DNA of 64,000 bases from Spongiibacter tropicus DSM 19543 (lineage in GTDB: Bacteria > Pseudomonadota > Gammaproteobacteria > Pseudomonadales > Spongiibacteraceae). Within the stretch, counting starts at the first letter, position 1. Each line of letters opens with the position of its first letter. The translations under genes and the position numbers were made by a program. This document shows positions 1-64,000 of this stretch, piece after piece. The notes under the pieces are model-generated. The model was given only the letters and a program-made list of their open reading frames with translations, made no database searches and had not been told where the DNA came from. The stretch lies in NCBI RefSeq assembly GCF_000420325.1, contig NZ_ATUS01000001.1, positions 2,236,463-2,300,462 on the forward strand, written 5' to 3'.

Positions 1-1340
1 GGTAGCTGTTGCTGCAGGCCCATTTCCTCGCAGGCCGAGTACAAGCTGATTTCACGCTGCGTCGCGTAGTTGCCCAGGGCTTCGAGGGTAGAGGTGCCAA
101 TCTTCCTGCGGGGTACATTCACAATGCGAAGAAAGGCATTGTCGTCGTCCTGATTAATCACCAGCCGCAGATAGGCCATGATGTCTTTGATCTCGTTACG
201 CCCGAAAAACGAGGTGCCGCCGCTGAGTTTGTAGGGAATCTGGTGGGCCTGGAGTTTGAGTTCCAGCAGTCGCGATTGGTGATTGCCCCGGTACAACACG
301 GCGTAGTTGCCGAAGCGGCCGCCCGTGCGAATTTTGTGGTCGAGGATTTCCACGGCAACGCGCTCGGTTTCGGCGTCTTCGTTGCGGCAGCGCAGAATCC
401 GAATGTGCTCGCCGTAACCCAGATCGGACCACAGCGCTTTGTTCAGGTCGTGAGGGTTGTTGGCGATCACGGTGTTGGCGGCTTTGAGAATGCGCGCGGT
501 GGAGCGGTAGTTCTGCTCCAGCTTAACCACTTTCAGGTGGGGGTAATCCTTACCGAGCAGTGACAGGTTTTCCGGTTTGGCACCACGCCAGGCGTATATG
601 GACTGGTCGTCGTCACCCACCACGGTCAGGCCTTGGCGATTGCCAACCAGTTGTTTTACCAGCTTGTACTGGGCGCCGTTGGTGTCTTGATATTCGTCTA
701 CCAGCATGTAACGAATACGGTGCTGCCATTTGTCGAGAATATCCGGCCGCTGTTCAAACAGCAGCGCAGGCAGCAGGATCAGATCGTCGAAATCCAGTGC
801 ATTGTAGGCTTTCAGGGCTTTCTGATAGCGGATATAGGCTTGCGCGCAGAGCATGTCGGCGGGGCCTTCTGCCTCGGCGACGGCCTGTTCCGGCAGCACA
901 AATTTGTTTTTCCAGTGGGAAATCCGCTGCTGGATGCGATCGGCCTGATCGCCGTCGCTGCCGTGTTCCTGAATCAGCAAGTCGCGGATCAGTGCCTGGG
1001 CGTCCTGTCCATCGAAAATAGAAAAGCCGGATTTGTAGCTGAGGGCGGCGTATTCCCGGCGAAGAATGTTCATGCCGAGGTTGTGAAAGGTCGAGACCGT
1101 CAAACCGTGCGCGGCTTTGCCTTTGACCAGCGCGCCGACGCGCTCTTTCATCTCCCGGGCGGCCTTGTTGGTAAAGGTCACCGCTGCAATATGGCGCGCC
1201 GGGATACCGCACTTTTCGATCAGGTACGCCATTTTGCGGGTAATCACGCTGGTCTTGCCACTGCCAGCACCTGCCAGCACCAGTAGAGGGCCGTCGATGT
1301 ACAGCACCGCTTCGCGTTGTCGATCGTTGAGTTTGTTCAC
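1..1340 (-). CDS. rep: ATP-dependent DNA helicase Rep (partial, runs off left edge)
   Basis: Superfamily 1A 3'-5' DNA helicase acting on DNA at stalled forks. The first 446 codons are present and the gene continues beyond base 1. Visible in order: Walker A GAGSGKT (residues 24-30), TFTNKAA (56-62), LDFDDL (183-188), Walker B VDEYQDTN (215-222), GDDDQSIYAWRGA and EQNYRS. The segment RHIAAVTFTNKAAREMK and the short N terminus resemble Rep more than UvrD or PcrA (family knowledge). The GTG start is chosen because the protein then begins in register with Rep; no strong ribosome site is visible. In pseudomonads rep also lies near comM and glnK-amtB. A UvrD-type paralogue is the main alternative. 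Confidence 0.85.
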   Translation of the reverse strand, partial: MNKLNDRQREAVLYIDGPLLVLAGAGSGKTSVITRKMAYLIEKCGIPARHIAAVTFTNKAAREMKERVGALVKGKAAHGLTVSTFHNLGMNILRREYAALSYKSGFSIFDGQDAQALIRDLLIQEHGSDGDQADRIQQRISHWKNKFVLPEQAVAEAEGPADMLCAQAYIRYQKALKAYNALDFDDLILLPALLFEQRPDILDKWQHRIRYMLVDEYQDTNGAQYKLVKQLVGNRQGLTVVGDDDQSIYAWRGAKPENLSLLGKDYPHLKVVKLEQNYRSTARILKAANTVIANNPHDLNKALWSDLGYGEHIRILRCRNEDAETERVAVEILDHKIRTGGRFGNYAVLYRGNHQSRLLELKLQAHQIPYKLSGGTSFFGRNEIKDIMAYLRLVINQDDDNAFLRIVNVPRRKIGTSTLEALGNYATQREISLYSACEEMGLQQQL

Positions 1341-1434
1341 GCTTTGCCCAAAGGCCGGAGAAATGGCCGGCAATTGTAGCAGCGCTGTTGGCGGATCGAC
1401 ACTGGCTCGCGTCGCGCGCCGCTGCGTTCAGACA

Positions 1435-1461
1435 TAAAAAAGCCCCGCGCTGGCGGGGCTT
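1435..1461 (-). terminator. Rho-independent terminator after the 1480-2151 gene
   Basis: An 8-bp GC-rich stem (1441-1448 with 1453-1460, loop GCTG) is followed on the minus strand by a run of six T. It closes the transcript of the secreted-protein gene and insulates rep. Confidence 0.85.
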
Positions 1462-1479
1462 GATAGGAGAGGGTGGCGC

Positions 1480-2151
1480 CTACTGGCTGCGGACACCAAT
1501 CACCAGCTCTACAAAGGCTTCTTCGCCGTTAGAGCCGTCATTGAAGGTGGTTGATCCCACGTCGGAGGTTGCCGTTACCAGCAGCGAGCCGTCAGCGCTC
1601 ACCAGAAACTCCAGCGTAAAGAATTCACCACCGCCTTCATCAAAGGTCGCGGAAACGGTATTGCCTGTCTGAGTGAACGTAAAGGTGCTGTTATCGCTGG
1701 CGTCGTCGGTGAAGTTTTCAAGCTTGTTGGTGGGCACATTCACCTCATAGGATTCGTCGTTACCCGCGTCGATGGTCAGCGTGCCGTTAGATCCGGTGCT
1801 ATCGAAGGTCAGCGTGGCACTGAGAGTACCGTTGCTGATATTGGCAAAGTCATTCGGCCCAGCGCTGCTGTAACTCTCCGTATCACCCACGGCAACCATG
1901 CTGTTGATACTGCGTAGCTGGTAGCTGTTCCCGGCAACGCTGTTGTCGGGTGCGCTGTCTTCCAGTGCGGCAATCCGGCTGGCGTTGTCGTTAATTGCGC
2001 TTACCAGTGCCTGGATAGTGCTGTTAACGTCGGCGGCGACCGCTGGTGAGCCTGCGGTAAATGTGGTGATGTTTTCGTTATTCACGGGGCCTGCAATAAG
2101 TAGTGAGCTGGACAGCGTGAGAGCGGTTGCGATAGCGAGTACGTTTTTCAT
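1480..2151 (-). CDS. Exported hypothetical protein with tail-fibre-like N-terminal motif
   Basis: 223 residues, function not recognised. An N-terminal signal peptide is clear (MKNVLAIATALTL..., hydrophobic to about residue 20). Just after it comes TFTAGSPAVAADVNS and a short heptad-like stretch ending RIAALE. The pattern T-F-x-A-G-x-P-A-x-A-x-x-V-N precedes coiled segments in many exported or fibre-like proteins. The remainder is Ser/Thr/Gly/Asn-rich and probably beta-strand, with no catalytic motif. An AGGAGG ribosome site lies about 6 bases before the ATG. It sits 70 bases downstream of the thrombospondin-repeat lipoprotein gene on the same strand, so the two may share a transcript and a surface role (inference). 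Confidence 0.7.
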   Translation of the reverse strand: MKNVLAIATALTLSSSLLIAGPVNNENITTFTAGSPAVAADVNSTIQALVSAINDNASRIAALEDSAPDNSVAGNSYQLRSINSMVAVGDTESYSSAGPNDFANISNGTLSATLTFDSTGSNGTLTIDAGNDESYEVNVPTNKLENFTDDASDNSTFTFTQTGNTVSATFDEGGGEFFTLEFLVSADGSLLVTATSDVGSTTFNDGSNGEEAFVELVIGVRSQ

Positions 2152-2210
2152 GATGTCCTCCTGAGAACATATCTGTATTCGGTGTTGATTCGTGTCTCTA
2201 ATTCTTCGTG

Positions 2211-2236
2211 GCTAACTGGCACTACTGCCAGTTAGC
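2211..2236. repeat. Perfect 11-bp inverted repeat over a gene end
   Basis: Arms 2211-2221 and 2226-2236 with loop CTAC form a perfect stem. The stem covers the last codons and stop (2222-2224) of the thrombospondin-repeat gene. Neither strand has a T-run after it, so it is not a classic terminator. An RNA-stabilising 3' structure or weak attenuator between this gene and the next one downstream is the likeliest role. Confidence 0.6.
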
Positions 2237-3991
2237 TTCATCCCAGTTAAAGTTGTCCCAAACAGCGCCGTCCGGGCTGTCACAGACATCACCGATACCG
2301 TCATCGTCGTCATCGGCCTGGTCTGCGTTGGCGTTATTCGGGCAGTTGTCTGCGTTATCGCCGACGCCGTCGCTGTCAGCATCGCTGGATTCATTCGGGT
2401 CATTCGGGAAGGCATCACTGTTATCCCCGACACCATCGTTATCGGAGTCGAGGGTCTCCGACGGATCATTTGGAAACGCGTCACTATTGTCTCCGATGCC
2501 GTCACTATCTGAGTCCGCACTTTCACTGGGGTCGAACGGAAAGGCGTCCTGACCGTCGTTGACACCGTCGCCGTCGTCATCAGGGTCGGCATTATTGCCC
2601 ACACCATTTCCATCGGTGTCGGTGTCTTCGCCGGGATCTAGTGGGAAGGCATCATTAACATCGTCTACGCCGTCGCCGTCGTCATCGTTATCACAGGCGT
2701 TGCCGAGGCTGTCGTCGTCGCTGTTCAGTTGGTCGGCGTTGGCCGTATTCGGACAGTTGTCGCCATTGTCGCCCACACCGTCGTCGTCGCTGTCGACAGT
2801 TTCATCCGGGTTGCGGGGAAAGGCATCTTCGTTGTCGTTAACACCGTCGTTGTCATCGTCGTTATCGCAGGCATTGCCTTGGCCGTCGTTATCAAAGTCG
2901 GCCTGGTTGGCATTGGCGGTGTTGGGGCAATTGTCATCGTTATCGGCGATGCCATCTTCGTCGATGTCCGGCGTGGTTTGTGCGGGGCTTGGATCTGCGC
3001 TCGCACTGCCGTTTGCCAGGGCGTCGCTATTGGTGTCGATGCCAGTGGCTGCTTGCTCACTGACGAGTATTGACTCGACATCGCTAACCAGCGTGTCCGT
3101 ACCCGGAATGGTGAGACTTGATGGGTCGACATTCACCTGGCTGGCAACGTCGCCAACATCGGCAAATTCGGCAATCGGGTCGCCGTTTGCCAGACCGTCG
3201 ACCTCGCCATCTGACAGGTCAGAGGCCAGCGCGGTGAGCAGTGAGTCGGTCGTCGCCGTGGTTGAGGCATTACTGCTTTGCGCGGCGTCTTGCATGTTTA
3301 CCAAGATGGCGCTGACGGCTTCGATCGCTTGTCGGTAGGCGGCAACCTCGGCCAGCGACGCGGTTGTTGTCGTCGCGCTGGTGACCAGCGGCGGTGTCGT
3401 GTTGAGGTTCGTACCTGCCGCCAGGCCAAAGCCCAAACTGCTGGAGACTTTCGCCGAGGCGATGGTAAATGCCGCAATCAGTTCGGCTTCGCTGATGCTG
3501 CCATCGTTATTGCCGGAAAAGCCACCGCTACTGCTGTCGGCTTTCGCAACGGCCAGGTCATAGGCCAGTGTCGTCAGCGGCGAGGGGTAAATGGGGGCGT
3601 CCGCCGCATCGCGATTACTCAAAAGCGTGCGGAAGACCGTGACGGCCGGTGCGGCATTGCTGGCCAGGTCAACCGTGTCGTCATCGGCCGTGATTTCAAC
3701 AATCAGCGCACCGCTATGGGACGCGGGAATATTGATGCCGGTAATGGCTGCCTGAGCGTTCGTGCTGCCGGTCGAGAGCACGTCGCCTTTTGCCTGTGCC
3801 GCGCTACCGTCGACACTGAATATCTGGACCACGGCATTGGCCATGGGTCCTTTGACTGGAGACCCTGACAGGTCACTACTTGATCGGGATGAGCTGCCGC
3901 CACCCCCTCCACCGCCGCAGGCGGCAAGCGCTGCAGACAGCATTAGGCTCAGCGCAGCCGAACGGCCTGCGCTTCTTCGTGTCGAGTGCAT
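2222..3991 (-). CDS. Thrombospondin type 3 repeat lipoprotein, calcium-binding
   Basis: 589 residues from the ATG at 3991, which has an AGAGGAG site about 9 bases upstream; an upstream start would add nine residues without ribosome-site support. It has a lipoprotein signal ending LSAALAAC, then a Gly/Ser linker. Next is a roughly 300-residue Ala-rich domain beginning VKGPMANAVVQIF, a form seen in surface lipoproteins. The C-terminal third holds about ten Asp-rich repeats of the type DSDNDGVGDNSDAFPNDP, with some DNCPNTAN units. These are thrombospondin type 3 calcium-binding repeats, as in OmpA-linked and adhesin-like proteins. The protein ends in a Trp-spaced tail, WDNFNWDEANWQ. Role: probably a cell-surface structural or adhesive protein; no enzyme motif is seen. 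Confidence 0.8.
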   Translation of the reverse strand: MHSTRRSAGRSAALSLMLSAALAACGGGGGGGSSSRSSSDLSGSPVKGPMANAVVQIFSVDGSAAQAKGDVLSTGSTNAQAAITGINIPASHSGALIVEITADDDTVDLASNAAPAVTVFRTLLSNRDAADAPIYPSPLTTLAYDLAVAKADSSSGGFSGNNDGSISEAELIAAFTIASAKVSSSLGFGLAAGTNLNTTPPLVTSATTTTASLAEVAAYRQAIEAVSAILVNMQDAAQSSNASTTATTDSLLTALASDLSDGEVDGLANGDPIAEFADVGDVASQVNVDPSSLTIPGTDTLVSDVESILVSEQAATGIDTNSDALANGSASADPSPAQTTPDIDEDGIADNDDNCPNTANANQADFDNDGQGNACDNDDDNDGVNDNEDAFPRNPDETVDSDDDGVGDNGDNCPNTANADQLNSDDDSLGNACDNDDDGDGVDDVNDAFPLDPGEDTDTDGNGVGNNADPDDDGDGVNDGQDAFPFDPSESADSDSDGIGDNSDAFPNDPSETLDSDNDGVGDNSDAFPNDPNESSDADSDGVGDNADNCPNNANADQADDDDDGIGDVCDSPDGAVWDNFNWDEANWQ

Positions 3992-4120
3992 CGATGATCT
4001 CCTCTCTACTCTTGTCACGCTGAGGGCGTGATGACTGCTGTTTTTATAGTTTTAGTAAAAGTAGCAGTGGATAACGGCGTGCGCAAAAAAGGATCAGAAA
4101 AAAGTGAGTTGGTGCTGGCC

Positions 4121-4942
4121 CTATCGAAAGTGATCGATGAGGAGCGAGTTAATGTGATCGGGTTTTTCAAGGCTCATCCAGTGCCCGCCTTCAAGGCGCT
4201 GGTACTGCCAGCTTCCGTCGACCCAGCGCCGCGAGTTGAGCATCTGGTCTTCCGTCAGAAAGGGGTCTGCCGTGCTCCATAGGGCTAGCGTGTTGGCGCT
4301 AACCCTCGGCAATGGGGTCAGCAGCATGGTGGCCATATTCGCACGGTAGATGCGCACCGCTGCCTGAAGGCGCCCTGGCTCAGCGAAGCGTGTCATCACC
4401 TCGTCCATGTCCGGGTGTGAGCCGAAAATGCGGCGCAGCGAGAATCGCCCCCGCCCGGCCAACAGTCGGTCTGCAACGCCGCCGAGTTGGAAGAACAGGG
4501 TGTACCAGCCTGCGCGTTTTTGGCCCCACCCCGCTCTAGCATAGGCAGTGGGGTGCCCGACGGACATCACTGCGAGTTGCTGGCATTGGTCTGGTGCGGT
4601 ACCTGCCAACACCCAGGCGATAACAGCGCCCCAGTCGTGACCGACGACATGGCTGCGGCGAATACCGAGTTCTGTCATCAGTGCCAAATGGTCGGCGATG
4701 ATGTGGTCGACGTGATAGTCGGCCTTCTTCGGAGCCATATCGGATTGGCCGCAGCCGACAGTGTCGGGGGCGATGCAGCGAAATCCGGCCTGATGCAGGG
4801 CCTGAATTTGCGGCATCCACATCGTCGCCTGATCCGGAAAGCCGTGCAACAGCAGTACGGCGGGGCGATCAAGGTCGTCCGGTGCAGAGTCCAGGTAAGA
4901 GAGTCGGAGGTGGCGGTGTGTGAAAAAGTGGCGTTCGGGCAT
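4121..4942 (-). CDS. Alpha/beta hydrolase, epoxide-hydrolase-like
   Basis: 273-residue cytosolic alpha/beta-fold hydrolase. Visible: oxyanion motif LLLHGFPDQ near residue 32, nucleophile elbow GHDWGA near 100 with Asp rather than Ser as nucleophile, and a late catalytic His in EGGHWMS near 255. Asp nucleophiles mark epoxide hydrolases and haloalkane dehalogenases (family knowledge), and the HGFP start favours epoxide hydrolase. The ATG overlaps the TGA of the upstream SDR gene (TGATG), indicating translational coupling; a GTG one codon earlier is possible. It is the last gene of the four-gene operon 7297-4121. Substrate unknown. Confidence 0.8.
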   Translation of the reverse strand: MPERHFFTHRHLRLSYLDSAPDDLDRPAVLLLHGFPDQATMWMPQIQALHQAGFRCIAPDTVGCGQSDMAPKKADYHVDHIIADHLALMTELGIRRSHVVGHDWGAVIAWVLAGTAPDQCQQLAVMSVGHPTAYARAGWGQKRAGWYTLFFQLGGVADRLLAGRGRFSLRRIFGSHPDMDEVMTRFAEPGRLQAAVRIYRANMATMLLTPLPRVSANTLALWSTADPFLTEDQMLNSRRWVDGSWQYQRLEGGHWMSLEKPDHINSLLIDHFR

Positions 4943-5763
4943 CACGGCCTCGTCTCCTGAGCCGAGAGGCGTTGCAGCAGATGGCGAATAATGCGTTGCA
5001 TGAAAAAGTGAAAGAGTGCGGGGCAGTGCCGGGCAAAGCCTGCGGTAAGGCGGCTGCGAATACCGGGGATAATCATCCAGCGTCCGGCGTCCAGTCCCCG
5101 GATGATACTGTCGATGGCCTGTGGCGCCTCCATTGAGCCCGCAATGTCCTTGAGCTGAAGTGATACCGGGTCGCCGTCTTGGCGTTCAGCCACCACCATT
5201 GGGGTTCTGACCTCGGGCGGGCAGATGCAGGAGATGCCAATGCCCAGCGGCTCGTACTCGTAGCGCAGGGTGGTAGCCAGCCCGACAACTCCAAATTTTG
5301 AGGCGCCGTAGGCCGCATAGGCGTAGTTGCTGACCAGTCCGGCCATCGACGCGATGAGCCCTAGCCGGCTGCCAGCCTGCATGTGAGGCAAGACGGCTTT
5401 GGCAAAATACATGCTGCCGTTGAGGTTGATGTCCACTACCCGCGCAAAGTCCTCGGGCGTCATATCCGTGAAGCGGCGATTAAGGATGATGCCCGCGCAG
5501 TTAATTGCCAGCGCAACGGGACCGAAGGCCGACGCCCCGTTGCTAACTGCCTGCTTGAGTGCTTGCGTATCGCGGATGTCCAGCGGGTAGGCCTGCCATT
5601 GATCCTCCGTGCTGGCAGCGTCAGCAAGTTGCTGCCGAGCGTTGTCGTCGAAGCTTAGGTCGATCAGTGACAGGCGATGCCCACGCCGTAACAGACGTAT
5701 TGCCAGTCCAAGTCCCAATCCGCTTCCGGCGCCTGAGACAACGCTGTGACTGTGTGTGGTCAT
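4942..5763 (-). CDS. SDR family NAD(P)-dependent oxidoreductase
   Basis: 273 residues, classical short-chain dehydrogenase. Visible: cofactor motif SGAGSGLGLG (residues 10-19), NCAG near 88, catalytic Ser in GLIASMAG near 139, and YGASK near 152. The region after the active site (PPEVRTPMV) is typical of enzymes acting on hydrophobic alcohols or ketones. The C terminus is basic and aromatic and might touch membrane. A GGGGA site precedes the ATG. The gene follows the epimerase gene by 32 bases and overlaps the hydrolase gene. Substrate not predictable from sequence. Confidence 0.82.
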   Translation of the reverse strand: MTTHSHSVVSGAGSGLGLGLAIRLLRRGHRLSLIDLSFDDNARQQLADAASTEDQWQAYPLDIRDTQALKQAVSNGASAFGPVALAINCAGIILNRRFTDMTPEDFARVVDINLNGSMYFAKAVLPHMQAGSRLGLIASMAGLVSNYAYAAYGASKFGVVGLATTLRYEYEPLGIGISCICPPEVRTPMVVAERQDGDPVSLQLKDIAGSMEAPQAIDSIIRGLDAGRWMIIPGIRSRLTAGFARHCPALFHFFMQRIIRHLLQRLSAQETRP

Positions 5764-5795
5764 GGTGATTTGTCCCCAATAGTAGATATCTCAGC

Positions 5796-6782
5796 CTAGA
5801 GTTGGCCGCTATCGCGCAGCCATTGTTCCGACCGGCGCATTCCCTCGGCGAGGGATATTTTGGGGCGATAGCCCAGTTGATCACGTGCCTTGCTGCCATC
5901 GAAACCGCCGCCGCGATTGAACATCCGTATGGTGTCCCGGCAGGTTTCATCGTGTTTCCCTCTAAGGTGATTCAGCGCTTGAACCAGCCTTGCCAGAGGT
6001 AGAGCCACGCTGCTGGGCAAGCTGGGCGGGTTCCCTTTGCGGCCCGCCCAGCGCCAATGGTGGCCGAAAAACCTGCGACAACTGACGGCCTCTTCTCCCC
6101 AGAGAATATAGATCTGCCCGCTGGCGATCTCACTGTGTGCCGCGAGCAAGGTGCCGTCGACCAGATCGTCGATATAGACCGGCGTAAAAACCCCATTGCC
6201 GCCATCGGGAAGCAGCAGACGGCCCGCTCGCGCCATCTTCAGCGGTTCCTGCAACCAGGCGCGGGAACCGGGGCCGTAGACGTCGCCCGGTCGGATAATG
6301 CAGCAATCGAGGCGGCCCTGTGCGTGGGCGGCGAGTACAAGGTGTTCGCTGGCACCCTTGGCAACGCCATAACGGCAGTGCTTGCCAATCACGACAGGCC
6401 AGGTCTCGTCAGCGCCGTCGGGGTAGTTGCAGCCCATGGAGAGAATTGATGAGAAGTGCACAAAACGCCGACACCCTGCCCGCTGCGCAACATCGAGGGC
6501 ATGACTCACACCCTGCACGGAGATACGACGGTATTCCTCCCAATCTGCAGCCAGAGAGACGACGGCGGCGGTGTGGATGAACAGCTCACAGTCTTTGACG
6601 TGAGGCGCCCACTGCTCTGGCTGGCAAAGGTCGGCGCCGACAATCGATTGGGAGGGGTCGGCAAGCAGATCCATACCGCGAACTTCACAGCCAAGTGCGC
6701 GGTATCGCTGCATCAAATGCTGGCCGATAAACCCACGGGCTCCGGTAATAAATACCCGCTTGGGTAAGTGGCCGAGACTCAT
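5796..6782 (-). CDS. NAD-dependent epimerase/dehydratase (3-beta-HSD-like extended SDR)
   Basis: 328 residues, extended SDR. Visible: TGARGFIG (residues 13-20), acidic residue of the NAD site in GMDLL (36-40), HTAAVVS near 70, SSILSMG near 111, and catalytic Y138-x3-K142 (YGVAK). IRPGDVYGPG and the later TPVYIDDLVDG match the 3-beta-hydroxysteroid dehydrogenase/isomerase and sterol-decarboxylase-like branch (family knowledge). Such enzymes oxidise a hydroxyl next to a bulky ring or sugar. The ATG overlaps the stop of the cupin gene (ATGA), so the two are translationally coupled. Actual substrate unknown; a sugar-nucleotide epimerase is less likely here. Confidence 0.78.
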   Translation of the reverse strand: MSLGHLPKRVFITGARGFIGQHLMQRYRALGCEVRGMDLLADPSQSIVGADLCQPEQWAPHVKDCELFIHTAAVVSLAADWEEYRRISVQGVSHALDVAQRAGCRRFVHFSSILSMGCNYPDGADETWPVVIGKHCRYGVAKGASEHLVLAAHAQGRLDCCIIRPGDVYGPGSRAWLQEPLKMARAGRLLLPDGGNGVFTPVYIDDLVDGTLLAAHSEIASGQIYILWGEEAVSCRRFFGHHWRWAGRKGNPPSLPSSVALPLARLVQALNHLRGKHDETCRDTIRMFNRGGGFDGSKARDQLGYRPKISLAEGMRRSEQWLRDSGQL

Positions 6783-7297
6783 CTGGTGCGGTGGCTGTAA
6801 TCGGCCGCTGCGGGACGAATATAGCGTGCCGGCTCCATACCGCGTTCTTCTACCAGTGCATCAAACATGTTCATGATGTCGCTGGCATCCATGATCCCGA
6901 GGTAATTGCCGTCATTATCGAAATTGACATTGGCACCGTAGACCACCATCACCGCCACGGCGGGCTCCGTGGCATCAGCGGGCACCATAAATTGATGAAT
7001 TGAGCCGCCGGGTTCGTAGAGGTAGCTGCCTGCGGTTTGTGGCTGATCGGGGTATTCCGCGTAATGCCAGCTTCCAGAGAGTGTAAACAGGTGTACCGTG
7101 CCGGTGTGATAATGCTTGGGAAGCACAACACCGGGATGAAAGACGGCGCGCAATACCCAAACGCCCTGGTGGGGGTCGAGAAACAGCGGCTGCGCATCCA
7201 CGCCTGGAACGCCAGGCAAGGCATCTTTGTACATGGGCAGCTCATGGCTGTTGAGGGTGAGGAGCTCGCTGTGGTCTACGGCGGGGCTGGGGATCAT
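6779..7297 (-). CDS. Cupin protein of the 2,4'-dihydroxyacetophenone dioxygenase-like family
   Basis: 172 residues from the ATG at 7297, which has a GGAGA site 6 bases upstream. One double-stranded beta-helix cupin: metal motif 1 with two close His in PKHYHTGTVH, followed by LFTLSGSWHY, and motif 2 in YEPGGSIHQF. The family contains the Fe-dependent enzyme that cleaves 2,4'-dihydroxyacetophenone, plus many ChrR-type cupins of unknown function, so a dioxygenase role is a suggestion only. It is the first gene of the operon and divergent from the AraC regulator gene across a 113-base AT-rich gap. Confidence 0.72.
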   Translation of the reverse strand: MIPSPAVDHSELLTLNSHELPMYKDALPGVPGVDAQPLFLDPHQGVWVLRAVFHPGVVLPKHYHTGTVHLFTLSGSWHYAEYPDQPQTAGSYLYEPGGSIHQFMVPADATEPAVAVMVVYGANVNFDNDGNYLGIMDASDIMNMFDALVEERGMEPARYIRPAAADYSHRTR

Positions 7298-7410
7298 TGT
7301 TCTCTCCAAGAGTGTTTGTTGTTATTACTTGCCACGGTAGTCCCTCTTTGCTACTGATACTTGATATATTGCGAATAATTATTTGATAAATTACGAGCTG
7401 AGGGGGCGGG
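7298..7410. promoter_or_regulatory. Divergent control region between cupin operon and araC-type gene
   Basis: 113 bases between two divergent starts, with an AT-rich core (about 7350-7395) rich in TATT/AATA elements. An arrangement like this usually carries both promoters and the AraC-type operator. I cannot pick out a convincing direct repeat, so the operator itself is not located. Confidence 0.4.
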
Positions 7411-8415
7411 GTGCAGTATTTTGTGCGCAGTGGCAGCTTGCTGGGCTTTGGGGAGTGGGTTCGTGAAAACGGCGAAAACCCCAATGCGTTAATGGCAGAG
7501 ATTGGCCTCAGCCCGGCAGCGTTGTACGACAGCGACCTGTACATCCCCTATCCCGCGTTGGCGCGCCTGCTGACGCTGGCCGCCCGGCGTTGTCGGCGAG
7601 CGGATTTTGGCGTTCAGCTCGGAATGCGCCAGGGGCTTGAAGCGGTGGGTGCGCTGGGTTCGGTTATGTGCTTGCAGCCCAGCCTTGGTGATGCCCTGCG
7701 GCTGATGCAGCGCAATCTGGAGTTTCACGCACGAGGGGTCTCGACGGTCGTCAGCCAGGGGGAGCGCTGGCTCGAACTCACCATGGACTTTGCCTTTGCC
7801 GCCGAGGAAGACTGCGAGCAATTGGCCGGATTGAGTTTGGCCTTGTTATGCCGTTGTCTTCAACAACTGCAGACGCAAACCAAAGCGCCGCTGTCTCTGG
7901 AGTTGAAGCAGGGGGCGGCTGAGCCGGAGGTCTACCGATACCTGTTTGGCTGCGAGCCGCGTCTCGAGGGGCGCCGCAATGCCTTGATCTATTCTGTCGA
8001 CTTACTGGCGCAACCGGTTGCGGTGGCCGCCGACCTGCGGGCGCGATTAAGCCACCAGTGGCAGAATCACCGGCAGCAGCCGGATGCCGGGCTGCTGCAA
8101 CAGTTGGAACGGGCGATTACTGCGTTGCTGCCAACGGGGGAGTGCAATCTGACGATGGTCGCGAGAATCGTTGGTTTGCATCCGCGCGTGTTGCAGCAGC
8201 GTTTAGCGGAGCAGGGCAGCAGTTTCAGTGCTCTGCTGGAAAGCCGCCGTCTGCGCCTGGCCAGGGAGCACTTGGCGCACAGTGACATTGATCTGACGAC
8301 ACTGGCCCTGAACCTCGGTTATGCCGAGTTGGCCGTATTCAGTCGTGCATTTAAGCGCTGGCAGGGTGTCTCGCCCCGAGCGTGGCGGCGTCAACAGCAC
8401 GCTGATCGCGCTTAA
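7411..8415 (+). CDS. AraC family transcriptional regulator
   Basis: 334 residues. Residues about 15-200 form the arabinose-binding-like (OruR/ArgR-type) sensor domain. Residues about 230-330 hold two helix-turn-helix units of the AraC DNA-binding domain, including LTTLALNLGYAELAVFSRAF and the ending WQGVSPRAWRR. The GTG start with GGGGGCGGG before it is assigned from alignment of the N terminus, MQYFVRSGSLLGF. It is divergent from the cupin-epimerase-SDR-hydrolase operon and likely controls it (inference). Its TAA shares bases with the stop of comM (TTAA, 8412-8415). Confidence 0.85.
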   Translation: MQYFVRSGSLLGFGEWVRENGENPNALMAEIGLSPAALYDSDLYIPYPALARLLTLAARRCRRADFGVQLGMRQGLEAVGALGSVMCLQPSLGDALRLMQRNLEFHARGVSTVVSQGERWLELTMDFAFAAEEDCEQLAGLSLALLCRCLQQLQTQTKAPLSLELKQGAAEPEVYRYLFGCEPRLEGRRNALIYSVDLLAQPVAVAADLRARLSHQWQNHRQQPDAGLLQQLERAITALLPTGECNLTMVARIVGLHPRVLQQRLAEQGSSFSALLESRRLRLAREHLAHSDIDLTTLALNLGYAELAVFSRAFKRWQGVSPRAWRRQQHADRA

Positions 8416-9896
8416 AGGTCTCCCCGGTAGGCCACCGCTTCCTGAAGATGGGTAGCGTCAATCCTGGCGTCGCCGCTCAGATCGGCGATGCTGCGTGCGA
8501 CTTTCAGCAGGCGGTGGTGGGCGCGGGCACTGAGTTTAAGTCGCTCTTCCGCCTGCCGCATAAATTGTTTTCCAGGCTGATCCAGTGTGCAGTGCCGCGC
8601 CACATCCGCAGCGGAGAGTTGCGCGTTGACGGTGTGTTGCCTTGCTGCCTGTCGTTGCCGGGCAGCGCAAACACGCGCCCGCACTGTGGCACTGGATTCT
8701 CCCGGCGGTGCGTCTTGTAGCTCGCCGATTGGCATACGATGAATGCGCAGACGCAGGTCAATCCTGTCCAGCAGCGGGCCGGAAATCCGGCCCCGATAAC
8801 GCTGAATCTGGTCCGGTGTGCAGCGACAGGCCTGCTGGGGATCGCCATCGTAGCCACAGGGGCAGGGGTTCATTGCCGTAATGAGCTGAAATCGAGCCGG
8901 GAAACGCAGCTGCTGACTGGCTCGGGAGATCATCACTTCGCCGGATTCCATCGGTTCGCGCAGGACTTCCAATACTTTTCGCGGGTACTCCGGGAGTTCG
9001 TCGAGAAACAAAATGCCGCGATCCGCCAGGCTGATTTCGCCGGGGCGCGGATTGCTGCCACCACCCACCAAGGCGACCGCTGAAGCCGTGTGATGAGGTG
9101 CGCGAAACGGGCGCTGCAGGCTAAGCGGCTTGCCGACGATCGATTGCATGATCGCGATATCCCGCTGCTCATGTTCAGTGAGTGGCGGCAGAATGCCTCG
9201 AAGCCGGTTGGCGAGCAGTGTTTTTCCCGTACCGGGAGGGCCGCTGAACAGCAGGCTGTGTCCCCCTGCTGCGGCAATTTCCAGCGCGCGCCTTGCCAGC
9301 AGTTGCCCTCTTACATCACTCAAGTCCGGGTAGGATGCCTCTCCCGGCGTCCCGATGGCGGGTGTTTCTGCGTCGGGCAAAGGTAGCTGTCCACTCAGGA
9401 AGGCCACAACCGCCAACAAGTCTGGCGCTTCTTTTAATGTGTCCGCGGCGATCAGTGCATCGAGACCGCTGTTGGCCGTGGGCAAAACCAGTTGGTGTCC
9501 CGCGTCGGCACAGGCCAAGGCGGCGGGCAGGGCAGCGTGAACCTGACGCAAATCGCCGCTCAGCCCCAGTTCCCCAATGAACTCGAACCCGTCGGTTTGA
9601 GCCTGCTTCAGCTGGCCGGTGGCGAGCAGAATACCGATGGCGATCGGCAGGTCAAAGCGACCACCCTCCTTGGGTAAGTCGGCCGGGGCGAGGTTGACGG
9701 TAATGCGACTGACGGGAAACTCAAAGCGGGAATTAATCAGTGCAGATCGCACCCGGTCCTTGGCTTCGCGCACGGTCGCCTCGGGGAGCCCGACGATATT
9801 AAAAGCGGGCAGTCCGGCGGAAAGGTGAACTTCTATCGTGATGAGCGGTGCATCAATGCCGAGTCGTGCCCGGCTGAGAACGGTGGCAAGTGGCAT
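8412..9896 (-). CDS. comM: YifB/ComM family Mg-chelatase-like AAA+ ATPase
   Basis: 494 residues, full length for the family. An N-terminal Lon-protease-like ChlI domain (from MPLATVLSRARLGIDAP) is followed by the AAA+ core with Walker A SGPPGTGKT near residue 215, LFLDELPEYPR, and SRASQQLRFPARFQLI. A cysteine cluster CPCGYDGDPQQACRC and a C-terminal Mg-chelatase domain complete it. ComM homologues are hexameric helicases that promote branch migration during integration of transforming DNA (known in Vibrio and others). The gene lies 51 bases downstream of ubiK on the same strand. Confidence 0.92.
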   Translation of the reverse strand: MPLATVLSRARLGIDAPLITIEVHLSAGLPAFNIVGLPEATVREAKDRVRSALINSRFEFPVSRITVNLAPADLPKEGGRFDLPIAIGILLATGQLKQAQTDGFEFIGELGLSGDLRQVHAALPAALACADAGHQLVLPTANSGLDALIAADTLKEAPDLLAVVAFLSGQLPLPDAETPAIGTPGEASYPDLSDVRGQLLARRALEIAAAGGHSLLFSGPPGTGKTLLANRLRGILPPLTEHEQRDIAIMQSIVGKPLSLQRPFRAPHHTASAVALVGGGSNPRPGEISLADRGILFLDELPEYPRKVLEVLREPMESGEVMISRASQQLRFPARFQLITAMNPCPCGYDGDPQQACRCTPDQIQRYRGRISGPLLDRIDLRLRIHRMPIGELQDAPPGESSATVRARVCAARQRQAARQHTVNAQLSAADVARHCTLDQPGKQFMRQAEERLKLSARAHHRLLKVARSIADLSGDARIDATHLQEAVAYRGDL

Positions 9897-9915
9897 GGCA
9901 GCATCCCTGCGTATG

Positions 9916-9940
9916 ACGATTCTGCATCCTGCGGAATCGT
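9916..9940. repeat. Hairpin between ubiK and comM
   Basis: Arms 9916-9926 and 9930-9940 around a three-base loop form ten Watson-Crick pairs and one G-T pair on the plus strand. No T-run follows on either strand. It lies about 20 bases before the comM start. It may attenuate or protect the ubiK-comM transcript, or bind a protein. Confidence 0.5.
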
Positions 9941-9947
9941 TAGCGGA

Positions 9948-10208
9948 TTATTGGCCGGTCTGTTCGGCGTCGATCTGTGCGGTAAGTTCTGCAAGTTGTT
10001 TTTCGAGCGCTTCCACTCGAGCGCGGGTCCGCTGAAGAACCGCCACTTGGGCATCGAATTCATCGCGGGAAACCACATTCATCTTGCTGAAGCCACTCTG
10101 CAACAGTACCTGGAGCTTGGCTTCCATATCCTGCTGTATGTCCGGACCTTGGCTGATCAGGCGGCTGGCCTGTTCGGCCAGTTGAGAAATGAAGTCGGGT
10201 TTTGCCAT
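9948..10208 (-). CDS. ubiK: Ubiquinone biosynthesis accessory factor UbiK
   Basis: 86 residues from the ATG at 10208 with GAGGAA upstream; longer readings into upstream DNA are not supported. Start MAKPDFISQLAEQASRL, then an amphipathic helix and a C-terminal coiled coil (about residues 50-80, RVEALEKQLAELTAQ) are typical of the YqiC/BMFP family. UbiK binds UbiJ and helps the soluble ubiquinone-biosynthesis complex (family knowledge). It precedes comM in the same direction. Confidence 0.88.
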   Translation of the reverse strand: MAKPDFISQLAEQASRLISQGPDIQQDMEAKLQVLLQSGFSKMNVVSRDEFDAQVAVLQRTRARVEALEKQLAELTAQIDAEQTGQ

Positions 10209-10418
10209 CTGAGATTCCTCACTGCGATGCCGGAAGTTTAGCGTATTTAGCGGTTCGATAGCAGGCGGCTGTGGCGTTAACGCTACGCAACTGTCCTGCG
10301 ACGGGCGGGCCTGGGAGATGTGATGAATAACGAATTTCTTATGTGGGGCCAAAATGGGGCGTGCTTTTGCCTTGGGGTAGAGATTGCAGACGTAGGCAAG
10401 TGCAAGGTGGTTGTTTTT

Positions 10419-10435
10419 TGCACTATTTGTGTGCG
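10419..10435 (+). promoter_or_regulatory. Candidate NtrC binding site
   Basis: TGCAC-N7-GTGCG matches the NtrC dyad TGCAC-N7-GTGCA at all but the last base. It lies about 120 bases upstream of the sigma-54 promoter at 10539-10554, a normal enhancer distance. The rest of the 430-base gap 10209-10638 is T-rich and I see no gene in it. Confidence 0.6.
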
Positions 10436-10538
10436 TTTTGTGGCCTCCTTTCATTTGGCATGGGTTTTTTTGGTGCGCAAAGCGCCTTTTTAGCCAAGAA
10501 ATCTCCAAAAAATGCCCTTTTTTAGCAGTGATTTTTTC

Positions 10539-10554
10539 TGGCACACCCTGTGCA
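10539..10554 (+). promoter_or_regulatory. Sigma-54 (RpoN) promoter for torF-like gene, glnK and amtB
   Basis: TGGCACA-CCCT-GTGCA matches the -24/-12 consensus TGGCACG-N4-TTGCA with correct spacing of the GG and GC dinucleotides. The transcript would start near 10565, about 74 bases before the first ATG. With the upstream NtrC-like site this predicts induction under nitrogen limitation. Confidence 0.78.
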
Positions 10555-10638
10555 TAGTGGTAGTGCATGTGAAGTTCAGGGCGCTCCCCTAAACCGCATA
10601 TCTAAAGAAGACTGAAGACAATATTTGGAGACTAGAAC

Positions 10639-11352
10639 ATGAACGCTTGGAAAAAAATGCTTGGTGTTGCTGTGGTAACCACTGCTCCGATGGCTGCCTC
10701 GGCGGGAGAAATCAGCGGTAATGTTGCCTGGACAACCGACTACTCCTTCCGCGGTGTATCACAAACCAACGAGAAAATGGCCGTACAAGGCGGCTTTGAT
10801 TATGGCTTTGAAAGCGGTGCCTATGTAGGCGTTTGGGCATCGAACGTTAACTTCTCTGACGGCAAAAGCTCTGTAGAACAGAACAGCACTGAAACTGACT
10901 ACTATGTTGGCTATGCCTTCAATGCTTCAGAGTCAGTAAGTGTGGATCTGTCTGTATGGCAGTTCACCTATCCCGGTGCTGAGTCCGCGTCTAACTACCA
11001 AGAGTATGTTGCGTCGGTGTCAGTCGCAGACTTCACTTTCGGCCTGGTTTACTCACCTGATTACTTCGGCGAGGGCATTATTGACGGAGGTAATGGTTCT
11101 GCGACGGTAATTAGCGTTGACTACAGTTTGGCGCTGCAAGAGAACATGAGCATGGATTTCCATGTTGGCCAAACCACGACTGAAGAAGACGGCATCGTAG
11201 ACGGCGATGACAGCTACGTGGATTACCTGATCGGCCTGAACTACGATGTTGCGGGTGTCACACTGTCTCTGGCCTACGTTGGCACAGACATCGGCAGTGG
11301 TAGCGACAACGACGAAGATCGCGCCATCTTCACCATCTCAAAAAGCCTGTAA
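10639..11352 (+). CDS. TorF family putative porin (TIGR02001/Gcw_chp)
   Basis: 237 residues with a cleavable signal peptide (cleavage probable after MAASA near residue 22). The mature protein opens with EISGNVAWTTDYSFRGVSQT, the hallmark of the Gcw_chp outer-membrane family. Alternating polar and aromatic strands and the ending AIFTISKSL agree with a small beta-barrel ending in a hydrophobic residue. Homologues often precede glnK-amtB, as here, and the sigma-54 promoter upstream supports a nitrogen-regulated role, perhaps permeation of a nitrogen compound (inference). Transport activity has not been inferred from any residue. Confidence 0.82.
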   Translation: MNAWKKMLGVAVVTTAPMAASAGEISGNVAWTTDYSFRGVSQTNEKMAVQGGFDYGFESGAYVGVWASNVNFSDGKSSVEQNSTETDYYVGYAFNASESVSVDLSVWQFTYPGAESASNYQEYVASVSVADFTFGLVYSPDYFGEGIIDGGNGSATVISVDYSLALQENMSMDFHVGQTTTEEDGIVDGDDSYVDYLIGLNYDVAGVTLSLAYVGTDIGSGSDNDEDRAIFTISKSL

Positions 11353-11748
<396 letters not shown>

Positions 11749-11823
11749 GTTTTTAAGGTAGAGCTGATGGCGCTGCCGACAACAAATTAATACAGATTTC
11801 TCTTTCCCTTTGGAGGGCACGTG

Positions 11824-13071
11824 ATGGAAGACATCATACAAGTCAAATACGCCCTGGACACATTCTATTTTCTTGTCTGTGGCGCGTTGGTAATGTGGAT
11901 GGCGGCTGGTTTCGCCATGCTGGAGTCGGGCCTCGTCCGCTCTAAAAACACGACTGAAATTCTCACCAAGAACATCTCTCTGTTCGCCATCGCATGTACC
12001 ATGTACCTGCTGTGCGGCTACACCATCATGTACGGTGGTTCCGAGAGCGGTATCCTGCCTGACAGCTGGTTCGGTAACAGCATCTCTGATGCCTCTGTCG
12101 AAGAAGTGCTGGCGTCTGACGGCGAGATTTACTACTCCGGTTCTTCTGACTTCTTCTTCCAGGTTGTCTTCGTGGCGACTGCCATGTCGATCGTCTCTGG
12201 CGCCGTCGCTGAGCGTATGAAGCTGTGGGCTTTCCTGGCCTTCGCGATTGTGATGACTGGCGTCATCTACCCGCTGCAAGGCTCTTGGAGCTGGGGCGGT
12301 GGCTTCCTGTCTGAAGCGGGCTTCTCTGACTTCGCAGGTTCGGGCATTGTTCACATGTGTGGCGCTGCTGCAGCACTGGCCGGTGTGGTCTTCCTGGGCG
12401 CTCGTAAAGGCAAATACGGCCCGAATGGTCAAACCAACGCGATCCCCGGTGCAAACCTGCCGCTGGCAACACTGGGTACCTTCATCCTGTGGATGGGTTG
12501 GTTCGGCTTCAACGGCGGTTCTGAGCTGATGGTGTCCAACATCGACGAAGCTAACGCAACTGCGCAGGTGTTCGTGAACACCAATGCGGCGGCAAGTGGT
12601 GGTCTGATTGCTGCTCTGCTGGTTGCCCGGGTTCTGTTCGGTAAAGCTGACTTGACCATGGCTCTGAACGGCGCACTGGCTGGCCTGGTTGCCATCACCG
12701 CTGATCCGCTGTCTCCCGGACCGCTTGTCGCGACTCTGATCGGTGCTGTTGGTGGTGTACTGGTTGTGTTCTCCATCCTGGCGCTGGACAAAGTCAAAAT
12801 CGACGACCCCGTCGGTGCGATCTCTGTGCACGGTGTGGTAGGTCTCTGGGGTGTGATGGCTGTGCCGCTGACTAACAGCGACGCCAGCTTCGGTGCCCAG
12901 ATCTACGGTGCGGTTGTCATCTTCGCCTGGACCTTCATCGCAAGCTCAGTCGTGTGGCTGATCATCAAAGCGATCATGGGTCTGCGTGTGACCGAAGAGG
13001 AAGAATACGAGGGTGTCGACCTGTCCGAGTGTGGCATGGAAGCGTACCCCGAGTTTACCAAAAACGCGTAA
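11824..13071 (+). CDS. amtB: Ammonium transporter AmtB
   Basis: 415 residues with about 11 membrane helices. The twin-His pore is present in GIVHMCGAAAAL and SVHGVVGLWG, and the phenylalanine gate and NGALAGLVAITA segment are recognisable. Unlike E. coli AmtB no cleavable signal peptide is obvious. The cytosolic tail is acidic (VTEEEEYEGVDL). The ATG at 11824 is preferred because GGAGG lies 7 bases before it; a GTG one codon earlier is possible. It is co-transcribed with glnK and closed by a strong terminator. Confidence 0.95.
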   Translation: MEDIIQVKYALDTFYFLVCGALVMWMAAGFAMLESGLVRSKNTTEILTKNISLFAIACTMYLLCGYTIMYGGSESGILPDSWFGNSISDASVEEVLASDGEIYYSGSSDFFFQVVFVATAMSIVSGAVAERMKLWAFLAFAIVMTGVIYPLQGSWSWGGGFLSEAGFSDFAGSGIVHMCGAAAALAGVVFLGARKGKYGPNGQTNAIPGANLPLATLGTFILWMGWFGFNGGSELMVSNIDEANATAQVFVNTNAAASGGLIAALLVARVLFGKADLTMALNGALAGLVAITADPLSPGPLVATLIGAVGGVLVVFSILALDKVKIDDPVGAISVHGVVGLWGVMAVPLTNSDASFGAQIYGAVVIFAWTFIASSVVWLIIKAIMGLRVTEEEEYEGVDLSECGMEAYPEFTKNA

Positions 13072-13089
13072 CCACTCAGGTCTTGCAGA

Positions 13090-13116
13090 GGGCGCTCAAT
13101 GAGCGCCCTTTTTTTT
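13090..13116 (+). terminator. Rho-independent terminator after amtB
   Basis: GGGCGCTC (13090-13097) pairs with GAGCGCCC (13101-13108), followed by eight T. It separates amtB from the second PII gene. Confidence 0.92.
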
Positions 13117-13189
13117 GCGTGGCGTTTGCGAACGATGAACGGCTCGGCTTGCCTTGGCTGCGGGGCTGGGCTAAGTTAGCCGCCATTGA

Positions 13190-13552
<363 letters not shown>

Positions 13553-13576
13553 TTCCCGGCTAACGGGACTTTCGAG

Positions 13577-13599
13577 ATGGCGCTGCGGCGCCATTTTTT
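13577..13599 (+). terminator. Rho-independent terminator after second PII gene
   Basis: ATGGCGC (13577-13583) pairs with GCGCCAT (13588-13594), loop TGCG, followed by a T-run. Confidence 0.88.
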
Positions 13600-13683
13600 A
13601 TGCCTGCTGTGGCGGGGTATTTTCAATATATTTCTATTTTTCTTCGGATGTTTTTCTCATAACAAAAAAGCCTAACGACCCGC

Positions 13684-13713
13684 TTGTCAGACGATATTTC
13701 TCCGCAGTATAAA
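13684..13713 (+). promoter_or_regulatory. Sigma-70-type promoter of the SutA-like gene
   Basis: TTGTCA (13684-13689) and TATAAA (13708-13713) are separated by 18 bases, placing the start of transcription near 13720 and the ATG about 35 bases later. It lies in an AT-rich gap after the PII terminator. Confidence 0.5.
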
Positions 13714-13754
13714 TGCCGCAAACGGTGATTTCTTCACGCTCGGAGGGTAGTGAG

Positions 13755-13955
13755 ATGGGATCGAAAGTCCGTGAAGTCGAAAGCAAAAAGCACCATGTGA
13801 ACAGCGCTGTTCCAGCGATGACCAACCATGACCGTATGCGTGAGCAACTCGCTCGCGATGTGGAGAGTTTTCTCTCCCAGGGCGGCCATATCACTCACCT
13901 TGAGCCCCATGTGCGTAGCGGCTATCTCAACGACGGTGATCAGGACGGCTTCTGA
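13755..13955 (+). CDS. Small basic/acidic protein resembling the SutA C terminus
   Basis: 66 residues from the ATG at 13755, with GGAGGG 7 bases upstream; an earlier ATG at 13713 overlaps the promoter. The core REQLARDVESFLSQGGHIT followed by LEPHV recalls the conserved tail of SutA, the small RNA-polymerase-associated regulator of slow-growing Pseudomonas (E-F-L-S-x-G-G ... E-P-N-V). The long acidic N-terminal tail of SutA is missing here, though the protein ends with an acidic GYLNDGDQDGF. Assignment rests on a short motif from memory; otherwise call it a conserved hypothetical. Its stop abuts the stop of the convergent yigB gene. Confidence 0.5.
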   Translation: MGSKVREVESKKHHVNSAVPAMTNHDRMREQLARDVESFLSQGGHITHLEPHVRSGYLNDGDQDGF

Positions 13956-14663
13956 TCAGCGGAGCTGCTGCAGTTCATCGAGCAGCGCGGGTAGCTGGCG
14001 CCAATCGTCAAAGTAGCCCTCGGCGCCTTCATGTCGGGGGCGGTCCACACCGGGCATCAAGGCTTGCACTGCTCTTAACCCTGCGTTGAGCGCGCCGTGA
14101 ACATCGTCCTTTGGGTGATCGCCGATGTGCAGCACATGGCCTGGCGTATATCCTGCTGCGTCGCAGGCCGCCTCAAAAGCCGCCGCGTGGGGTTTGCTGA
14201 CCCCGATATCCTCGGCCTTCAGGCTGGCTTTGAAAAAGCGGCTGCAAGGCAGGCAGCTCAGGTCGGCATTGCCATTCGTTAAACTCACCAGCACGTATCG
14301 TTGGCTAAGCACTTCCAGAACGGCTTCCACATCGTCGAATAGCGAAACTCGCTGGCGCGCGTCGAGGAAGTCGGCGAATACCGCGTTGGCGATGGCTTCG
14401 CTCTGTTCCCCATAGTCGCAGCTCTGCAGCGCCTGGATCAGGCTGATACGGCGCCAGTCACTGATGTGGTGCCGCAGGTCGGGTCGGTGCTGCAGCAAGG
14501 CGATACGCTGCTGACGGAGGTCGTCCGGTGTATAGCGGGCTACCAACCGGGGCGCCCGCCTCTCCAGCTCACGGTAGAAAACGGCTTCGGCGTGCTCCAA
14601 GACCGGTCGGCTTGGCCAGAAGGTATCGTCGAGGTCGAAGCTGATGGCGTGGATGCGGCCCAT
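13956..14663 (-). CDS. yigB: HAD family hydrolase, YigB type
   Basis: 235 residues, cytosolic HAD phosphatase. Motif I FDLDDTFW (residues 9-16) gives the nucleophile Asp, motif II is in LVSLTNGN, motif III Lys in IGVSKPHAAAF, and motif IV in HIGDHPKDDVHGA. YigB of E. coli dephosphorylates the riboflavin intermediate 5-amino-6-(5-phosphoribitylamino)uracil and FMN (known). It lies two bases downstream of xerC, the same neighbourhood as in enterics and pseudomonads. Confidence 0.85.
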   Translation of the reverse strand: MGRIHAISFDLDDTFWPSRPVLEHAEAVFYRELERRAPRLVARYTPDDLRQQRIALLQHRPDLRHHISDWRRISLIQALQSCDYGEQSEAIANAVFADFLDARQRVSLFDDVEAVLEVLSQRYVLVSLTNGNADLSCLPCSRFFKASLKAEDIGVSKPHAAAFEAACDAAGYTPGHVLHIGDHPKDDVHGALNAGLRAVQALMPGVDRPRHEGAEGYFDDWRQLPALLDELQQLR

Positions 14664-14665
14664 GC

Positions 14666-15562
14666 TTAATCCTTTTTTCTCCGTCGTCCAGCGCGGGGGT
14701 GGGCTTGGTCATACACCCGCGACAGATGTTGAAAATCGAGATGGGTGTACACCTGCGTCGTCGACAGATTGGCGTGCCCGAGTAATTCCTGTACGCCGCG
14801 CAGGTCGCTGCTGGATTCCAGCAAGTGACTGGCAAAGGAGTGCCTCAGCATGTGCGGGTGAAGATTTTCGGGGATACCCTGTTGTCGGGCCCGATATTTC
14901 AAGCGCTGCTGGATAGCGCGATGCCCCAGCCGCCGCCCTTGCAGGCTGGTGAACAGTGCCTCGTTGTCACTGTGTGGCCGAATGCGCAGCCAGGCATTCA
15001 GCGCGCGTACGGCCATTCGTCCCACCGGCAGGTGGCGACTTTTCCTGCCTTTGCCCGTGACCAGGACAAGGCCTTCGCGTAGGTCTAGATCACCCAAATC
15101 CAGCGAAGCCAGTTCAGCGAGACGCAGTCCGGAGGAATAAAACAGCTCCAGTATGGCGCGATCGCGAAGGTCGATGGGCTCGTCACCGGGAAAAGCGAGT
15201 AGCTGGTTGACCCGGTCCGCATCCAGCGTTTTGGGTAAGGGGCGACCACGTTTGGGCGCCGCGATACCTTCGGCAGGGTTACGTTTGGCGCCGTGGTAAC
15301 GCATTTGATGCTTGTAAAAGCTTCGCAGTGAAGACAGTAGCCGCTGGATACTGGCTGGCGAGGCCTTGTGACTGCGCTGTGCGGCAACAAGCTGGCGGAT
15401 GTGTCCGCTGTCGAGCTGCGCGCTGTCTGTAAAATGGTGTTGAGCGCAAAAGCTTTCCAGCGTCACGAGATCGCGTCGGTAGGCCTCCAGCGTGTGTGGA
15501 GACAAGCGGCGAACATTGGCCTGGTAGCGGAGAAACTCTTGAACCTGTTCCTGCAATGGCAT
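14666..15562 (-). CDS. xerC: Tyrosine recombinase XerC
   Basis: 298 residues from the Met at 15562, in register with XerC (MPLQEQVQEFLRYQANVRRL); a 19-residue upstream extension is possible but unlike the family. An N-terminal SAM-like core-binding domain (about 1-95) is followed by the catalytic domain with the set R (SSGLRLAEL), K (GKGRKSRHLP), H-x-x-R (HMLRHSF), H (LGHANLS) and Tyr (TTQVYTHL). XerC with XerD resolves chromosome dimers at dif during division. It is followed by yigB. The position in a housekeeping block argues against a phage integrase. Confidence 0.93.
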   Translation of the reverse strand: MPLQEQVQEFLRYQANVRRLSPHTLEAYRRDLVTLESFCAQHHFTDSAQLDSGHIRQLVAAQRSHKASPASIQRLLSSLRSFYKHQMRYHGAKRNPAEGIAAPKRGRPLPKTLDADRVNQLLAFPGDEPIDLRDRAILELFYSSGLRLAELASLDLGDLDLREGLVLVTGKGRKSRHLPVGRMAVRALNAWLRIRPHSDNEALFTSLQGRRLGHRAIQQRLKYRARQQGIPENLHPHMLRHSFASHLLESSSDLRGVQELLGHANLSTTQVYTHLDFQHLSRVYDQAHPRAGRRRKKD

Positions 15563-15586
15563 GGTGCGATCTTGTCTGAAAGATGC

Positions 15587-15605
15587 GCACAGCTTAGGGC
15601 TGTGC
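15587..15605. repeat. Inverted repeat in the xerC / hydrolase divergent region
   Basis: GCACAGC (15587-15593) and GCTGTGC (15599-15605) around TTAGG lie between the divergent xerC and 15723 genes. Possible operator or 5' leader hairpin; no direct evidence for either. Confidence 0.35.
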
Positions 15606-15722
15606 GGGAAGAACGGCAAGCTGGCGTCGAACTATGCGATGCATTCCGGCTTCCAATCCGGCGTTATTGTGGTACAAACAGAAACGATGGCTGTGAAGAC
15701 AATAAACACAACAGAGAAGCCT

Positions 15723-16931
15723 ATGAACGCTCCACGTATGCCGCAGATTCACGAATCGCCTCCCTGGTGGCGGACCCTGCCGGAAGACTTCTACTGTCAA
15801 TCGGATGGCACAGAGCTGGATGGCGAGTCGCCCATTCAGGTATACAGCACTGCCGCTGCGGATCGGGCACTGCGCAGTGTGTTGGGCTGCGCGATCAGCG
15901 CGTCGCTGCTGCCTAAACTGGCGCTGCAGCCTCGGCTGTTGTCGGATGAGCGGCAGGCCATGGATTTTTATGCCGCACTGGCAGAACAGCGGGATGCGGA
16001 TCGGGTTTTCCCTGTGCCGCCCGCGGTCAATGTCTGTGCGCAGTCGCCATCGCGCTGGCAGCGTTGGCGAGAGCCGGCTCCTACCTCGCTGCTCAGCTTC
16101 GACAGTCCATTCGAGCCGTTAAATCCGGAGATGACCGATCGCTACTTGGCGAATCGGCGGAACCGGCGTGCTGAGGTGCAGCTCTGGAGTCATCCGGAAG
16201 GGCCGCGCCCCACATTAATTTTTGTGCACGGTGTGGTTGCCAGCGATTATCGTTTTAACAGTCGCTTTTTCTCGCTGCCTTGGTTCTATGAGCGCGGCTA
16301 CGATATTGCCCTGTTCACCATTCCCTTCCACGGAAGTCGGGCAGAGCGACGTTCGCTGTTCAGTGGTCAGGGGCTGTTTAGCGGTGGTTTCTCGCAGCTC
16401 GCTGAGGGAATGTTGCAGTCGATCTGTGACTTGCGCGTGCTGTTTGATTATCTGGTTGCGCGGGGCGCACCGCATGTGGGGATTTCCGGCCTCAGCTTGG
16501 GGGGGTATCTCAGCGCTCTGATGGCTGTTGTCGAACCGCGTCTCGCGTTCTGTATTCCTAACTCGCCACTGGTGGCGCCCGTCGACACTATTCGCAGTTG
16601 GCAGCCGACCAGGAGCTTTATGGAATTGATCCAGCAGCGCTCAGGCCTGTCTGCTCAGGATCTGCGGCGGGGCATGGCGGTTCACAGCCCGCTGAGCTAC
16701 CAGCCGGTACTCAACCCGGAGCGAGTGATGATTATCGGCGGTGCGGGGGATCGCTTCACACCGCCGCGATTTGTCCGGCTGCTGCATGCCCACTGGCCCG
16801 ATAGCTACCTGCACTGGTTTCCGGGCAACCACTTACTGCATTTTGGTCGCCAGCAATACTTGCAGCTGATGCTGTCATTTATGGACAGCCACTGCCAGGG
16901 CGCGACATTGCAGGAGCGCGGCCTGGCGTAA
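15723..16931 (+). CDS. Alpha/beta hydrolase family protein
   Basis: 402 residues from ATG 15723 (GAGAAG upstream); an in-frame ATG at 15687 is an alternative. After a roughly 150-residue N-terminal region come the hydrolase hallmarks: LIFVHGVVASDYRF (oxyanion region), GISGLSLGGYLSALMAV with the Ser nucleophile, the acid region IIGGAGDRFTPP, and a late His in FPGNHLLHF. No signal peptide, so cytosolic. It resembles the DUF3141/Abhydrolase_18-like enzymes of unknown substrate. It points away from xerC and its stop is one base from the convergent aspartoacylase-like gene. Confidence 0.75.
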   Translation: MNAPRMPQIHESPPWWRTLPEDFYCQSDGTELDGESPIQVYSTAAADRALRSVLGCAISASLLPKLALQPRLLSDERQAMDFYAALAEQRDADRVFPVPPAVNVCAQSPSRWQRWREPAPTSLLSFDSPFEPLNPEMTDRYLANRRNRRAEVQLWSHPEGPRPTLIFVHGVVASDYRFNSRFFSLPWFYERGYDIALFTIPFHGSRAERRSLFSGQGLFSGGFSQLAEGMLQSICDLRVLFDYLVARGAPHVGISGLSLGGYLSALMAVVEPRLAFCIPNSPLVAPVDTIRSWQPTRSFMELIQQRSGLSAQDLRRGMAVHSPLSYQPVLNPERVMIIGGAGDRFTPPRFVRLLHAHWPDSYLHWFPGNHLLHFGRQQYLQLMLSFMDSHCQGATLQERGLA

Positions 16932-16932
16932 A

Positions 16933-18042
16933 TCAGCTGGCAATCGGCGGATCTTCTCCCGGCGCAGGCGGGTACGACTCTGGTTCAAACTCTTCCAGGA
17001 ATTCACTGTAGTGTTGCAGTGCTTCTTCGATGTCGGCTTTGTACTTGGCAATGTGGAACAGCGCGTCGCCCTCGTAAATTAACGGCAAATAACTCCGGCC
17101 AATCACAATGCCGGCCTCATGGGCACAGATTTCCACATCGCCACCGCTGTCGCTGATGGGGTCGGAAATCACGCCGATCACTTCACCGGCTTTGACGAAG
17201 GCGCCCAGCGGGACCAGCGCGCGGAGTACCCCGCTGACCGTCGCGCGAACCCAGTAGGACTGGTTGGTGACCATCGGTGTGCGGCGCGGTTTTTTACTGC
17301 GTGAGGCGGGCAACATACCGATGTGACGCATCACATTAATAATCCCCGAGACCCCGGCGCGAATGGCTACTTCATCGAAGCGCAGCGCTTCGCCAGCCTC
17401 GTAGAGCAGCACGGGAATATCCTGCTCACTGGCTACTGCGCGCAGCGAGCCATCGCGGGTTTTGGCGTGCAGCATGACCGGTGCCGCAAAGGCTTCGGCC
17501 ATACCGCGGGTTGTTTCGTCCTGAAGGTCGGCGCGAATCTGAGGCAGATTGCCGCGATGGCGAGCGCCGGTGTGCAGGTCGATACCGTAGTCGCATTGAG
17601 CAACCACCTCATTGTAAAAACTGTGCGCAACGCGGCCGGCCAGAGAGCTTTTCGGCGAGCCGGGAAAGGAACGGTTGAGGTCGCGCCCATCCGGCAGGTA
17701 GCGGTTATTGTTCAGAAAACCGTGAACGTTGACGATGGGAATGGCGACCAGCGTGCCGCGCAGAGACCGCAGCGCACGGTGTTGCAATAGCCGCCTGACG
17801 ATTTCTACCCCGTTGATTTCATCGCCGTGAATGGCCGCACTGACAAACAGCGTGGGGCCTTCACGTTTACTGCGTACCGCCTTGATGGTGATGGACAGTT
17901 CGGTATGGGTATAGAGCTTGGCGACAGGCAGTTCGATCTGCTGTCGTGTGCCGGGCAGGATCTCTGTCCCGGCAATCATCAGTTTTTTGGCTTTGGTGGC
18001 CTGTCGGCGGCGTGTGGACTTAGTGCCTCGCGGTTCGGTCAC
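16933..18042 (-). CDS. Succinylglutamate desuccinylase/aspartoacylase family protein
   Basis: 369 residues, M14-like zinc amidohydrolase. Zinc ligands are visible in SAAIHGDEINGVEI (His and Glu) and GIDLHTGARHRG (second His). NNNRYLPDGRDLNRSFPG supplies the substrate-binding Arg/Asn, and LLYEAGEALRF holds the likely catalytic Glu. A C-terminal barrel-like region (about 260-345) resembles biotinyl/lipoyl folds. A basic 20-residue tail precedes the catalytic domain. It is the third gene after rimB and rimK on the same strand, 54 bases after rimK, so a role in glutamate-tail metabolism on ribosomal protein S6 is possible (inference). The substrate is not known. Confidence 0.8.
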   Translation of the reverse strand: MTEPRGTKSTRRRQATKAKKLMIAGTEILPGTRQQIELPVAKLYTHTELSITIKAVRSKREGPTLFVSAAIHGDEINGVEIVRRLLQHRALRSLRGTLVAIPIVNVHGFLNNNRYLPDGRDLNRSFPGSPKSSLAGRVAHSFYNEVVAQCDYGIDLHTGARHRGNLPQIRADLQDETTRGMAEAFAAPVMLHAKTRDGSLRAVASEQDIPVLLYEAGEALRFDEVAIRAGVSGIINVMRHIGMLPASRSKKPRRTPMVTNQSYWVRATVSGVLRALVPLGAFVKAGEVIGVISDPISDSGGDVEICAHEAGIVIGRSYLPLIYEGDALFHIAKYKADIEEALQHYSEFLEEFEPESYPPAPGEDPPIAS

Positions 18043-18096
18043 TCATTAGCTCCCCTGGGACGTGACCGATTGATTCTACACTGCTTTTGTCTCAGA

Positions 18097-19002
18097 TCAG
18101 CCCTTGCCGCGGGTTTTGTTTTTATAGGGCGCGGCATTTTCTTCAATAAATTTAATGATCTCGCCCGCGACGTTTTTGCGGCTGGCATTTTCGATGCCTT
18201 CGAGCCCCGGCGAGGAGTTGACCTCCATTACCAGCGGACCGCGGGAGGAGCGCAGAATATCGACCCCCGCCACATTCAGCCCCATGATTTGGGCGGCTTT
18301 GACGGCGGTGGCCCGCTCTGCCGGAGTCAGTTTGGTCAGCTCGGCGGTGCCGCCACGGTGCAGGTTAGAGCGAAACTCGCCATTGGAGGCCGTGCGTTGC
18401 ATGGCGGCAACGACGCGGCGGCCAATCACCAGACAGCGTACATCGGAGCCCCCCGCTTCCTTGATGAACTCTTGAACCAGAAAGTCCGCCTTCAATTCCC
18501 GGAAGGCATCGATAACACTCTCTGCGGCTTTGGCGGTTTCTGCGAGCACCACACCACGGCCCTGGGTGCCGGCCAGCAGTTTAACGACGACCGGTGCGCC
18601 GCCCACCAATTTGATCAGCTCCTTGGTGTTGTGAACATCGTGAGCAAAACTGGTAACCGGCATGCCGATATTCTTGCGAGATAACAGTTGCAGTGCCCGC
18701 AGCTTGTCGCGGGACCGGCCGAGAGCGACCGACTCGGTCAGGCTGTAAGTGCCCATCATTTCAAACTGGCGGATAACGGCCAGGCCATAGGTCGTGATGG
18801 ACGCGCCAATGCGGGGGATGACGGCGTCGAAGCCTTCCAGCTTTTCGCCCTTATACCAGATGGCCGGCTCGTTGGAGCTGAGTTCCATATAGCATTTCAA
18901 TGTGTCGAGCACGCGCACTTCATGCCCGCGTTCCTTGCAGGCTTCCACCAGACGGCTGGTGGAGTAAAGACGGCTGTTGCGCGACAGTATGGCGATTTTC
19001 AT
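18097..19002 (-). CDS. rimK: Ribosomal protein S6--L-glutamate ligase RimK
   Basis: 301 residues, the family's usual length. ATP-grasp ligase that adds glutamates to the C terminus of ribosomal protein S6. Start [18 protein letters not shown] is characteristic; the ATP-grasp core carries [33 protein letters not shown], and the metal-binding end [14 protein letters not shown]. The ATG at 19002 follows a GAGAGAGAG stretch. It is preceded by rimB with a 44-base gap. In Pseudomonas RimB and cyclic-di-GMP modulate RimK activity (known). Confidence 0.93.
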
Positions 19003-19046
19003 GCTGACTCTCTCTCGGCGCATTGCGCCTGTTTGCTGCTGAATGA

Positions 19047-19493
19047 TTATTGGGCCTGGCTGACGCAGTAGGACCGGCTGGGATCCACAACATAGCGTCC
19101 GGACATTGCTGTGCGACCGATTAACATGCGAAACAACATGTCAGAACGGTCGGCCAGCGTCACCTCTGCGACAATGTGTTCGTCGCCGAGTTGCAATGCC
19201 GTTTCAATCACATAGCGCATACTGCGATGGCCGCCGGAATCGGTGACCTGCCGGTAGTCTTTAACTTTTGCCCGGCAGCAGATTGTCTCGTCGTTGTCGT
19301 GCTGATGGGGATGGATTTTGAAGTTCACCCAGAGCTGACCGTCGATGTCTTCGGTTTGAATGTCGAAGGCGTGCAGCGAAGAGCTGCGGGCGCCGGTATC
19401 CACTTTGGCCTTGAGTCGCGCTATGCCTAATTCTGGCAGACATACCCACTCGCGCCAGCCCAGCACGGTTTGTGTAGATGGTGATGTTGTCAA
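19047..19493 (-). CDS. rimB: RimB, retropepsin-like protease family (ATP-dependent zinc protease)
   Basis: 148 residues, single retropepsin-fold domain. The motif [14 protein letters not shown] carries the aspartyl active-site triad DTG, and [16 protein letters not shown] is the conserved C-terminal end. A TTG start at 19493 with AGGAAC about 8 bases upstream is the only start that keeps the domain whole. In Pseudomonas RimB cleaves the polyglutamate tail made by RimK (known), and its position directly before rimK supports this. Confidence 0.85.
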
Positions 19494-19596
19494 AATCTGT
19501 TCCTGTCACGGCTGAATGCTAAACCTCTGTGCCAATGACAGTAGCACAGGGGCGGCGATTATGCGTGAACGGGGGAAACGGGAGAAGTGAAATTTT

Positions 19597-19627
19597 AAAG
19601 AAGGGCAGCCGCCTGGGGGCGGCTGCC
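19597..19627 (-). terminator. Rho-independent terminator after the aldehyde dehydrogenase gene
   Basis: A perfect 10-bp stem (19604-19613 with 19618-19627, loop TGGG) is followed on the minus strand by a T-rich tract. It ends the 21084-19636 transcript upstream of rimB. Confidence 0.82.
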
Positions 19628-19635
19628 TGAGGGGC

Positions 19636-21084
19636 TTACTTACGGATCATGGTGTTGAGGGTTTTCTCGGCTTTTTCCCCATAGGGAGGCAGCATGCCAC
19701 CCAGTTTCTGGAAGTTGACGCCGCTCTGTTTGTACACCGCCTTGGCGTGGCTGAAGGTAAGGAAGCCATCTTTGCCGTGATAGTAGCCCATGCCGCTGGG
19801 GCCGATGCCGCCAAAGGGCAGGTCTTCACAGCTCACGTGGAAAATGACGTCGTTGATGGTCACCGCGCCGCTGGTGCTGCGATCGAGAATGCGGCGTTGT
19901 TCCGCCTCGTTCTTGCCAAAATAGTACAGAGCCAGCGGCCGTGGACGGGCATTGATATAGTCCAGACAGTCGTCGACACTGCGGTAGCTCTTCACGCAGA
20001 CAATCGGACCAAACAGCTCCTCCTGCATTACCTTCAGCTCATCACTGGGGTTCACGACCAGTGTCAGCGGCAATTTGTGGGTGCCGCTTTGCTGGCTGAA
20101 ATCTTCATTGGCGGGGTTGAACTCGCGGATATCCGCCCCCTGCTCACGGGCATCGGCCAGATAGCTTTGCAGGCGCTGATAGTGGCGGGCGTTAACCACG
20201 GAGCTGTAATCGGGGTTGTTCAGCAGTGAGCTGAACAAGGTGCCGAGATAATTCATGGTGCCGCTGACAAATTCCTCCAGCTTGGCCTCTGGCACCAAAA
20301 TGTAATCGGGCGACAGACAAACCTGGCCGACGTTGAGGATTTTGCCGTTGACAATACGCTCAATGGCCTCGTTCATCGGGTAACTGTCGCTGATAATCAC
20401 CGGCGACTTGCCGCCCAGCTCCAGCGTCACCGGCGTGAGGTTGTCGGCAGCGGCGCGCATAATGTGGCGGGCAATGGATGTCGCGCCGGTAAAAATAATG
20501 TGGTCGAAGGGGGCCGCCGAGAAGCTGGCGCCCACGTCCGGACCGCCGTTGATGGCAACCAGTTCTTCGGGCTTGAAATACTTGGCAATTAACTGCTCCA
20601 TCAGCTCGCCGGTTTGAGGGGTGACTTCCGAGCACTTGATCATGGCGCGGTTACCGGCAGCAAAAATACCGGCGAGCGGGGCGAAAATAGTGTTAACGGG
20701 GAAGTTCCAGGTGCCGATAATGCCGATCACGCCCTTGGGCTGGAACTCCACGCGGGCCTTGGCTCCCAGCAGGTTCATCGGAAACGGTGCTTTACGTTTT
20801 TCCGTCTTCATCCACTTTTTCAGGTGCTTTTTGCTGTATTTCAGGCACTCAATAGTGGCGTAGATGTCAGACATCAGTGACTGGTGGCTGCTGCGGTGAC
20901 CGAAGTCAGCGCTGAGCGCATCAACAATGGCATCGCGGTTGTCGAAAACAAGATCAATGGCGCGCTGCAGTCGGTCGATACGCGTTTCTGCGCTGACCGC
21001 GCCTTCGGCAAGGTAGGCATTGCGTTGTGCGTTGAGGAGGCGCTGAATCATATCAGCGGCATTATTATCAACCTGGCTGTTCAT
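19636..21084 (-). CDS. Coniferyl-aldehyde-dehydrogenase-like ALDH
   Basis: 482 residues, NAD(P)-dependent aldehyde dehydrogenase. Cofactor region IGTWNFPVNTIFAPL, FTGATSIARHIM, catalytic Glu in LELGGKSPVI near 222 and catalytic Cys in NVGQVCLSPDYI near 256 are all intact. The form GQVCLSPDYILVP and the absence of a long N-terminal tail place it with coniferyl aldehyde dehydrogenases (CalB) and related long-chain aldehyde enzymes (family knowledge). The C terminus is hydrophobic (FQKLGGMLPPYG). It is divergent from the SIMPL gene. Confidence 0.82.
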   Translation of the reverse strand: MNSQVDNNAADMIQRLLNAQRNAYLAEGAVSAETRIDRLQRAIDLVFDNRDAIVDALSADFGHRSSHQSLMSDIYATIECLKYSKKHLKKWMKTEKRKAPFPMNLLGAKARVEFQPKGVIGIIGTWNFPVNTIFAPLAGIFAAGNRAMIKCSEVTPQTGELMEQLIAKYFKPEELVAINGGPDVGASFSAAPFDHIIFTGATSIARHIMRAAADNLTPVTLELGGKSPVIISDSYPMNEAIERIVNGKILNVGQVCLSPDYILVPEAKLEEFVSGTMNYLGTLFSSLLNNPDYSSVVNARHYQRLQSYLADAREQGADIREFNPANEDFSQQSGTHKLPLTLVVNPSDELKVMQEELFGPIVCVKSYRSVDDCLDYINARPRPLALYYFGKNEAEQRRILDRSTSGAVTINDVIFHVSCEDLPFGGIGPSGMGYYHGKDGFLTFSHAKAVYKQSGVNFQKLGGMLPPYGEKAEKTLNTMIRK

Positions 21085-21214
21085 AGTGTTTCTCCCGCTT
21101 AAACTTGTTGGTTGTCAGTCTGTATTGTTATTGACGGGACGCTGCCCGTCTTGGTTGTCTCCCCACCCATGGTTATGGGTAAGGAGGCTCAGGAACATCG
21201 CTCACAAGGACTAT

Positions 21215-21916
21215 ATGCCCATGAATGCTATTTCCAGAATTTTGCTTTGCCTGTCGTTAACCACGCCGCTGCTCGCCTGTGCTGGCGAGACGCCCGAGAA
21301 GCCCCATGTTTCGGTGCAGGGATATGCCGAAGTTGAGGCGTTGCCTGACAGTGCTGAGCTGACTTTGCAGATTGTCGCTACCCGCGATTCTGCGGCAGAC
21401 GCCAAGGCCGACGTCGACCGCCGTGTTGCCAAGGTACTGGCGGCGGCACGGGGTCAAAATATTACGGATGACGCGATTCGCGCCTCGCAGATTCGTGTTG
21501 CACCCGATTACCAGTGGGAAGACGGCACGCGTCAGCTCAAGGGGCAGCGCGTTGAGCGCGAGGTGGTGATTGAATTGGCTGACCTGGAGCGCTACGGCGC
21601 GTTGGTGGATGCGCTGGTGGAGGCGGGTATCGACGAGCTGGGGAATGTTCGTTTCCTGGTATCCCAGCGCGAGGCGTTGGCCGCGCAGGCTCTCAAGGCG
21701 GCGGTGGCCGATGGTCGCGAGCGGGCGGCGCTGCTGGCCGGGGAACTGGGCAGCAAGCTCGATAAAATCTACAGCATCAATGCCAATGCGACGCCGATTC
21801 AGCCTCGCGCCGATCGCGCGGTCATGATGATGGAGGCCAAGGCGGCCGATGCGCCAATGCTGCTGGGGAAAGAGACCATCTCTGCACGGGTGTCGCTGGT
21901 GTTCACTCTGGATTGA
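21215..21916 (+). CDS. SIMPL (DUF541) domain periplasmic protein
   Basis: 233 residues. The signal peptide MPMNAISRILLCLSLTTPLLACAG could be read by signal peptidase I or II (Cys at the end of LLAC), so a lipoprotein is possible. One SIMPL/DUF541 domain follows from VSVQGYAEVEALPDSAELTL to ISARVSLVFTLD. Family members such as OMP-related YggE lower oxidative stress but the mechanism is unclear. The ATG at 21215 follows AAGGA; the ATG six bases later is an equal alternative. Confidence 0.8.
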   Translation: MPMNAISRILLCLSLTTPLLACAGETPEKPHVSVQGYAEVEALPDSAELTLQIVATRDSAADAKADVDRRVAKVLAAARGQNITDDAIRASQIRVAPDYQWEDGTRQLKGQRVEREVVIELADLERYGALVDALVEAGIDELGNVRFLVSQREALAAQALKAAVADGRERAALLAGELGSKLDKIYSINANATPIQPRADRAVMMMEAKAADAPMLLGKETISARVSLVFTLD

Positions 21917-21928
21917 GTGGGCATAAAA

Positions 21929-21951
21929 AAAGCACCCAGATTCTGGGTGCC
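21929..21951 (-). terminator. Rho-independent terminator, minus strand
   Basis: GCACCCAG and CTGGGTGC around ATT form an 8-bp stem, followed on the minus strand by seven T. It lies about 150 bases downstream of the DUF2889 gene and just past the SIMPL stop. Confidence 0.8.
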
Positions 21952-22095
21952 AAGCGGGGGTGCTACTATGGAGACGGTTGCGTCGAGGGGCGGGGTGCGC
22001 CGCTCTCTTCAAACATGGTTCCATCATAGTGCGACCCCTCATGTCACAATATTCGTAAATGTGCCTAGCGCCGTAATCACTGACCGAGACCCCGC

Positions 22096-22875
22096 TCAGA
22101 GTTTGTCGCGAAAGCGAAGTAACTGCTCCGGTGCACGATTGAAATCGAACACGGTATCGGGCAGTCGAACGGCTTTCTCGATTTGTGGTGAGGTGTAGGT
22201 ATAGCAGGCGCCATACATATAGTCGCGGGCGTCATTGGCCGCTTCGCCGGCAATGGCGTTGAGATTGTAGCGGCGGGCGCTGGCGACAAAATAGCCTTTT
22301 TGCAGCGCAAAGGCGGCGCGTTTGGCGTCGCCACTGAAGGTCGTGCCGGCCCATTTAGTGAAGCCTTTGAACAGCACGTTTCCCGCCAGCGCTTCCGGGG
22401 CCTGAATCACCCAGTCGCGACACAGCCAGCGGTGTACCAGCTCACCATCTACACAGATTTCCGCGGCATTGGGGGCATCCCCCTGTTCATCGTCGATACG
22501 GATTTCATAGTTTCGCTCTCCCGGCCCCCTCGCCGCTTGGGCGATCGCCAGCAGTGCCAGGTCGTAGAGATGTGTGCAGTTAGCGGTCGGATTGCTGTTG
22601 GCGATCAGCAGATCGCTGTCATCACTGATGGGCAGACCGCGTAATGCCTGTAATGGCTCGACTGCACCGGGGCAGGTGCTGAAGGGGATGCGCAGCGTTT
22701 CGGCGTGAATCGCCGTAAGCTGCTGGCCATCGTGCTGCAGTGTGAGACGAAAGGCGTGGTGATGGTCTTCCAACTCTGCCAACACCTCTGACTCACTGGC
22801 CCGCAAGCGAATATGGCGACGGAAACAGCCCTCGCCGTACTCCGGGTTCAGTGGGTAATCGTTAAATGTCGACAT
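22096..22875 (-). CDS. DUF2889 domain protein
   Basis: 259 residues from the ATG at 22875, with GGAGGAG upstream. DUF2889 homologues begin with a Pro-rich segment and the GCFRRHIRLRA motif, as here, and contain conserved Thr/Cys/Asp residues near C-P-G-A-V-E-P-L (about 65-72). The function is unknown; homologues occur near aromatic or steroid degradation genes. No signal peptide or membrane segment. Divergent from a DUF4345 gene across a palindrome-containing gap. Confidence 0.72.
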   Translation of the reverse strand: MSTFNDYPLNPEYGEGCFRRHIRLRASESEVLAELEDHHHAFRLTLQHDGQQLTAIHAETLRIPFSTCPGAVEPLQALRGLPISDDSDLLIANSNPTANCTHLYDLALLAIAQAARGPGERNYEIRIDDEQGDAPNAAEICVDGELVHRWLCRDWVIQAPEALAGNVLFKGFTKWAGTTFSGDAKRAAFALQKGYFVASARRYNLNAIAGEAANDARDYMYGACYTYTSPQIEKAVRLPDTVFDFNRAPEQLLRFRDKL

Positions 22876-22906
22876 GCTGCTCCTCCACACTAGACTGTCA
22901 GATACT

Positions 22907-22930
22907 AATCGCTTCCGGTGGAAAGCGATT
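22907..22930. repeat. Palindrome in the DUF2889 / DUF4345 divergent gap
   Basis: AATCGCTT (22907-22914) and AAGCGATT (22923-22930) are perfect arms spaced by 8 bases, centred between two divergent starts. It looks like an operator for an unlinked regulator; no regulator gene is adjacent. Confidence 0.5.
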
Positions 22931-22996
22931 GACCGTTTCGGTCTTTTTGGTTGACGCTTGGGGTCAGCGAAGAATGCACAAATAAGAGGAAATGGA

Positions 22997-23383
22997 ATGT
23001 TGCGAGGATATCTGGGCTTTCTGGCGCTCGTTTGGGCGGGAATTGGTCTGGTGTTATTGGTGATGCCGGAGGCCCTGGAGGGCTATGCCGGCGTGCGAGC
23101 GGAGAGTGGTGTGGCCAAGGCCGAGTTGCGTGCCATGTATGGCGGTCTGAGTCTGGCGGTTGCCATGGCGACGTCGATGGCGTTGATCCGGGCCTGCTGG
23201 CAATTTCCGGTACTGTTTATGCACGCGGTGTTGTGTGTCGGTTTGGCCGGAGGTCGCCTTGCGGGCCTGTTTCTGGATGATGCCGGATCCCCGTATACCT
23301 ATGGTGCGCTGAGCTTTGAAGTGGGCTCGGCGCTGATTTCTATCCTCTTGCTGCGCAAGGTTCAGCCCGCTCAGGAGACTTGA
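22997..23383 (+). CDS. DUF4345 family membrane protein
   Basis: 128 residues from the ATG at 22997 (GAGGAAATGG upstream). Four hydrophobic segments (about 5-25, 45-65, 72-92, 104-123) and the motif AELRAMYGGLSLAVA are typical of the DUF4345 small membrane family. Function unknown. One base separates its stop from the start of the DUF4126 gene, so they are likely co-translated. Confidence 0.68.
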   Translation: MLRGYLGFLALVWAGIGLVLLVMPEALEGYAGVRAESGVAKAELRAMYGGLSLAVAMATSMALIRACWQFPVLFMHAVLCVGLAGGRLAGLFLDDAGSPYTYGALSFEVGSALISILLLRKVQPAQET

Positions 23384-23384
23384 G

Positions 23385-24137
23385 ATGGACGAATATCAAC
23401 AGTTGGTCAGCGTCATTTCCCTGACTATGGGCGTGGCCTGGGCCAGTGGTATCAACCTCTATGCAGCAATTCTCGTGTTGGGGCTCGGTGGTGCCAGCGG
23501 CGGCATTGCTCTGCCTGAGAGTTTGGATATCGTACAGAGCCCCCCGGTGATTATGGCGGCGGGATTGATGTTCGCTGTTGAGTTCTTTGCCGATAAGATT
23601 CCCGGTGTGGATACTGGCTGGGATGCCCTGCATACGTTTATTCGCATTCCCGCCGGCGCCTTGTTGGCCGCAAACAGCGTGGGTGATGTCAGCCCGGCAC
23701 TGCAACTGGCGGCGGGTATTGTCGGGGGATCGGTCAGCTCGGTTACCCACGCCGCCAAGGCCAGCACGCGGGTGATGATCAATACCTCACCCGAGCCGGT
23801 TACGAACTGGGCGGCGTCCATCAGTGAGGATCTCGCCGTATTCGGCGGCCTGTGGCTGGCGTTAAATCACCCCATGCTGTTTTTGGCGCTGTTTGTACTG
23901 TTTCTGTTGCTGCTTATTTGGCTGCTGCCGAAGCTGTGGCGTGGCATCGCCCGGCTGTTGCGCAAGATCGGGCAATGGCTGGGGCTGACTGATGTGATGC
24001 GCGAGGAAATCAATCCGGGACCGGAGGAAGCCGCGGCATTCACCGAGGAGCTGCAGCAAGTGGAGCGTATGCATCGAGAGGGCAGTCTGACCGACGAGGA
24101 ATTTGCCCAGGCTAAGCGACGGTTGTTGAACAGTTGA
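23385..24137 (+). CDS. DUF4126 membrane protein with SHOCT-like C terminus
   Basis: 250 residues. Hydrophobic segments at about 8-33, 50-66, 85-115 and 150-180 carry the DUF4126 core with the conserved FAVEFFADKIPGVDTGWDA. Residues about 210-248 end in MHREGSLTDEEFAQAKRRLL, the SHOCT module found at the ends of many membrane proteins. Function unknown. It follows the DUF4345 gene by one base. Confidence 0.78.
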   Translation: MDEYQQLVSVISLTMGVAWASGINLYAAILVLGLGGASGGIALPESLDIVQSPPVIMAAGLMFAVEFFADKIPGVDTGWDALHTFIRIPAGALLAANSVGDVSPALQLAAGIVGGSVSSVTHAAKASTRVMINTSPEPVTNWAASISEDLAVFGGLWLALNHPMLFLALFVLFLLLLIWLLPKLWRGIARLLRKIGQWLGLTDVMREEINPGPEEAAAFTEELQQVERMHREGSLTDEEFAQAKRRLLNS

Positions 24138-24144
24138 CGGATGG

Positions 24145-24168
24145 TGTGACATTAATCACATAATGTGA
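24145..24168 (+). promoter_or_regulatory. CRP/Vfr-type site upstream of the OmpA-like gene
   Basis: TGTGA-CATTAA-TCACA (24145-24160) is a perfect TGTGA-N6-TCACA box. The same TCACA is also followed by an inverted half TGTGA (ending 24168), giving three half-sites. It lies about 100 bases before the start at 24256. It could be bound by CRP, Vfr or a related regulator such as a two-component or FNR-like factor; the match is to CRP/Vfr. Confidence 0.55.
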
Positions 24169-24255
24169 CGATCACCTCGTTGCTGCGCAGTAATCGGCGG
24201 GCGGCGCTGTAAAAATAGCGGCTACCTCTGCCGCAGACCAAGGATGACTCGTTAC

Positions 24256-25143
24256 ATGCAACGCCTTCGCCCACATTGCCAGGCCGTACTGTTGCTTGCG
24301 GCCGCGAGCCTGATGCCGGTCAACCTTGCCCGGGCAGGCTTGCTGCTGGATTTGACTGAACGTCTGGGGCTGATGCCGGTGGTGGAAGGCCTCAGCGATA
24401 CCACGGGTCTGGCTCTCGACGATATCGTGCTCGGCTTGGATGCCGCCCTGTCGGTTCCGGGTGCGGATATGGCAGCGATGCCCTTGGCGCCTGCCGATAT
24501 GGGAATGAGTTCCGCGCAGATGGCAGACCTTGCCGCCATGGATGAGCCGGCCACATTGTCTGCCGGGGAGTTAGCGGCGCTTTCTGCGGCGGTGGACAGC
24601 CCGCTGGCCAATGCCGGTGATCAACCTGCCTTGCACACCCCGCAGCCGCTCAGCCCCACTCTGGAGCTGGCCTATGCGCAAACGGCCGGTCAGCGCTGTG
24701 TCGACAGCGATGCCGATGGAATCTGTGATCGTGATGATCAGTGTCGCAGCACGCCACCGGGGCAGCGGGTCATGGCCAATGGCTGCCACCTTGATGCAGC
24801 CGCGCCCTTGCGACTGGACGGTGTCCACTTTGCCAATAACCGCTGGACGTTGGACAGCGCCGCTCATCGAGAGCTTCAGCAGGTCATCGCCATTTTGAGG
24901 GATACCGGTCCAGGCGCTGTTGAAATTGCCGGGCATACCGACGCCCGTGGCAGTGCGCAATACAATCTGGCGCTGTCGGAAAAGCGCGCCGAGGCTGTGC
25001 GTCGTTATCTGATCGAGGCGGGCATTCCCGCCCAGCGTCTGCGCGCTCGCGGCTACGGCGAGTCACAGCCCCTGCGCAGCGGTAATGATGCGAGCAGTTA
25101 TGCGGCTAACCGCCGTGTTGAACTGCGCCTGCAGCCCCGCTAA
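24256..25143 (+). CDS. OmpA family protein with one calcium-type repeat
   Basis: 295 residues from ATG 24256; an ATG 12 bases earlier (24244) is possible but has its AAGG overlapping the start. A signal peptide ends near NLARAG. An Ala/Met-rich region (to about 140) is followed by CVDSDADGICDRDDQC, a thrombospondin-3-like calcium loop, and an OmpA-like peptidoglycan-binding domain (about 190-290) with the motif EIAGHTDARGSAQYNLALS and end YAANRRVELRLQ. It probably tethers the outer membrane to the cell wall. It is followed by the TpsB-like gene and preceded by a CRP-like site. Confidence 0.78.
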   Translation: MQRLRPHCQAVLLLAAASLMPVNLARAGLLLDLTERLGLMPVVEGLSDTTGLALDDIVLGLDAALSVPGADMAAMPLAPADMGMSSAQMADLAAMDEPATLSAGELAALSAAVDSPLANAGDQPALHTPQPLSPTLELAYAQTAGQRCVDSDADGICDRDDQCRSTPPGQRVMANGCHLDAAAPLRLDGVHFANNRWTLDSAAHRELQQVIAILRDTGPGAVEIAGHTDARGSAQYNLALSEKRAEAVRRYLIEAGIPAQRLRARGYGESQPLRSGNDASSYAANRRVELRLQPR

Positions 25144-25187
25144 TCCCACACCAATGTTCAATGAGTCCCCGCATAAGGAGCACGCAC

Positions 25188-26822
25188 ATGGCGATTGACC
25201 TGCCTCCGGTCATGCCCCCACAACTGGCTACACAGGAACAGATTCAGCAGGCCGAGCGCTTTGAGGGTGCCGTGGTTGAGCGACGGATTAATGGTGTGTT
25301 GCTGCGGGTGATGAACGCGCCGTATCTCTCTGCAGAGCAGCTGCAAGCGCTGTTGGCCGAGGCCGATAGCCCCTCCGCCGCCATTACGGCACTGGGTCGT
25401 CGTTACTACAGTATGGGGCAGTTGCTGGTATCGCTGCAGTACTACCGTATTGGTGACACGGTTACGGTGATGGTCGACCAGAGCCGGGTGCAGGGCTTGC
25501 GCGGTAATCCCAGAGTGACGCATTTCTTTGGCGGTTTGGTCGGCGATGCCGATCTTCAGCTCCATGAGTTTGACCGGGCCCGTGTCCCGGCTAATATCTA
25601 CTCTCAGCGGGCGGGGCTGGACTACCAGATCAGCTACGAGCATCACCCCGATCAGGCGGTGATTCTGGATTTTATCGAGCAGCCGGCGGCCGAGCCGGAT
25701 GCCGGCGATCTGGGTGTTGAAGTGAACAATCAGGGTAGCCGTTTTCTGGGTCGCTATTTCGCCCAGCTTGACGGTGCGCGGCGTTTTTCCACGGGGACGG
25801 AATTGCGCGGCGCCTACCGCACCGTGGTGAGCGACTGGGGCGAGGCCCGGGATGGCGATGATTACCACCAGTTCTCGCTGGGTGTCGATCAGCCGCTGCG
25901 CTATGGGGTCTATGGCATCGAGGCGTCACATATTCAGTACAAGCGCCGCTTTGAGGTGGAAAACGTAGCGGGGGGTGGTTTCTGTTTGCCACCGTTGATC
26001 CCCTGTACCCCTGTCACACAAACACAGGTGCTGCCACTCGAAGCCGAGATCAGCGAAGTGACTTTGCAGGGTGAGCAGCTCCTGTACAGTAATCCACTGC
26101 GACGACTGAACCTTTTCGAGCGTTTAAGTTATGTGGACTCTGAAATCTCGCCAGAACAAGGCGGCGACGCTTTGCTGGATGAGAAGTACGCTGCGCTTGA
26201 AGTCGGGGCGCGTTACACCATGCGCGAGACACTGTTCGGGAAACCGGCGGTTGCACGCATTGAACTGGCGGCGAAGGCGGGGCTGTCTGATGATGACGGA
26301 AGCTTTGGCAGGGAACAGGGCAACGACGTCGCAATTGGCCGCCGCAGCGCAGAGTTTTTGATCGCCAAGCCCGCAGCGGCTCTGAACCTGTCGGTGGCAG
26401 AACGCAGTGAGTTGCGGCTGTCATTTCAGGGACAGTGGGTTGACGATGTACAGCTCCCTCAGCAACAACAGTGGGTATTAGGCGGTAGCCAGAGTCTGTC
26501 GGCATGGCTGCCGGGCACCTTGATTGGTGATGATGGCTACTTGAGTAGTGTGGCCTTGCAGCGCCGCTATGAGTGGGGGCGTTGGCGGCTAGTCAGCTCG
26601 ATTTTTGTGGAATACGGCAGTGCCCGCTTCAGTGACAACAACAACGAACTGGGCGACTGGCAGTCGCTGGCCGATGCGGGCGTTGGCTTAACACTGGATA
26701 CCGATTTTGGGCTGCAGAGCCGACTGCTGGTGGCGACGTCAATTCATGAGGATGTCAGCGATGAAGCGCGCCTCAGTCAGCAGGAAGCTGACTTCTTCTG
26801 GACCCTGCGCTGGCAGCTTTAA
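25188..26822 (+). CDS. TpsB/ShlB-like outer-membrane barrel with POTRA domain, no visible signal peptide
   Basis: 544 residues from ATG 25188, with AAGGAG 7 bases upstream. An N-terminal region (about 15-95) looks like a POTRA domain (YLSAEQLQALLAEAD, followed by YYSMGQLLVSLQYYRIGD). The rest is a barrel-like alternation of strands ending DFFWTLRWQL. This arrangement is the two-partner secretion transporter family (ShlB/FhaC/HecB). No signal peptide is visible in this or the nine-codon-longer reading, which is odd for an outer-membrane protein. No TpsA partner is in this window. It follows the OmpA-like gene by 44 bases. Confidence 0.62.
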   Translation: MAIDLPPVMPPQLATQEQIQQAERFEGAVVERRINGVLLRVMNAPYLSAEQLQALLAEADSPSAAITALGRRYYSMGQLLVSLQYYRIGDTVTVMVDQSRVQGLRGNPRVTHFFGGLVGDADLQLHEFDRARVPANIYSQRAGLDYQISYEHHPDQAVILDFIEQPAAEPDAGDLGVEVNNQGSRFLGRYFAQLDGARRFSTGTELRGAYRTVVSDWGEARDGDDYHQFSLGVDQPLRYGVYGIEASHIQYKRRFEVENVAGGGFCLPPLIPCTPVTQTQVLPLEAEISEVTLQGEQLLYSNPLRRLNLFERLSYVDSEISPEQGGDALLDEKYAALEVGARYTMRETLFGKPAVARIELAAKAGLSDDDGSFGREQGNDVAIGRRSAEFLIAKPAAALNLSVAERSELRLSFQGQWVDDVQLPQQQQWVLGGSQSLSAWLPGTLIGDDGYLSSVALQRRYEWGRWRLVSSIFVEYGSARFSDNNNELGDWQSLADAGVGLTLDTDFGLQSRLLVATSIHEDVSDEARLSQQEADFFWTLRWQL

Positions 26823-26825
26823 GCG

Positions 26826-27317
26826 TCAGTGCCGGTCTTCCAACAACTCCAATAATTGGTCCAGTTGTCCTCGCTGCTCCTCGTTGAGGGGGGCCAGCCA
26901 GGTGGCTTGCAGATCGCACAACTTCGTCATCGCGGCTTCGGCAAGCCGGGCTCCTTCCGGACGCAGCTGAACCAGTTGGCTACGGCCATCTTCCGGGTTC
27001 TCCGGGCGTTCAATTAAGCCCGCCGCTTCCAGGCGTTTCAGTAATTTGGTCAGGCCACCCGAACTGATGAGCAGGGCTTTGCACAGCGCAGTGGGCGTCA
27101 CGCGGTGAGGGTAGGGCTGGCGCTTGAGTGCGGCGAGCACGTTGAACTCGCCATGCTGAAGCGACAGTGAACTCAGCAGCTCGCCGCTGAGGCGCCGGTA
27201 GTCATCCGCAACCCGGAGTAGTCGCAGTACCGCTGGGTGATTATTGCGGTAGGCAGCGGGCCAGTTGTGGCGCTGATGTTCTCTAAGTTCGCGGATACTT
27301 ATGCGGCGATCGTCCAT
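26826..27317 (-). CDS. MarR family transcriptional regulator
   Basis: 163 residues, winged-helix MarR fold. The recognition-helix region LISSGGLTKLLKRLEAAG is followed by the wing ERPENPEDGRSQLVQL. It is divergent from a Bcr/CflA-type exporter with a 20-bp palindrome in the 97-base gap, the common arrangement in which MarR represses the exporter and itself. No conserved cysteine typical of OspR-type redox sensing stands out, apart from two Cys (in LCKALL and KLCDLQ). Confidence 0.88.
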   Translation of the reverse strand: MDDRRISIRELREHQRHNWPAAYRNNHPAVLRLLRVADDYRRLSGELLSSLSLQHGEFNVLAALKRQPYPHRVTPTALCKALLISSGGLTKLLKRLEAAGLIERPENPEDGRSQLVQLRPEGARLAEAAMTKLCDLQATWLAPLNEEQRGQLDQLLELLEDRH

Positions 27318-27354
27318 TGCAGAGGTAACTTTGTCAGCGGGGAGGTGAGCTATA

Positions 27355-27374
27355 TTATCTTGCTGGAAAGATAA
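27355..27374. promoter_or_regulatory. Palindromic MarR operator candidate
   Basis: TTATCTT (27355-27361) and AAGATAA (27368-27374) are perfect arms spaced by GCTGGA. The site is between the MarR and exporter starts and resembles the AT-ended 18-20 bp boxes bound by many MarR-family repressors. Confidence 0.65.
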
Positions 27375-27414
27375 ATCCTAGCTACCATGCTGCTCCTTAG
27401 CTGTTGGAGCTTCC

Positions 27415-28626
27415 ATGAACACGCGCCCCGTTTCTCTGTCATTCATTTTTTTGCTGGCTGCAGTATTCGCCATGTCGCCGTTGGCTATCGATCTGTATTT
27501 GCCGACGATTCCCAGCATTGCGGAGGATTTCGGTGCGCCGGTGCAGCAGCTCGCGATTACCGTCAGCCTGTATATTCTCGGCTTGAGTGTGGGGCAATTT
27601 TTCGGCGGGCCACTCAGTGATTACTGGGGGCGCCGTCAGGTGCTGTTTCTCGGTTTGGCCGTTTTTGCTGCTGCCAGCCTGGTTTTGGCCTGGGCGAATA
27701 CCCTGGAAGTTTTCTGGGGCGCAAGAGTGTTGCAAGCCATTGGTGGTGGATTTGCCGCGGTTGTGGTGCCGGCGATGATCCGTGACAACACGGAAGGCCA
27801 GGCGACGGCGAAGCTGTTTTCCCTGATCGCGCTGATTACAATTTTTGCGCCGGGGATTGCGCCGGCATTGGGAACGCTGATTTTCAGCCTATCGGGCTGG
27901 CGGGCGGTGTTTGTGGTGTTGACGGTGTACGCCCTGGTTGTGCTGGCGGCAACCTGGCGTTTTTTGCACAGTCCGGCGAGACCACACGTGGCCGTGGGCG
28001 CGGCGCCACAAAGTCTCCTGCAGCGGTATCGCCATGTGCTGGGGCACGGCATGGCCATGCGTTATTTGCTGGCGCAGGGCTTGAGTTTCGCTGTGATGAT
28101 GAGTTTTCTGGTGAACTCGTCACTGGTTTACATTGAACACTATGGGCAGAGTGAATCGATGTTCTCACTGCTGTTTGCCGCCAATATCATCACGCTGGGA
28201 GTGGGCAATCGCATCAATGCCTACCTGTTGAATACGGTCTCGCCAGCGAGAATTCTGTTTGGGGCGCTGCTGTTGCAGAGTGGTGCCTGCGTGGCGCTGC
28301 TTATTGCCACGCCCTTTGATCCGCCGCTCTGGCTAGTGGTTATGCTGGTGATGCTGAGTATTGGAGCGCTGGGTGGCGCGATGGGGAATTCTCAGGCTTG
28401 CTGCCTTCACTTCTTTCCCCACCACAGTGGCATCGCTTCGGCACTGCTGGGCAGTGCGCAATACCTGATTGGTGCGGTGCTAAGCGGTATTTCCACGCGT
28501 TTTGTCAGCGAATTGATCTGGCCAATGAGTATTGCCATGGTGGCTTGCGCCCTGTTGGCGTTGCTGTCATTGCCAAGGCCCAGCCGCTTCGAACAGATCC
28601 TGGAAAAGGAGCATTCGGCGGCCTAG
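27415..28626 (+). CDS. Bcr/CflA family multidrug efflux MFS transporter
   Basis: 403 residues, 12 membrane helices. The first helix carries PLAIDLYLPTIPSIAEDFG, a form typical of Bcr/CflA drug-resistance transporters; motif A GGPLSDYWGRRQVLF lies between helices 2 and 3. GGAG precedes the ATG. Substrate unknown; homologues export bicyclomycin and similar compounds by proton antiport. It is probably repressed by the divergent MarR protein through the palindrome at 27355-27374. Confidence 0.88.
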   Translation: MNTRPVSLSFIFLLAAVFAMSPLAIDLYLPTIPSIAEDFGAPVQQLAITVSLYILGLSVGQFFGGPLSDYWGRRQVLFLGLAVFAAASLVLAWANTLEVFWGARVLQAIGGGFAAVVVPAMIRDNTEGQATAKLFSLIALITIFAPGIAPALGTLIFSLSGWRAVFVVLTVYALVVLAATWRFLHSPARPHVAVGAAPQSLLQRYRHVLGHGMAMRYLLAQGLSFAVMMSFLVNSSLVYIEHYGQSESMFSLLFAANIITLGVGNRINAYLLNTVSPARILFGALLLQSGACVALLIATPFDPPLWLVVMLVMLSIGALGGAMGNSQACCLHFFPHHSGIASALLGSAQYLIGAVLSGISTRFVSELIWPMSIAMVACALLALLSLPRPSRFEQILEKEHSAA

Positions 28627-28629
28627 GAC

Positions 28630-29508
28630 TTAGCTTGTTTTGCAGAGTTCAAGCCAGCGGATAATGCCCTCGCTGAGGTATTTCTGGCGGTGAAGAATAA
28701 AGTAAAAATTGCGCCGCAGATCTCTTCCGGGGGTTTTAAGCGCCACAAGGCGGCCGCTGGCGATAGCGCCTTCCAGTGATACCTGAGACAGGCAGCCGAT
28801 GCCCAGGCCGTTTTCCACTGCCCGCTTGATGGCTTCGGTATGCTGAAGCTCGAGACGAATATCCATACTGGGAAGCAATTCATACATCGCACGATCAAAG
28901 GCTTGTCGCGTGCCCGAACCGGGTTCCCGAAGAATCCACTGAGCGCCGCGCAAGTCGTCGTCAGTCAGCAGGGTTTTCGTTGCCAGTGGGTGACGCGGGC
29001 TGCAAAACACCTGCAGTTCATCCTCTCGCCACTTGCTGACCTCAAGGTCGGGATGTTGCAGTTCGCCCTCCACCAGCCCCATATCCAGTTTGAAATTCAA
29101 CACTTGCTGACTGATGGTCTCGGTGTTCGCCACATTGAGTTTCACGCTGGCACTGGGATAGCGCTGGATAAATTCGGCCATCAGGTCCACGGCCAGGTAG
29201 TTACCAATGGTCAGCGTTGCACCGATATTCAGTTCGCCGATCCGGTCGTGCTGGCGCAGCGCGCGTTCCAGTGCTTCTGCCTGATCAAGCAGTGCTTCTG
29301 CCTGTGGGCGAAGGGCCCGCCCCAGTTCATTGATTTGCAGTCGCTTACCGATGCGATCGAACAATTGGATAGAGAACTGGGTTTCCAGGTCTTTCAGAGC
29401 GCTCGACGCTGCCGACTGTGACATGGCGAGCTGTTCAGCGGCGCGGGTGATATTTTCGGTATGAGCTGCTGCGAGAAACACCTGGAGCTGTCGTAGGGTG
29501 TAGTGCAT
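28630..29508 (-). CDS. finR: LysR family regulator, FinR-like
   Basis: 292 residues from the ATG at 29508. An N-terminal winged helix-turn-helix (LRQLQVFLAAAHTENITRAAEQLA) is followed by a periplasmic-binding-like effector domain (about 90-290). It is divergent from the ferredoxin-NADP reductase gene, the arrangement of finR-fprA in pseudomonads, where FinR activates fprA under oxidative stress (known). Assignment as FinR rests mainly on this context. Confidence 0.72.
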   Translation of the reverse strand: MHYTLRQLQVFLAAAHTENITRAAEQLAMSQSAASSALKDLETQFSIQLFDRIGKRLQINELGRALRPQAEALLDQAEALERALRQHDRIGELNIGATLTIGNYLAVDLMAEFIQRYPSASVKLNVANTETISQQVLNFKLDMGLVEGELQHPDLEVSKWREDELQVFCSPRHPLATKTLLTDDDLRGAQWILREPGSGTRQAFDRAMYELLPSMDIRLELQHTEAIKRAVENGLGIGCLSQVSLEGAIASGRLVALKTPGRDLRRNFYFILHRQKYLSEGIIRWLELCKTS

Positions 29509-29553
29509 ATCTGTATCACCGATAATTAAAATCAATATAAGTTGTTTTGCCGA

Positions 29554-29559
29554 TATAAT
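29554..29559 (+). promoter_or_regulatory. -10 box of fpr promoter
   Basis: TATAAT lies about 84 bases before the fpr start in the finR-fpr gap. No good -35 is present at the correct distance, which is usual for a LysR-activated promoter. The AT-rich tract 29520-29560 just upstream is the likely FinR region. Confidence 0.42.
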
Positions 29560-29642
29560 AGTTCCGCCGTACAGTGACTGCAACGACAAACACCTGCCTT
29601 GGTGAAAGTGCAGGGTGCAGAGACTGAAGAAAGGAGCGAGAG

Positions 29643-30416
29643 ATGAGCAATATCATTGCCGAGCGAGTGATCAGCGTTCACCACTGGAACGACACGCTGT
29701 TTAGCTTCAAAACCAGCCGCGACCCCTCGTTTCGCTTTAAAAACGGCCATTTCACCATGATTGGCTTGCCGCAGGATGGCCGCCCGCTGATGCGTGCCTA
29801 CAGCATTGTGAGCGCCAACTACGAGGACGAGCTGGAGTTTTTCAGTATCAAAGTGCCGAACGGGCCACTGACCTCGCGTTTGCAGAAGATTGCCGTCGGT
29901 GACGAGGTGCTGATCAGCCGCAAGCCAACCGGAACCCTAATTGCCGATAACCTGTTGCCGGGCCGGAATCTCTATCTGCTGGCAACCGGGACCGGGCTGG
30001 CGCCGTTTATGAGCATTATCAAAGACCCGGATATTTACGAACAGTTTGACCGGATTATTTTGACTCATGGTGTGCGCTACGAGAGTGAGCTGGCGTATCA
30101 GTCCTTCATTCGCGACCATCTGCCTCAGCACGAATACTTTGGCGAGGTAGTCCGTGACAAGTTGATTTACTACCCCACCGTCACCCGTGAGAAATACGAG
30201 AATCAGGGGCGTCTGACTGATCTGATTCGCAGTGGCAAGTTGATGGCGGATATCGGTCTGCCCGCACTCAATCCCGAGCATGACCGTTTCATGCTCTGCG
30301 GCAGTCCGGCCATGTTGAAAGATAGCTGCACCCTGCTGGATAGCTTGGGCTTTCGCGAAACCCGCGCGGGTGAGTACGGGCACTACGTGATTGAGCGGGC
30401 GTTTGTTGAGCACTGA
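29643..30416 (+). CDS. fpr: Ferredoxin--NADP reductase
   Basis: 257 residues. The FAD domain (about 1-100) has RAYSIVSANYEDE (FAD motif R-x-Y-S) and SRKPTGTLIADNL, and the NADP domain has LLATGTGLAPFMSII and MLCGSPAMLKD. The C terminus ending YVIERAFVEH matches the bacterial plastidic-type Fpr of pseudomonads. It moves electrons between NADPH and ferredoxin or flavodoxin and helps iron and redox balance. Preceded by AAAGGAG. Divergent from finR and closed by a strong terminator. Confidence 0.93.
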   Translation: MSNIIAERVISVHHWNDTLFSFKTSRDPSFRFKNGHFTMIGLPQDGRPLMRAYSIVSANYEDELEFFSIKVPNGPLTSRLQKIAVGDEVLISRKPTGTLIADNLLPGRNLYLLATGTGLAPFMSIIKDPDIYEQFDRIILTHGVRYESELAYQSFIRDHLPQHEYFGEVVRDKLIYYPTVTREKYENQGRLTDLIRSGKLMADIGLPALNPEHDRFMLCGSPAMLKDSCTLLDSLGFRETRAGEYGHYVIERAFVEH

Positions 30417-30437
30417 TTGCCGGGTATCGAAGCATCT

Positions 30438-30473
30438 ATGGCCTGATTTCGACGGAATCGGGCCATTTTTTTT
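30438..30473 (+). terminator. Rho-independent terminator after fpr
   Basis: ATGGCC...GGCCAT outer stem with an inner stem of about 6 bp and eight T after it, 21 bases past the fpr stop. Confidence 0.85.
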
Positions 30474-30554
30474 AGGATGTCACGCGCTGCTGGTGGAGTC
30501 AGGCTGCGGCTCTTGCTAAGTTACGGCTTTCTATTCGCCTAAGACCGTCGTCGT

Positions 30555-31703
30555 ATGCTTAAGAAAATCCTGATTGCGCTTGTTATTCTGATCGTTGCTG
30601 CAGCGATCGTGCTCCGTTACACGGAGCGACCGGAGCCATTGCCGGCCGAGTCGGTCACAGCACAATGGCTGATGCCCGGCAGTTATGACGTCAGCTATTT
30701 TGATGTCACGCTTACCGATGACACGCGTGTTACCCAGGCGAATGGTGATTTTGCCGGCAGCGATCAGCGGTTACTGAAGACGCGCATCTGGCATGCCAAT
30801 CCGATTCACAGCCGTGCGCCGCTGATTATTTACAGCCACGGTTTTATGTCGACGCGCACGGGTGGCACCTACCTCGCTGAGCAGCTTGCCAGCCACGGTT
30901 ACATTGTTGCGGCCATGGATTACCCCCTTACTAATTTCAACGCGCCCGGCGGCCCGTTGGTGAAGGATGTCGTCAATCAGCCGGGAGATATCCGTTTTCT
31001 GCTCGACCAGTTTCTGAGCTGGGATCAGGAAAAAGGGCATGACTTTTACGAGGCCATAGACAGCAACCGTATCGCGGTGATGGGGCTGTCGCTGGGCGGA
31101 ATGACCTCCACAATGGCCGCTTTTCATCCCCGGATGCGCGACCCTCGAATAGCCGCCGCGATTTCCATTGCCGGGCCAAGTTATGTGTTTGCGCCAGATT
31201 TCTATCGCCAGCGCTCGCTGCCCTACATGATGATTGCGTCGCCAATCGATGCGCTGGTGAACTATGAAGACAACGCGCAACACCTGCCTGAGCAGGTGCC
31301 CGGGGCTACCTTGGTGAGTATTGATAAAGCCTCACACACTGGTTTTGCTGATATGGCGAAATGGTTGCGCTGGCTGGATAACCCGGACAGCATTGGCTGC
31401 CATCAGGTCAAGCAGGGGCTGGAGAAGAGCGAGGGCGACGACTGGAGCGCGGAAATTGGCAGTGTGGAAGAGGGAATCCTCTACAACAGGCAGCCGAGGC
31501 TCTGCGAGCTGGACCCGCTGCCTTCTGCAATGAACCCCATTCGCCAGCATTGGTTGACCCGCGCGGCGGTGTTTGCCTTTCTGGAGGAGCAGTTTGCGCT
31601 CGGCGAGCAGCGTCGTCTGGATGCCTCGCAGTTTCTCCGCCAACAGTTTCCGTCGGAACAAGCTGATGTGCATGTGCGCTTCAGCTCTCCGCGTGTACCC
31701 TGA
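30555..31703 (+). CDS. Membrane-anchored alpha/beta hydrolase (PAF-acetylhydrolase/dienelactone-like)
   Basis: 382 residues. An N-terminal hydrophobic helix (about 4-21) could be a signal anchor or an uncleaved signal. Oxyanion region LIIYSHGFMSTRTGGTY, nucleophile motif VMGLSLGGMTSTM, acid near ASPIDALVNYEDN and His in DKASHTGFAD are visible. The layout matches PAF-acetylhydrolase/chlorophyllase-like esterases. Substrate unknown. It is 14 bases upstream of the CehA/McbA-like gene in the same direction, so the two probably form one operon. Confidence 0.72.
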   Translation: MLKKILIALVILIVAAAIVLRYTERPEPLPAESVTAQWLMPGSYDVSYFDVTLTDDTRVTQANGDFAGSDQRLLKTRIWHANPIHSRAPLIIYSHGFMSTRTGGTYLAEQLASHGYIVAAMDYPLTNFNAPGGPLVKDVVNQPGDIRFLLDQFLSWDQEKGHDFYEAIDSNRIAVMGLSLGGMTSTMAAFHPRMRDPRIAAAISIAGPSYVFAPDFYRQRSLPYMMIASPIDALVNYEDNAQHLPEQVPGATLVSIDKASHTGFADMAKWLRWLDNPDSIGCHQVKQGLEKSEGDDWSAEIGSVEEGILYNRQPRLCELDPLPSAMNPIRQHWLTRAAVFAFLEEQFALGEQRRLDASQFLRQQFPSEQADVHVRFSSPRVP

Positions 31704-31717
31704 GCGGACGGAGTACA

Positions 31718-34447
31718 GTGGTGCAGCATAAGGGATTGACGTTGCGTCTAATCGGTTTGGCTTGTGTATTGGCGGCAGGATTTTCTGTGAGCAAGGTTTT
31801 CGCGCAGGAGCCGCTGGCGGAATTTTTCCCCCCGCCGGAAATGGGGAGCGAGCCTGTCCGCAAATCGCTGTTGCGGGCGGAGCGTATGAACGCCGACCGC
31901 ATGGACAGTTATCCTCGTGGAGGCCCGGATGCCATTGGTGGCGTGGGCGATTGGTGGCTGTCGAATGGTGTGATCTGCGCCGTGGTGAGCGATGTTGAGC
32001 ACGATGCGGGCATCGTTCGCGGAGGTGGCAGTCTCGTGGATCTCGGCTATTGTGACCGCGACGACGATCAGTGGACCTATGCCAACCTGCTCACCGGCCT
32101 GAGCAAAGATACGGCGATTCCCGTGCAGCGCGTCAAGGCAGAGCTTTCTGCGGTTAAGGCGGAGATCACCACGCTGGGACAGCGCGATGGCCTGCAACAG
32201 CTTATGCGTTTTCGCCTGACTCCCGACAGCACCGCGCTGGAGATGGAGGTGGAGATTCGCCGGACAGCGGACGGCGCGCCGCTTCGCATGAGCGGCTTGT
32301 TTACACTCTATTCTCAGCGCTCGTTGTCGCCATTCAGCTATTCCAGTTATGCGCCGTTGGCGACCCTGGGGTTTGAGCACCGTAAAATTGATCGTCACGA
32401 TACCGGCTCTTTGATTTCCGGACTGATGCCGGCTGACTGGAATATTCTGGTCGGCAGTGAGCAATATCCCAGCGGAATCAGCTACGGGGTGCAGTTACAG
32501 TCCGCAGAATTAATTAAAGCGAGTGGAACGAGACTGGCGCTGCCGCGCTTTCTGGCCGTATTTCCCGACTACAGCCTGCACGGCTGGATGAGCCGCCCGC
32601 TGTGGTTACAAAGCGAGCGTCTCAACTGGCTGTCGATGATTCAGAACCAGTTTATGGATCTCGACAAAAATGAGCGGCTGTTGGCTCGCTTTCGAATTGT
32701 GGTGGGCAAGCGCAGCGATGTTGCGGCGGTGACGGACCAGATTTATCGCGGACCGGTGTTGCGCGGTTACAGCAATCACCCCGATGTTTCCTTCAGTATT
32801 CGCGATGAAGATCAGATTCCCGTGACACAGGTTCGGCCTGATGCCGATGGCAGCTTTACGGTACGTCTGCCAGACCGGGCGATGCGGGTGCGTGTTGAAG
32901 GCGTCAGTCCGGGGGGGCAAATGCTGGCCCGGGAACTGTCGGTAGTCGACAACCGCAATGACAGTGGCCGTTGGATATTTGATCGCAAGGGCAGCTTCAA
33001 ATTGCCGCGCAGTGCGCCGATGAGTCTGTACTTCTACGGCCTCGGGGAGACCGCTGACCCCGAGTTCCGCGATGACCTTCTGGGTTTCCGGCTTGACGGT
33101 GAGCCCTTGCCAGGCAGTGACCAGCGCAATCGTATCGATCTTGCCGGCGTGGACTCGGACCCTGAAACGGTGGCATTGCCAGCGGGTAATTACCGGGTGC
33201 TGGTAGGGCGGGGGATCGAGTATGACGTCGACGAATACCTGCTCACCGTGGTGGCTGGGGAACAAAGCCAGCTCCCTGTTCGTCCGCCGCGGCGTGTCTG
33301 GTTTGGTGAAGACTGGCGCAGCGCTGACCTTCATGTTCACAGCGGCGCCAGCTTCGATTCGGCACTGCCCTTCCCTGAGCGTTTGCGCAGCTTTGTCGCG
33401 CAGGGTGCGGAGTTACTGGTGGCGAGCGAGCACAACCGGATCGTCGACCCGCGCCGAACCGTGGCCAAGATGGGCTTGAGTGACCGCGTGCAGGTGATTG
33501 TAGGGTCGGAAATCACCGGGCTTTCTCACAGTCCTGCAGCGCCGTTCACTATAGGTCACAGCAATGCTTTTCCGCTGCGTGCGCGTCCAAAAGAGTTCGC
33601 CGGCGGGCTGGTCAAAGTCGAGGGGCGGGCACTGCGTGAAGTGATTGCCGACGTGAAAAGTCGTGATCCAGGTGCCTTGTTCCAGCTAAATCACCCCCGT
33701 TCTACCGCGCCACTGGATAAAGATCTGGCGTTCTTCGAACACCTTTCCGTGGGGCGGGAATATGATCGCAGAGAACTGTTAAACAGCCCTGCTAACGAAA
33801 GCCTGCTGGCGGTTGATCCGGTCAGTGGTGCTCGCGATATCGATTTTGATTTGCTCGAAGTGCTCAACGGCAGCGAATTTGACGTATACGAAGCTGTGCG
33901 CGATGACTGGTTCTCACTGTTAAATCAGGGAGCGCGTCGCAGTGCAACGGGTAACAGTGATACCCACGGTCTGGCTCAGTTGGCCGCGGCGCCACGCAAT
34001 TATATTTATTTGCCGGAGTCGGGGCCTCTGCCTGTCAGTGAATCGTCCTTCGTAGAGGCACTGGCGGCGGGGCGCAGCTATATGACGACCGGGCCGTTCA
34101 TGGACGTCACCCTCCGGCATGGCGAGCAGCAGCGGGGGCTCGGGGAGCGATTTGAAGGACGGCGCGGCGAACTGCATGTGCAGGTCCGCGCGGCACCCTG
34201 GGTAACGGTGGACCGCATGACGGTGTGGGTAAACGGTCGTATTTATCGACAGCTACCCTGCCGTGGCAACGATCACAAAACCATCGAGCTGCATGTTGAG
34301 AATGACGCTTGGGTGGTCGTTGAGTTGAAGGGACCCGCAGGAGAGCGCTATCAGCAGATGTTGCCGGGCTTATCGCCACTGGCGCTGAGCAATCCCATCT
34401 ATATCGATGCGGACAGCAACGGACGTTGGCAGCCGCTGGGGAACTGA
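31718..34447 (+). CDS. CehA/McbA family metallohydrolase (PHP domain), exported
   Basis: 909 residues with a signal peptide ending near SKVFAQ (about residue 30). About 500 residues of unassigned N-terminal beta-rich sequence precede a PHP-type domain (about 535-790) with ADLHVHSGASFDSALPF, ASEHNR, LFQLNHPRS and TGNSDTHG, which supply the metal ligands of CehA/McbA enzymes that hydrolyse carbaryl and similar compounds, or of phosphoesterases. A C-terminal domain follows to the end. Two adjacent GTG codons (31718 and 31721) can start; GGAG lies 4 or 7 bases upstream. Actual substrate unknown. Confidence 0.78.
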   Translation: MVQHKGLTLRLIGLACVLAAGFSVSKVFAQEPLAEFFPPPEMGSEPVRKSLLRAERMNADRMDSYPRGGPDAIGGVGDWWLSNGVICAVVSDVEHDAGIVRGGGSLVDLGYCDRDDDQWTYANLLTGLSKDTAIPVQRVKAELSAVKAEITTLGQRDGLQQLMRFRLTPDSTALEMEVEIRRTADGAPLRMSGLFTLYSQRSLSPFSYSSYAPLATLGFEHRKIDRHDTGSLISGLMPADWNILVGSEQYPSGISYGVQLQSAELIKASGTRLALPRFLAVFPDYSLHGWMSRPLWLQSERLNWLSMIQNQFMDLDKNERLLARFRIVVGKRSDVAAVTDQIYRGPVLRGYSNHPDVSFSIRDEDQIPVTQVRPDADGSFTVRLPDRAMRVRVEGVSPGGQMLARELSVVDNRNDSGRWIFDRKGSFKLPRSAPMSLYFYGLGETADPEFRDDLLGFRLDGEPLPGSDQRNRIDLAGVDSDPETVALPAGNYRVLVGRGIEYDVDEYLLTVVAGEQSQLPVRPPRRVWFGEDWRSADLHVHSGASFDSALPFPERLRSFVAQGAELLVASEHNRIVDPRRTVAKMGLSDRVQVIVGSEITGLSHSPAAPFTIGHSNAFPLRARPKEFAGGLVKVEGRALREVIADVKSRDPGALFQLNHPRSTAPLDKDLAFFEHLSVGREYDRRELLNSPANESLLAVDPVSGARDIDFDLLEVLNGSEFDVYEAVRDDWFSLLNQGARRSATGNSDTHGLAQLAAAPRNYIYLPESGPLPVSESSFVEALAAGRSYMTTGPFMDVTLRHGEQQRGLGERFEGRRGELHVQVRAAPWVTVDRMTVWVNGRIYRQLPCRGNDHKTIELHVENDAWVVVELKGPAGERYQQMLPGLSPLALSNPIYIDADSNGRWQPLGN

Positions 34448-34584
34448 GCCAGCTATACATTTGTCATTAGTTCGGACAATACTTCAGCATGTGAATAGTG
34501 GCTGTTTTTTACGGGAATCACTGTGCCATTATCTCGTCAAAGGCTATATATCTGTGGAAACAGTAAAAACAAGCAGGGGGAATC

Positions 34585-35256
34585 ATGATTCGTTTGACTA
34601 AACCAGCGCGCCTGGCGGCGCTGATGAGTGCGGCAGTATTTATGGCCGCGTGTAGTATCGATCCGTACACCGGCGAGGAAAAAGCCAGCAACACCGCGAA
34701 AGGGGCGGGTTGGGGTGCTCTCGGTGGTGCCATTCTGGGTGCAGCGGTTTCCGATAAGGATCACCGCGAGCAAGGCGCCTGGATAGGTGCAGCGGCGGGC
34801 GCGGCCGCGGGTGGTGGTTACGGTTACTACATGGACCGCCAAGAAGCCAAATTGCGTGCCCGTCTTGAAGGCACAGGCGTTGGTGTCCAGCGTGTAGGCG
34901 ACAGCATCAAGCTGATTATGCCCGGCAACATCACGTTTGATACCGGCAGCTCTGCGATTCAGGGCGGCTTTACCAGCGTGCTGGACAGCGTCGTGATGGT
35001 GGCCAAGGAGTTCGACAAGACGCTGATGCAAATCAACGGCTACACCGACTCTACCGGCAGCTTCCAGACCAACCAGTCGCTCTCTGAGCAGCGTGCGGGC
35101 AGTGTGGCGAGATACTTCATGAATCAGGGTATTCCTGCCAGTCGTATCCGCTCAACCGGCTACGGTCCACGTGATCCGATTGCCGATAACAGCACGGCGT
35201 CTGGCCGTTCGCAGAACCGCCGCGTAGAAATTGAAATGCTGCCCATGCAGCAGTAA
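34585..35256 (+). CDS. OmpA family lipoprotein, YiaD-like
   Basis: 223 residues. Lipoprotein signal with lipobox VFMAAC (Cys near residue 23), a Gly/Ala-rich glycine-zipper region (about 38-80, with GWGALGGAILGAAVS), then an OmpA-like domain (about 110-215) with MQINGYTDSTGSFQTNQSLS and SQNRRVEIEM. Probably anchors the outer membrane to peptidoglycan. The same architecture as E. coli YiaD. Followed by a weak stem-loop and then the LEA-type lipoprotein gene. Confidence 0.83.
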   Translation: MIRLTKPARLAALMSAAVFMAACSIDPYTGEEKASNTAKGAGWGALGGAILGAAVSDKDHREQGAWIGAAAGAAAGGGYGYYMDRQEAKLRARLEGTGVGVQRVGDSIKLIMPGNITFDTGSSAIQGGFTSVLDSVVMVAKEFDKTLMQINGYTDSTGSFQTNQSLSEQRAGSVARYFMNQGIPASRIRSTGYGPRDPIADNSTASGRSQNRRVEIEMLPMQQ

Positions 35257-35266
35257 TGCTCCGGCA

Positions 35267-35291
35267 GGGGCGCCTCCCGGCGCCCCGTTTC
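35267..35291 (+). terminator. Possible terminator after YiaD-like gene
   Basis: GGGGCGCC (35267-35274) pairs with GGCGCCCC (35279-35286), loop TCCC. The T-run is short and mixed (GTTTCC), so termination may be weak and some transcripts may continue into the next gene. Confidence 0.5.
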
Positions 35292-35324
35292 CCCACCTGA
35301 TATTCCATTCCACAAGGTCTTGTT

Positions 35325-35786
35325 GTGAAAAAACTGTTTCTTTTCCTGGCGACATGGCTGCTGGCTGCCTGTGCGACTTTTAATCCCGTCAGCAAGCCTG
35401 AAGTGGCAATTACCAGCATTAATCTCGGTCCGTCGAATGGTTTGCAGCAGCAGCTGTTGATTGGCTTGCAGCTGGACAACCCCAATGCCTTTGATTTGAA
35501 ACTGGGGCGCCTGCGCTACGACATGCAAATCGCGGGGAGTAAGCTGGCATCCGGGCGCTTCAATGAGGCCATTTCGGTGCCGGCTAATGGGCAAACCGTT
35601 ATCGAAGTTCCGGTGGGCATCAATCTGCTCAGTGGCCTGGGTTTTCTGAAAACCCTGATGACCAGCGCCAGCGATGAACTGGAGTACACGCTTAATCTGA
35701 GTGCGGACGTGGGCAATTTCGGCTTTGGTGATGTCAGTCTGGTGAAAAGCGGGGTGGTCAATATCGGTACCGCCCCCGCCAAATAG
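35325..35786 (+). CDS. LEA type 2 family lipoprotein
   Basis: 153 residues. GTG start with AAGG upstream, lipobox LLAAC (Cys near 16), then one LEA14/WHy-like beta-sandwich domain (about 25-145: SINLGPSNGLQQQLLIGLQL, NPNAFDL). The family includes desiccation-related plant proteins and bacterial periplasmic lipoproteins of unknown function. One base separates its stop from the convergent ParA gene. Confidence 0.7.
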   Translation: MKKLFLFLATWLLAACATFNPVSKPEVAITSINLGPSNGLQQQLLIGLQLDNPNAFDLKLGRLRYDMQIAGSKLASGRFNEAISVPANGQTVIEVPVGINLLSGLGFLKTLMTSASDELEYTLNLSADVGNFGFGDVSLVKSGVVNIGTAPAK

Positions 35787-35787
35787 C

Positions 35788-36582
35788 CTAGCGGCGTTTG
35801 CGGCGCCCTTTGTTGGGTGTCAGGCTGTCGTGAAGTGCCACCAGCTGTTGCGTTAACTTGTGTGACGGCGCCATGTGGATCAGCGGCAGCTGCCGATTGC
35901 GTGATTCCTTCATTTTGACCGAGCTGCTCAGATGGGGCTCAAAAACCGGCAGGCCATCGGCCTTCAGTTTCTCAACCAGTTGCGTGGGCAGGCTCGCCTG
36001 ACTTTGGAACTGGTTAACCACAATACCTTCCAGCGTCAGCCCCGGATTGTGGTCCTCACGAATTTCCTCAACAGTCTCCAGCAGGCCCATCAGTGCGCCC
36101 TGTGAGAAGCTGTCGCAATCAAAAGGAATCAGCAGGCTGTCTGCGGCAATCAACGCGGATCGACTGTAGAAGTTGAGCGCTGGCGGCGTGTCGATGTAGA
36201 TGTACTCATACTCTTTTTCCAGCTCGGCCAGTGCATCGCGCAGCTTGTATATCTTGTGCCGGCTTTCCAGCTCGCGCTCAATCACGGCCAGCTCGGGGCT
36301 GGCGGGCATCAGATAAAGGTTTTCAAATTCGGTTTCGTAAACGCAGTCGCCCGCGTCCTTGCTCTTTTTACCGAACAGGCTCAGTTTCTGCTTAAAGAAA
36401 CTGGCAGCGTTGTCTTCCAGGTCTCGGAATTGCTCACCGACCAGGTATTCGCTGCTATTCCCTTGAATATCGAGATCAATCAGCAGTGTTTTGGCGCCTT
36501 TCCAAGCGCTGATTGCCGCAAGGTTGCAGCTGATACTGGTTTTACCAACACCGCCTTTCTGATTGAAAATCACCCGCTTCAT
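35788..36582 (-). CDS. Orphan ParA family ATPase
   Basis: 264 residues, deviant-Walker A P-loop ATPase. FNQKGGVGKTSISCNLAA (Walker A with the signature Lys) at residues 6-23, acidic LLIDLDIQGNSSEYL, and IYIDTPPAL. No parB, parS-like gene or plasmid marker is adjacent, so it is unlikely to be a plasmid partition gene. Such orphans position proteins inside cells or on the nucleoid in some species (family knowledge). The C terminus is strongly basic (NKGRRKRR). The function here is unknown. Confidence 0.78.
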   Translation of the reverse strand: MKRVIFNQKGGVGKTSISCNLAAISAWKGAKTLLIDLDIQGNSSEYLVGEQFRDLEDNAASFFKQKLSLFGKKSKDAGDCVYETEFENLYLMPASPELAVIERELESRHKIYKLRDALAELEKEYEYIYIDTPPALNFYSRSALIAADSLLIPFDCDSFSQGALMGLLETVEEIREDHNPGLTLEGIVVNQFQSQASLPTQLVEKLKADGLPVFEPHLSSSVKMKESRNRQLPLIHMAPSHKLTQQLVALHDSLTPNKGRRKRR

Positions 36583-36657
36583 TGTCTGGCCCTATTGCAC
36601 ATTGACTGGAGTCATTAATGCTAGCAGCTCTGCGTAAAGCGGGCTACGACTCTGTAC

Positions 36658-36927
36658 TCAGGCGGCGCTTTTGCGCTCGTTGAGCCAGTGTGAAGTGCGA
36701 CCAAAGCCAAGCAGCAGCACGGTGATATAACCCGCGGCGAGCTTGCCTTGGTAGTCTCGGTGTAGCTCTTTGCGGAAAAACAGACACTCACCGAAATGGG
36801 CCGCCAGGAGTGCATAGCCTACCCAGCTGATCCAGTGGCTGTTTTCGCCGACTAGCGGTTGGAAGAAATTGACGACGAATGCCACCCAGAAGAGCAGAGT
36901 GACGGCGTTCATGATACGTAGTCCCAT
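36658..36927 (-). CDS. DUF1145 family membrane protein
   Basis: 89 residues with two hydrophobic helices (about 6-24, 32-49) and a third near 66-76. The DUF1145 (YhhL-type) family is small, membrane-bound and of unknown function. It lies between parA and ribE and is on the opposite strand to ribE. Confidence 0.65.
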   Translation of the reverse strand: MGLRIMNAVTLLFWVAFVVNFFQPLVGENSHWISWVGYALLAAHFGECLFFRKELHRDYQGKLAAGYITVLLLGFGRTSHWLNERKSAA

Positions 36928-37019
36928 AGTTGCCTCGTATTCAGTATTGTTCTTGTTGGCTGGCCGCGCATAATGCAGGGCTGAGGTATTTTGCCGTTTT
37001 ACTGCACAGGGGGCCAGCG

Positions 37020-37643
37020 ATGTATACCGGTATTGTTCATGGGGCGTATCCGCTCAGTGGTTTGACTGAAGAGCCGGGGCTGCGACGCTTTGTTATGGCG
37101 CTGCCAGAGGTGCTGCGCGATGGGCTGGAGATCGGTGCCAGCGTGGGGCTGAACGGCGTGTGCATGACGGTGACACGCATTGAAAATGATCGTGTCCACT
37201 TTGATGCGATGCAGGAGACCCTGTCTTTGACCACGCTTGGGCAGCTTGCCGTCGGCGATCTGGTGAACGTGGAGCGATCCGCCAAACAGGGGGCGGAGAT
37301 CGGGGGGCACCTGATTTCGGGGCATGTGGATGGCCGAGCCGTTGTGACGGCTGTGGAGCGCAGTGAAAATAATCTGACGCTGTTTTTCCAGCTGCCGAAA
37401 ACGCTGGTGAAATATGTGTTTCGCAAGGGCTTTATCGGACTGCACGGCTGCAGCCTTACCGTGGCGAGCATGGACAGTAGTCGCGGGGTATTTTCGGTGT
37501 GTCTGATCCCGGAAACCTTGCGCAGTACCAATCTCGGCGCGCTGTCGGTGGGGGCAGAAGTGAACATCGAAGTGGATCGCCAGACGCAGGTAATTGTTGA
37601 TACGGTCGAGCGGGTATTGGCAGAAAGAGAGGCGGCGCAGTAA
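37020..37643 (+). CDS. ribE: Riboflavin synthase
   Basis: 207 residues. The start MYTGIVHGAYPL matches the family N terminus M-[FY]-T-G-I-V, and two lumazine-synthase-like barrels repeat the motif: residues 1-95 (with GLNGVCMTV) and 96-200 (with GLHGCSLTVASM). The joint VNVERSAKQGAEIGGHLISG is well kept. It joins two molecules of 6,7-dimethyl-8-ribityllumazine to make riboflavin. The ATG at 37020 has GGGGG before it; upstream in-frame codons are not part of the protein. Other rib genes are not in this window. Confidence 0.93.
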   Translation: MYTGIVHGAYPLSGLTEEPGLRRFVMALPEVLRDGLEIGASVGLNGVCMTVTRIENDRVHFDAMQETLSLTTLGQLAVGDLVNVERSAKQGAEIGGHLISGHVDGRAVVTAVERSENNLTLFFQLPKTLVKYVFRKGFIGLHGCSLTVASMDSSRGVFSVCLIPETLRSTNLGALSVGAEVNIEVDRQTQVIVDTVERVLAEREAAQ

Positions 37644-37669
37644 GCTCTGCGCCGCCGCAGCGAGGCTTA

Positions 37670-38797
37670 TTAGGCCTCGGGCATCAGGCTGTTAACGTGC
37701 TCCAGCGCGTCAACATACTCGGTGATCAGGCGGAAGATCACGTTGCGGGTAGATTCCACTTCGTTGATCTGGCCAACCACCTGGCCAACGGGGTTAAATG
37801 CGACCTTCTGGCACTCGCCTACGGCCGCATATTTTGCGGTGCGTCGAATACCGTCACCCGTTACCAGACCCTGCAGCGGCATGCCCAGGGGCTCCGGGTT
37901 GCCGGGGGTCGCCCAGGCGTTGGTCCATTCGTTCTTCAGCATGCGGCAGGGCTTGCCAGTCCAGGAGCGTGAACGCACGGTGTCTTCGCTGGTGGCCTTG
38001 AGCAGAGACTCTTTCTGCGCGGGTTCAGCGTGTGCTTCTTCCACGGTCAGCCACAGAGAGCCGGTCCAGGCGCCAGCACAGCCCATCGCCATCGCTGCCA
38101 GCATTTGTTTGCCGTTGCCGATACCGCCGGCCGCCAGTACGGGAATGCCTTCAGCCGCTGCAACGGCTTGTGGCCAGAACACGATCGAGCCGACATCACC
38201 GGTGTGACCGCCACCCTCGCCACCCTGTGCGATGATGAAGTCGAGACCGGCAGCAACGTGTGATTTGACCTGTTTTACCTTGCCGCACAGCGCGCCTACC
38301 AGGCGGCCGCTGTCTTGGATTTGTTTAACTTTCTCAGCCGGCGGAGTGCCCAGTGCATTGGCGATCAGCTTACACTTCGGGCGGCGCAGTGCTTCTTCCA
38401 GCAGTGGGGTGGCGGTGGCTTCAGTCCAGCCCAGCAGCCCCATGCTCTTGGTGCCGTCTGGCCACTCGGGTACGCCGTGATCAGCCAGCAGTTTTTGTGC
38501 GAATTCGACGTGCTCTTCCGGCACCATGTCCCACAGTTGTTTCTCAAGGTCTTCCGGGCTCATGTCGCCCATGCCTTCGTATTTCTGCGGGATAACAATA
38601 TCGACGCCGTAGGGCAGGTCGCCAATGTGCTCGTCAATCCAGTCCAGTTCTTCTTTCAATTCTTCGGGAGAAAAACCTACCGCACCGAGTACACCAATGC
38701 CGCCGGCCTTGCTGACGGCCACCACCACGTCGCGGCAGTGGGTAAAAGCAAAGATAGGGTATTCAATACCCAGTTTCTTACAAAGTTCCGTTTGCAT
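37670..38797 (-). CDS. NAD(P)H-dependent flavin oxidoreductase (nitronate monooxygenase family)
   Basis: 375 residues from the ATG at 38797. TIM-barrel flavoprotein of the 2-nitropropane dioxygenase/YrpB family: SKAGGIGVLGAVG near the start, IIAQGGEGGGHTGDVGS (FMN-binding Gly and His), and VLAAGGIGNGKQM. The family oxidises nitronates or serves as reductase of enones or acyl-CoA derivatives; in steroid-degrading bacteria a member acts in ring degradation. The substrate here is not known. It is divergent from the ydcH gene. Confidence 0.8.
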   Translation of the reverse strand: MQTELCKKLGIEYPIFAFTHCRDVVVAVSKAGGIGVLGAVGFSPEELKEELDWIDEHIGDLPYGVDIVIPQKYEGMGDMSPEDLEKQLWDMVPEEHVEFAQKLLADHGVPEWPDGTKSMGLLGWTEATATPLLEEALRRPKCKLIANALGTPPAEKVKQIQDSGRLVGALCGKVKQVKSHVAAGLDFIIAQGGEGGGHTGDVGSIVFWPQAVAAAEGIPVLAAGGIGNGKQMLAAMAMGCAGAWTGSLWLTVEEAHAEPAQKESLLKATSEDTVRSRSWTGKPCRMLKNEWTNAWATPGNPEPLGMPLQGLVTGDGIRRTAKYAAVGECQKVAFNPVGQVVGQINEVESTRNVIFRLITEYVDALEHVNSLMPEA

Positions 38798-39023
38798 GAT
38801 GTAACCTCTGTCTGAACGTACTTGTTGTACCTGCACCGCGCAGGTCTGTTGATAGTGGCCGACAGTATTGCCAAGCGCGTGAGCGCCAACAATGGCCTAA
38901 GCTATCAATGCCCAGTGACGAAAAAGATCAGAGGACACGCTGGCCGCGCTTGTTTTACGGGTGATGCCAGAGTAAAAATAGACATTCCGCTGCCTCTCCA
39001 GCCACAGGATCTGGCCCACAACT

Positions 39024-39224
39024 ATGGATAACTGTCTGTCTCCCGCCGGACGTTTGCTGCTCCTTCAACGCCGCCATAGGGCATTGGATGATGAGATCAC
39101 TCAGTTGTCGGAAAACCCCTGGCAAAACCAGTTGCTGTTGCGCCGCCTGAAAAAAGAGAAGCTGATGTTGCGCGATACCATTGAGCGGATGAAGAGCGGC
39201 TTGATTCCCGATATGGATGCCTGA
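39024..39224 (+). CDS. YdcH/DUF465 family small protein
   Basis: 66 residues, mostly helical coiled coil. RHRALDDEITQLSE and LKKEKLMLRDTIERM are the two DUF465 repeats. Function unknown in E. coli and others. No strong ribosome site precedes the ATG. A GacA-type palindrome starts two bases after its stop. Confidence 0.7.
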   Translation: MDNCLSPAGRLLLLQRRHRALDDEITQLSENPWQNQLLLRRLKKEKLMLRDTIERMKSGLIPDMDA

Positions 39225-39228
39225 TGTT

Positions 39229-39246
39229 TGTGAGATATCTCTCACA
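39229..39246 (+). promoter_or_regulatory. GacA/UvrY-type upstream activating palindrome
   Basis: TGTGAG-ATATCT-CTCACA: 18-bp dyad; the arms extend to 9 bp (39227-39248). Published GacA/UvrY boxes that drive csrB, csrC, rsmY and rsmZ have the form TGTRAG-N6-CTTACA (established knowledge). The centre lies about 65 bases before the predicted start of the small RNA below. The alternative is an operator for an unlinked regulator; the spacer is wrong for CRP. Confidence 0.65.
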
Positions 39247-39290
39247 AATCGTGGTGCTTATGGCGACTGTTTTGATTTTTCTAGTAGTGG

Positions 39291-39388
39291 TCTAATTAAA
39301 AACGTCAGGACGACGTCGGCATTCAACGGATTGAGTGCGACAGCGGATGTCAAATATTGTAAAGCCGGTGCCACGCACCGGCTTTTCT
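39291..39388 (+). ncRNA. Candidate CsrB/RsmY-like small RNA with promoter -10
   Basis: Predicted transcript near 39302-39388 after -10 TCTAAT (39291-39296); -35 is poor, as expected for a GacA-activated promoter. Three stem-loops each carry GGA in the loop: ACGTC (39302-39306) with GACGT (39312-39316), loop AGGAC; an 8-bp stem with one G-T pair (39319-39326 with 39331-39338), loop CGGA preceded by A, giving ANGGA; GACA (39339-39342) with TGTC (39348-39351), loop GCGGA. Then a perfect 11-bp terminator stem (39361-39371 with 39375-39385, loop CAC) and TTTT. CsrA/RsmA binds GGA in loops, so this would titrate CsrA under GacS/GacA. At about 87 nt it is shorter than RsmY/Z (about 120 nt). No csrA lies in this window. 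Confidence 0.62.
39361..39388 (+). terminator. Rho-independent terminator of the candidate small RNA
   Basis: A perfect 11-bp stem AAAGCCGGTGC / GCACCGGCTTT with loop CAC, then T-rich sequence. It lies 136 bases past the ydcH stop and ends the predicted RNA; it may also stop ydcH readthrough. Confidence 0.8.
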
Positions 39389-39470
39389 GTTTCTGGCCCT
39401 CGTGCACCAGCGTTGCTCCGCGCTAAGCGAGCCCTTACACTCGCGATTCCTCGCAAGATTGTTTATCACC

Positions 39471-40235
39471 ATGTCTGACCGCAATTTCGACGGTATTGCC
39501 CAGCGCTTCCACCGCAATATTTATCACAGCCCAAAAGGTGAGCTGCGTTTGGCCAGTTGTCGCCGGGAACTGCAAGAGCAATTGCCGGAACGCCTGCTGG
39601 CGCCTGATATCCGGGTTTGGGATGCCGGCGGAGGGATCGGCCAGATGTCGGCCGACTGTCTGGAGCGAGGGCAGTCGGTAGTACTCAATGACGTGTCGGG
39701 CGATATGTTGGCACTGGCCGCGACGGAACTCGCGGTATACTCCGACAGTGGCCAGTTGTCGCTGGTTCAGTCGCCCATTCAGGCGTTAGCCATCGATGCG
39801 CCGTTTGACCTGGTGATTTGTCACGCCGTGCTGGAATGGGTGGGCGATATGGAGGCGGTGCTGGACGCTCTCACCGATGGAATGGCGCCTGACGGTTATA
39901 TGTCGTTGATGTTCTACAATCTCAATGCCTTGATTATAGGGAATATGATCAAGGGTAATCTCTACAAGCTGCGAGACGAAGACTTTGCCGGGCATCCCGG
40001 TGGGCTGACCCCTCCAAAGCCGAGAGATCCGGTAGAGGTGATTAATGCATTGCAGGCACGGGGGTTGGAAATTGTCGCGCGTCGGGGTGTGCGTCTAAGT
40101 TACGACATGATGTCGAGAAGCCTGAGGGCGGAGCGCAGTGTTGACGATATGCTCGCTATTGATTGGCAATACGGCGCCCGCGAGCCATTCTGGGCTCTCG
40201 GGCGCTACGTGCACCTGTTATGCCGACGCGCCTGA
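39471..40235 (+). CDS. cmoM: tRNA 5-carboxymethoxyuridine methyltransferase CmoM
   Basis: 254 residues from the ATG at 39471. SAM motif I VWDAGGGIGQMS, the start MSDRNFDGIAQRFHRNIY, and SLMFYNLNAL are the marks of CmoM (formerly SmtA), which methylates the cmo5U34 wobble base in tRNA. The end GRYVHLLCRR corresponds to the family's conserved C terminus. No overlap with the candidate small RNA. Convergent with the Mpo1-like gene (3-base gap). Confidence 0.88.
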   Translation: MSDRNFDGIAQRFHRNIYHSPKGELRLASCRRELQEQLPERLLAPDIRVWDAGGGIGQMSADCLERGQSVVLNDVSGDMLALAATELAVYSDSGQLSLVQSPIQALAIDAPFDLVICHAVLEWVGDMEAVLDALTDGMAPDGYMSLMFYNLNALIIGNMIKGNLYKLRDEDFAGHPGGLTPPKPRDPVEVINALQARGLEIVARRGVRLSYDMMSRSLRAERSVDDMLAIDWQYGAREPFWALGRYVHLLCRRA

Positions 40236-40238
40236 AAC

Positions 40239-40697
40239 TCAGTGGCGGTAGCGGATGCCGAGTTTGTCAAAGACCGCGCCGAGAATCCAAAGTGGGCCAA
40301 TCAGCAGAAACAGAACATCGGTAAAGAATGAAGGCTTTTGTGCTTCAGCTTTATGTCCGACAAACTGCAGGAACCAGGCAACAATCCAGATGATTGCCGC
40401 GGGAATCCACATCGCCAGCGCTACATGCTGTTGGTAGGCGACAATCCCTGCGGCCATCGCCAGCACCAGCGGTAACATACCCAGTGCCAGCTTGCTTGAC
40501 AGGTAGCCGTAGAAAAACATCGCGGCAATCAGCGTCAATTGCCCGAGATTGGCCGGTGTGCCCGGAATGGGGACAAGCCAGAGCAGCGCTACTGTGGTTA
40601 CCGCAATGGCGGGTACACACCAGTAGTGTATTTGTTTGTTGCGGGGATTTTGGTGGGCATCGCTATATTCATCGAGCCACTGTTCCAGAGTGCGCAT
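40239..40697 (-). CDS. Mpo1/DUF962 family membrane protein
   Basis: 152 residues from the ATG at 40697. Starts MRTLEQWLDEYSDAHQNPRN, a conserved DUF962 sequence, followed by four or five hydrophobic segments and the late His (VGHKAEAQKPSFF). In yeast Mpo1 is an Fe-dependent 2-hydroxy fatty acid dioxygenase of the ER, and bacterial members (YGL010w-like) are presumed similar. Function here is inferred from family only. Confidence 0.78.
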   Translation of the reverse strand: MRTLEQWLDEYSDAHQNPRNKQIHYWCVPAIAVTTVALLWLVPIPGTPANLGQLTLIAAMFFYGYLSSKLALGMLPLVLAMAAGIVAYQQHVALAMWIPAAIIWIVAWFLQFVGHKAEAQKPSFFTDVLFLLIGPLWILGAVFDKLGIRYRH

Positions 40698-40796
40698 GGG
40701 AATCTCTCGTCGCAAATGATTACAACGCACAACCATACAAACTGTGCATTGCTGTTGGCAATGACTGCACTGACACCCTTTTGTGTGGCGCTGGGG

Positions 40797-41171
40797 TCAG
40801 TCCTTGGGCAAATCAATGCGAATGTAGCGGCGTTTGCGTATTTTTCCGCTCAGCCAGGCGGCCAAGTCCAATAAACGCATCTGTAAGCCATATTTTTTCA
40901 ACAGCTGACGATGGGCTTCTCCGGCGTCTGTGTCGTCAAGGACAAAGCCCTGCGCAGCAATTTCAGGCCCCAAGGGCTTCCCGGTGACGGTACAGGGAGC
41001 CAGTCTGATGTCGGCAAAGTTGCGGAGTCGTTTGATTTTTCCCGCCTTACCTTCTGAGACGACAAAGAGTTGATGAGCGTCGCCCGCGGCCCATACGGGT
41101 GTGGCGACCCAGCTGCCATCGCGTTTGCGGGTGCTGAGTAAAAGGTAGGACTGCGTGTGGAGTGTCTGCAT
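40797..41171 (-). CDS. PPOX/pyridoxamine-5-phosphate-oxidase-like flavin or F420 oxidoreductase
   Basis: 124 residues, small split-barrel protein. SYLLLSTRKRDGSWVATPVW, LFVVSEGKAGKIKRLRNF and IRLAPC are the usual PPOX class F420-type signs: a positive strand after R-D-G and the K-x-x-R-L-R-N motif. Not enough to fix the cofactor or substrate. It lies after the terminator for the micro-protein genes, so it may have its own promoter. Confidence 0.68.
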   Translation of the reverse strand: MQTLHTQSYLLLSTRKRDGSWVATPVWAAGDAHQLFVVSEGKAGKIKRLRNFADIRLAPCTVTGKPLGPEIAAQGFVLDDTDAGEAHRQLLKKYGLQMRLLDLAAWLSGKIRKRRYIRIDLPKD

Positions 41172-41197
41172 GGCTCGCCTCTTGTGAAGCGAAGAGA

Positions 41198-41233
41198 AAA
41201 ACAGAAAGCCGCCCGCTGTGCAATAGCGGGCGG
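41198..41233 (-). terminator. Rho-independent terminator after the micro-protein genes
   Basis: Stem CCGCCCGCT (41209-41217) with AGCGGGCGG (41225-41233), loop of 7, followed on the minus strand by a T-rich stretch (CTTTCTGTTTTTC). It ends the 41642-41386 transcript. Confidence 0.75.
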
Positions 41234-41385
41234 ATGGCTCGGCGTGATGACGATGTTCAGTAGCCTTGCCGCAGGACGGGTAGTCGGTCCTGTTTAGCGG
41301 TGATCACTGTGCGGTACTGGATGAACGGTGTGCACAGTTTGTTGCCTGTCGATAGTGATGACTTAGCGTCGGTGGTGATTACGGT

Positions 41386-41484
41386 TTACAGTGCCATCAG
41401 GCAGACGCTAAGGCCTGCAGTAACAATGCCTAACAGGCCAAGGCGTGCACCGATGTCGGCAGCGACTTCAATCTTGTGGCTCAT
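41386..41484 (-). CDS. Micro-protein, downstream copy of a tandem paralogous pair
   Basis: 32 residues: MSHKIEVAADIGARLGL followed by a hydrophobic stretch ending SVCLMAL. AGGAGAG lies 7 bases before the ATG. It shares MSH, the segment A-D-x-x-A-R, I-V-x-A-G and the ending C-L-x-A-L with the 40-residue protein encoded just upstream (12 of the last 24 residues identical). The last roughly 20 residues could span the membrane. No known family is recognised. The two genes are separated by 35 bases and likely share one promoter and terminator. Confidence 0.6.
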   Translation of the reverse strand: MSHKIEVAADIGARLGLLGIVTAGLSVCLMAL

Positions 41485-41519
41485 GGTCTCTCTCCTATGG
41501 AGTTGCGGATTTCGTTTGC

Positions 41520-41642
41520 TTACAGTGCAACCAGGCAGGCAATGAAGCCGGCGGCAACAATGGCGGCCATGGCAACACGTGCGGCAACGTCGGCAATGGC
41601 TTCGGCTTTGTTTACTTCTTGAATGCTAATGCTGTGGCTCAT
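41520..41642 (-). CDS. Micro-protein, upstream copy of a tandem paralogous pair
   Basis: 40 residues: MSHSISIQEVNKAEAIADVA then ARVAMAAIVAAGFIACLVAL. AGGAGAA precedes the ATG with normal spacing. A polar or amphipathic N-terminal half is followed by about 22 small hydrophobic residues, consistent with one membrane helix or a surface-active peptide. Both copies have a ribosome site, distinct stops and conserved sequence, so chance is unlikely. Candidates for function are a stress peptide, a small toxin-like peptide or a small regulatory subunit; none is demonstrated. Confidence 0.62.
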   Translation of the reverse strand: MSHSISIQEVNKAEAIADVAARVAMAAIVAAGFIACLVAL

Positions 41643-41677
41643 GGTGTTTCTCCTGTGTTTGTCTTGATGACGGGGTC

Positions 41678-41684
41678 AGTATAG
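41678..41684 (-). promoter_or_regulatory. -10 box (CTATACT) before the micro-protein genes
   Basis: CTATACT on the minus strand, about 36 bases before the upstream ATG, fits the extended -10 favoured by sigma-S and also read by sigma-70. No good -35 is present at the usual distance. The 220 bases further upstream (41685-41905) are AT-rich, with no gene seen. Confidence 0.35.
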
Positions 41685-41905
41685 GGAGAACAGGCCATAA
41701 ACGGGGTTACAGGCAAGTTGATCAATCTCGCGCGTCAGCGACGAAATATGACGAAATTTAAGCTGGGATTTTTGATAAAAAACCAATAAAAACAGTAGGT
41801 TAGTGGTTTTCTAAGCAAAAGTTCACAATGCGGTAAAGGTCCTGCAATCATGGCACTTTGCTTAAATTGTTGTAATACAAGGAAAAATGCCGCTGTCACT
41901 AGGGT

Positions 41906-43081
41906 TCAGGCCTTCGACAGAGGTTGTTTTCGGGTGTCAGCGATGGCCTCTCGCCCCCCCAGTTTTCGGCTGGCCAGTTGAATGCAGCGCTCGGCGGTGT
42001 GGCGGTAGGCGGTGAGTTTCCCGCCGTAGACGGCAATGACATTGGGGGCGCGATCGTCGTCGCAGAGCAGAATCGTATCGCGCGGTCGTTTGTTGGCTGA
42101 GCCGTCAGCTTTGGGAAGGACGCGCAGACCGGCCCAAGCATCCAAAAGCGTTGTCTCGGTACTCGGAAAATAGTGCTCCACAGCCTGAAGCAAGTAGGCA
42201 ATTTCTTCGTCGCTTGCGGAAACCTGATCGGCGCTGGTGGTGTGCAATTGCTCGGTAGTACCAACCAAGCTGTGTTCTCCCCAGGGCATCACGAATAACG
42301 GGCGCTGGTCCAATGGTGACTCTAGATAGAGTATGCCTGTACTCAGTTTGGGAGTGAGCACAATGTGGCTGCCCCGCACCAGATCGATGCCCAGTTGCGG
42401 GGCACCCTCGATGCGATGGGCACAGTCATTGATCCAGGGGCCGGCTGCGTTGATCAGGCACCGACATCGGCCCTGCCGCTGTTCCCCCGCCTGGTTGCGC
42501 AGCTCCATCTGGTAGCCGTCGTCAAGGCGTTTTGCCGAGACTAACTCCCAGCCACTCAGTGGTTCGGCGCCGAGTGACTGAGCCGCACTAACGACAGCCT
42601 CCGTTAACAAACGGTCGTCAGTCTGGCCATCCCAGTATTGAAAAACGGCTTGCAGTCCTTCGGTTTTCAAGCCCGGAAGGTTGGACCAGCTCTGGCGGGA
42701 GAGGCGCCGGAAGCGTCCCAGCTTGCTGCCGCCACTCAACAGGCAATACAGGCTCAGTCCGGCAAAGATCTGCCAAGGTCGCCGACTGCTGTCGCGATAG
42801 ACAGGAATATAAAACGGCACGGCCTTGACGAGATCGGGCGCATTGCGGAGCAGAAATTTTCGCTCTTGCAAGCTGTGGTAGACCAAGGGAAGTTGACCTG
42901 TCTCAAGGTAGCGTAAACCGCCATGAATCAGCTTGCTGGAACGCTGGGAGGTGCCCGCCGCCCAGCGATCGCGTTCAAATAGACTGACCCGATAGCCTGC
43001 CGCAGCGGCGGCCTGGGCGATGCCCGCGCCGTGAATGCCGCCGCCAATAATGGCGATCTCCGTGTCGAAAGGGTCAGACAA
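41906..43081 (-). CDS. GlpD-like FAD-dependent glycerol-3-phosphate oxidoreductase, short form
   Basis: 391 residues from the TTG at 43081, chosen because GAGGAGG lies 6 bases before it; a GTG and a TTG further upstream in the overlap are alternatives. FAD motif IAIIGGGIHGAGIAQAAA, SSKLIHGGLRYLE and FVMPWGEHSLVGTTE match GlpD. The C-terminal all-helical domain of E. coli GlpD (about 110 residues) is absent. Probably oxidises glycerol-3-phosphate to dihydroxyacetone phosphate, feeding the quinone pool. It overlaps the end of the GDPD gene by 8 bases, so the enzymes are coupled: GDPD releases glycerol-3-phosphate and this enzyme oxidises it. Confidence 0.78.
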   Translation of the reverse strand: MSDPFDTEIAIIGGGIHGAGIAQAAAAAGYRVSLFERDRWAAGTSQRSSKLIHGGLRYLETGQLPLVYHSLQERKFLLRNAPDLVKAVPFYIPVYRDSSRRPWQIFAGLSLYCLLSGGSKLGRFRRLSRQSWSNLPGLKTEGLQAVFQYWDGQTDDRLLTEAVVSAAQSLGAEPLSGWELVSAKRLDDGYQMELRNQAGEQRQGRCRCLINAAGPWINDCAHRIEGAPQLGIDLVRGSHIVLTPKLSTGILYLESPLDQRPLFVMPWGEHSLVGTTEQLHTTSADQVSASDEEIAYLLQAVEHYFPSTETTLLDAWAGLRVLPKADGSANKRPRDTILLCDDDRAPNVIAVYGGKLTAYRHTAERCIQLASRKLGGREAIADTRKQPLSKA

Positions 43082-43808
43082 GTTTGGCCTCCTCAAGCAG
43101 TTCACCAATCAGAAAAGTTTCTATGCCCGCCGCGCCGCGAGCCAGCCAATCCTTCGCTTCCAGCAGGCTGCCGACCTCGTAGACCACGAGTGGAAAAGGC
43201 AATTGCCGAAGGTCGGCCTCCACGGGAATGCAGTGACGGTCAATAAAGACGACCTCGGGCGCAAGTTCAGCCAGTGATGCCAGTTGCCAGTCAGGCCAAT
43301 AATCGAAAACCGCACCGCAGCGTTGCCAGCCTCGTGTTTTGGCTTCCAGCAGAGCCTCCAGCTCGAAACTGATCAGCACGCAGCGCTCTTCAATGCCTGC
43401 CAGCGCGCTAAACGTGGCATCCAACATTGGGCCGCAGCCAAATTGCATCAGGCTCTCGCCCTTGAGCTCGACGTAGGCATCCACACCGGGATGGTCCTGC
43501 AACAGCGATGCCAGTTCACGGAGAGGGCTCAGTGGTGTGCCCTTAAACTGGTCGCCAAGTCGGCAAGGTTCATGGGCGGAAAGCTTGGCGAGGGCGTCTG
43601 CGGGATAGTCCCAGATCAGGCCCTCCCGGTCGCAGAGACGGGTGAGTGTGGGATCGTGAAAGATGAATGCCTCGCCGTCAGCGCTGAGCTGGACGTCCAA
43701 CTCGATATTCACCGCACCGGCCAATACAGCTTCGCGCAGGGCCAGCAAGGTGTTTTCGGGGTAGCGCTGGCGCCAGCCTCGGTGGGCGACAAAATTATCG
43801 GCTTGCAT
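43074..43808 (-). CDS. Glycerophosphodiester phosphodiesterase
   Basis: 244 residues from the ATG at 43808, with AGGAA upstream. GDPD TIM barrel with FVAHRGWRQRYPENTLLAL (catalytic His and Arg-Gly, then E-N-T), IELDVQLSADGEAFIFHD (metal Glu/Asp and second His), and AYVELKGES. No signal peptide, so a cytosolic UgpQ-like enzyme cleaving glycerophosphodiesters to glycerol-3-phosphate and an alcohol. It overlaps the start of the GlpD-like gene. Confidence 0.88.
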   Translation of the reverse strand: MQADNFVAHRGWRQRYPENTLLALREAVLAGAVNIELDVQLSADGEAFIFHDPTLTRLCDREGLIWDYPADALAKLSAHEPCRLGDQFKGTPLSPLRELASLLQDHPGVDAYVELKGESLMQFGCGPMLDATFSALAGIEERCVLISFELEALLEAKTRGWQRCGAVFDYWPDWQLASLAELAPEVVFIDRHCIPVEADLRQLPFPLVVYEVGSLLEAKDWLARGAAGIETFLIGELLEEAKLV

Positions 43809-43948
43809 AGTGTTTTCCTGATCGCCAGCAGCACACCCTCGTGCCGCTGAATAGTATCCACTGTAGCTTGTGTTGCTGACAGGAAAAAGCCGGGTGATGC
43901 ACAATACGCCCTTGTTTTAATCAGCCAGCGCTCAACCGGGGAGACACC

Positions 43949-45342
<1,394 letters not shown>

Positions 45343-45346
<4 letters not shown>

Positions 45347-47259
45347 GCGGCGGGCGACTCGGCCAGCGCAAACATCAGTTTGCGTTGGAAGGGGTCGACG
45401 TCTGCCACTTTGACCTGCACCGCCTGTTCCAGCTGGAACTGCTGCTTGTCGTTGAATAGCCGCAGGGTGTCGGCATCAAAGCTGAGTTTTTCGGGAATGG
45501 AACGCGCCTCAACAAAGCCACTGATGCCGGTGTCGTTCAGCTCAACGGTAAAGCCGCCGCCATTCAGGTGGGCGATGCGTCCTTCATATACCGTATCTTT
45601 GTCTTGCTTGCTCAAATACTCGCAGAGCAGCCATTGCTCCATATCTCGGGTGGCCTGACGCAGGCTGCGCAATTTCTCCTGCATGGTGCTCAGTACTTCA
45701 TCGCTCGCGGCGCCGCCATTGTTGCCGTCAAGGCAGGCGCGGATGCAGCGTTGCACAATCAGATCGCTGTATTTGCGCAGCGGCGAGGTAAAGGTGCTGT
45801 AGGCCTCGAAGCCCAGCCCAAAATGCGGCTTGGCGGTTGCACTGAGCTCGCCGGGCTGCAGCATGCGCGCCATGATGCTGCGCAGCGGCAAAGCATGGTC
45901 GCCATTGGCGGCAGCGCGCAATACCTTGCGGTAGTCATCGAGGGTGTCGATATTGGCCTCGGCTAATTCGGGCAGGGCCTGTTGCAGCAGCTTGCGTACA
46001 CTGTCGAGGCGCTCTTCCCGGAAGCCCGCGTGAGCGTTATACAGTGCGCGACCCTCCGGGCGTTGCTCCTTCAGCCATTCTGCGGCGCTGCGGTTGGCGG
46101 CCAGCATGCATTCTTCCACCAGTCGGTGGGCGTCATTGCGATCCTGGCGCGCAATCGCGGTGATGTGGCCCTTGTCGTCAAGCGTGTAATGAAAGTCAGC
46201 CTGTTCGGGCATGATCAGGCTGTTCACGTCGCGCCACTGCCGCAGGGCATCGCTGACGGCTTTCAGTGCATCGAGCTGTGGATACGGCAGTGCGTTGTTG
46301 CCCGCCAAGTGCTCGGCGACGTCGGCGTAACTCAGCTTGGCTTTTGAGCGAATGAGGACCTCGCGAAACTGAACGTCGCTGACCTCCCCCGTGGGGCTGA
46401 CCTGAAGACTGCACAGTAGGGCGGCGCGGTCTTCGTCGGCCACCAGCGAGCAGGCCTGTTGGCTGAGGGATTCCGGCAGCATAGGCTGGGTGCAGCCGGG
46501 CAGATAAACCGTGCTGGCGCGTTGGCGGGCGGCCTTGTCGAGTTCACTATCCTCGGGAATGAACGCACCGGGGTCGGCAACTGCGACATCCAGGCGCCAG
46601 CCCTGAGCATTGGCTTCGGCGTAGAGGGCATCGTCAATGTCACGGGTTTCCTGCGAATCGATGGTGACAAAGCCGTGCTCGCGAAGATCGTCGCGCTTTT
46701 CTTTGCGGCTGTCGGCAGCAGCTTCTGCCCCTTTGGGCCACTGGCTGTCGATGCCGAATTTACAGAGGATATACTTGCCTTCCACGCCGGCGTCGTCAGG
46801 TGCACCGATACGGGCCAGCACCTTGACCTGAGACTTGCCGTCGCGCCAAGGGTGCCGTTGCACTTTGCAGTGCAGGTAGTCACCGGGCTGTGCCTTCTTG
46901 CGCTCCGAGGGCGGAATAAACAGCAGCTTGTTAAAGCGGGGCAGATCGGGCTCGACGAAGTGGCCCTGGCCGCGCACGACATAGCGCCCGGTAAATTCCT
47001 TCAGCGGGCTGTCGATCAACTTTTCCAGCTCGCCTTTGAATTTGCCTTTATCATCGGTCAGTACATTCACCTTCACCCGATCGCCAGGGAAGACGCGCTG
47101 CATGGTTTCCGGTGGCAGGAAAACGTCGCGGCCATCATCCAGTCGGACAAAGCCGAAGCGGCGCTGGCTGCCACGCACTTCGCCCTCGCCCTGATCTTTA
47201 TTATCTTCAATGTCTTTTTTAAGCTGGCGCAGCTGTTGCAGGGTGTTCTGGTCGAGCAT
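45343..47259 (-). CDS. rnb: Exoribonuclease II (RNase II family)
   Basis: 638 residues from the ATG at 47259, matching the family N terminus [14 protein letters not shown]; a 14-residue upstream extension is unlikely. Two cold-shock-like RNA-binding domains (to about 180), catalytic RNB domain (from about 210, with [20 protein letters not shown] holding the metal Asp residues), and C-terminal S1 domain (about 560-630). It degrades RNA 3' to 5' and processes mRNA tails. RNase R would be longer and carry a basic C-terminal tail; this one has none. Confidence 0.9.
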
Positions 47260-47392
47260 GGTGAGGGCGTACCTTGGATTGGCTGATAGCAAAGGGGCCA
47301 TAGAGTAGCCGAAATCGCCGCCGACGTCTTGCGTAGCTCAGTGACAGCGTTGCCGGGCTGCGCCCTGAATCCGGAGTCCGATGATAAGTGGT

Positions 47393-47421
47393 TGACATTC
47401 CGAGCGGCGACGTGAACTATC
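47393..47421 (+). promoter_or_regulatory. Candidate promoter of the phoH-like gene in a 373-base gap
   Basis: TTGACA (47393-47398) with a weak -10 AACTAT after 17 bases lies about 210 bases before the phoH-type start. The gap 47260-47632 between divergent rnb and phoH also holds short GC-rich hairpins (for example 47503-47524). I see no gene or tRNA in it. Confidence 0.4.
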
Positions 47422-47632
47422 GAAAGCGTGGATGTTGTTCATGGAGCGCGCGTTTGCCCCGTCGTGAAGTGGCCCCCGGCCCGACACCAGTTTCTTCTCA
47501 ATGCTGCCGTACCCCTCTGGCAGCAGGCCCGCGACACAGCCAATGTTCGCATCTTCTTACTGTCCGCTTTTCCCCGGTTTTTACCCAATCGTTTTGCCGT
47601 TTTTCCCTCCCCCTGCCTGTAGAGAGTCGCTG

Positions 47633-49018
47633 ATGGAAAAAATCTACGTACTGGATACCAACGTCCTGCTGCACGACCCGATGGCACTCAGTGCCTTCCA
47701 TGAACATCGCGTGGTCATTCCCATGACCGTGCTGGAAGAGCTGGATCACATTAAGGATCGCCGTGATAAGGACGTCAGTCGCGAGGCGCGTATTGCAATC
47801 AATGCCATCGACAAAATTCTGTTTAATGCCAATCCCAAACAGATTCAGGAAGGGGTGGAAATTCCCACTATGCGTGAGGGCGACAGGGCGGGCACCCTGG
47901 CGATATTCCCCGACCAGTTAATTAACCACGATACTGCGGCCCCTTATCTGGATGGCAGTCAGCAGCAAGCCAACGACAATCGCATTATTAATGTGGCGCT
48001 GCATTTGCAGCTCAAAAATCCCGAAGCCTATGTTTGCCTGGTGACCAAAGACATCAATATGCGGCTCAAGGCCAAAGGCTCGGGCTTGGAGAATGTTGAG
48101 GATTATCGCCGCGACCGCGTACTGGACGATATTCAGTTTATGGCCAAGGGCTATGAACACATTCCGGGCAACTTCTGGAGTAAGGTCGAGAGCGTCGACA
48201 CCCAGCGTGAAGGCAGCCAGACGATACATATTCTGGATCGCTCGTTACTGCCTGCGGCTCATGTGAATCAGTTTATCTACGACGATCAAGGCTTTGTCGG
48301 GTTGGTGAAGAGTCTGGACGGCGATCGCCTTACCTTGCTGGATCTCTGTCGCGATCAACTGATGCACCAGAGTATGTGGGGCTTGCAGCCTCGCAATATG
48401 GAACAGGCCATGGCCTTTTTCCTGATTTCTCAACCCAGTATTGATATGACGGTGCTGACCGGGCCGGCCGGTTCGGGTAAAACCCTGATTGCTCTGGCCT
48501 ATGGACTGCATGCCATCCTTGAAGAGAAGCGTTATGACAAGCTGATTGTGGCGAGATCGACGCCGCCGATTGCTGAAGATATCGGCTTCCTGCCGGGTAC
48601 TGAAGAAGAGAAAATGGCGCCTTGGCTGGCGGCGTTTGACGATAACCTGGAGGTGCTGCACGGTACGGATGAGTCGCCGTTCAGCAGTATCGATTACGTT
48701 AAAGATAAGGCCAATATCCAGTTCAAATCGCTTAACTTCATGCGCGGTCGCTCATTCAATAATGCCTATATCGTGATTGACGAAGCGCAGGGGCTGACGC
48801 AATTTCAGTTGAAGTCGATCATTACCCGGGTCGGGGCCAACTCGAAGATTGTTGTGTTGGGCAACCTTGCTCAGATCGATAACAAGTACATCTCCCCGCT
48901 GACCTCGGGCCTGACCTATCTGGTTGAAAAGAGTAAAAACTTCCCCCACGCGGGCATTATGCATGTGAATGGTATTGAGCGTTCGCGCTTGGCTGCATTC
49001 GCCGAGGAGAACCTCTGA
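47633..49018 (+). CDS. PhoH family protein with N-terminal PIN domain
   Basis: 461 residues from ATG 47633; the upstream in-frame reading lacks family resemblance. PIN nuclease domain (residues 1-150, YVLDTNVLLHDPMALSAF with the first Asp, then DNRIINVAL, KDINMRLKA) and PhoH-type ATPase (about 250-460, Walker A LTGPAGSGKTLIALAYG, VIDEAQGLTQFQLK). Similar PIN-PhoH (YlaK/PhoH2) proteins are RNA helicase-nuclease candidates. Regulation by phosphate is suggested by the name only. Confidence 0.88.
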   Translation: MEKIYVLDTNVLLHDPMALSAFHEHRVVIPMTVLEELDHIKDRRDKDVSREARIAINAIDKILFNANPKQIQEGVEIPTMREGDRAGTLAIFPDQLINHDTAAPYLDGSQQQANDNRIINVALHLQLKNPEAYVCLVTKDINMRLKAKGSGLENVEDYRRDRVLDDIQFMAKGYEHIPGNFWSKVESVDTQREGSQTIHILDRSLLPAAHVNQFIYDDQGFVGLVKSLDGDRLTLLDLCRDQLMHQSMWGLQPRNMEQAMAFFLISQPSIDMTVLTGPAGSGKTLIALAYGLHAILEEKRYDKLIVARSTPPIAEDIGFLPGTEEEKMAPWLAAFDDNLEVLHGTDESPFSSIDYVKDKANIQFKSLNFMRGRSFNNAYIVIDEAQGLTQFQLKSIITRVGANSKIVVLGNLAQIDNKYISPLTSGLTYLVEKSKNFPHAGIMHVNGIERSRLAAFAEENL

Positions 49019-49123
49019 GCCATCGTCTAACACCTGTCAATAGGGTTTATCCCTGCTGCTGCACTGGTTTGAGCCGGTGTAATGTGGGCGCAGTAAGAGA
49101 ACCGTTCTTTGACAGGAGTTGCC

Positions 49124-49366
49124 ATGATGGAAGAGAAGCGCATTGGTGTTGAGCCCGTGCCAGCTAATCTCGAAGAGCTGCTGACCGATTCGCAGCGGGC
49201 AGCCCTTCGTCGTATCGAAAACTTCGGCTGGCAAATCAAATTTATTCGCCGTCCGCGCTTTCAGCCGCCACTGGTGGTGGTAGAAAACACGACCGGTATG
49301 AATGTTGGTGTGCTCGAAGAAGATGGCGGCGTTAACCTGCGTCCAGCCATCTGTTTGCGCGATTAA
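49124..49366 (+). CDS. Conserved hypothetical small protein
   Basis: 80 residues from ATG 49124, with AGGAG 5 bases upstream. A helical segment (LEELLTDSQRAALRRIENFG) is followed by a beta-rich core (WQIKFIRRPRFQPPLVVVEN and GVLEEDGGV), a layout seen in conserved gammaproteobacterial small proteins. No motif of known function. Its stop shares TTAA with the stop of the convergent DUF971 gene. Confidence 0.6.
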   Translation: MMEEKRIGVEPVPANLEELLTDSQRAALRRIENFGWQIKFIRRPRFQPPLVVVENTTGMNVGVLEEDGGVNLRPAICLRD

Positions 49367-49764
49367 TGGGGTTTGGCGGCCGGGTCGAACAGGGTAACAA
49401 TCTGTTCGTCCGGATCGCGACTGGCGCCCGCCGCATTAAGTCTCTGCAGATAGGTTTCCCACAGTACTGACTGCTGGTCGGCCAGTTCTTCCAGATAATC
49501 CCAGGAATAAATGCCGCTGTCGTGACCGTCGTCGAAAATCAGCTGCAGGGCATAGTTCCCCACCGCCTTCACATCGATAATCTCCACGTTCAGCTTGCCC
49601 GTTTGCAGCACTTCCTGGCCGCGACCGTGCCCCCGAACTTCTGCCGAAGGGGAATATACCCGCAGGAATTCGGCAGGCAGCCGGTGTTCGCGGCCATCCT
49701 TGTAGTGCAGGGATAGCTCGCGGGATTTGCGATGTAGCTTGATCTGCTGCGGCACGTTCGCCAT
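49363..49764 (-). CDS. DUF971 domain protein
   Basis: 133 residues with the DUF971 fold (LHRKSRELSLHYKDGREH, IYSWDYLEELA), as in the N terminus of gamma-butyrobetaine hydroxylase and in a small family often next to hslVU in pseudomonads. Its role is unknown; some members bind iron-sulphur proteins in the Mrp/ApbC group. It follows hslU by 15 bases. Confidence 0.8.
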   Translation of the reverse strand: MANVPQQIKLHRKSRELSLHYKDGREHRLPAEFLRVYSPSAEVRGHGRGQEVLQTGKLNVEIIDVKAVGNYALQLIFDDGHDSGIYSWDYLEELADQQSVLWETYLQRLNAAGASRDPDEQIVTLFDPAAKPH

Positions 49765-49779
49765 GTCGACCTCGTAGGC

Positions 49780-51096
49780 TTATAGAATGAAGCGGCTCAG
49801 GTCTTCATCTTGAGACAGCTCGCCGAGCTGCTTGTCGACATAGGCGCCGTCAATAGTCAGGCTGTCGCCACTGTCTCCCGCGCTGAAAGAGACTTCTTCC
49901 AGCAGTCGCTCCATTACGGTGTGCAGGCGGCGGGCGCCGATATTCTCGGTGCGCTCGTTCACTTCCCAAGCCGTTTCGGCAATGCGGCGAATACCGTCTG
50001 CGGTGAACTCTACTTTCAGTCCCTCGGTGGCCAGCAGCGCCTGATATTGCTCGGTAATGGAGGCGCGAGGCTCGCTGAGAATGCGCTCGAAGTCATCCGG
50101 GGTGAGGGCTGACAGTTCTACACGTATCGGCAGACGGCCCTGCAACTCCGGAATCAGGTCGGACGGTTTACTGAGGTGGAAGGCGCCTGAGGCCACGAAC
50201 AGAATATGGTCGCTGCGGATCATGCCGTGCTTGGTGCTGACCGTGCAGCCTTCTATCAATGGTAGCAGATCGCGCTGTACACCTTCGCGGCTGACGTCGG
50301 CGCCGCCGCTTTCCTGACGTTTGGCGACCTTGTCGATCTCGTCGATGAAGACGATACCGTTCTGCTCGGCGGCCTCGATCGCGCGGGCTTTGAGCTCGTC
50401 CTCATTCACCAGTTTGGCGGCTTCTTCGTCCTGAATCTGCTTGTATGCGGCTTTTACGGTCATACGGCGGGTCTTTTTGCGGTCGCCGCCCATACGCGAG
50501 AACATCCCCTGCAACTGGTTGGTCATCTCCTCCATGCCGGGAGGGGCCATGATCTCCACGCCCATGGGTGTCGCGCTTATCTCGACCTCAATTTCCTTGT
50601 CGTCCAGCTCCCCCTCGCGCAGCTTCTTGCGGAATATCTGCCGGGTCGAACTGTCGCGGTCGGTCTCGCCCTCGCCGCGTGCGGGCGGCAGCAGGGCATC
50701 GAGAATGCGTTCTTCGGTAGCATCTCGTGCCCGGTGAGAGACTTGCTCCATCGCCTGCTCGCGGTGCAGCTTCAATGAGACGTCGACCAGGTCGCGAATG
50801 ATAGATTCCACATCCCGGCCCACGTAGCCTACCTCGGTGAACTTGGTGGCTTCCACTTTAATAAAGGGGGCGTTAGCGAGCTTGGCCAGGCGGCGGGCGA
50901 TTTCGGTTTTGCCGACCCCGGTGGGGCCAATCATCAGGATATTTTTGGGGGTGATTTCGCTGCGCAGATCATCGCTGAGCTGCATACGGCGCCAGCGGTT
51001 GCGCAGGGCGATGGCCACAGCGCGCTTGGCGTCTTGCTGGCCGACGATATGTTTATCGAGTTCGTGAACGATTTCTCGGGGTGTCATGACTGACAT
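49780..51096 (-). CDS. hslU: HslU AAA+ ATPase of the HslVU protease
   Basis: 438 residues, family length. Walker [18 protein letters not shown] near 56, Walker [14 protein letters not shown], intermediate domain (about 110-240), and the C-terminal tail EDLSRFIL that docks into HslV. It unfolds substrates for the HslV chamber. The start [18 protein letters not shown] is standard. It is 28 bases after hslV in the same operon. Confidence 0.97.
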
Positions 51097-51124
51097 GATG
51101 ACTCCATGCGCCGGTTATCCGGCC

Positions 51125-51664
51125 TCAGTATTCCAGGGTTTCGATGCGGCGATTGTGGTTGGTGTAAATGCAAATGTCGCCGGCGATATCCAGGCCTTTT
51201 TCGACAATGTCCCGGGCGCCCAGCTCGGTGTTATCCATCAGCGCGCGGGCGGCGGCGGTGGCGAAAGAGCCGCCGCTGCCAATGGCGATCATATTGTCTT
51301 CGGGTTCAATGACATCGCCGTTGCCACTGATCACCAGCGTGGTTTCCTTGTCGGCGACAATCAGCAGGGCTTCCAGCTGGCGCAGCGAGCGTTCGCTGCG
51401 CCAGGCCTTGGCCAGTTCTACGGCGGCGCGAACCAGCTTGCCTTGGTATTTTTCCAGTTGCGCTTCAAACAGTTCGAACAGGGTGAAGGCATCGGCGGTG
51501 CCGCCAGCAAAACCCGCCAGCACCTGATCGTTGTACAGGCGCCGCACCTTGCGGGCGTTGCCCTTCATAACGGTATTGCCCATGGTGACTTGTCCATCGC
51601 CACCGACAACTACGCAGTTGCCCCGACGCACGGAGAGAATAGTGGTGCCGCGAAACTGTTCCAC
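51125..51664 (-). CDS. hslV: HslV protease subunit of HslVU
   Basis: 179 residues from the GTG at 51664, with AAGGAG upstream. Translation starts [14 protein letters not shown]; the catalytic Thr follows a short six-residue lead that must be processed, as in several proteobacteria. The core [20 protein letters not shown] and [16 protein letters not shown] is intact. It makes the threonine-protease chamber fed by HslU. Preceded by a heat-shock-type promoter. Confidence 0.95.
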
Positions 51665-51728
51665 GCGGGACTCCTTCTTTGAGATGAAAACGGCTTGGCC
51701 GATGCTGGACCGGCTTGAATGGCTATCA

Positions 51729-51755
51729 ATGAGGGCGCCGCCTTTAAATTTCAAG
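51729..51755 (-). promoter_or_regulatory. Sigma-32 (RpoH) promoter of hslVU
   Basis: On the minus strand, -35 CTTGAAA (51749-51755, exact consensus) and -10 CCTCAT (51729-51734) are separated by 14 bases, within the RpoH range and close to its CCCCAT -10. It lies about 65 bases before hslV. Matches the known heat-shock control of hslVU. Confidence 0.68.
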
Positions 51756-51791
51756 GCGACGCTGCCGATCAAGGAGTGGCAAAAGGTGTGG

Positions 51792-52391
51792 TCAGGGCGT
51801 CTTCTGACGAATGACGAGGGTATCGATGCTCTCGTTGATCAGCTTGGAACGAGCGCTGGACAGCGTATTGTGGGTCAGGAACGGGCCGACGTAGACCCGG
51901 TGCCAGCGGTCGCCATTGGCTTCCACGAGTTCGACTTTGGCATCCAGCCCCAGCAGTAGAATCTGCGCGCGGCGACGGTCGGCATCTTCGTTATTGCGGA
52001 ACGAGCCCGCCTGAAGAATATAGCGTTCGCCACTCTGGAAGCGCTTGCTGTCGTCTTCGGGTGGTGGCGCTTCATTGGCGACCACTTTGGGTTTGCGAGC
52101 AGGTTGCGGGGTTTCGTCGGGAACAATGACCTCGCGCTCCGGCAACACGGTAAAGAAGTCAAACTTGGTCGTGGTGGTCTTTTCAGCGGGCGGCGCCGGC
52201 TCGACTTTTTCCGCGCGCGTATTCTGTTCCGGCGCGTTTGGGCTGCGTTCGTTCATCATGTTGAACACCAGTACGGTGCTCAATACCCCGGCGATAAAGC
52301 CCGTACCGAGCATCACTGAGGCGGGCATGCCCTTCTTCTCAGGGCTCCGCGTTGCGCCTCGGGTGGGACGTTTTTTCTTGGCGGTGGCCAT
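51792..52391 (-). CDS. SPOR domain membrane protein (FtsN-like)
   Basis: 199 residues: basic cytosolic N terminus, one membrane helix (about 24-44), Pro/Lys/Glu-rich periplasmic linker (45-110), and a C-terminal SPOR domain (about 120-198: [37 protein letters not shown]). The layout equals FtsN, though shorter, and the place between argS and hslV is that of the SPOR gene in pseudomonads. SPOR binds denuded peptidoglycan at the division septum. Confidence 0.85.
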
Positions 52392-52393
52392 GC

Positions 52394-54151
52394 TTACATT
52401 TCCTCGGGGGCCGAAACGCCCAGCAGTTGCAATCCATTGCGCAGTACCTGCTGCACGGCAACCGACAGTGCGAGTCTTGCGTCGCGCAGGGTGGCATCCT
52501 CGCCCAGCATTTTATGGGCGTTGTAGTAGCTGTGGAAGTCGCCTGCCAGTTCACGCAGGTAGTGTGCCAGCGTATGTGGCTCAAACTGCTCGGCCGAGCT
52601 GGCAAGTACTTCCGGGTAGCGGGTCAGTTTGACCAGCAGCTCGCGTTCCACGTCCTGATCCAGTCGCGAAAGATTGGCGAGGCCGTTCTCCGCCTGCCAC
52701 TGATCTCCGGCCTCGGTCAGTTTGCGCAAAATGCTGGAGACGCGGGCGTGGGCGTACTGAATGTAATACACCGGGTTGTCTTTGCTTTCTGACTTCGCCA
52801 GCTCCAGGTCGAAATCCGTGGCCTGATCAGCTTTGCGCATGATGTAGAAGAAGCGCGCCGCGTCGTTGCCTACATCGTCACGCAGTTCGCGCAGGGTAAC
52901 AAAAGACCCGGAGCGGGTGGACATCTGCACCTGTTCATTGCCGCGAAAGAGTGAGACAAACTGCACCAGCCTTACCACCAGACGCTCGGGGTCGATTTCC
53001 AGCGCTTGCAGGGCGGCTTTCACACGAGCGATGTAGCCGTGGTGGTCGGCGCCCCAGATGTTGATGACGCGATCAAAGCCGCGCTCGAATTTGTTCAGGT
53101 GATAGGCGATATCTGACGCAAAGTAAGTGGTCTGCCCATTGTCGCGGCGCACTACGCGGTCCTTGTCGTCGCCGAAGCGGGTGGACAGGAACCACAGCGC
53201 ACCGTCGCGCTCTTCAATAAAACCGTTGTCCTGCAAGCGGGCGATGGCGCGGCTGACCTGATCCGGATCGGTGGTCAGGCTGCGCTCAGAGAACCACTGT
53301 TGATAATGCACGCCGAATTCGGCCAGGTCTTCGCGAATATCGCCGAGAATGGCGTTCAGGCCTTTGTCGAAGGCGATCTGGTAATCGTCGCCGAGCAGGG
53401 TTTTGGCGCGGTTGATCAAGTCGTCGATGTGCTTTTCTTTGTCGCCACCGGCAGGTGCGTCGTCGCAAACGCCGTCAAACACGTCGGTTGCCGAGTGGCG
53501 CAGACGTTCGCCATGTTCGGCCAGCAGCTCGCGGCCGTAGTCGGCAATGTAGTCACCCTGGTAGCCGTTGCTGGGGAAAGTGAGGGTTTCGCCGCAGGAC
53601 TCGAGGTAGCGCAGCCAGACGCTGGTGCCGAGGATGTCCATCTGGCGGCCCGCATCGTTCACATAGTATTCCCGCTCCACGGTATAACCCGCCGCTTCCA
53701 GCATGTCGGCGACGCTGGCGCCATAGGCGGCGCCGCGACCGTGGCCCACGTGCAGTGGTCCGGTGGGGTTGGCGGACACAAATTCCACTTGCACCCGCGA
53801 TTTTTTCGGCGCGCCGCGGCCGTAATGTTCACCCTGACTGAGAATGTCGCGAATGACCTTGAAGTTGGCCGCTTCATCCATAAAGAAGTTGATAAAGCCA
53901 GGACCGGCGATTTCCACCTTCACCACGTCGTCGCTGGCGGGCAGAGCGTCGACAATTTGCTGGGCGATAGCGCGGGGATTGCTGCGCAGTGGCTTGGCCA
54001 GCATCATCGCGACATTACAGGCCAGGTCGCCGTGGCTTTTATCCTTGCATCGCTCGATCTGAATCGCCGGCTGCAAATCTGCCGGCCAGTCGGCCGTGCT
54101 GCGCAAAGTAGTAAGCGCCTGATCAATCAACGCGGCGACGATATCTTTCAT
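52394..54151 (-). CDS. argS: Arginyl-tRNA synthetase
   Basis: 585 residues, class I synthetase. HIGH-type motif [10 protein letters not shown] near 130, KMSKS-like [10 protein letters not shown] near 385, N-terminal ArgRS-specific domain (1-100) and DALR anticodon domain (about 465-585). It charges tRNA-Arg. Its stop is two bases from the SPOR gene start. Confidence 0.97.
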
Positions 54152-54227
54152 GTCGGTTCGAGCTCTCTTGGAATATGGGGGAAACAGGGTCGCGTATTAT
54201 CGCTGTTCCGGCGGCAGTCTGCCACCG

Positions 54228-56396
54228 TCAGAACAGTTCGATGGGATCCACGTCTACCGACCAGCGCAGCGAGCGCTGGCCCAGCGCTTCGGCTACCGTG
54301 CAGGCGTGCTGTAACTGGCGGTGCAGTTGTCCCCGCTGCTCGGCCTGTAAGATCAGCGAGGCGCGGTAGCGGCCGGCGCGACGAGTCATGGGTGCCGGCA
54401 GCGGGCCGATCAGCTGCCAGCCGGGTTCCGGCGGCGACAGTGCTCCGCGCAGTTGTTGCAGGAACTGCTCCGCGTCGTGCAAATGGGGCGCGTCGCAGCG
54501 AATCACCGCACCGAAACTGAAGGGCGGCAGTTCCAGCAAGCGTCTCTCGGCGAGCTGTGTTGCCGCAAAGGCGCGATAGCCCTGCTGGCTCAGGCTCTGC
54601 AATACCGGATGAGCAGGGCAGTGGGTTTGCAGCAGGACTTCGCCGGGGCGGTCGGCCCGCCCGGCCCGGCCCGCGACCTGTAACAGCAGTTGCGCACTGT
54701 TTTCGATGGCCCGGTAGTCGCTGCTGAACAGTCCCGCATCCATGTCGATAATGCCCACCAGCGTGACTGCCGGAAAATGATGGCCTTTGGCAAGCATCTG
54801 AGTGCCCACCAAAATGCAGGGTTCACCGGCATTCACTTCTTCCACCAGGTCTGCCATGGCGCCGCGATTGGCCGTGGTGTCGCGATCGATGCGCAATACC
54901 GGCTGAGAGAAGCGTTTTTGCAAAAATAATTCCAGCCGCTCAGTACCCGGTCCGTCGTAAATCCATTGACTATTGCCGCAGTCCGGGCAGCTATCGGGCA
55001 TCGCGCGCACCGCTTCGCAGTGGTGGCAGCGCAACTGGCGCCGACGATAGTGCACGGTCATGCGTGCATCGCAGGCGGTGCAGTCGGCAATCCAGCCGCA
55101 GCAGTGACATTGCAGCGTGGGAGCGAAGCCGCGGCGATTGAGGAACAGCAGTACCTGATTGCCCGCCGCAAGGGTCTGCTCGCAGGCGTGGAGCAGAGCA
55201 TCGCTAAGCCCTTCATGCAGCGGCTGTTGGCGGATATCCAGCAGCCGAATCGGTGCCTGTTGGGCGTTGCCGGCGCGCTGGGTCAGGCGCAGGAGTTGGT
55301 ATCGCCCCTGGTCGGCATTGTGCAGGCTGTCGAAACTGGGGGTGGCGCTGCCCAGAATGACCGGGCATTGGTGGTCGGCGGCACGTTTTACCGCAATGTC
55401 GCGGGCACTGTAGCGCCAGCCGTCCTGCTGTTTATAGGAGCTGTCGTGTTCCTCGTCGACGATTACCAGTCCCAGCCTTGGCAGTTCGGCAAAAATCGCC
55501 GAGCGGGTGCCCAGCACAATGTCGCAATCGCCGCGACGGGCGGCCTGCCAGTGGCGCAGCCGATCGCCGTCGCTCATCCCCGAATGCATGGCAACGACCC
55601 GGCCGGGGAAACGGCACTCGAAGCGCCGCAAGGTTTGCGGAGTAAGCCCAATTTCCGGTACCAGTACCAGGCACTGCTGACCCCGTGCCAGCGTGGCGGC
55701 GATGGCTTGAAGGTAGACCTCGGTCTTGCCGCTGCCGGTTATACCGTCCAGCAAGAAGCGGCTGAACTGGTCTTGCTGGTCACGAATACTGGCGAGGGCG
55801 TCGCGCTGTTCCTCGTTGAGTGTTGGTGGCTGTTCCGGGTTGGCCGGCGATGGGTTTGCGGCGGCGACCAGTAAGCCCTGCTCCCGAAGTGCGCGAAAAA
55901 CCGCGTCGCTGAAACCCTGCTCGCGAATGTCGTCCCGGCTCAGGACCGGCTGTTCGATAAAGGCAGTGAAGAGGGCGCGCTGCTTTGCAGCGCGGGAGGG
56001 GATGTGTTCGAGTTCGGCACCGTCGGCCAATTGCCAGTGCTGTGGCTTGGCGTCGGCGGGCGGCGTGTTTCGGCGCAGGGCTACGGGCAGCATCTGATGC
56101 AGGCAATCGCCGATGGGGTGGTGATAGTAGCGCGCCGCCCAGCGTCCCAGTGCCAGCAGCTCTGCCGACAGGCTGGGACTGTCGTCCAGCACCTCGCTGA
56201 CAGCACGGAGCTTGGCGGTATCTACCTGGCTGCCCTCGCTTTCGCCCAGGACCACGCCCACAAGCTCGCGACGACCAAACGGTAGCCGTACTCGCAGTCC
56301 GGGTTGCGGCGCGCAGCCCAATGTGTCGGGCCACAGATAATCGAAATGGCGGCGCAGAGGGCAGGGGATGGCGATGGAAACCAGCGTGTCGGCCAT
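54228..56396 (-). CDS. priA: Primosomal helicase PriA
   Basis: 722 residues from ATG 56396. N-terminal DNA-binding domain (1-190: ADTLVSIAIPCPLRRHFDY), Walker A GITGSGKTEVYLQ near 215, Walker B VIVDEEHDSSYK, zinc-binding Cys pairs C-H-C-C, C-T-A-C, C-H-H-C and C-P-D-C (about 430-470), and helicase motif VAGRAGRA. It restarts collapsed replication forks. Its stop lies 76 bases before the argS start, so argS may be downstream in the same unit. Confidence 0.95.
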   Translation of the reverse strand: MADTLVSIAIPCPLRRHFDYLWPDTLGCAPQPGLRVRLPFGRRELVGVVLGESEGSQVDTAKLRAVSEVLDDSPSLSAELLALGRWAARYYHHPIGDCLHQMLPVALRRNTPPADAKPQHWQLADGAELEHIPSRAAKQRALFTAFIEQPVLSRDDIREQGFSDAVFRALREQGLLVAAANPSPANPEQPPTLNEEQRDALASIRDQQDQFSRFLLDGITGSGKTEVYLQAIAATLARGQQCLVLVPEIGLTPQTLRRFECRFPGRVVAMHSGMSDGDRLRHWQAARRGDCDIVLGTRSAIFAELPRLGLVIVDEEHDSSYKQQDGWRYSARDIAVKRAADHQCPVILGSATPSFDSLHNADQGRYQLLRLTQRAGNAQQAPIRLLDIRQQPLHEGLSDALLHACEQTLAAGNQVLLFLNRRGFAPTLQCHCCGWIADCTACDARMTVHYRRRQLRCHHCEAVRAMPDSCPDCGNSQWIYDGPGTERLELFLQKRFSQPVLRIDRDTTANRGAMADLVEEVNAGEPCILVGTQMLAKGHHFPAVTLVGIIDMDAGLFSSDYRAIENSAQLLLQVAGRAGRADRPGEVLLQTHCPAHPVLQSLSQQGYRAFAATQLAERRLLELPPFSFGAVIRCDAPHLHDAEQFLQQLRGALSPPEPGWQLIGPLPAPMTRRAGRYRASLILQAEQRGQLHRQLQHACTVAEALGQRSLRWSVDVDPIELF

Positions 56397-56478
56397 GGTT
56401 CTCTGAAGGCAAAAGCGCCAGTGTATAAGAATTGCGACGGTGTGGGGGCGGTAATTTCGCCGCAATGCCCGGCGGTGC

Positions 56479-56506
56479 TTGCTTATGCGCCCAGTTCTGC
56501 TAATAT
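56479..56506 (+). promoter_or_regulatory. Sigma-70 promoter of rpmE
   Basis: TTGCTT (56479-56484) and TAATAT (56501-56506) with 16 bases between. The start of transcription would lie near 56513, giving a leader of about 128 bases before rpmE. Confidence 0.55.
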
Positions 56507-56512
56507 GCGCGG

Positions 56513-56640
56513 CCTGTTTTTCGGTGGTTTTTTGTTCAGTTGTGCGATGCCAATAGGGGCGCGTATGACAACCACCCAGCATCAGCCCAGCGCGGTGCCC
56601 GGCAAGAGATCGGGTGGCGGCGCCTGAAGAGGATTCATTG
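56513..56640 (+). promoter_or_regulatory. Possible ribosomal protein L31 leader
   Basis: The 5' leader contains complementary CCACCC (near 56573) and GGGTGG (near 56612) flanking GC-rich nested repeats, so it can fold. L31 leader RNAs are known for gammaproteobacteria and repress rpmE when L31 is in excess (established knowledge). I cannot verify the conserved motif here, so this is a possibility. Confidence 0.33.
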
Positions 56641-56859
56641 ATGAAAGCCGATATCCATCCGAAGTACGAAGACATCAACGTGACTTGCAGCTGTGGTAAC
56701 AGCTTCCAGACACGTTCCACCCTGGCCGAAGACCTGCACGTTGACGTGTGTTCAGCCTGCCACCCGTTCTACACCGGCAAGCAAAAAATGCTGGATACCG
56801 GCGGCCGTGTTGATCGTTTCCGCAAGCGTTTTGGCAATCGCGGTGGCGTTAAAAGCTAA
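56641..56859 (+). CDS. rpmE: Ribosomal protein L31 (zinc type)
   Basis: 72 residues from ATG 56641 with AGAGGA upstream. Start [20 protein letters not shown] and the later [14 protein letters not shown] contain the four Cys/His zinc ligands, so this is the C+ RpmE that carries zinc; under zinc starvation many bacteria switch to a zinc-free copy, not seen in this window. The end VDRFRKRFG is standard. A terminator follows and overlaps the next gene. Confidence 0.96.
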
Positions 56860-56928
56860 GCGCTTGAGTCGCTTGCCCGGATTGGGTAAGCCGACAGTGG
56901 CAGTGCCAGCTACAACGCCAGCCACAAA

Positions 56929-56962
56929 AAAAATGCCCGGGCCTTTGCGTCCGGGCATTTTT
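56929..56962 (+). terminator. Rho-independent terminator after rpmE, overlapping the nuclease start
   Basis: A 12-bp stem (56929-56940 with 56951-56962, AAAAATGCCCGG pairing with CCGGGCATTTTT) with a 10-base loop, ending in T-run. The stem contains the ATG of the nuclease gene at 56933. Confidence 0.85.
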
Positions 56963-57736
56963 GTATTGGGCCTGCTGTTCACGGGTGGGCTGGCTGCCGA
57001 CTGCAAACCGCTCGGCGACGTGCGGAGTGTGGGGCTGGCTGCGGTGACGGACGGTGACAGCCTGCGTCTCAGCAATGGTCAGCGTGTGCGGCTGCTGGGT
57101 ATCAACGCCCCGGAGCTGGGGCGGGACGGTCGCCCCGCCGAGCCATTGGCTGAAGAAGCCAGGCAGGCGTTGCAGGCGCAGTTGAAGGACCGGGAGGCCG
57201 TTTACTTGCAGGCCTATGGTCACGACCGTTATGGCCGTGTGCTCGCCGAAGTTTTTACCCGGCAGGATGGCGGCCATGTGGGAGAGACCTTGCTGAGCAA
57301 AGGTCTGGCGCGTGCGGTTGTGGTGCCGCCCCGCTGGCGGTCAGACGACTGCCTGTGGCGTGCCGAGGAAACGGCCAGAGAGCAGTCGCGGGGACTCTGG
57401 AGTACACCGCCGCTGCCATCGCGGGCAGCCACGGCAAAGGACCAGGGCTTTGTGGTGATGACGGGGAGAGTCGAGTCCGTGTCGCACAGCCGTCACGCAG
57501 TATGGGTAGATTTAGATGGCGATGTGGTCATCAAAATTGCCGAGTCGGACTGGCCGTATTTCGGCAATGAGGATTGGCAGCAGTGGCCTGGCCGAGAGGT
57601 AGAGCTTCGGGGCTGGCTGCGCAGCCGTCGGGCCAAGCCGGGGTTTGCATCGCTGAAGATGGATCTGCGCCATCCGGCGATGATGCGCTGGATGCCCCGT
57701 TTGAGCGAGGACGGGCGAAGTAAATACTCTCGCTGA
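56933..57736 (+). CDS. Thermonuclease family (SNase-like) exported nuclease
   Basis: 267 residues from ATG 56933. A signal peptide follows (GIFVLGLLFTGGLAADC, cleavage near LAA-D). The SNase domain (about 38-165) has VTDGDSLRL, RVRLLGINAPELGRDG, YGHDRYGRVLAEVF and KGLARAVVV, with the Arg/Glu set of staphylococcal-type nucleases; an OB-like C-terminal domain follows. The ATG lies inside the rpmE terminator stem and has no ribosome site; an in-frame GTG at 56897 or 56903 would lengthen the n-region and is an alternative. In pseudomonads a nuclease gene also lies between rpmE and the malic enzyme. Confidence 0.82.
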   Translation: MPGPLRPGIFVLGLLFTGGLAADCKPLGDVRSVGLAAVTDGDSLRLSNGQRVRLLGINAPELGRDGRPAEPLAEEARQALQAQLKDREAVYLQAYGHDRYGRVLAEVFTRQDGGHVGETLLSKGLARAVVVPPRWRSDDCLWRAEETAREQSRGLWSTPPLPSRAATAKDQGFVVMTGRVESVSHSRHAVWVDLDGDVVIKIAESDWPYFGNEDWQQWPGREVELRGWLRSRRAKPGFASLKMDLRHPAMMRWMPRLSEDGRSKYSR

Positions 57737-57773
57737 ATAGACTGAACTTGCAGGCTTTGTCGGGGCGTCCGGC

Positions 57774-57802
57774 TTGTGAGTACAGGGAGTTTTCTATATG
57801 AT
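57774..57802 (+). promoter_or_regulatory. Sigma-70 promoter of the malic enzyme gene
   Basis: TTGTGA (57774-57779) and TATGAT (57797-57802) with 17 bases between; start of transcription near 57809, about 70 bases before the ATG. Confidence 0.52.
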
Positions 57803-57881
57803 TTCTCGCCTTCGAGAGCGCAGCACAACAACAGAAAAGCGTTCCGCCCCCCCTTTTTAAGCACAAACCGAGAGCATGACG

Positions 57882-59129
57882 ATGTCTAAAGATGTTAAGC
57901 AGGCGGCTCTGGATTATCACTCGATTCCAACGCCAGGCAAGATCGGCATCAGCCTGACGAAGCCCGCCGAAACCCAATACGACCTGTCGCTGGCCTACAG
58001 CCCGGGCGTTGCGGAGCCGGTGCGCGAGATCGCTAAAGACCCACTCAACGCCTACAAGTACACCAGCAAGGGCAATCTGGTCGCGGTCATCTCCAATGGC
58101 AGTGCCATTCTCGGTTTGGGTGATCTTGGCCCGGCAGCGAGCAAGCCGGTAATGGAAGGCAAGGCGCTGCTGTTCAAGCGTTTCGCTGATATCGACTCCA
58201 TCGACATCGAAGTGGATGCAGAAGATCCGCAGGCGTTTATTGACACCGTGCGCCGTATTGCCGACACCTTCGGCGGTATTAATCTTGAAGATATCAAGGC
58301 GCCCGAGTGCTTTGAAATTGAGCGGATTCTGATCGAGCAGTGCAATATCCCCGTCTTCCACGACGACCAGCACGGCACGGCTATCGTGACCGCAGCGGGT
58401 ATGCTGAACGCACTGGAAATTCAGGGTAAATCCATCGAGACAGCTCGCATTGTTTGTCTGGGTGCCGGTTCGGCGGCCATCGCCTGTATGCGTCTGCTAG
58501 TGAGCCTGGGGGCGAACAAGGCCAATCTGTTTATGCTCGACCGTCGGGGTGTGATTACTCCGGGGCGTGAAGGCTTGAACGAGTACAAGGAAGAGTTTGC
58601 CAACGGCAGCGGCCCGACCACCCTGGAAGAAGCTATTCTGGACGCCGATGTCTTTGTCGGCCTGTCTGGCGCAGACTTGCTGAGCGAAGCAAATCTTCGG
58701 GCGATGGCGCCAAACCCCATCGTGTTTGCCTGCTCAAACCCGGATCCGGAGATCAAGCCGGAGCTGGCAAAAGCCGTACGCGACGATCTGATTATGGCAA
58801 CGGGCCGTTCCGACTACCCCAATCAGGTCAACAATGTATTGGGCTTCCCGTTTATTTTCCGTGGTGCATTGGATGTGCGTGCCACCGAGATTAACGAAGC
58901 AATGAAAGTGGCGGCGGTGCACGCCATTCGCGAACTGGCGAAAGAAGATGTTCCGCAGGTCGTTGTGGACGCCTGTAACTGTGGTGAACTGAGCTTCGGC
59001 CCCGAATACATTATTCCTAAACCTGTAGATCGCCGTCTGCTGGGACAGGTGGCCGCTGCGGTTGCCCGCGCTGCTGTTGACAGCGGTGTGGCATTGTTGC
59101 CGTATCCGGAGCACTACCCGCTGAGCTAA
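57882..59129 (+). CDS. Malic enzyme, short form (MaeB-type core)
   Basis: 415 residues from ATG 57882, which has GAGAG 7 bases upstream; an ATG six bases earlier is too close. Malic domain (LAYSPGVAEPVREIA, ISNGSAILGLGDLG), NAD(P) domain (VCLGAGSAAIACMRLL), catalytic FHDDQHGTA and the ending AVDSGVALLPYPEHY. It decarboxylates malate to pyruvate and reduces NAD(P). E. coli MaeB has an extra phosphotransacetylase-like domain (759 residues); this copy lacks it, as in many pseudomonad relatives. Closed by a bidirectional terminator. Confidence 0.92.
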   Translation: MSKDVKQAALDYHSIPTPGKIGISLTKPAETQYDLSLAYSPGVAEPVREIAKDPLNAYKYTSKGNLVAVISNGSAILGLGDLGPAASKPVMEGKALLFKRFADIDSIDIEVDAEDPQAFIDTVRRIADTFGGINLEDIKAPECFEIERILIEQCNIPVFHDDQHGTAIVTAAGMLNALEIQGKSIETARIVCLGAGSAAIACMRLLVSLGANKANLFMLDRRGVITPGREGLNEYKEEFANGSGPTTLEEAILDADVFVGLSGADLLSEANLRAMAPNPIVFACSNPDPEIKPELAKAVRDDLIMATGRSDYPNQVNNVLGFPFIFRGALDVRATEINEAMKVAAVHAIRELAKEDVPQVVVDACNCGELSFGPEYIIPKPVDRRLLGQVAAAVARAAVDSGVALLPYPEHYPLS

Positions 59130-59148
59130 TCTTCAGTGAGTAGATGTT

Positions 59149-59175
59149 AAAAAGCCGCGCAATTGCGCGGCTTTT
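59149..59175. terminator. Bidirectional terminator between malic enzyme and KstD-like gene
   Basis: An A-tract, GCCGCGCAATTGCGCGGC stem with almost no loop, then a T-tract. It can stop transcription from both sides. Confidence 0.85.
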
Positions 59176-59204
59176 TCGTTTTAGGGGACGGGGTTTCGCC
59201 GGTC

Positions 59205-60812
59205 TTAGCCGCTAAGCTGCCGGCCGGCAATATAGGCAAAGGTCAGCGCCGGGCCAAGGGTGCCGCCACCGCCGCCGTAGAGTGCGCCGGGTGAGCCGAC
59301 GCCGGTCGTATTGCCCGAGGCGTACAGCCCGGCAATGGGCTGGTCGAAAACATCCAGAACCTCCGCCTTGCCGTTCACTTTCAAGCCCCCGCAGGTGCCG
59401 ATATCGGCCGGTGAAACCTCTGCACCATAGAACGGGCCTTTGCTGAGAGGGCCCAGTGTACTGCGCGGATCACCGGAGCCGTAGGTATCGTAAGCGCTTT
59501 CGCCGCGATGGAAATCCGGGTCTTTGCCCTCGGCGGCAAAGCGGTTAAAGCGTTCGACCGTCGCCGTCAGGCCACCGGCATCTATACCCAGCTTGTCAGC
59601 CAGTGCCTCAAGCGTATCCGCTTGCTGAACCCAATCCGGCAGGGCCTCGTCAGCAGTGCGTCCGGCGAGTGGATAGTGTTCGCGATAGCCCTGGTCAAAC
59701 AGTTGGAACGCAGGCAAGTTGCGGTAGCCCAGGTCGCCCCAGTTTTCCCAATCGTGATAGCTGCGCCATGTGGCGTCGTAGTCGGCGGCTTCATTGCAGA
59801 AGCGCTGACCGTGACGGTTGACCACAATGCAGCCGGCGTTACGCCGCTCGATCTGGGCTGACAGGGAAATGCCGCCGCGGCTCTGGCCATTGGCCTCGGC
59901 GTCGCCCTTGTACACACTCAACCCCCAGGCTTCATTCATGTTGCTGAGTGCTGCGCCCAGTGCCATACCCATACGGATGCCGTCACCGGTATTGGTTTCG
60001 GTGCCGAGTGTGTAGGGTGAGGGGCCGCGCAGGAAGTGTTTTTTCATTTCCCAGTTGCGTTCGAAGCCACCGCTGGCCATTAGCACGGCCTCCCTGGCGC
60101 GCACTTTCTGTGGGCGACCGTCGCGGCGAATACTGACGCCGGTAACCCGGCGTTGACCCTCTTCCTGCTGTACGCTGTGCAGCGCCTCGGCGGGGCAGTC
60201 GGTGAGCAGGGTCGCGCCGGCGGCGATCGCGGCCTGCAGCATATCGCCGACCAAAATGCCTCCTGCCAACGCGACTTGCGGCTGGACCGGTTCCACGGAG
60301 CGACCTTTGCGCAGCGCGCCGGGCCACTCGGGGTGGTAGTCGGCGACGTCGCCCATCAGCTTCGAGACCCGAAAGGTCATGGCGGTGTTGGCTTCCAGGT
60401 AGTCCAGCATGTCTGGGCCGTTATCAATGAAAGCATCGATCAGTTCGTCGCTGGACTGCCCCTGGCTGAGTTTTTCAATGTAGCGCCGCGCGGCGTCGCG
60501 GTTATCGCGAAGTCCCTCGCGTTGCATCACGCGGTTATTGGGGATCCACAGTACGCCGCCGGAGACGATACTGTTTCCGCCGGGGGCGCTGTTTTTTTCC
60601 ACAATCAGTACGCGTTTGCCGGCCTTGGCCGCCATCAGCGCGGCCAGCAGACCGGTGCCCGAGCCGATGACAATTACATCGTACTCGTCGTCCCAGTGCT
60701 CGTCGGAAGGAACCTTGCTGGCCGCCAGCGCCGGAGCACCGCTGGCAGCGGCGAGGCCGCCGAGCAGGCTGCCTTTCAGCAGACTGCGTCGTTTCAGTTC
60801 TTTGCTATCCAT
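59205..60812 (-). CDS. FAD-dependent oxidoreductase, 3-ketosteroid-dehydrogenase-like, Tat-exported
   Basis: 535 residues. A twin-arginine-type signal is present (KRRSLLKGSLLGGLAAASG). FAD motif VIVIGSGTGLLAALMAAKAGK and the fumarate-reductase/KstD-like features GGNSIVSGGVLWIP, PADIGTCGGLKVNG and the FAD-binding end GALYGGGGGTLGPALTFAYIAG follow. Cofactor loading before Tat export fits. Its substrate could be a steroid or another cyclic enone; a fumarate-type role is an alternative. It lies 14 bases after the TonB receptor gene in one unit. Confidence 0.78.
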   Translation of the reverse strand: MDSKELKRRSLLKGSLLGGLAAASGAPALAASKVPSDEHWDDEYDVIVIGSGTGLLAALMAAKAGKRVLIVEKNSAPGGNSIVSGGVLWIPNNRVMQREGLRDNRDAARRYIEKLSQGQSSDELIDAFIDNGPDMLDYLEANTAMTFRVSKLMGDVADYHPEWPGALRKGRSVEPVQPQVALAGGILVGDMLQAAIAAGATLLTDCPAEALHSVQQEEGQRRVTGVSIRRDGRPQKVRAREAVLMASGGFERNWEMKKHFLRGPSPYTLGTETNTGDGIRMGMALGAALSNMNEAWGLSVYKGDAEANGQSRGGISLSAQIERRNAGCIVVNRHGQRFCNEAADYDATWRSYHDWENWGDLGYRNLPAFQLFDQGYREHYPLAGRTADEALPDWVQQADTLEALADKLGIDAGGLTATVERFNRFAAEGKDPDFHRGESAYDTYGSGDPRSTLGPLSKGPFYGAEVSPADIGTCGGLKVNGKAEVLDVFDQPIAGLYASGNTTGVGSPGALYGGGGGTLGPALTFAYIAGRQLSG

Positions 60813-60826
60813 ATTGTTGGCGCCCC

Positions 60827-63028
60827 TTAAAATTCGTAGATGATGTCCAGTCCAAAGCTACGGGGTTCATTGTAGGCAATGGTGGAGCCGGCGCCCGCCG
60901 TGAAGCGGTGGCTGACATAGTCCTTGTCCTGAATGTTTTTACCCCAGAGGGCCAGTCGCAGCTCGCCGGTTTTTACGGCTGCGGCGGTCAGCGTGAGCCG
61001 GGCATTAAGCAGGCCGTAGCTGTCGATTTCCCAAAGTGCTTTCTGCTGCGCGCTGGCACCGGTGCCGGCGGTGGCATAGTGGCTGTCCTGCCAGCTATAG
61101 CTCAGGTTCAGCCAGAAATCCCCCAGCGAGCTTTCGCCAAACTGGTAATCGAGGCTGGCGGTGTAGGCATTTTCCGGCGCATAGGGCAGCACAAACTGCT
61201 CGGAAATATCCTGGCCACTGACCGGATGGTTAACCTCATCAATGCTCCAGTCGAGGTAGGCGTAGTCCAGCGAGACAGATAGCTGCGCGGTAAGCTGGGC
61301 GAGAATATCCAGCTCCAGGCCGCTGACCTCGGCGGTGCCTGCATTGTAGGTATTCACTACCGCAATTTGCGCCGGGTCCGGTGAGAGGTCGAGCTGCATT
61401 TCTTCGTAGTCAGAGCTGAATGCCGCCACGTTGACGCGCAGGCGGCGATCCAGCCAGTAGGACTTCAGTCCCAGTTCGTAGGAGGTGATTTCCTCGGGGT
61501 TATAGTCGATGGTGAAGTCGCCGCTGGACTCGGCAAAACCGCCGGATTTGTAAGCGGTAACGACTTTGGCGTAGACGCTGGCATCATCGGTTAACTGGTA
61601 ATTGGCGGACAGCATCGGGTCGGTGCTGCTGTAAGAAACGGCGTTGCGGGTGCCGTTTTCAATCGGGACTACCGTGTTGAAATTGAGAATGGTGGCCTGA
61701 TAGTCGCGGATACCGTCGCGCTCATCCTCGGTGTAGCGCAGACCTGCGGTCAGCGTGAGCCGGTCTTCCAGAATCATGGGTGTGTAGCTGACCTGGCTGT
61801 ACACCGCCTGGGAGTTGGTGTCGGCGTTCACGTAGCGGTCGTACAGCATGTCGTGAGGTGCGGGAAAGTTGTTGCCGGGGTCGAAATCGTCCTGCAAGTC
61901 CTGCAGCCAGATACGCTGGCGGTGGTTGGCTTTTTCTTCGAAGTAGTACACGCCCGCGACATATTCCAGGCGAGCATCCAGGGCCGAGCCGACGATCTGG
62001 AATTCCTGCGACCACTGGTGGCTGTCGATAGAGTCATCGGTTTCGTAGTAGCCGACAACGAAGGCGGCGTTCAGATAGTCCTGGAAATAGCGGGTATCCA
62101 GCTCCCGGTAACCGGAGATCGACTTCACAGAGACATTCTCGCTCAGGTCCCAGCTCAGGGTCAGTGAGTGGCCGTTGAAGTCGGTGGTGCTGGTGGGCAG
62201 GTTCGCCCGGCGCGGTGTTTTGGTGTGAGGGCTGGTGGGGTAGTTCGGGCCTGCCAGCAGGTCGTTCTGGTAATAAATGGGGGTATCTTCCGAATCGCCT
62301 ATTTCAAACGCATAGTCGGCACTCAGCGTGTCGCTGATATCCCAGCGCAGGGCGAGGCGAGCCCCCTGTTGATCCTGTTCACCATAGTCATTGCCGCCCC
62401 GGTTGCGGACGTAGCCGTCCTTGCTGCTGCGCACATAGGACAGTTTGGCGGACACATCGCCCACCGCGGGAAGGTCGATCGTGGTCAGGCTGCGCAGACG
62501 CCCCTGGTTGCCGATGGTGAGCTGTTCTTTGAAGGCGAATTCCCCGCTGGGTTTGCGGGTGTGAATATTGATGGCGCCGCCCGTGGTGTTGCGTCCGTAT
62601 AGCGTACCCTGGGGGCCGCGCAGCACTTCGATACGCTCAATGTCTGCGAGATCCATGCTCGAGGACTGCGGGCGCGCCATGTAAACACCGTCGATGTACA
62701 TACCGATAGCGCCTTCCTTGGTGATCTGGCCGACGTCGTTTGCGCCTTGGCCGCGCATGAACAGAATCAGCGCGCCACTGGAGGAGGGGTAGGGGGCAAA
62801 GGTCAGCGCGGGAACGGTGGTGGCCAGTCCGCTGATATCGTTGGCGCCCTTCATTTCCAGTGCGTCGCTGCCATAGGCGTTGATGGCAATCGGAATTTCC
62901 TGGGCCGATTCACTGCGCTTTTGTGCGGTGACGACGACTTCTTCAATCTGTGCCGTCGCGGCCAGTGTGGTGGTGGCTGGGCTGAGTAACAGTCCCAATG
63001 TCAGCATGCGGTAGGGGTGCTTCGTCAT
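60827..63028 (-). CDS. TonB-dependent receptor
   Basis: 733 residues from ATG 63028. Signal peptide ending TTLAATA, TonB box-like EEVVVTAQKR (residues 30-40), plug domain with LRGPQGTLYGRNTTGGAINI, a 22-strand barrel (about 170-733) and the terminal aromatic-aliphatic end GLDIIYEF. It is of the marine type with the plug motif Q-G-T-L-Y-G-R-N-T-T-G-G-A. It would import a large hydrophobic or chelated substrate at the expense of TonB energy. It is co-directional with the KstD-like gene and divergent from a TetR gene. Confidence 0.92.
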   Translation of the reverse strand: MTKHPYRMLTLGLLLSPATTTLAATAQIEEVVVTAQKRSESAQEIPIAINAYGSDALEMKGANDISGLATTVPALTFAPYPSSSGALILFMRGQGANDVGQITKEGAIGMYIDGVYMARPQSSSMDLADIERIEVLRGPQGTLYGRNTTGGAINIHTRKPSGEFAFKEQLTIGNQGRLRSLTTIDLPAVGDVSAKLSYVRSSKDGYVRNRGGNDYGEQDQQGARLALRWDISDTLSADYAFEIGDSEDTPIYYQNDLLAGPNYPTSPHTKTPRRANLPTSTTDFNGHSLTLSWDLSENVSVKSISGYRELDTRYFQDYLNAAFVVGYYETDDSIDSHQWSQEFQIVGSALDARLEYVAGVYYFEEKANHRQRIWLQDLQDDFDPGNNFPAPHDMLYDRYVNADTNSQAVYSQVSYTPMILEDRLTLTAGLRYTEDERDGIRDYQATILNFNTVVPIENGTRNAVSYSSTDPMLSANYQLTDDASVYAKVVTAYKSGGFAESSGDFTIDYNPEEITSYELGLKSYWLDRRLRVNVAAFSSDYEEMQLDLSPDPAQIAVVNTYNAGTAEVSGLELDILAQLTAQLSVSLDYAYLDWSIDEVNHPVSGQDISEQFVLPYAPENAYTASLDYQFGESSLGDFWLNLSYSWQDSHYATAGTGASAQQKALWEIDSYGLLNARLTLTAAAVKTGELRLALWGKNIQDKDYVSHRFTAGAGSTIAYNEPRSFGLDIIYEF

Positions 63029-63131
63029 TTTTCTTATCTCTCTATGGCGCCAGTCAGTGCTTGCCACGCCCGTGGCGCCAGTATCGGGCATTGGCAAACC
63101 TCGTTAAGCAGAGCCAGCATAAGCGAGCTTG

Positions 63132-63153
63132 TTACATAATACAATATGTGTAA
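63132..63153. promoter_or_regulatory. Candidate TetR operator
   Basis: A 22-bp imperfect palindrome with outer arms TTACA and TGTAA and inner symmetric positions, located in the 219-base gap between the TonB receptor gene and the TetR gene. An overlapping GTTACAT/ATGTAAC pair extends to about 63161. This is the natural place for the TetR to bind. Confidence 0.55.
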
Positions 63154-63247
63154 CATGTAACTAACGTTATTGATATTCTGCATCAGCTGATGTTTGAGAA
63201 ATACTGCGGGGGCTGCTAATTTGCGCGGTCTTCTAGGGGAGAGAAAT

Positions 63248-63826
63248 GTGTCAAACCAGCATCTCAGGGAAGCCATCCTTGATGCCGTAGAACAGTGCTT
63301 TGCACAGTACGGACTGCAAAAAACCACCCTCGCTGATGTGGCCGAGCGGGCGGGTGTGTCGAGGATGACCGTGTACCGTCATTTCAAGGACCGCAAGGCG
63401 TTGTTCGACGGTGCTTCACTGCGCAATATTCGTCGGCACTGGGCCGAGATTGCCGCGCAGCTGACCCATGTTGAGCGCTTGGACGAGTGGTTGATTGAGG
63501 GCATGCTCCTCTATCAGTTTGACATTGCCAGCGACCCGCGGGTGCAGCTGTATCTGGACCTCGGGGCATTCGATGACGGCCTCGCGGTGTCGCAGACGGA
63601 GGTTGGTCTGCAGGCGGCTATTTGCCAGTTTGAGCATCTCTTCAATCCGCTGGCGGATGCTCAGGGGCGGCTCAGCAATGGCTTGGACGCCTATCAATTG
63701 GCCGAGTGGGTTCATCGCAACAACCACAGCCTGCTACGCTATCCCAGCGACCGATTGGCTGATCGAGAAGTGCGCCGCCGCTGGTTATCGGCGCAGATTT
63801 GCGGCGGCTTGGTGCCCGCACACTGA
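63248..63826 (+). CDS. TetR family transcriptional regulator
   Basis: 192 residues from the GTG at 63248, with GGGGAG about 6 bases upstream. N-terminal helix-turn-helix (about 13-60: QYGLQKTTLADVAERAGVS, TVYRHFKDRKALF) followed by an all-helical ligand domain of unknown effector. It is divergent from the TonB receptor/KstD-like operon and probably represses it through the palindrome at 63132-63153 (inference). Confidence 0.88.
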   Translation: MSNQHLREAILDAVEQCFAQYGLQKTTLADVAERAGVSRMTVYRHFKDRKALFDGASLRNIRRHWAEIAAQLTHVERLDEWLIEGMLLYQFDIASDPRVQLYLDLGAFDDGLAVSQTEVGLQAAICQFEHLFNPLADAQGRLSNGLDAYQLAEWVHRNNHSLLRYPSDRLADREVRRRWLSAQICGGLVPAH

Positions 63827-63905
63827 GCAGCGCGCAGGTCTTTGATCCAGCGCAAGGTTTGCCAGCTCAATCCGGGCTGTAATGAAGGAAAAGGAGGATT
63901 CATTC

Positions 63906-64000
63906 ATGCAAGCACTTCCCCATCGTTACTATGTTTGCGCGAGCGCCGAAAGCGAGGGCGACGTTACCCTCAAATCCGACGGGCTCAGCAATATCTCCTC
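63906..64000 (+). CDS. OsmC family protein (partial, runs off right edge)
   Basis: Only about 31 codons are present. The ATG follows AAGGAGG at 8 bases. MQALPHRYYVCASAESEGDV followed by TLKSDGLSNISS resembles the N terminus of OsmC-like peroxiredoxins that handle organic hydroperoxides. The rest lies outside the window. It follows the TetR gene by 79 bases and may be co-transcribed. Confidence 0.55.
   Translation, partial: MQALPHRYYVCASAESEGDVTLKSDGLSNIS

What the first reader, a model, noticed from the sequence alone, without database searches (positions are those of the whole stretch)
39229..39388. GacA-controlled, CsrB/RsmY-like small RNA between ydcH and cmoM
A GacA/UvrY-type palindrome (TGTGAG-N6-CTCACA, 39229-39246) stands about 65 bases upstream of a -10 box (TCTAAT). 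An 87-base segment follows that folds into three stem-loops, each with GGA in the loop: loops AGGAC, CGGA (with A before it) and GCGGA. It ends at a perfect 11-bp terminator. GacA box plus repeated GGA hairpins plus terminator is the hallmark of CsrB/RsmY/RsmZ RNAs that sequester CsrA (established knowledge). No protein gene explains this segment. It is shorter than known pseudomonad Rsm RNAs and in a gene context I do not associate with any named one, so it may be a new member.
Basis: partly seen in the sequence, partly recalled or inferred. Interest (0 to 1): 0.87.

Follow-up and report, generated by a model that had tools for sequence, protein, structure and literature searches.

The report
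Short GacA-linked CsrA-sponge small RNA
A short gene between two protein genes most likely makes a small RNA that soaks up the global regulator CsrA when the GacS/GacA signalling system is on; it looks like an unusually small, so far unnamed member of the CsrB/Rsm class in a group of marine bacteria.

Summary
At 39229-39246 lies the only exact TGTRAG-N6-CTYACA palindrome in the 3.95-Mb genome. About 57 nt after it begins a segment that folds into three hairpins, each with GGA in its loop, followed by an 11-bp terminator. None of 3000 shuffles gave three GGA loops. The element occurs, just after a ydcH-like gene, in all 18 genus genomes held; the GGA of each hairpin is kept, the palindrome-to-RNA distance is 56-57 nt, and stems show compensatory changes, while the flanking spacers are poorly conserved. 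Named carriers are Zhongshania and Spongiibacter. The genome encodes GacA- and GacS-like proteins and three CsrA. No Rfam Csr/Rsm family matches above cut-off. Relatives carry longer RNAs (4 or 6 GGAs) or a tandem pair in the corresponding neighbourhood. Best reading: a GacA-activated RNA of about 86 nt that sequesters CsrA, a new and very short member of the CsrB/Rsm functional class. Transcription, GacA binding and CsrA binding are inferred, not shown.

The parts
39024..39224 (+). ydcH-like (DUF465) gene, constant upstream neighbour
   Evidence: PF04325 E 3e-13; adjacent in 18 of 18 genus genomes
39229..39246 (.). GacA/UvrY-type palindrome (probable activator site)
   Evidence: only exact TGTRAGN6CTYACA in the genome; mean pairwise identity 0.91 in 18 genomes, against 0.53 for the spacer and 0.54 for 60 nt after the terminator
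39291..39296 (+). -10-like element TCTAAT (ATAAT or close variants in relatives); no -35 consensus
   Evidence: sequence; alignment; the generic sigma-70 scan found no promoter
39303..39388 (+). small RNA, about 86 nt; the 5' end is inferred from the -10 position
   Evidence: aligned in 18 of 18 genus genomes; model R1 match 39304-39388, 85.7 bits (the window's RNA is one of the sequences the model was built from)
39302..39316 (+). hairpin 1, loop AGGAC
39319..39338 (+). hairpin 2, loop CGGA; carries two of the three hairpin pairs that have changes on both sides
39339..39351 (+). hairpin 3, GACAGCGGATGTC, near the CsrA SELEX consensus RUACARGGAUGU
   Evidence: consensus from PMC7652899 (passages)
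39361..39388 (+). intrinsic terminator (11-bp stem 39361-39385 and T-rich tail)
39471..40235 (+). cmoM-like methyltransferase gene, usual downstream neighbour
   Evidence: best NCBIfam model CmoM NF008264, E 3e-61, 207 bits, below its cut-off of 366; cmoM homologue downstream in 16 of 18

Best explanation
An independent small-RNA gene. Phosphorylated GacA binds the palindrome and activates a promoter about 45 nt downstream (inferred). A transcript of about 86 nt runs to the intrinsic terminator (inferred). Its three GGA-loop hairpins bind CsrA and take it away from mRNA leaders, so that the GacS/GacA signal relieves CsrA control (inferred). Shown by computation: the anatomy, its conservation, compensatory changes in the stems, and genes for GacS-like, GacA-like and CsrA proteins. 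With three sites per RNA it would be a minimal CsrA sponge. Relatives seem to have changed the number of sites in this neighbourhood by adding hairpins or by tandem duplication.
For: The only exact GacA-type palindrome in the genome stands in front of it. Its form agrees with the E. coli csrB site TGTGAGAGATCTCTTACA bound by UvrY (PMC4682653, passages) and with a putative GacA site CGTGAGACATCTCTTACA of Pseudoalteromonas Pf1 (PMC9927453, passages). Three GGA loops plus terminator, z -3.4; 0 of 3000 shuffles reach three GGA loops. The GGA of each hairpin is invariant in 18 of 18 genus genomes. Box-to-RNA spacing is 56-57 nt in all 18, while ydcH-to-box spacing runs from 4 to 40 nt, so the box goes with the RNA. 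Mean pairwise identity: box 0.91, hairpins 0.83, linker and terminator 0.74, spacer 0.53, 60 nt after the terminator 0.54. On the three hairpins 97.4% of cells pair and three pairs have changes on both sides; 0 of 500 shuffles reach the observed value on any of the five measures. GacA-like protein 51% identical to E. coli UvrY, followed by a frame that I read as uvrC; BarA/GacS-like protein; three CsrA. Similar RNAs in two genomes of another family of the order have a box of the same form 74-75 nt upstream, one of them as a tandem pair.
Against: No transcript, GacA-binding or CsrA-binding data. No Rfam Csr/Rsm family matches over its cut-off. In the own genome the weak RsmZ matches (3 of 3) and the listed rsmX matches (10 of 11; one is not listed) lie elsewhere, and CsrB has none. 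Unconstrained single-sequence folds, cut 40 nt past hairpin 3, show three GGA loops in 12 of 18 genomes, two in 3, one in 1 and none in 2. Folds depend on the ends chosen: of six stretches, three (L007, L052, L019) give the three hairpins, two of them with hairpin 3 closing into its GGA, and three (L106, L053, and window 39304-39355 without terminator) do not. Six of 18 boxes depart from the arms TGTGAG/CTCACA: four at 1 of 12 positions, G004 at 2, G007 at 3. The GacA- and GacS-like proteins have UvrY/GacA and BarA as best families but score below NCBIfam's cut-offs (270 against 280; 676 against 890). No sigma-70 consensus promoter was found.
Confidence: 0.9

Rival explanations
1. The RNA is a CsrA sponge but the palindrome is read by another regulator, or by GacA together with others.
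For: GacA binding is inferred from sequence only. The palindrome also holds TGTGA and TCACA half-sites like those of CRP (recalled). G007 keeps only 9 of 12 arm positions.
Against: The half-sites are 8 apart, not 6 as for CRP (recalled). The form agrees with the site to which UvrY binds at csrB, and csrB and csrC were the strongest UvrY targets (PMC4682653, abstract and passages). A GacA-like protein is present, and the exact palindrome occurs once in the genome, as expected of a regulator with few direct targets.
Confidence: 0.08
2. A cis-acting leader or attenuator of cmoM.
For: It lies upstream of cmoM on the same strand and ends in a terminator; 16 of 18 genomes have cmoM downstream.
Against: In G014 and G015 (and Spongiibacter pelagi, L106) no cmoM homologue was found in the held flank while the RNA is intact; the same holds for G048 and G085 of another family. 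In G002 another open frame lies between. Three conserved GGA loops are not explained.
Confidence: 0.03
3. A base-pairing (Hfq-type) small RNA that also binds CsrA, so that part of the conserved sequence is a seed for mRNA pairing.
For: Some base-pairing RNAs contain at least two GGAs and bind CsrA (PMC7652899, passages). TGCGACA is invariant in 18 of 18.
Against: Conservation is concentrated in the GGA hairpins and their stems, with compensatory changes; the linker before the terminator varies.
Confidence: 0.06
4. The palindrome is only the 3' hairpin or terminator of ydcH, and the rest is unrelated.
For: In G009, G010 and G013 the palindrome lies inside a longer inverted repeat with 11-14 Watson-Crick pairs in the next 16 positions, and over all 18 the flanks pair better than flanks mixed between genomes (8-22 of 5000 permutations as high).
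Against: The other 15 genomes have 0-7 such pairs in 16 while the core is kept. The distance to ydcH varies from 4 to 40 nt and the distance to the RNA is 56-57.
Confidence: 0.03

Closest known systems
RsmX / RsmX-2 of Pseudomonas (Rfam RF02144)
   Same: Short GacA-dependent RNA with exposed GGAs and an upstream activating sequence; duplication is known. RsmX-2 is 110 nt with 6 GGAs, 3 predicted exposed (PMC7911923, abstract and passages). One copy of the tandem relative (G048, L188) matches RF02144 weakly: 29.4 bits, E 0.074, gathering 56.
   Different: About 86 nt and 3 GGAs; no match over the RF02144 cut-off in any of 21 family genomes, and 10 of the 11 weak matches in the own genome, those listed, are elsewhere.
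RsmY / RsmZ of Pseudomonas (RF00195, RF00166)
   Same: GGA-hairpin architecture and inferred mode of action.
   Different: RF00166 model has 133 positions; RsmY and RsmZ of P. brassicacearum have 7 and 10 GGAs (PMC7911923, passages). No Rfam match: RF00195 was tested only through the all-Rfam scans of the window, RF00166 also in 21 whole genomes.
CsrB / CsrC (RF00018, RF00084)
   Same: UvrY-type 18-nt inverted repeat upstream (PMC4682653, passages); GGA hairpins.
   Different: The CsrB model has 356 positions and no match in the own genome at E <= 1. The repeat is centred near -183 at csrB, but about -65 from the inferred start here.
Pf1, Pf2, Pf3 Csr RNAs of Pseudoalteromonas fuliginea
   Same: Csr RNAs of a marine gammaproteobacterium; Pf1 has a putative GacA site (PMC9927453, passages; Pf2 and Pf3 seen only in the listing of PMC11882849).
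   Different: Pf1 has about 21 GGAs, and its 260 database hits were all from Pseudoalteromonas.

Membership tests
CsrB/Rsm functional class (GacA-controlled CsrA-sequestering RNAs) | Several GGA motifs in hairpin loops | tested here: met
   Three GGA loops, GGA of each hairpin kept in 18 of 18, 0 of 3000 shuffles. Against: single-sequence folds show all three in 12 of 18
CsrB/Rsm functional class (GacA-controlled CsrA-sequestering RNAs) | GacA/UvrY-type 18-nt palindrome upstream of the promoter | tested here: met
   As sequence: exact and unique in the genome; 12 of 18 genomes keep 12 of 12 arm positions, the others 9-11. Binding itself not testable
CsrB/Rsm functional class (GacA-controlled CsrA-sequestering RNAs) | Non-coding, with intrinsic terminator | tested here: met
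   Terminator; no frame open in all 18
CsrB/Rsm functional class (GacA-controlled CsrA-sequestering RNAs) | GacS, GacA and CsrA in the same genome | tested here: met
   CsrA over cut-off three times. GacA-like and GacS-like have the right best family but score below its curated cut-off
CsrB/Rsm functional class (GacA-controlled CsrA-sequestering RNAs) | Binds CsrA and relieves its targets; RNA level depends on GacA | not testable with these tools
   Needs gel shift or CLIP, northern blot, gacA deletion
Rfam sequence families CsrB RF00018, PrrB_RsmZ RF00166, rsmX RF02144 | Score at or above the gathering threshold | tested here: not met
   0 of 21 family genomes over cut-off for each; none in the window
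Rfam sequence families RsmY RF00195, CsrC RF00084 | Score at or above the gathering threshold | tested here: not met
   Only through the all-Rfam scans of the window at gathering score and of 39000-39600 at E up to 10; not searched genome-wide

The most novel reading that the evidence does not exclude
A self-contained lineage of Csr sponge RNAs in the ydcH-cmoM neighbourhood of Spongiibacteraceae and a related family. The core form is about 86 nt with three sites, shorter than every GacA-linked CsrA sponge cited here. Sponge capacity in this one neighbourhood has been tuned by evolution: three sites in Zhongshania/Spongiibacter, a tandem pair in another family, four or six sites in Litorivivens and UBA5047. 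In the window's genome it may be the only RNA directly under GacA.
Probability: 0.5. Interest if true: 0.58.

Novelty: new member of a known kind. Interest (0 to 1): 0.46.

Why it matters
It gives a likely output RNA of the Gac/Csr pathway in a marine group for which my searches of the held papers showed none (of which only the first 15 rows were seen). It also offers a natural three-site RNA for asking how few CsrA sites an effective sponge needs; earlier work found that a single GGA is not enough (PMC2375449, abstract and passages). Differences in length in one neighbourhood make sponge capacity comparable between relatives.

Tried and rejected
Rfam models of the class: no match above cut-off; permissive scans gave only weak, mostly irrelevant matches. 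A second Csr RNA in the own genome: R1 gave one match in G000 at E <= 0.01, and the second RNA of G019 has no match there at E <= 0.01. Order-wide R1 matches (75 of 390 genomes at E <= 0.01): 17 are genus members; G017, which carries the RNA, is not in that list, probably because it was not drawn. I looked at 13 weaker loci, L089-L101: two (L089, L090) have the box 74-75 nt upstream; in the other 11 no box stands there, and by eye they look like terminators, a tRNA or gene ends. L094 has a different palindrome and was left open. Of the second matches in genus genomes, six were read: one Csr-like (G019), four tRNA-like by eye, one coding-like by eye. The other weak matches were not inspected. 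Other exact palindromes in relatives, such as TGTAAGGATGAACTTACA, looked coding by eye and were not pursued. The cmoM-leader and ydcH-terminator ideas were put low. Of these 80, 3 gave strong R1 matches and 2 more (L129, L132) have a box followed by a longer RNA; 5 further box-like matches (L108, L109, L114, L116 inside ydcH, and L179 far away) were set aside, and 70 had none. Kulkarni and colleagues' 2006 prediction paper (recalled) is not held, so an earlier computational prediction of this locus cannot be excluded. Paper searches: Zhongshania with CsrA, none; Spongiibacter with CsrA, one Legionella paper, listing only; Spongiibacteraceae with GacA, one metagenome paper, listing only; broader searches (none), whose listings were capped.

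Full report
Observation. The window holds, in order, a ydcH-like gene (39024-39224), the palindrome TGTGAGATATCTCTCACA (39229-39246), TCTAAT (39291-39296), three hairpins (39302-39316, 39319-39338, 39339-39351) and a terminator with an 11-bp stem (39361-39385), then a cmoM-like gene from 39471. The predicted structure has GGA in all three loops, -36.8 kcal/mol against a shuffle mean of -24.8, z -3.4. In 3000 dinucleotide shuffles none had three GGA loops. Of 10652 tiled windows of the 64 kb, 4 did: three overlapping this site and one elsewhere. The palindrome is the only exact TGTRAGN6CTYACA in 3.95 Mb.

Conservation. A DNA search gave matches in 20 of 21 family genomes at E <= 1, many of them weak. 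With the palindrome search and direct reading the whole element was located in all 18 genus genomes held (G000, G004-G020), each time just after ydcH. Alignment A1 (18 rows) keeps the GGA of each hairpin in every row. Box-to-RNA distance is 56-57 nt in 18 of 18, whereas ydcH-to-box is 4-40 nt. Mean pairwise identity is 0.91 for the box, 0.83 for the hairpins and 0.74 for linker and terminator, against 0.53 for the spacer and 0.54 for the 60 nt after the terminator. On the three hairpins 97.4% of cells pair, three pairs have changes on both sides, and none of 500 shuffles reached the observed value on any measure; sliding the partners drops pairing to 22-35%. The terminator also shows changes on both sides. 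Adverse: unconstrained single-sequence folds give three GGA loops in 12 of 18 genomes only, and the result depends on the ends chosen (three of six stretches give the three hairpins). Six of 18 boxes depart from TGTGAG/CTCACA at 1-3 of 12 positions.

Names and range. A scan of named genomes with the ydcH protein alignment, then model R1, finds the same RNA in Zhongshania aliphaticivorans (102.6 bits), another Zhongshania (102.7) and Spongiibacter pelagi (87.6): 3 of the 80 loci kept. In 390 genomes of the order, R1 scores 85.7-102.7 bits in 17 genus members; the next best genomes are G085 (47.1) and G048 (41.8), both of family f29. Both have a GacA-type box 74-75 nt upstream. G048 carries two copies in tandem, each with its own box, with 3 and 4 GGAs.

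Longer forms in the same neighbourhood. In the sister genus, G002 (the same as the UBA5047 contig L129, judging by the printed stretch) has ydcH, a frame that I read as a flavin reductase, the box TGTGAGACATGTCTCACA, then six GGAs before the terminator, five of them in GAANGGANTC units; cmoM lies beyond a further frame. Litorivivens lipolytica (L132, and G001) has a weaker box and four GGAs. I infer one orthologous locus whose number of CsrA sites has changed; for the long and short RNAs this rests on position and box, not on alignable sequence.

Partners. Three CsrA genes lie in G000, each above the Pfam cut-off and at least one NCBIfam CsrA cut-off. The product of L036 matches solved CsrA-family chains, among them 2jpp. 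GacA-like: 51% identical to E. coli UvrY, best NCBIfam model UvrY/SirA/GacA at 270 bits against a cut-off of 280, followed by a frame that I read as uvrC. GacS-like: best model BarA, 676 bits against a cut-off of 890.

Mechanism. GacS-GacA signalling activates the RNA through the palindrome, and the three hairpins titrate CsrA. Both steps are inferred from the class. Literature: UvrY binds an 18-nt inverted repeat, TGTGAGAGATCTCTTACA at csrB (PMC4682653, abstract and passages). The CsrA SELEX consensus is RUACARGGAUGU, with GGA mostly in hairpin loops (PMC7652899, passages), close to hairpin 3 (ACAGCGGAUGU, one base longer). Several GGAs are needed for sequestration (PMC2375449, abstract and passages). 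RsmX-2 is 110 nt with six GGAs (PMC7911923, abstract and passages).

Novelty. No Rfam family matches above cut-off; the nearest hint is rsmX on the tandem relative, E 0.074. The predictions of PMC5568370 (first part of its Results read) list no member of this group. I call it a new member of a known functional class, unusually small, and not a member of any named sequence family. 'Small' is relative to the RNAs cited here. An earlier prediction in a paper not held cannot be excluded.

Noticed in passing
L182/L199 (G019:C1:1830295-1830409) and L200 (G016:C1:244824-244882): A second Csr-like RNA (GTCAGGGATGAC...GACANGGANGTC; R1 40.3 bits in G019) in two genus members. By eye only half of a GacA-type palindrome lies upstream. 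No match in the window's genome.
   Followed up: partly
L009, L020, L010 (G009, G010, G013), around the GacA-type box: The box lies inside a longer inverted repeat whose flanks differ between genomes yet stay complementary (11-14 of the next 16 positions); over 18 genomes more than when flanks are mixed (8-22 of 5000 permutations as high). Possibly also a ydcH mRNA 3' hairpin.
   Followed up: partly
L188:2982-3364: Tandem pair of the RNA, each copy with its own palindrome and terminator, in a genome of another family of the order.
   Followed up: partly
L094 (G064:C320:1721-1806): Weak R1 match (35.6 bits) with GGAs and, upstream, a different palindrome (GTAGGATATATCCTAC); perhaps a relative with a changed activator site. 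No ydcH match in that genome, which is 83% complete.
   Followed up: no
L039 (G005:C1:2815073-2815090): UvrY-type palindrome TGTAAGAGATCTCTCACA at the centre of a much longer inverted repeat; no GGA RNA seen by eye, perhaps a bidirectional terminator.
   Followed up: no
downstream of the terminator in Zhongshania-type genomes (e.g. L007 about 1668-1705): Similar stretch TGCATTGAGCTTTT...GCTTGCTTAAGCT between the terminator and cmoM in several genomes, by eye; perhaps the cmoM promoter.
   Followed up: no
window 35251-35344, minus strand: The only other tiled 94-nt stretch of the window whose predicted fold has three GGA loops; not examined further.
   Followed up: no
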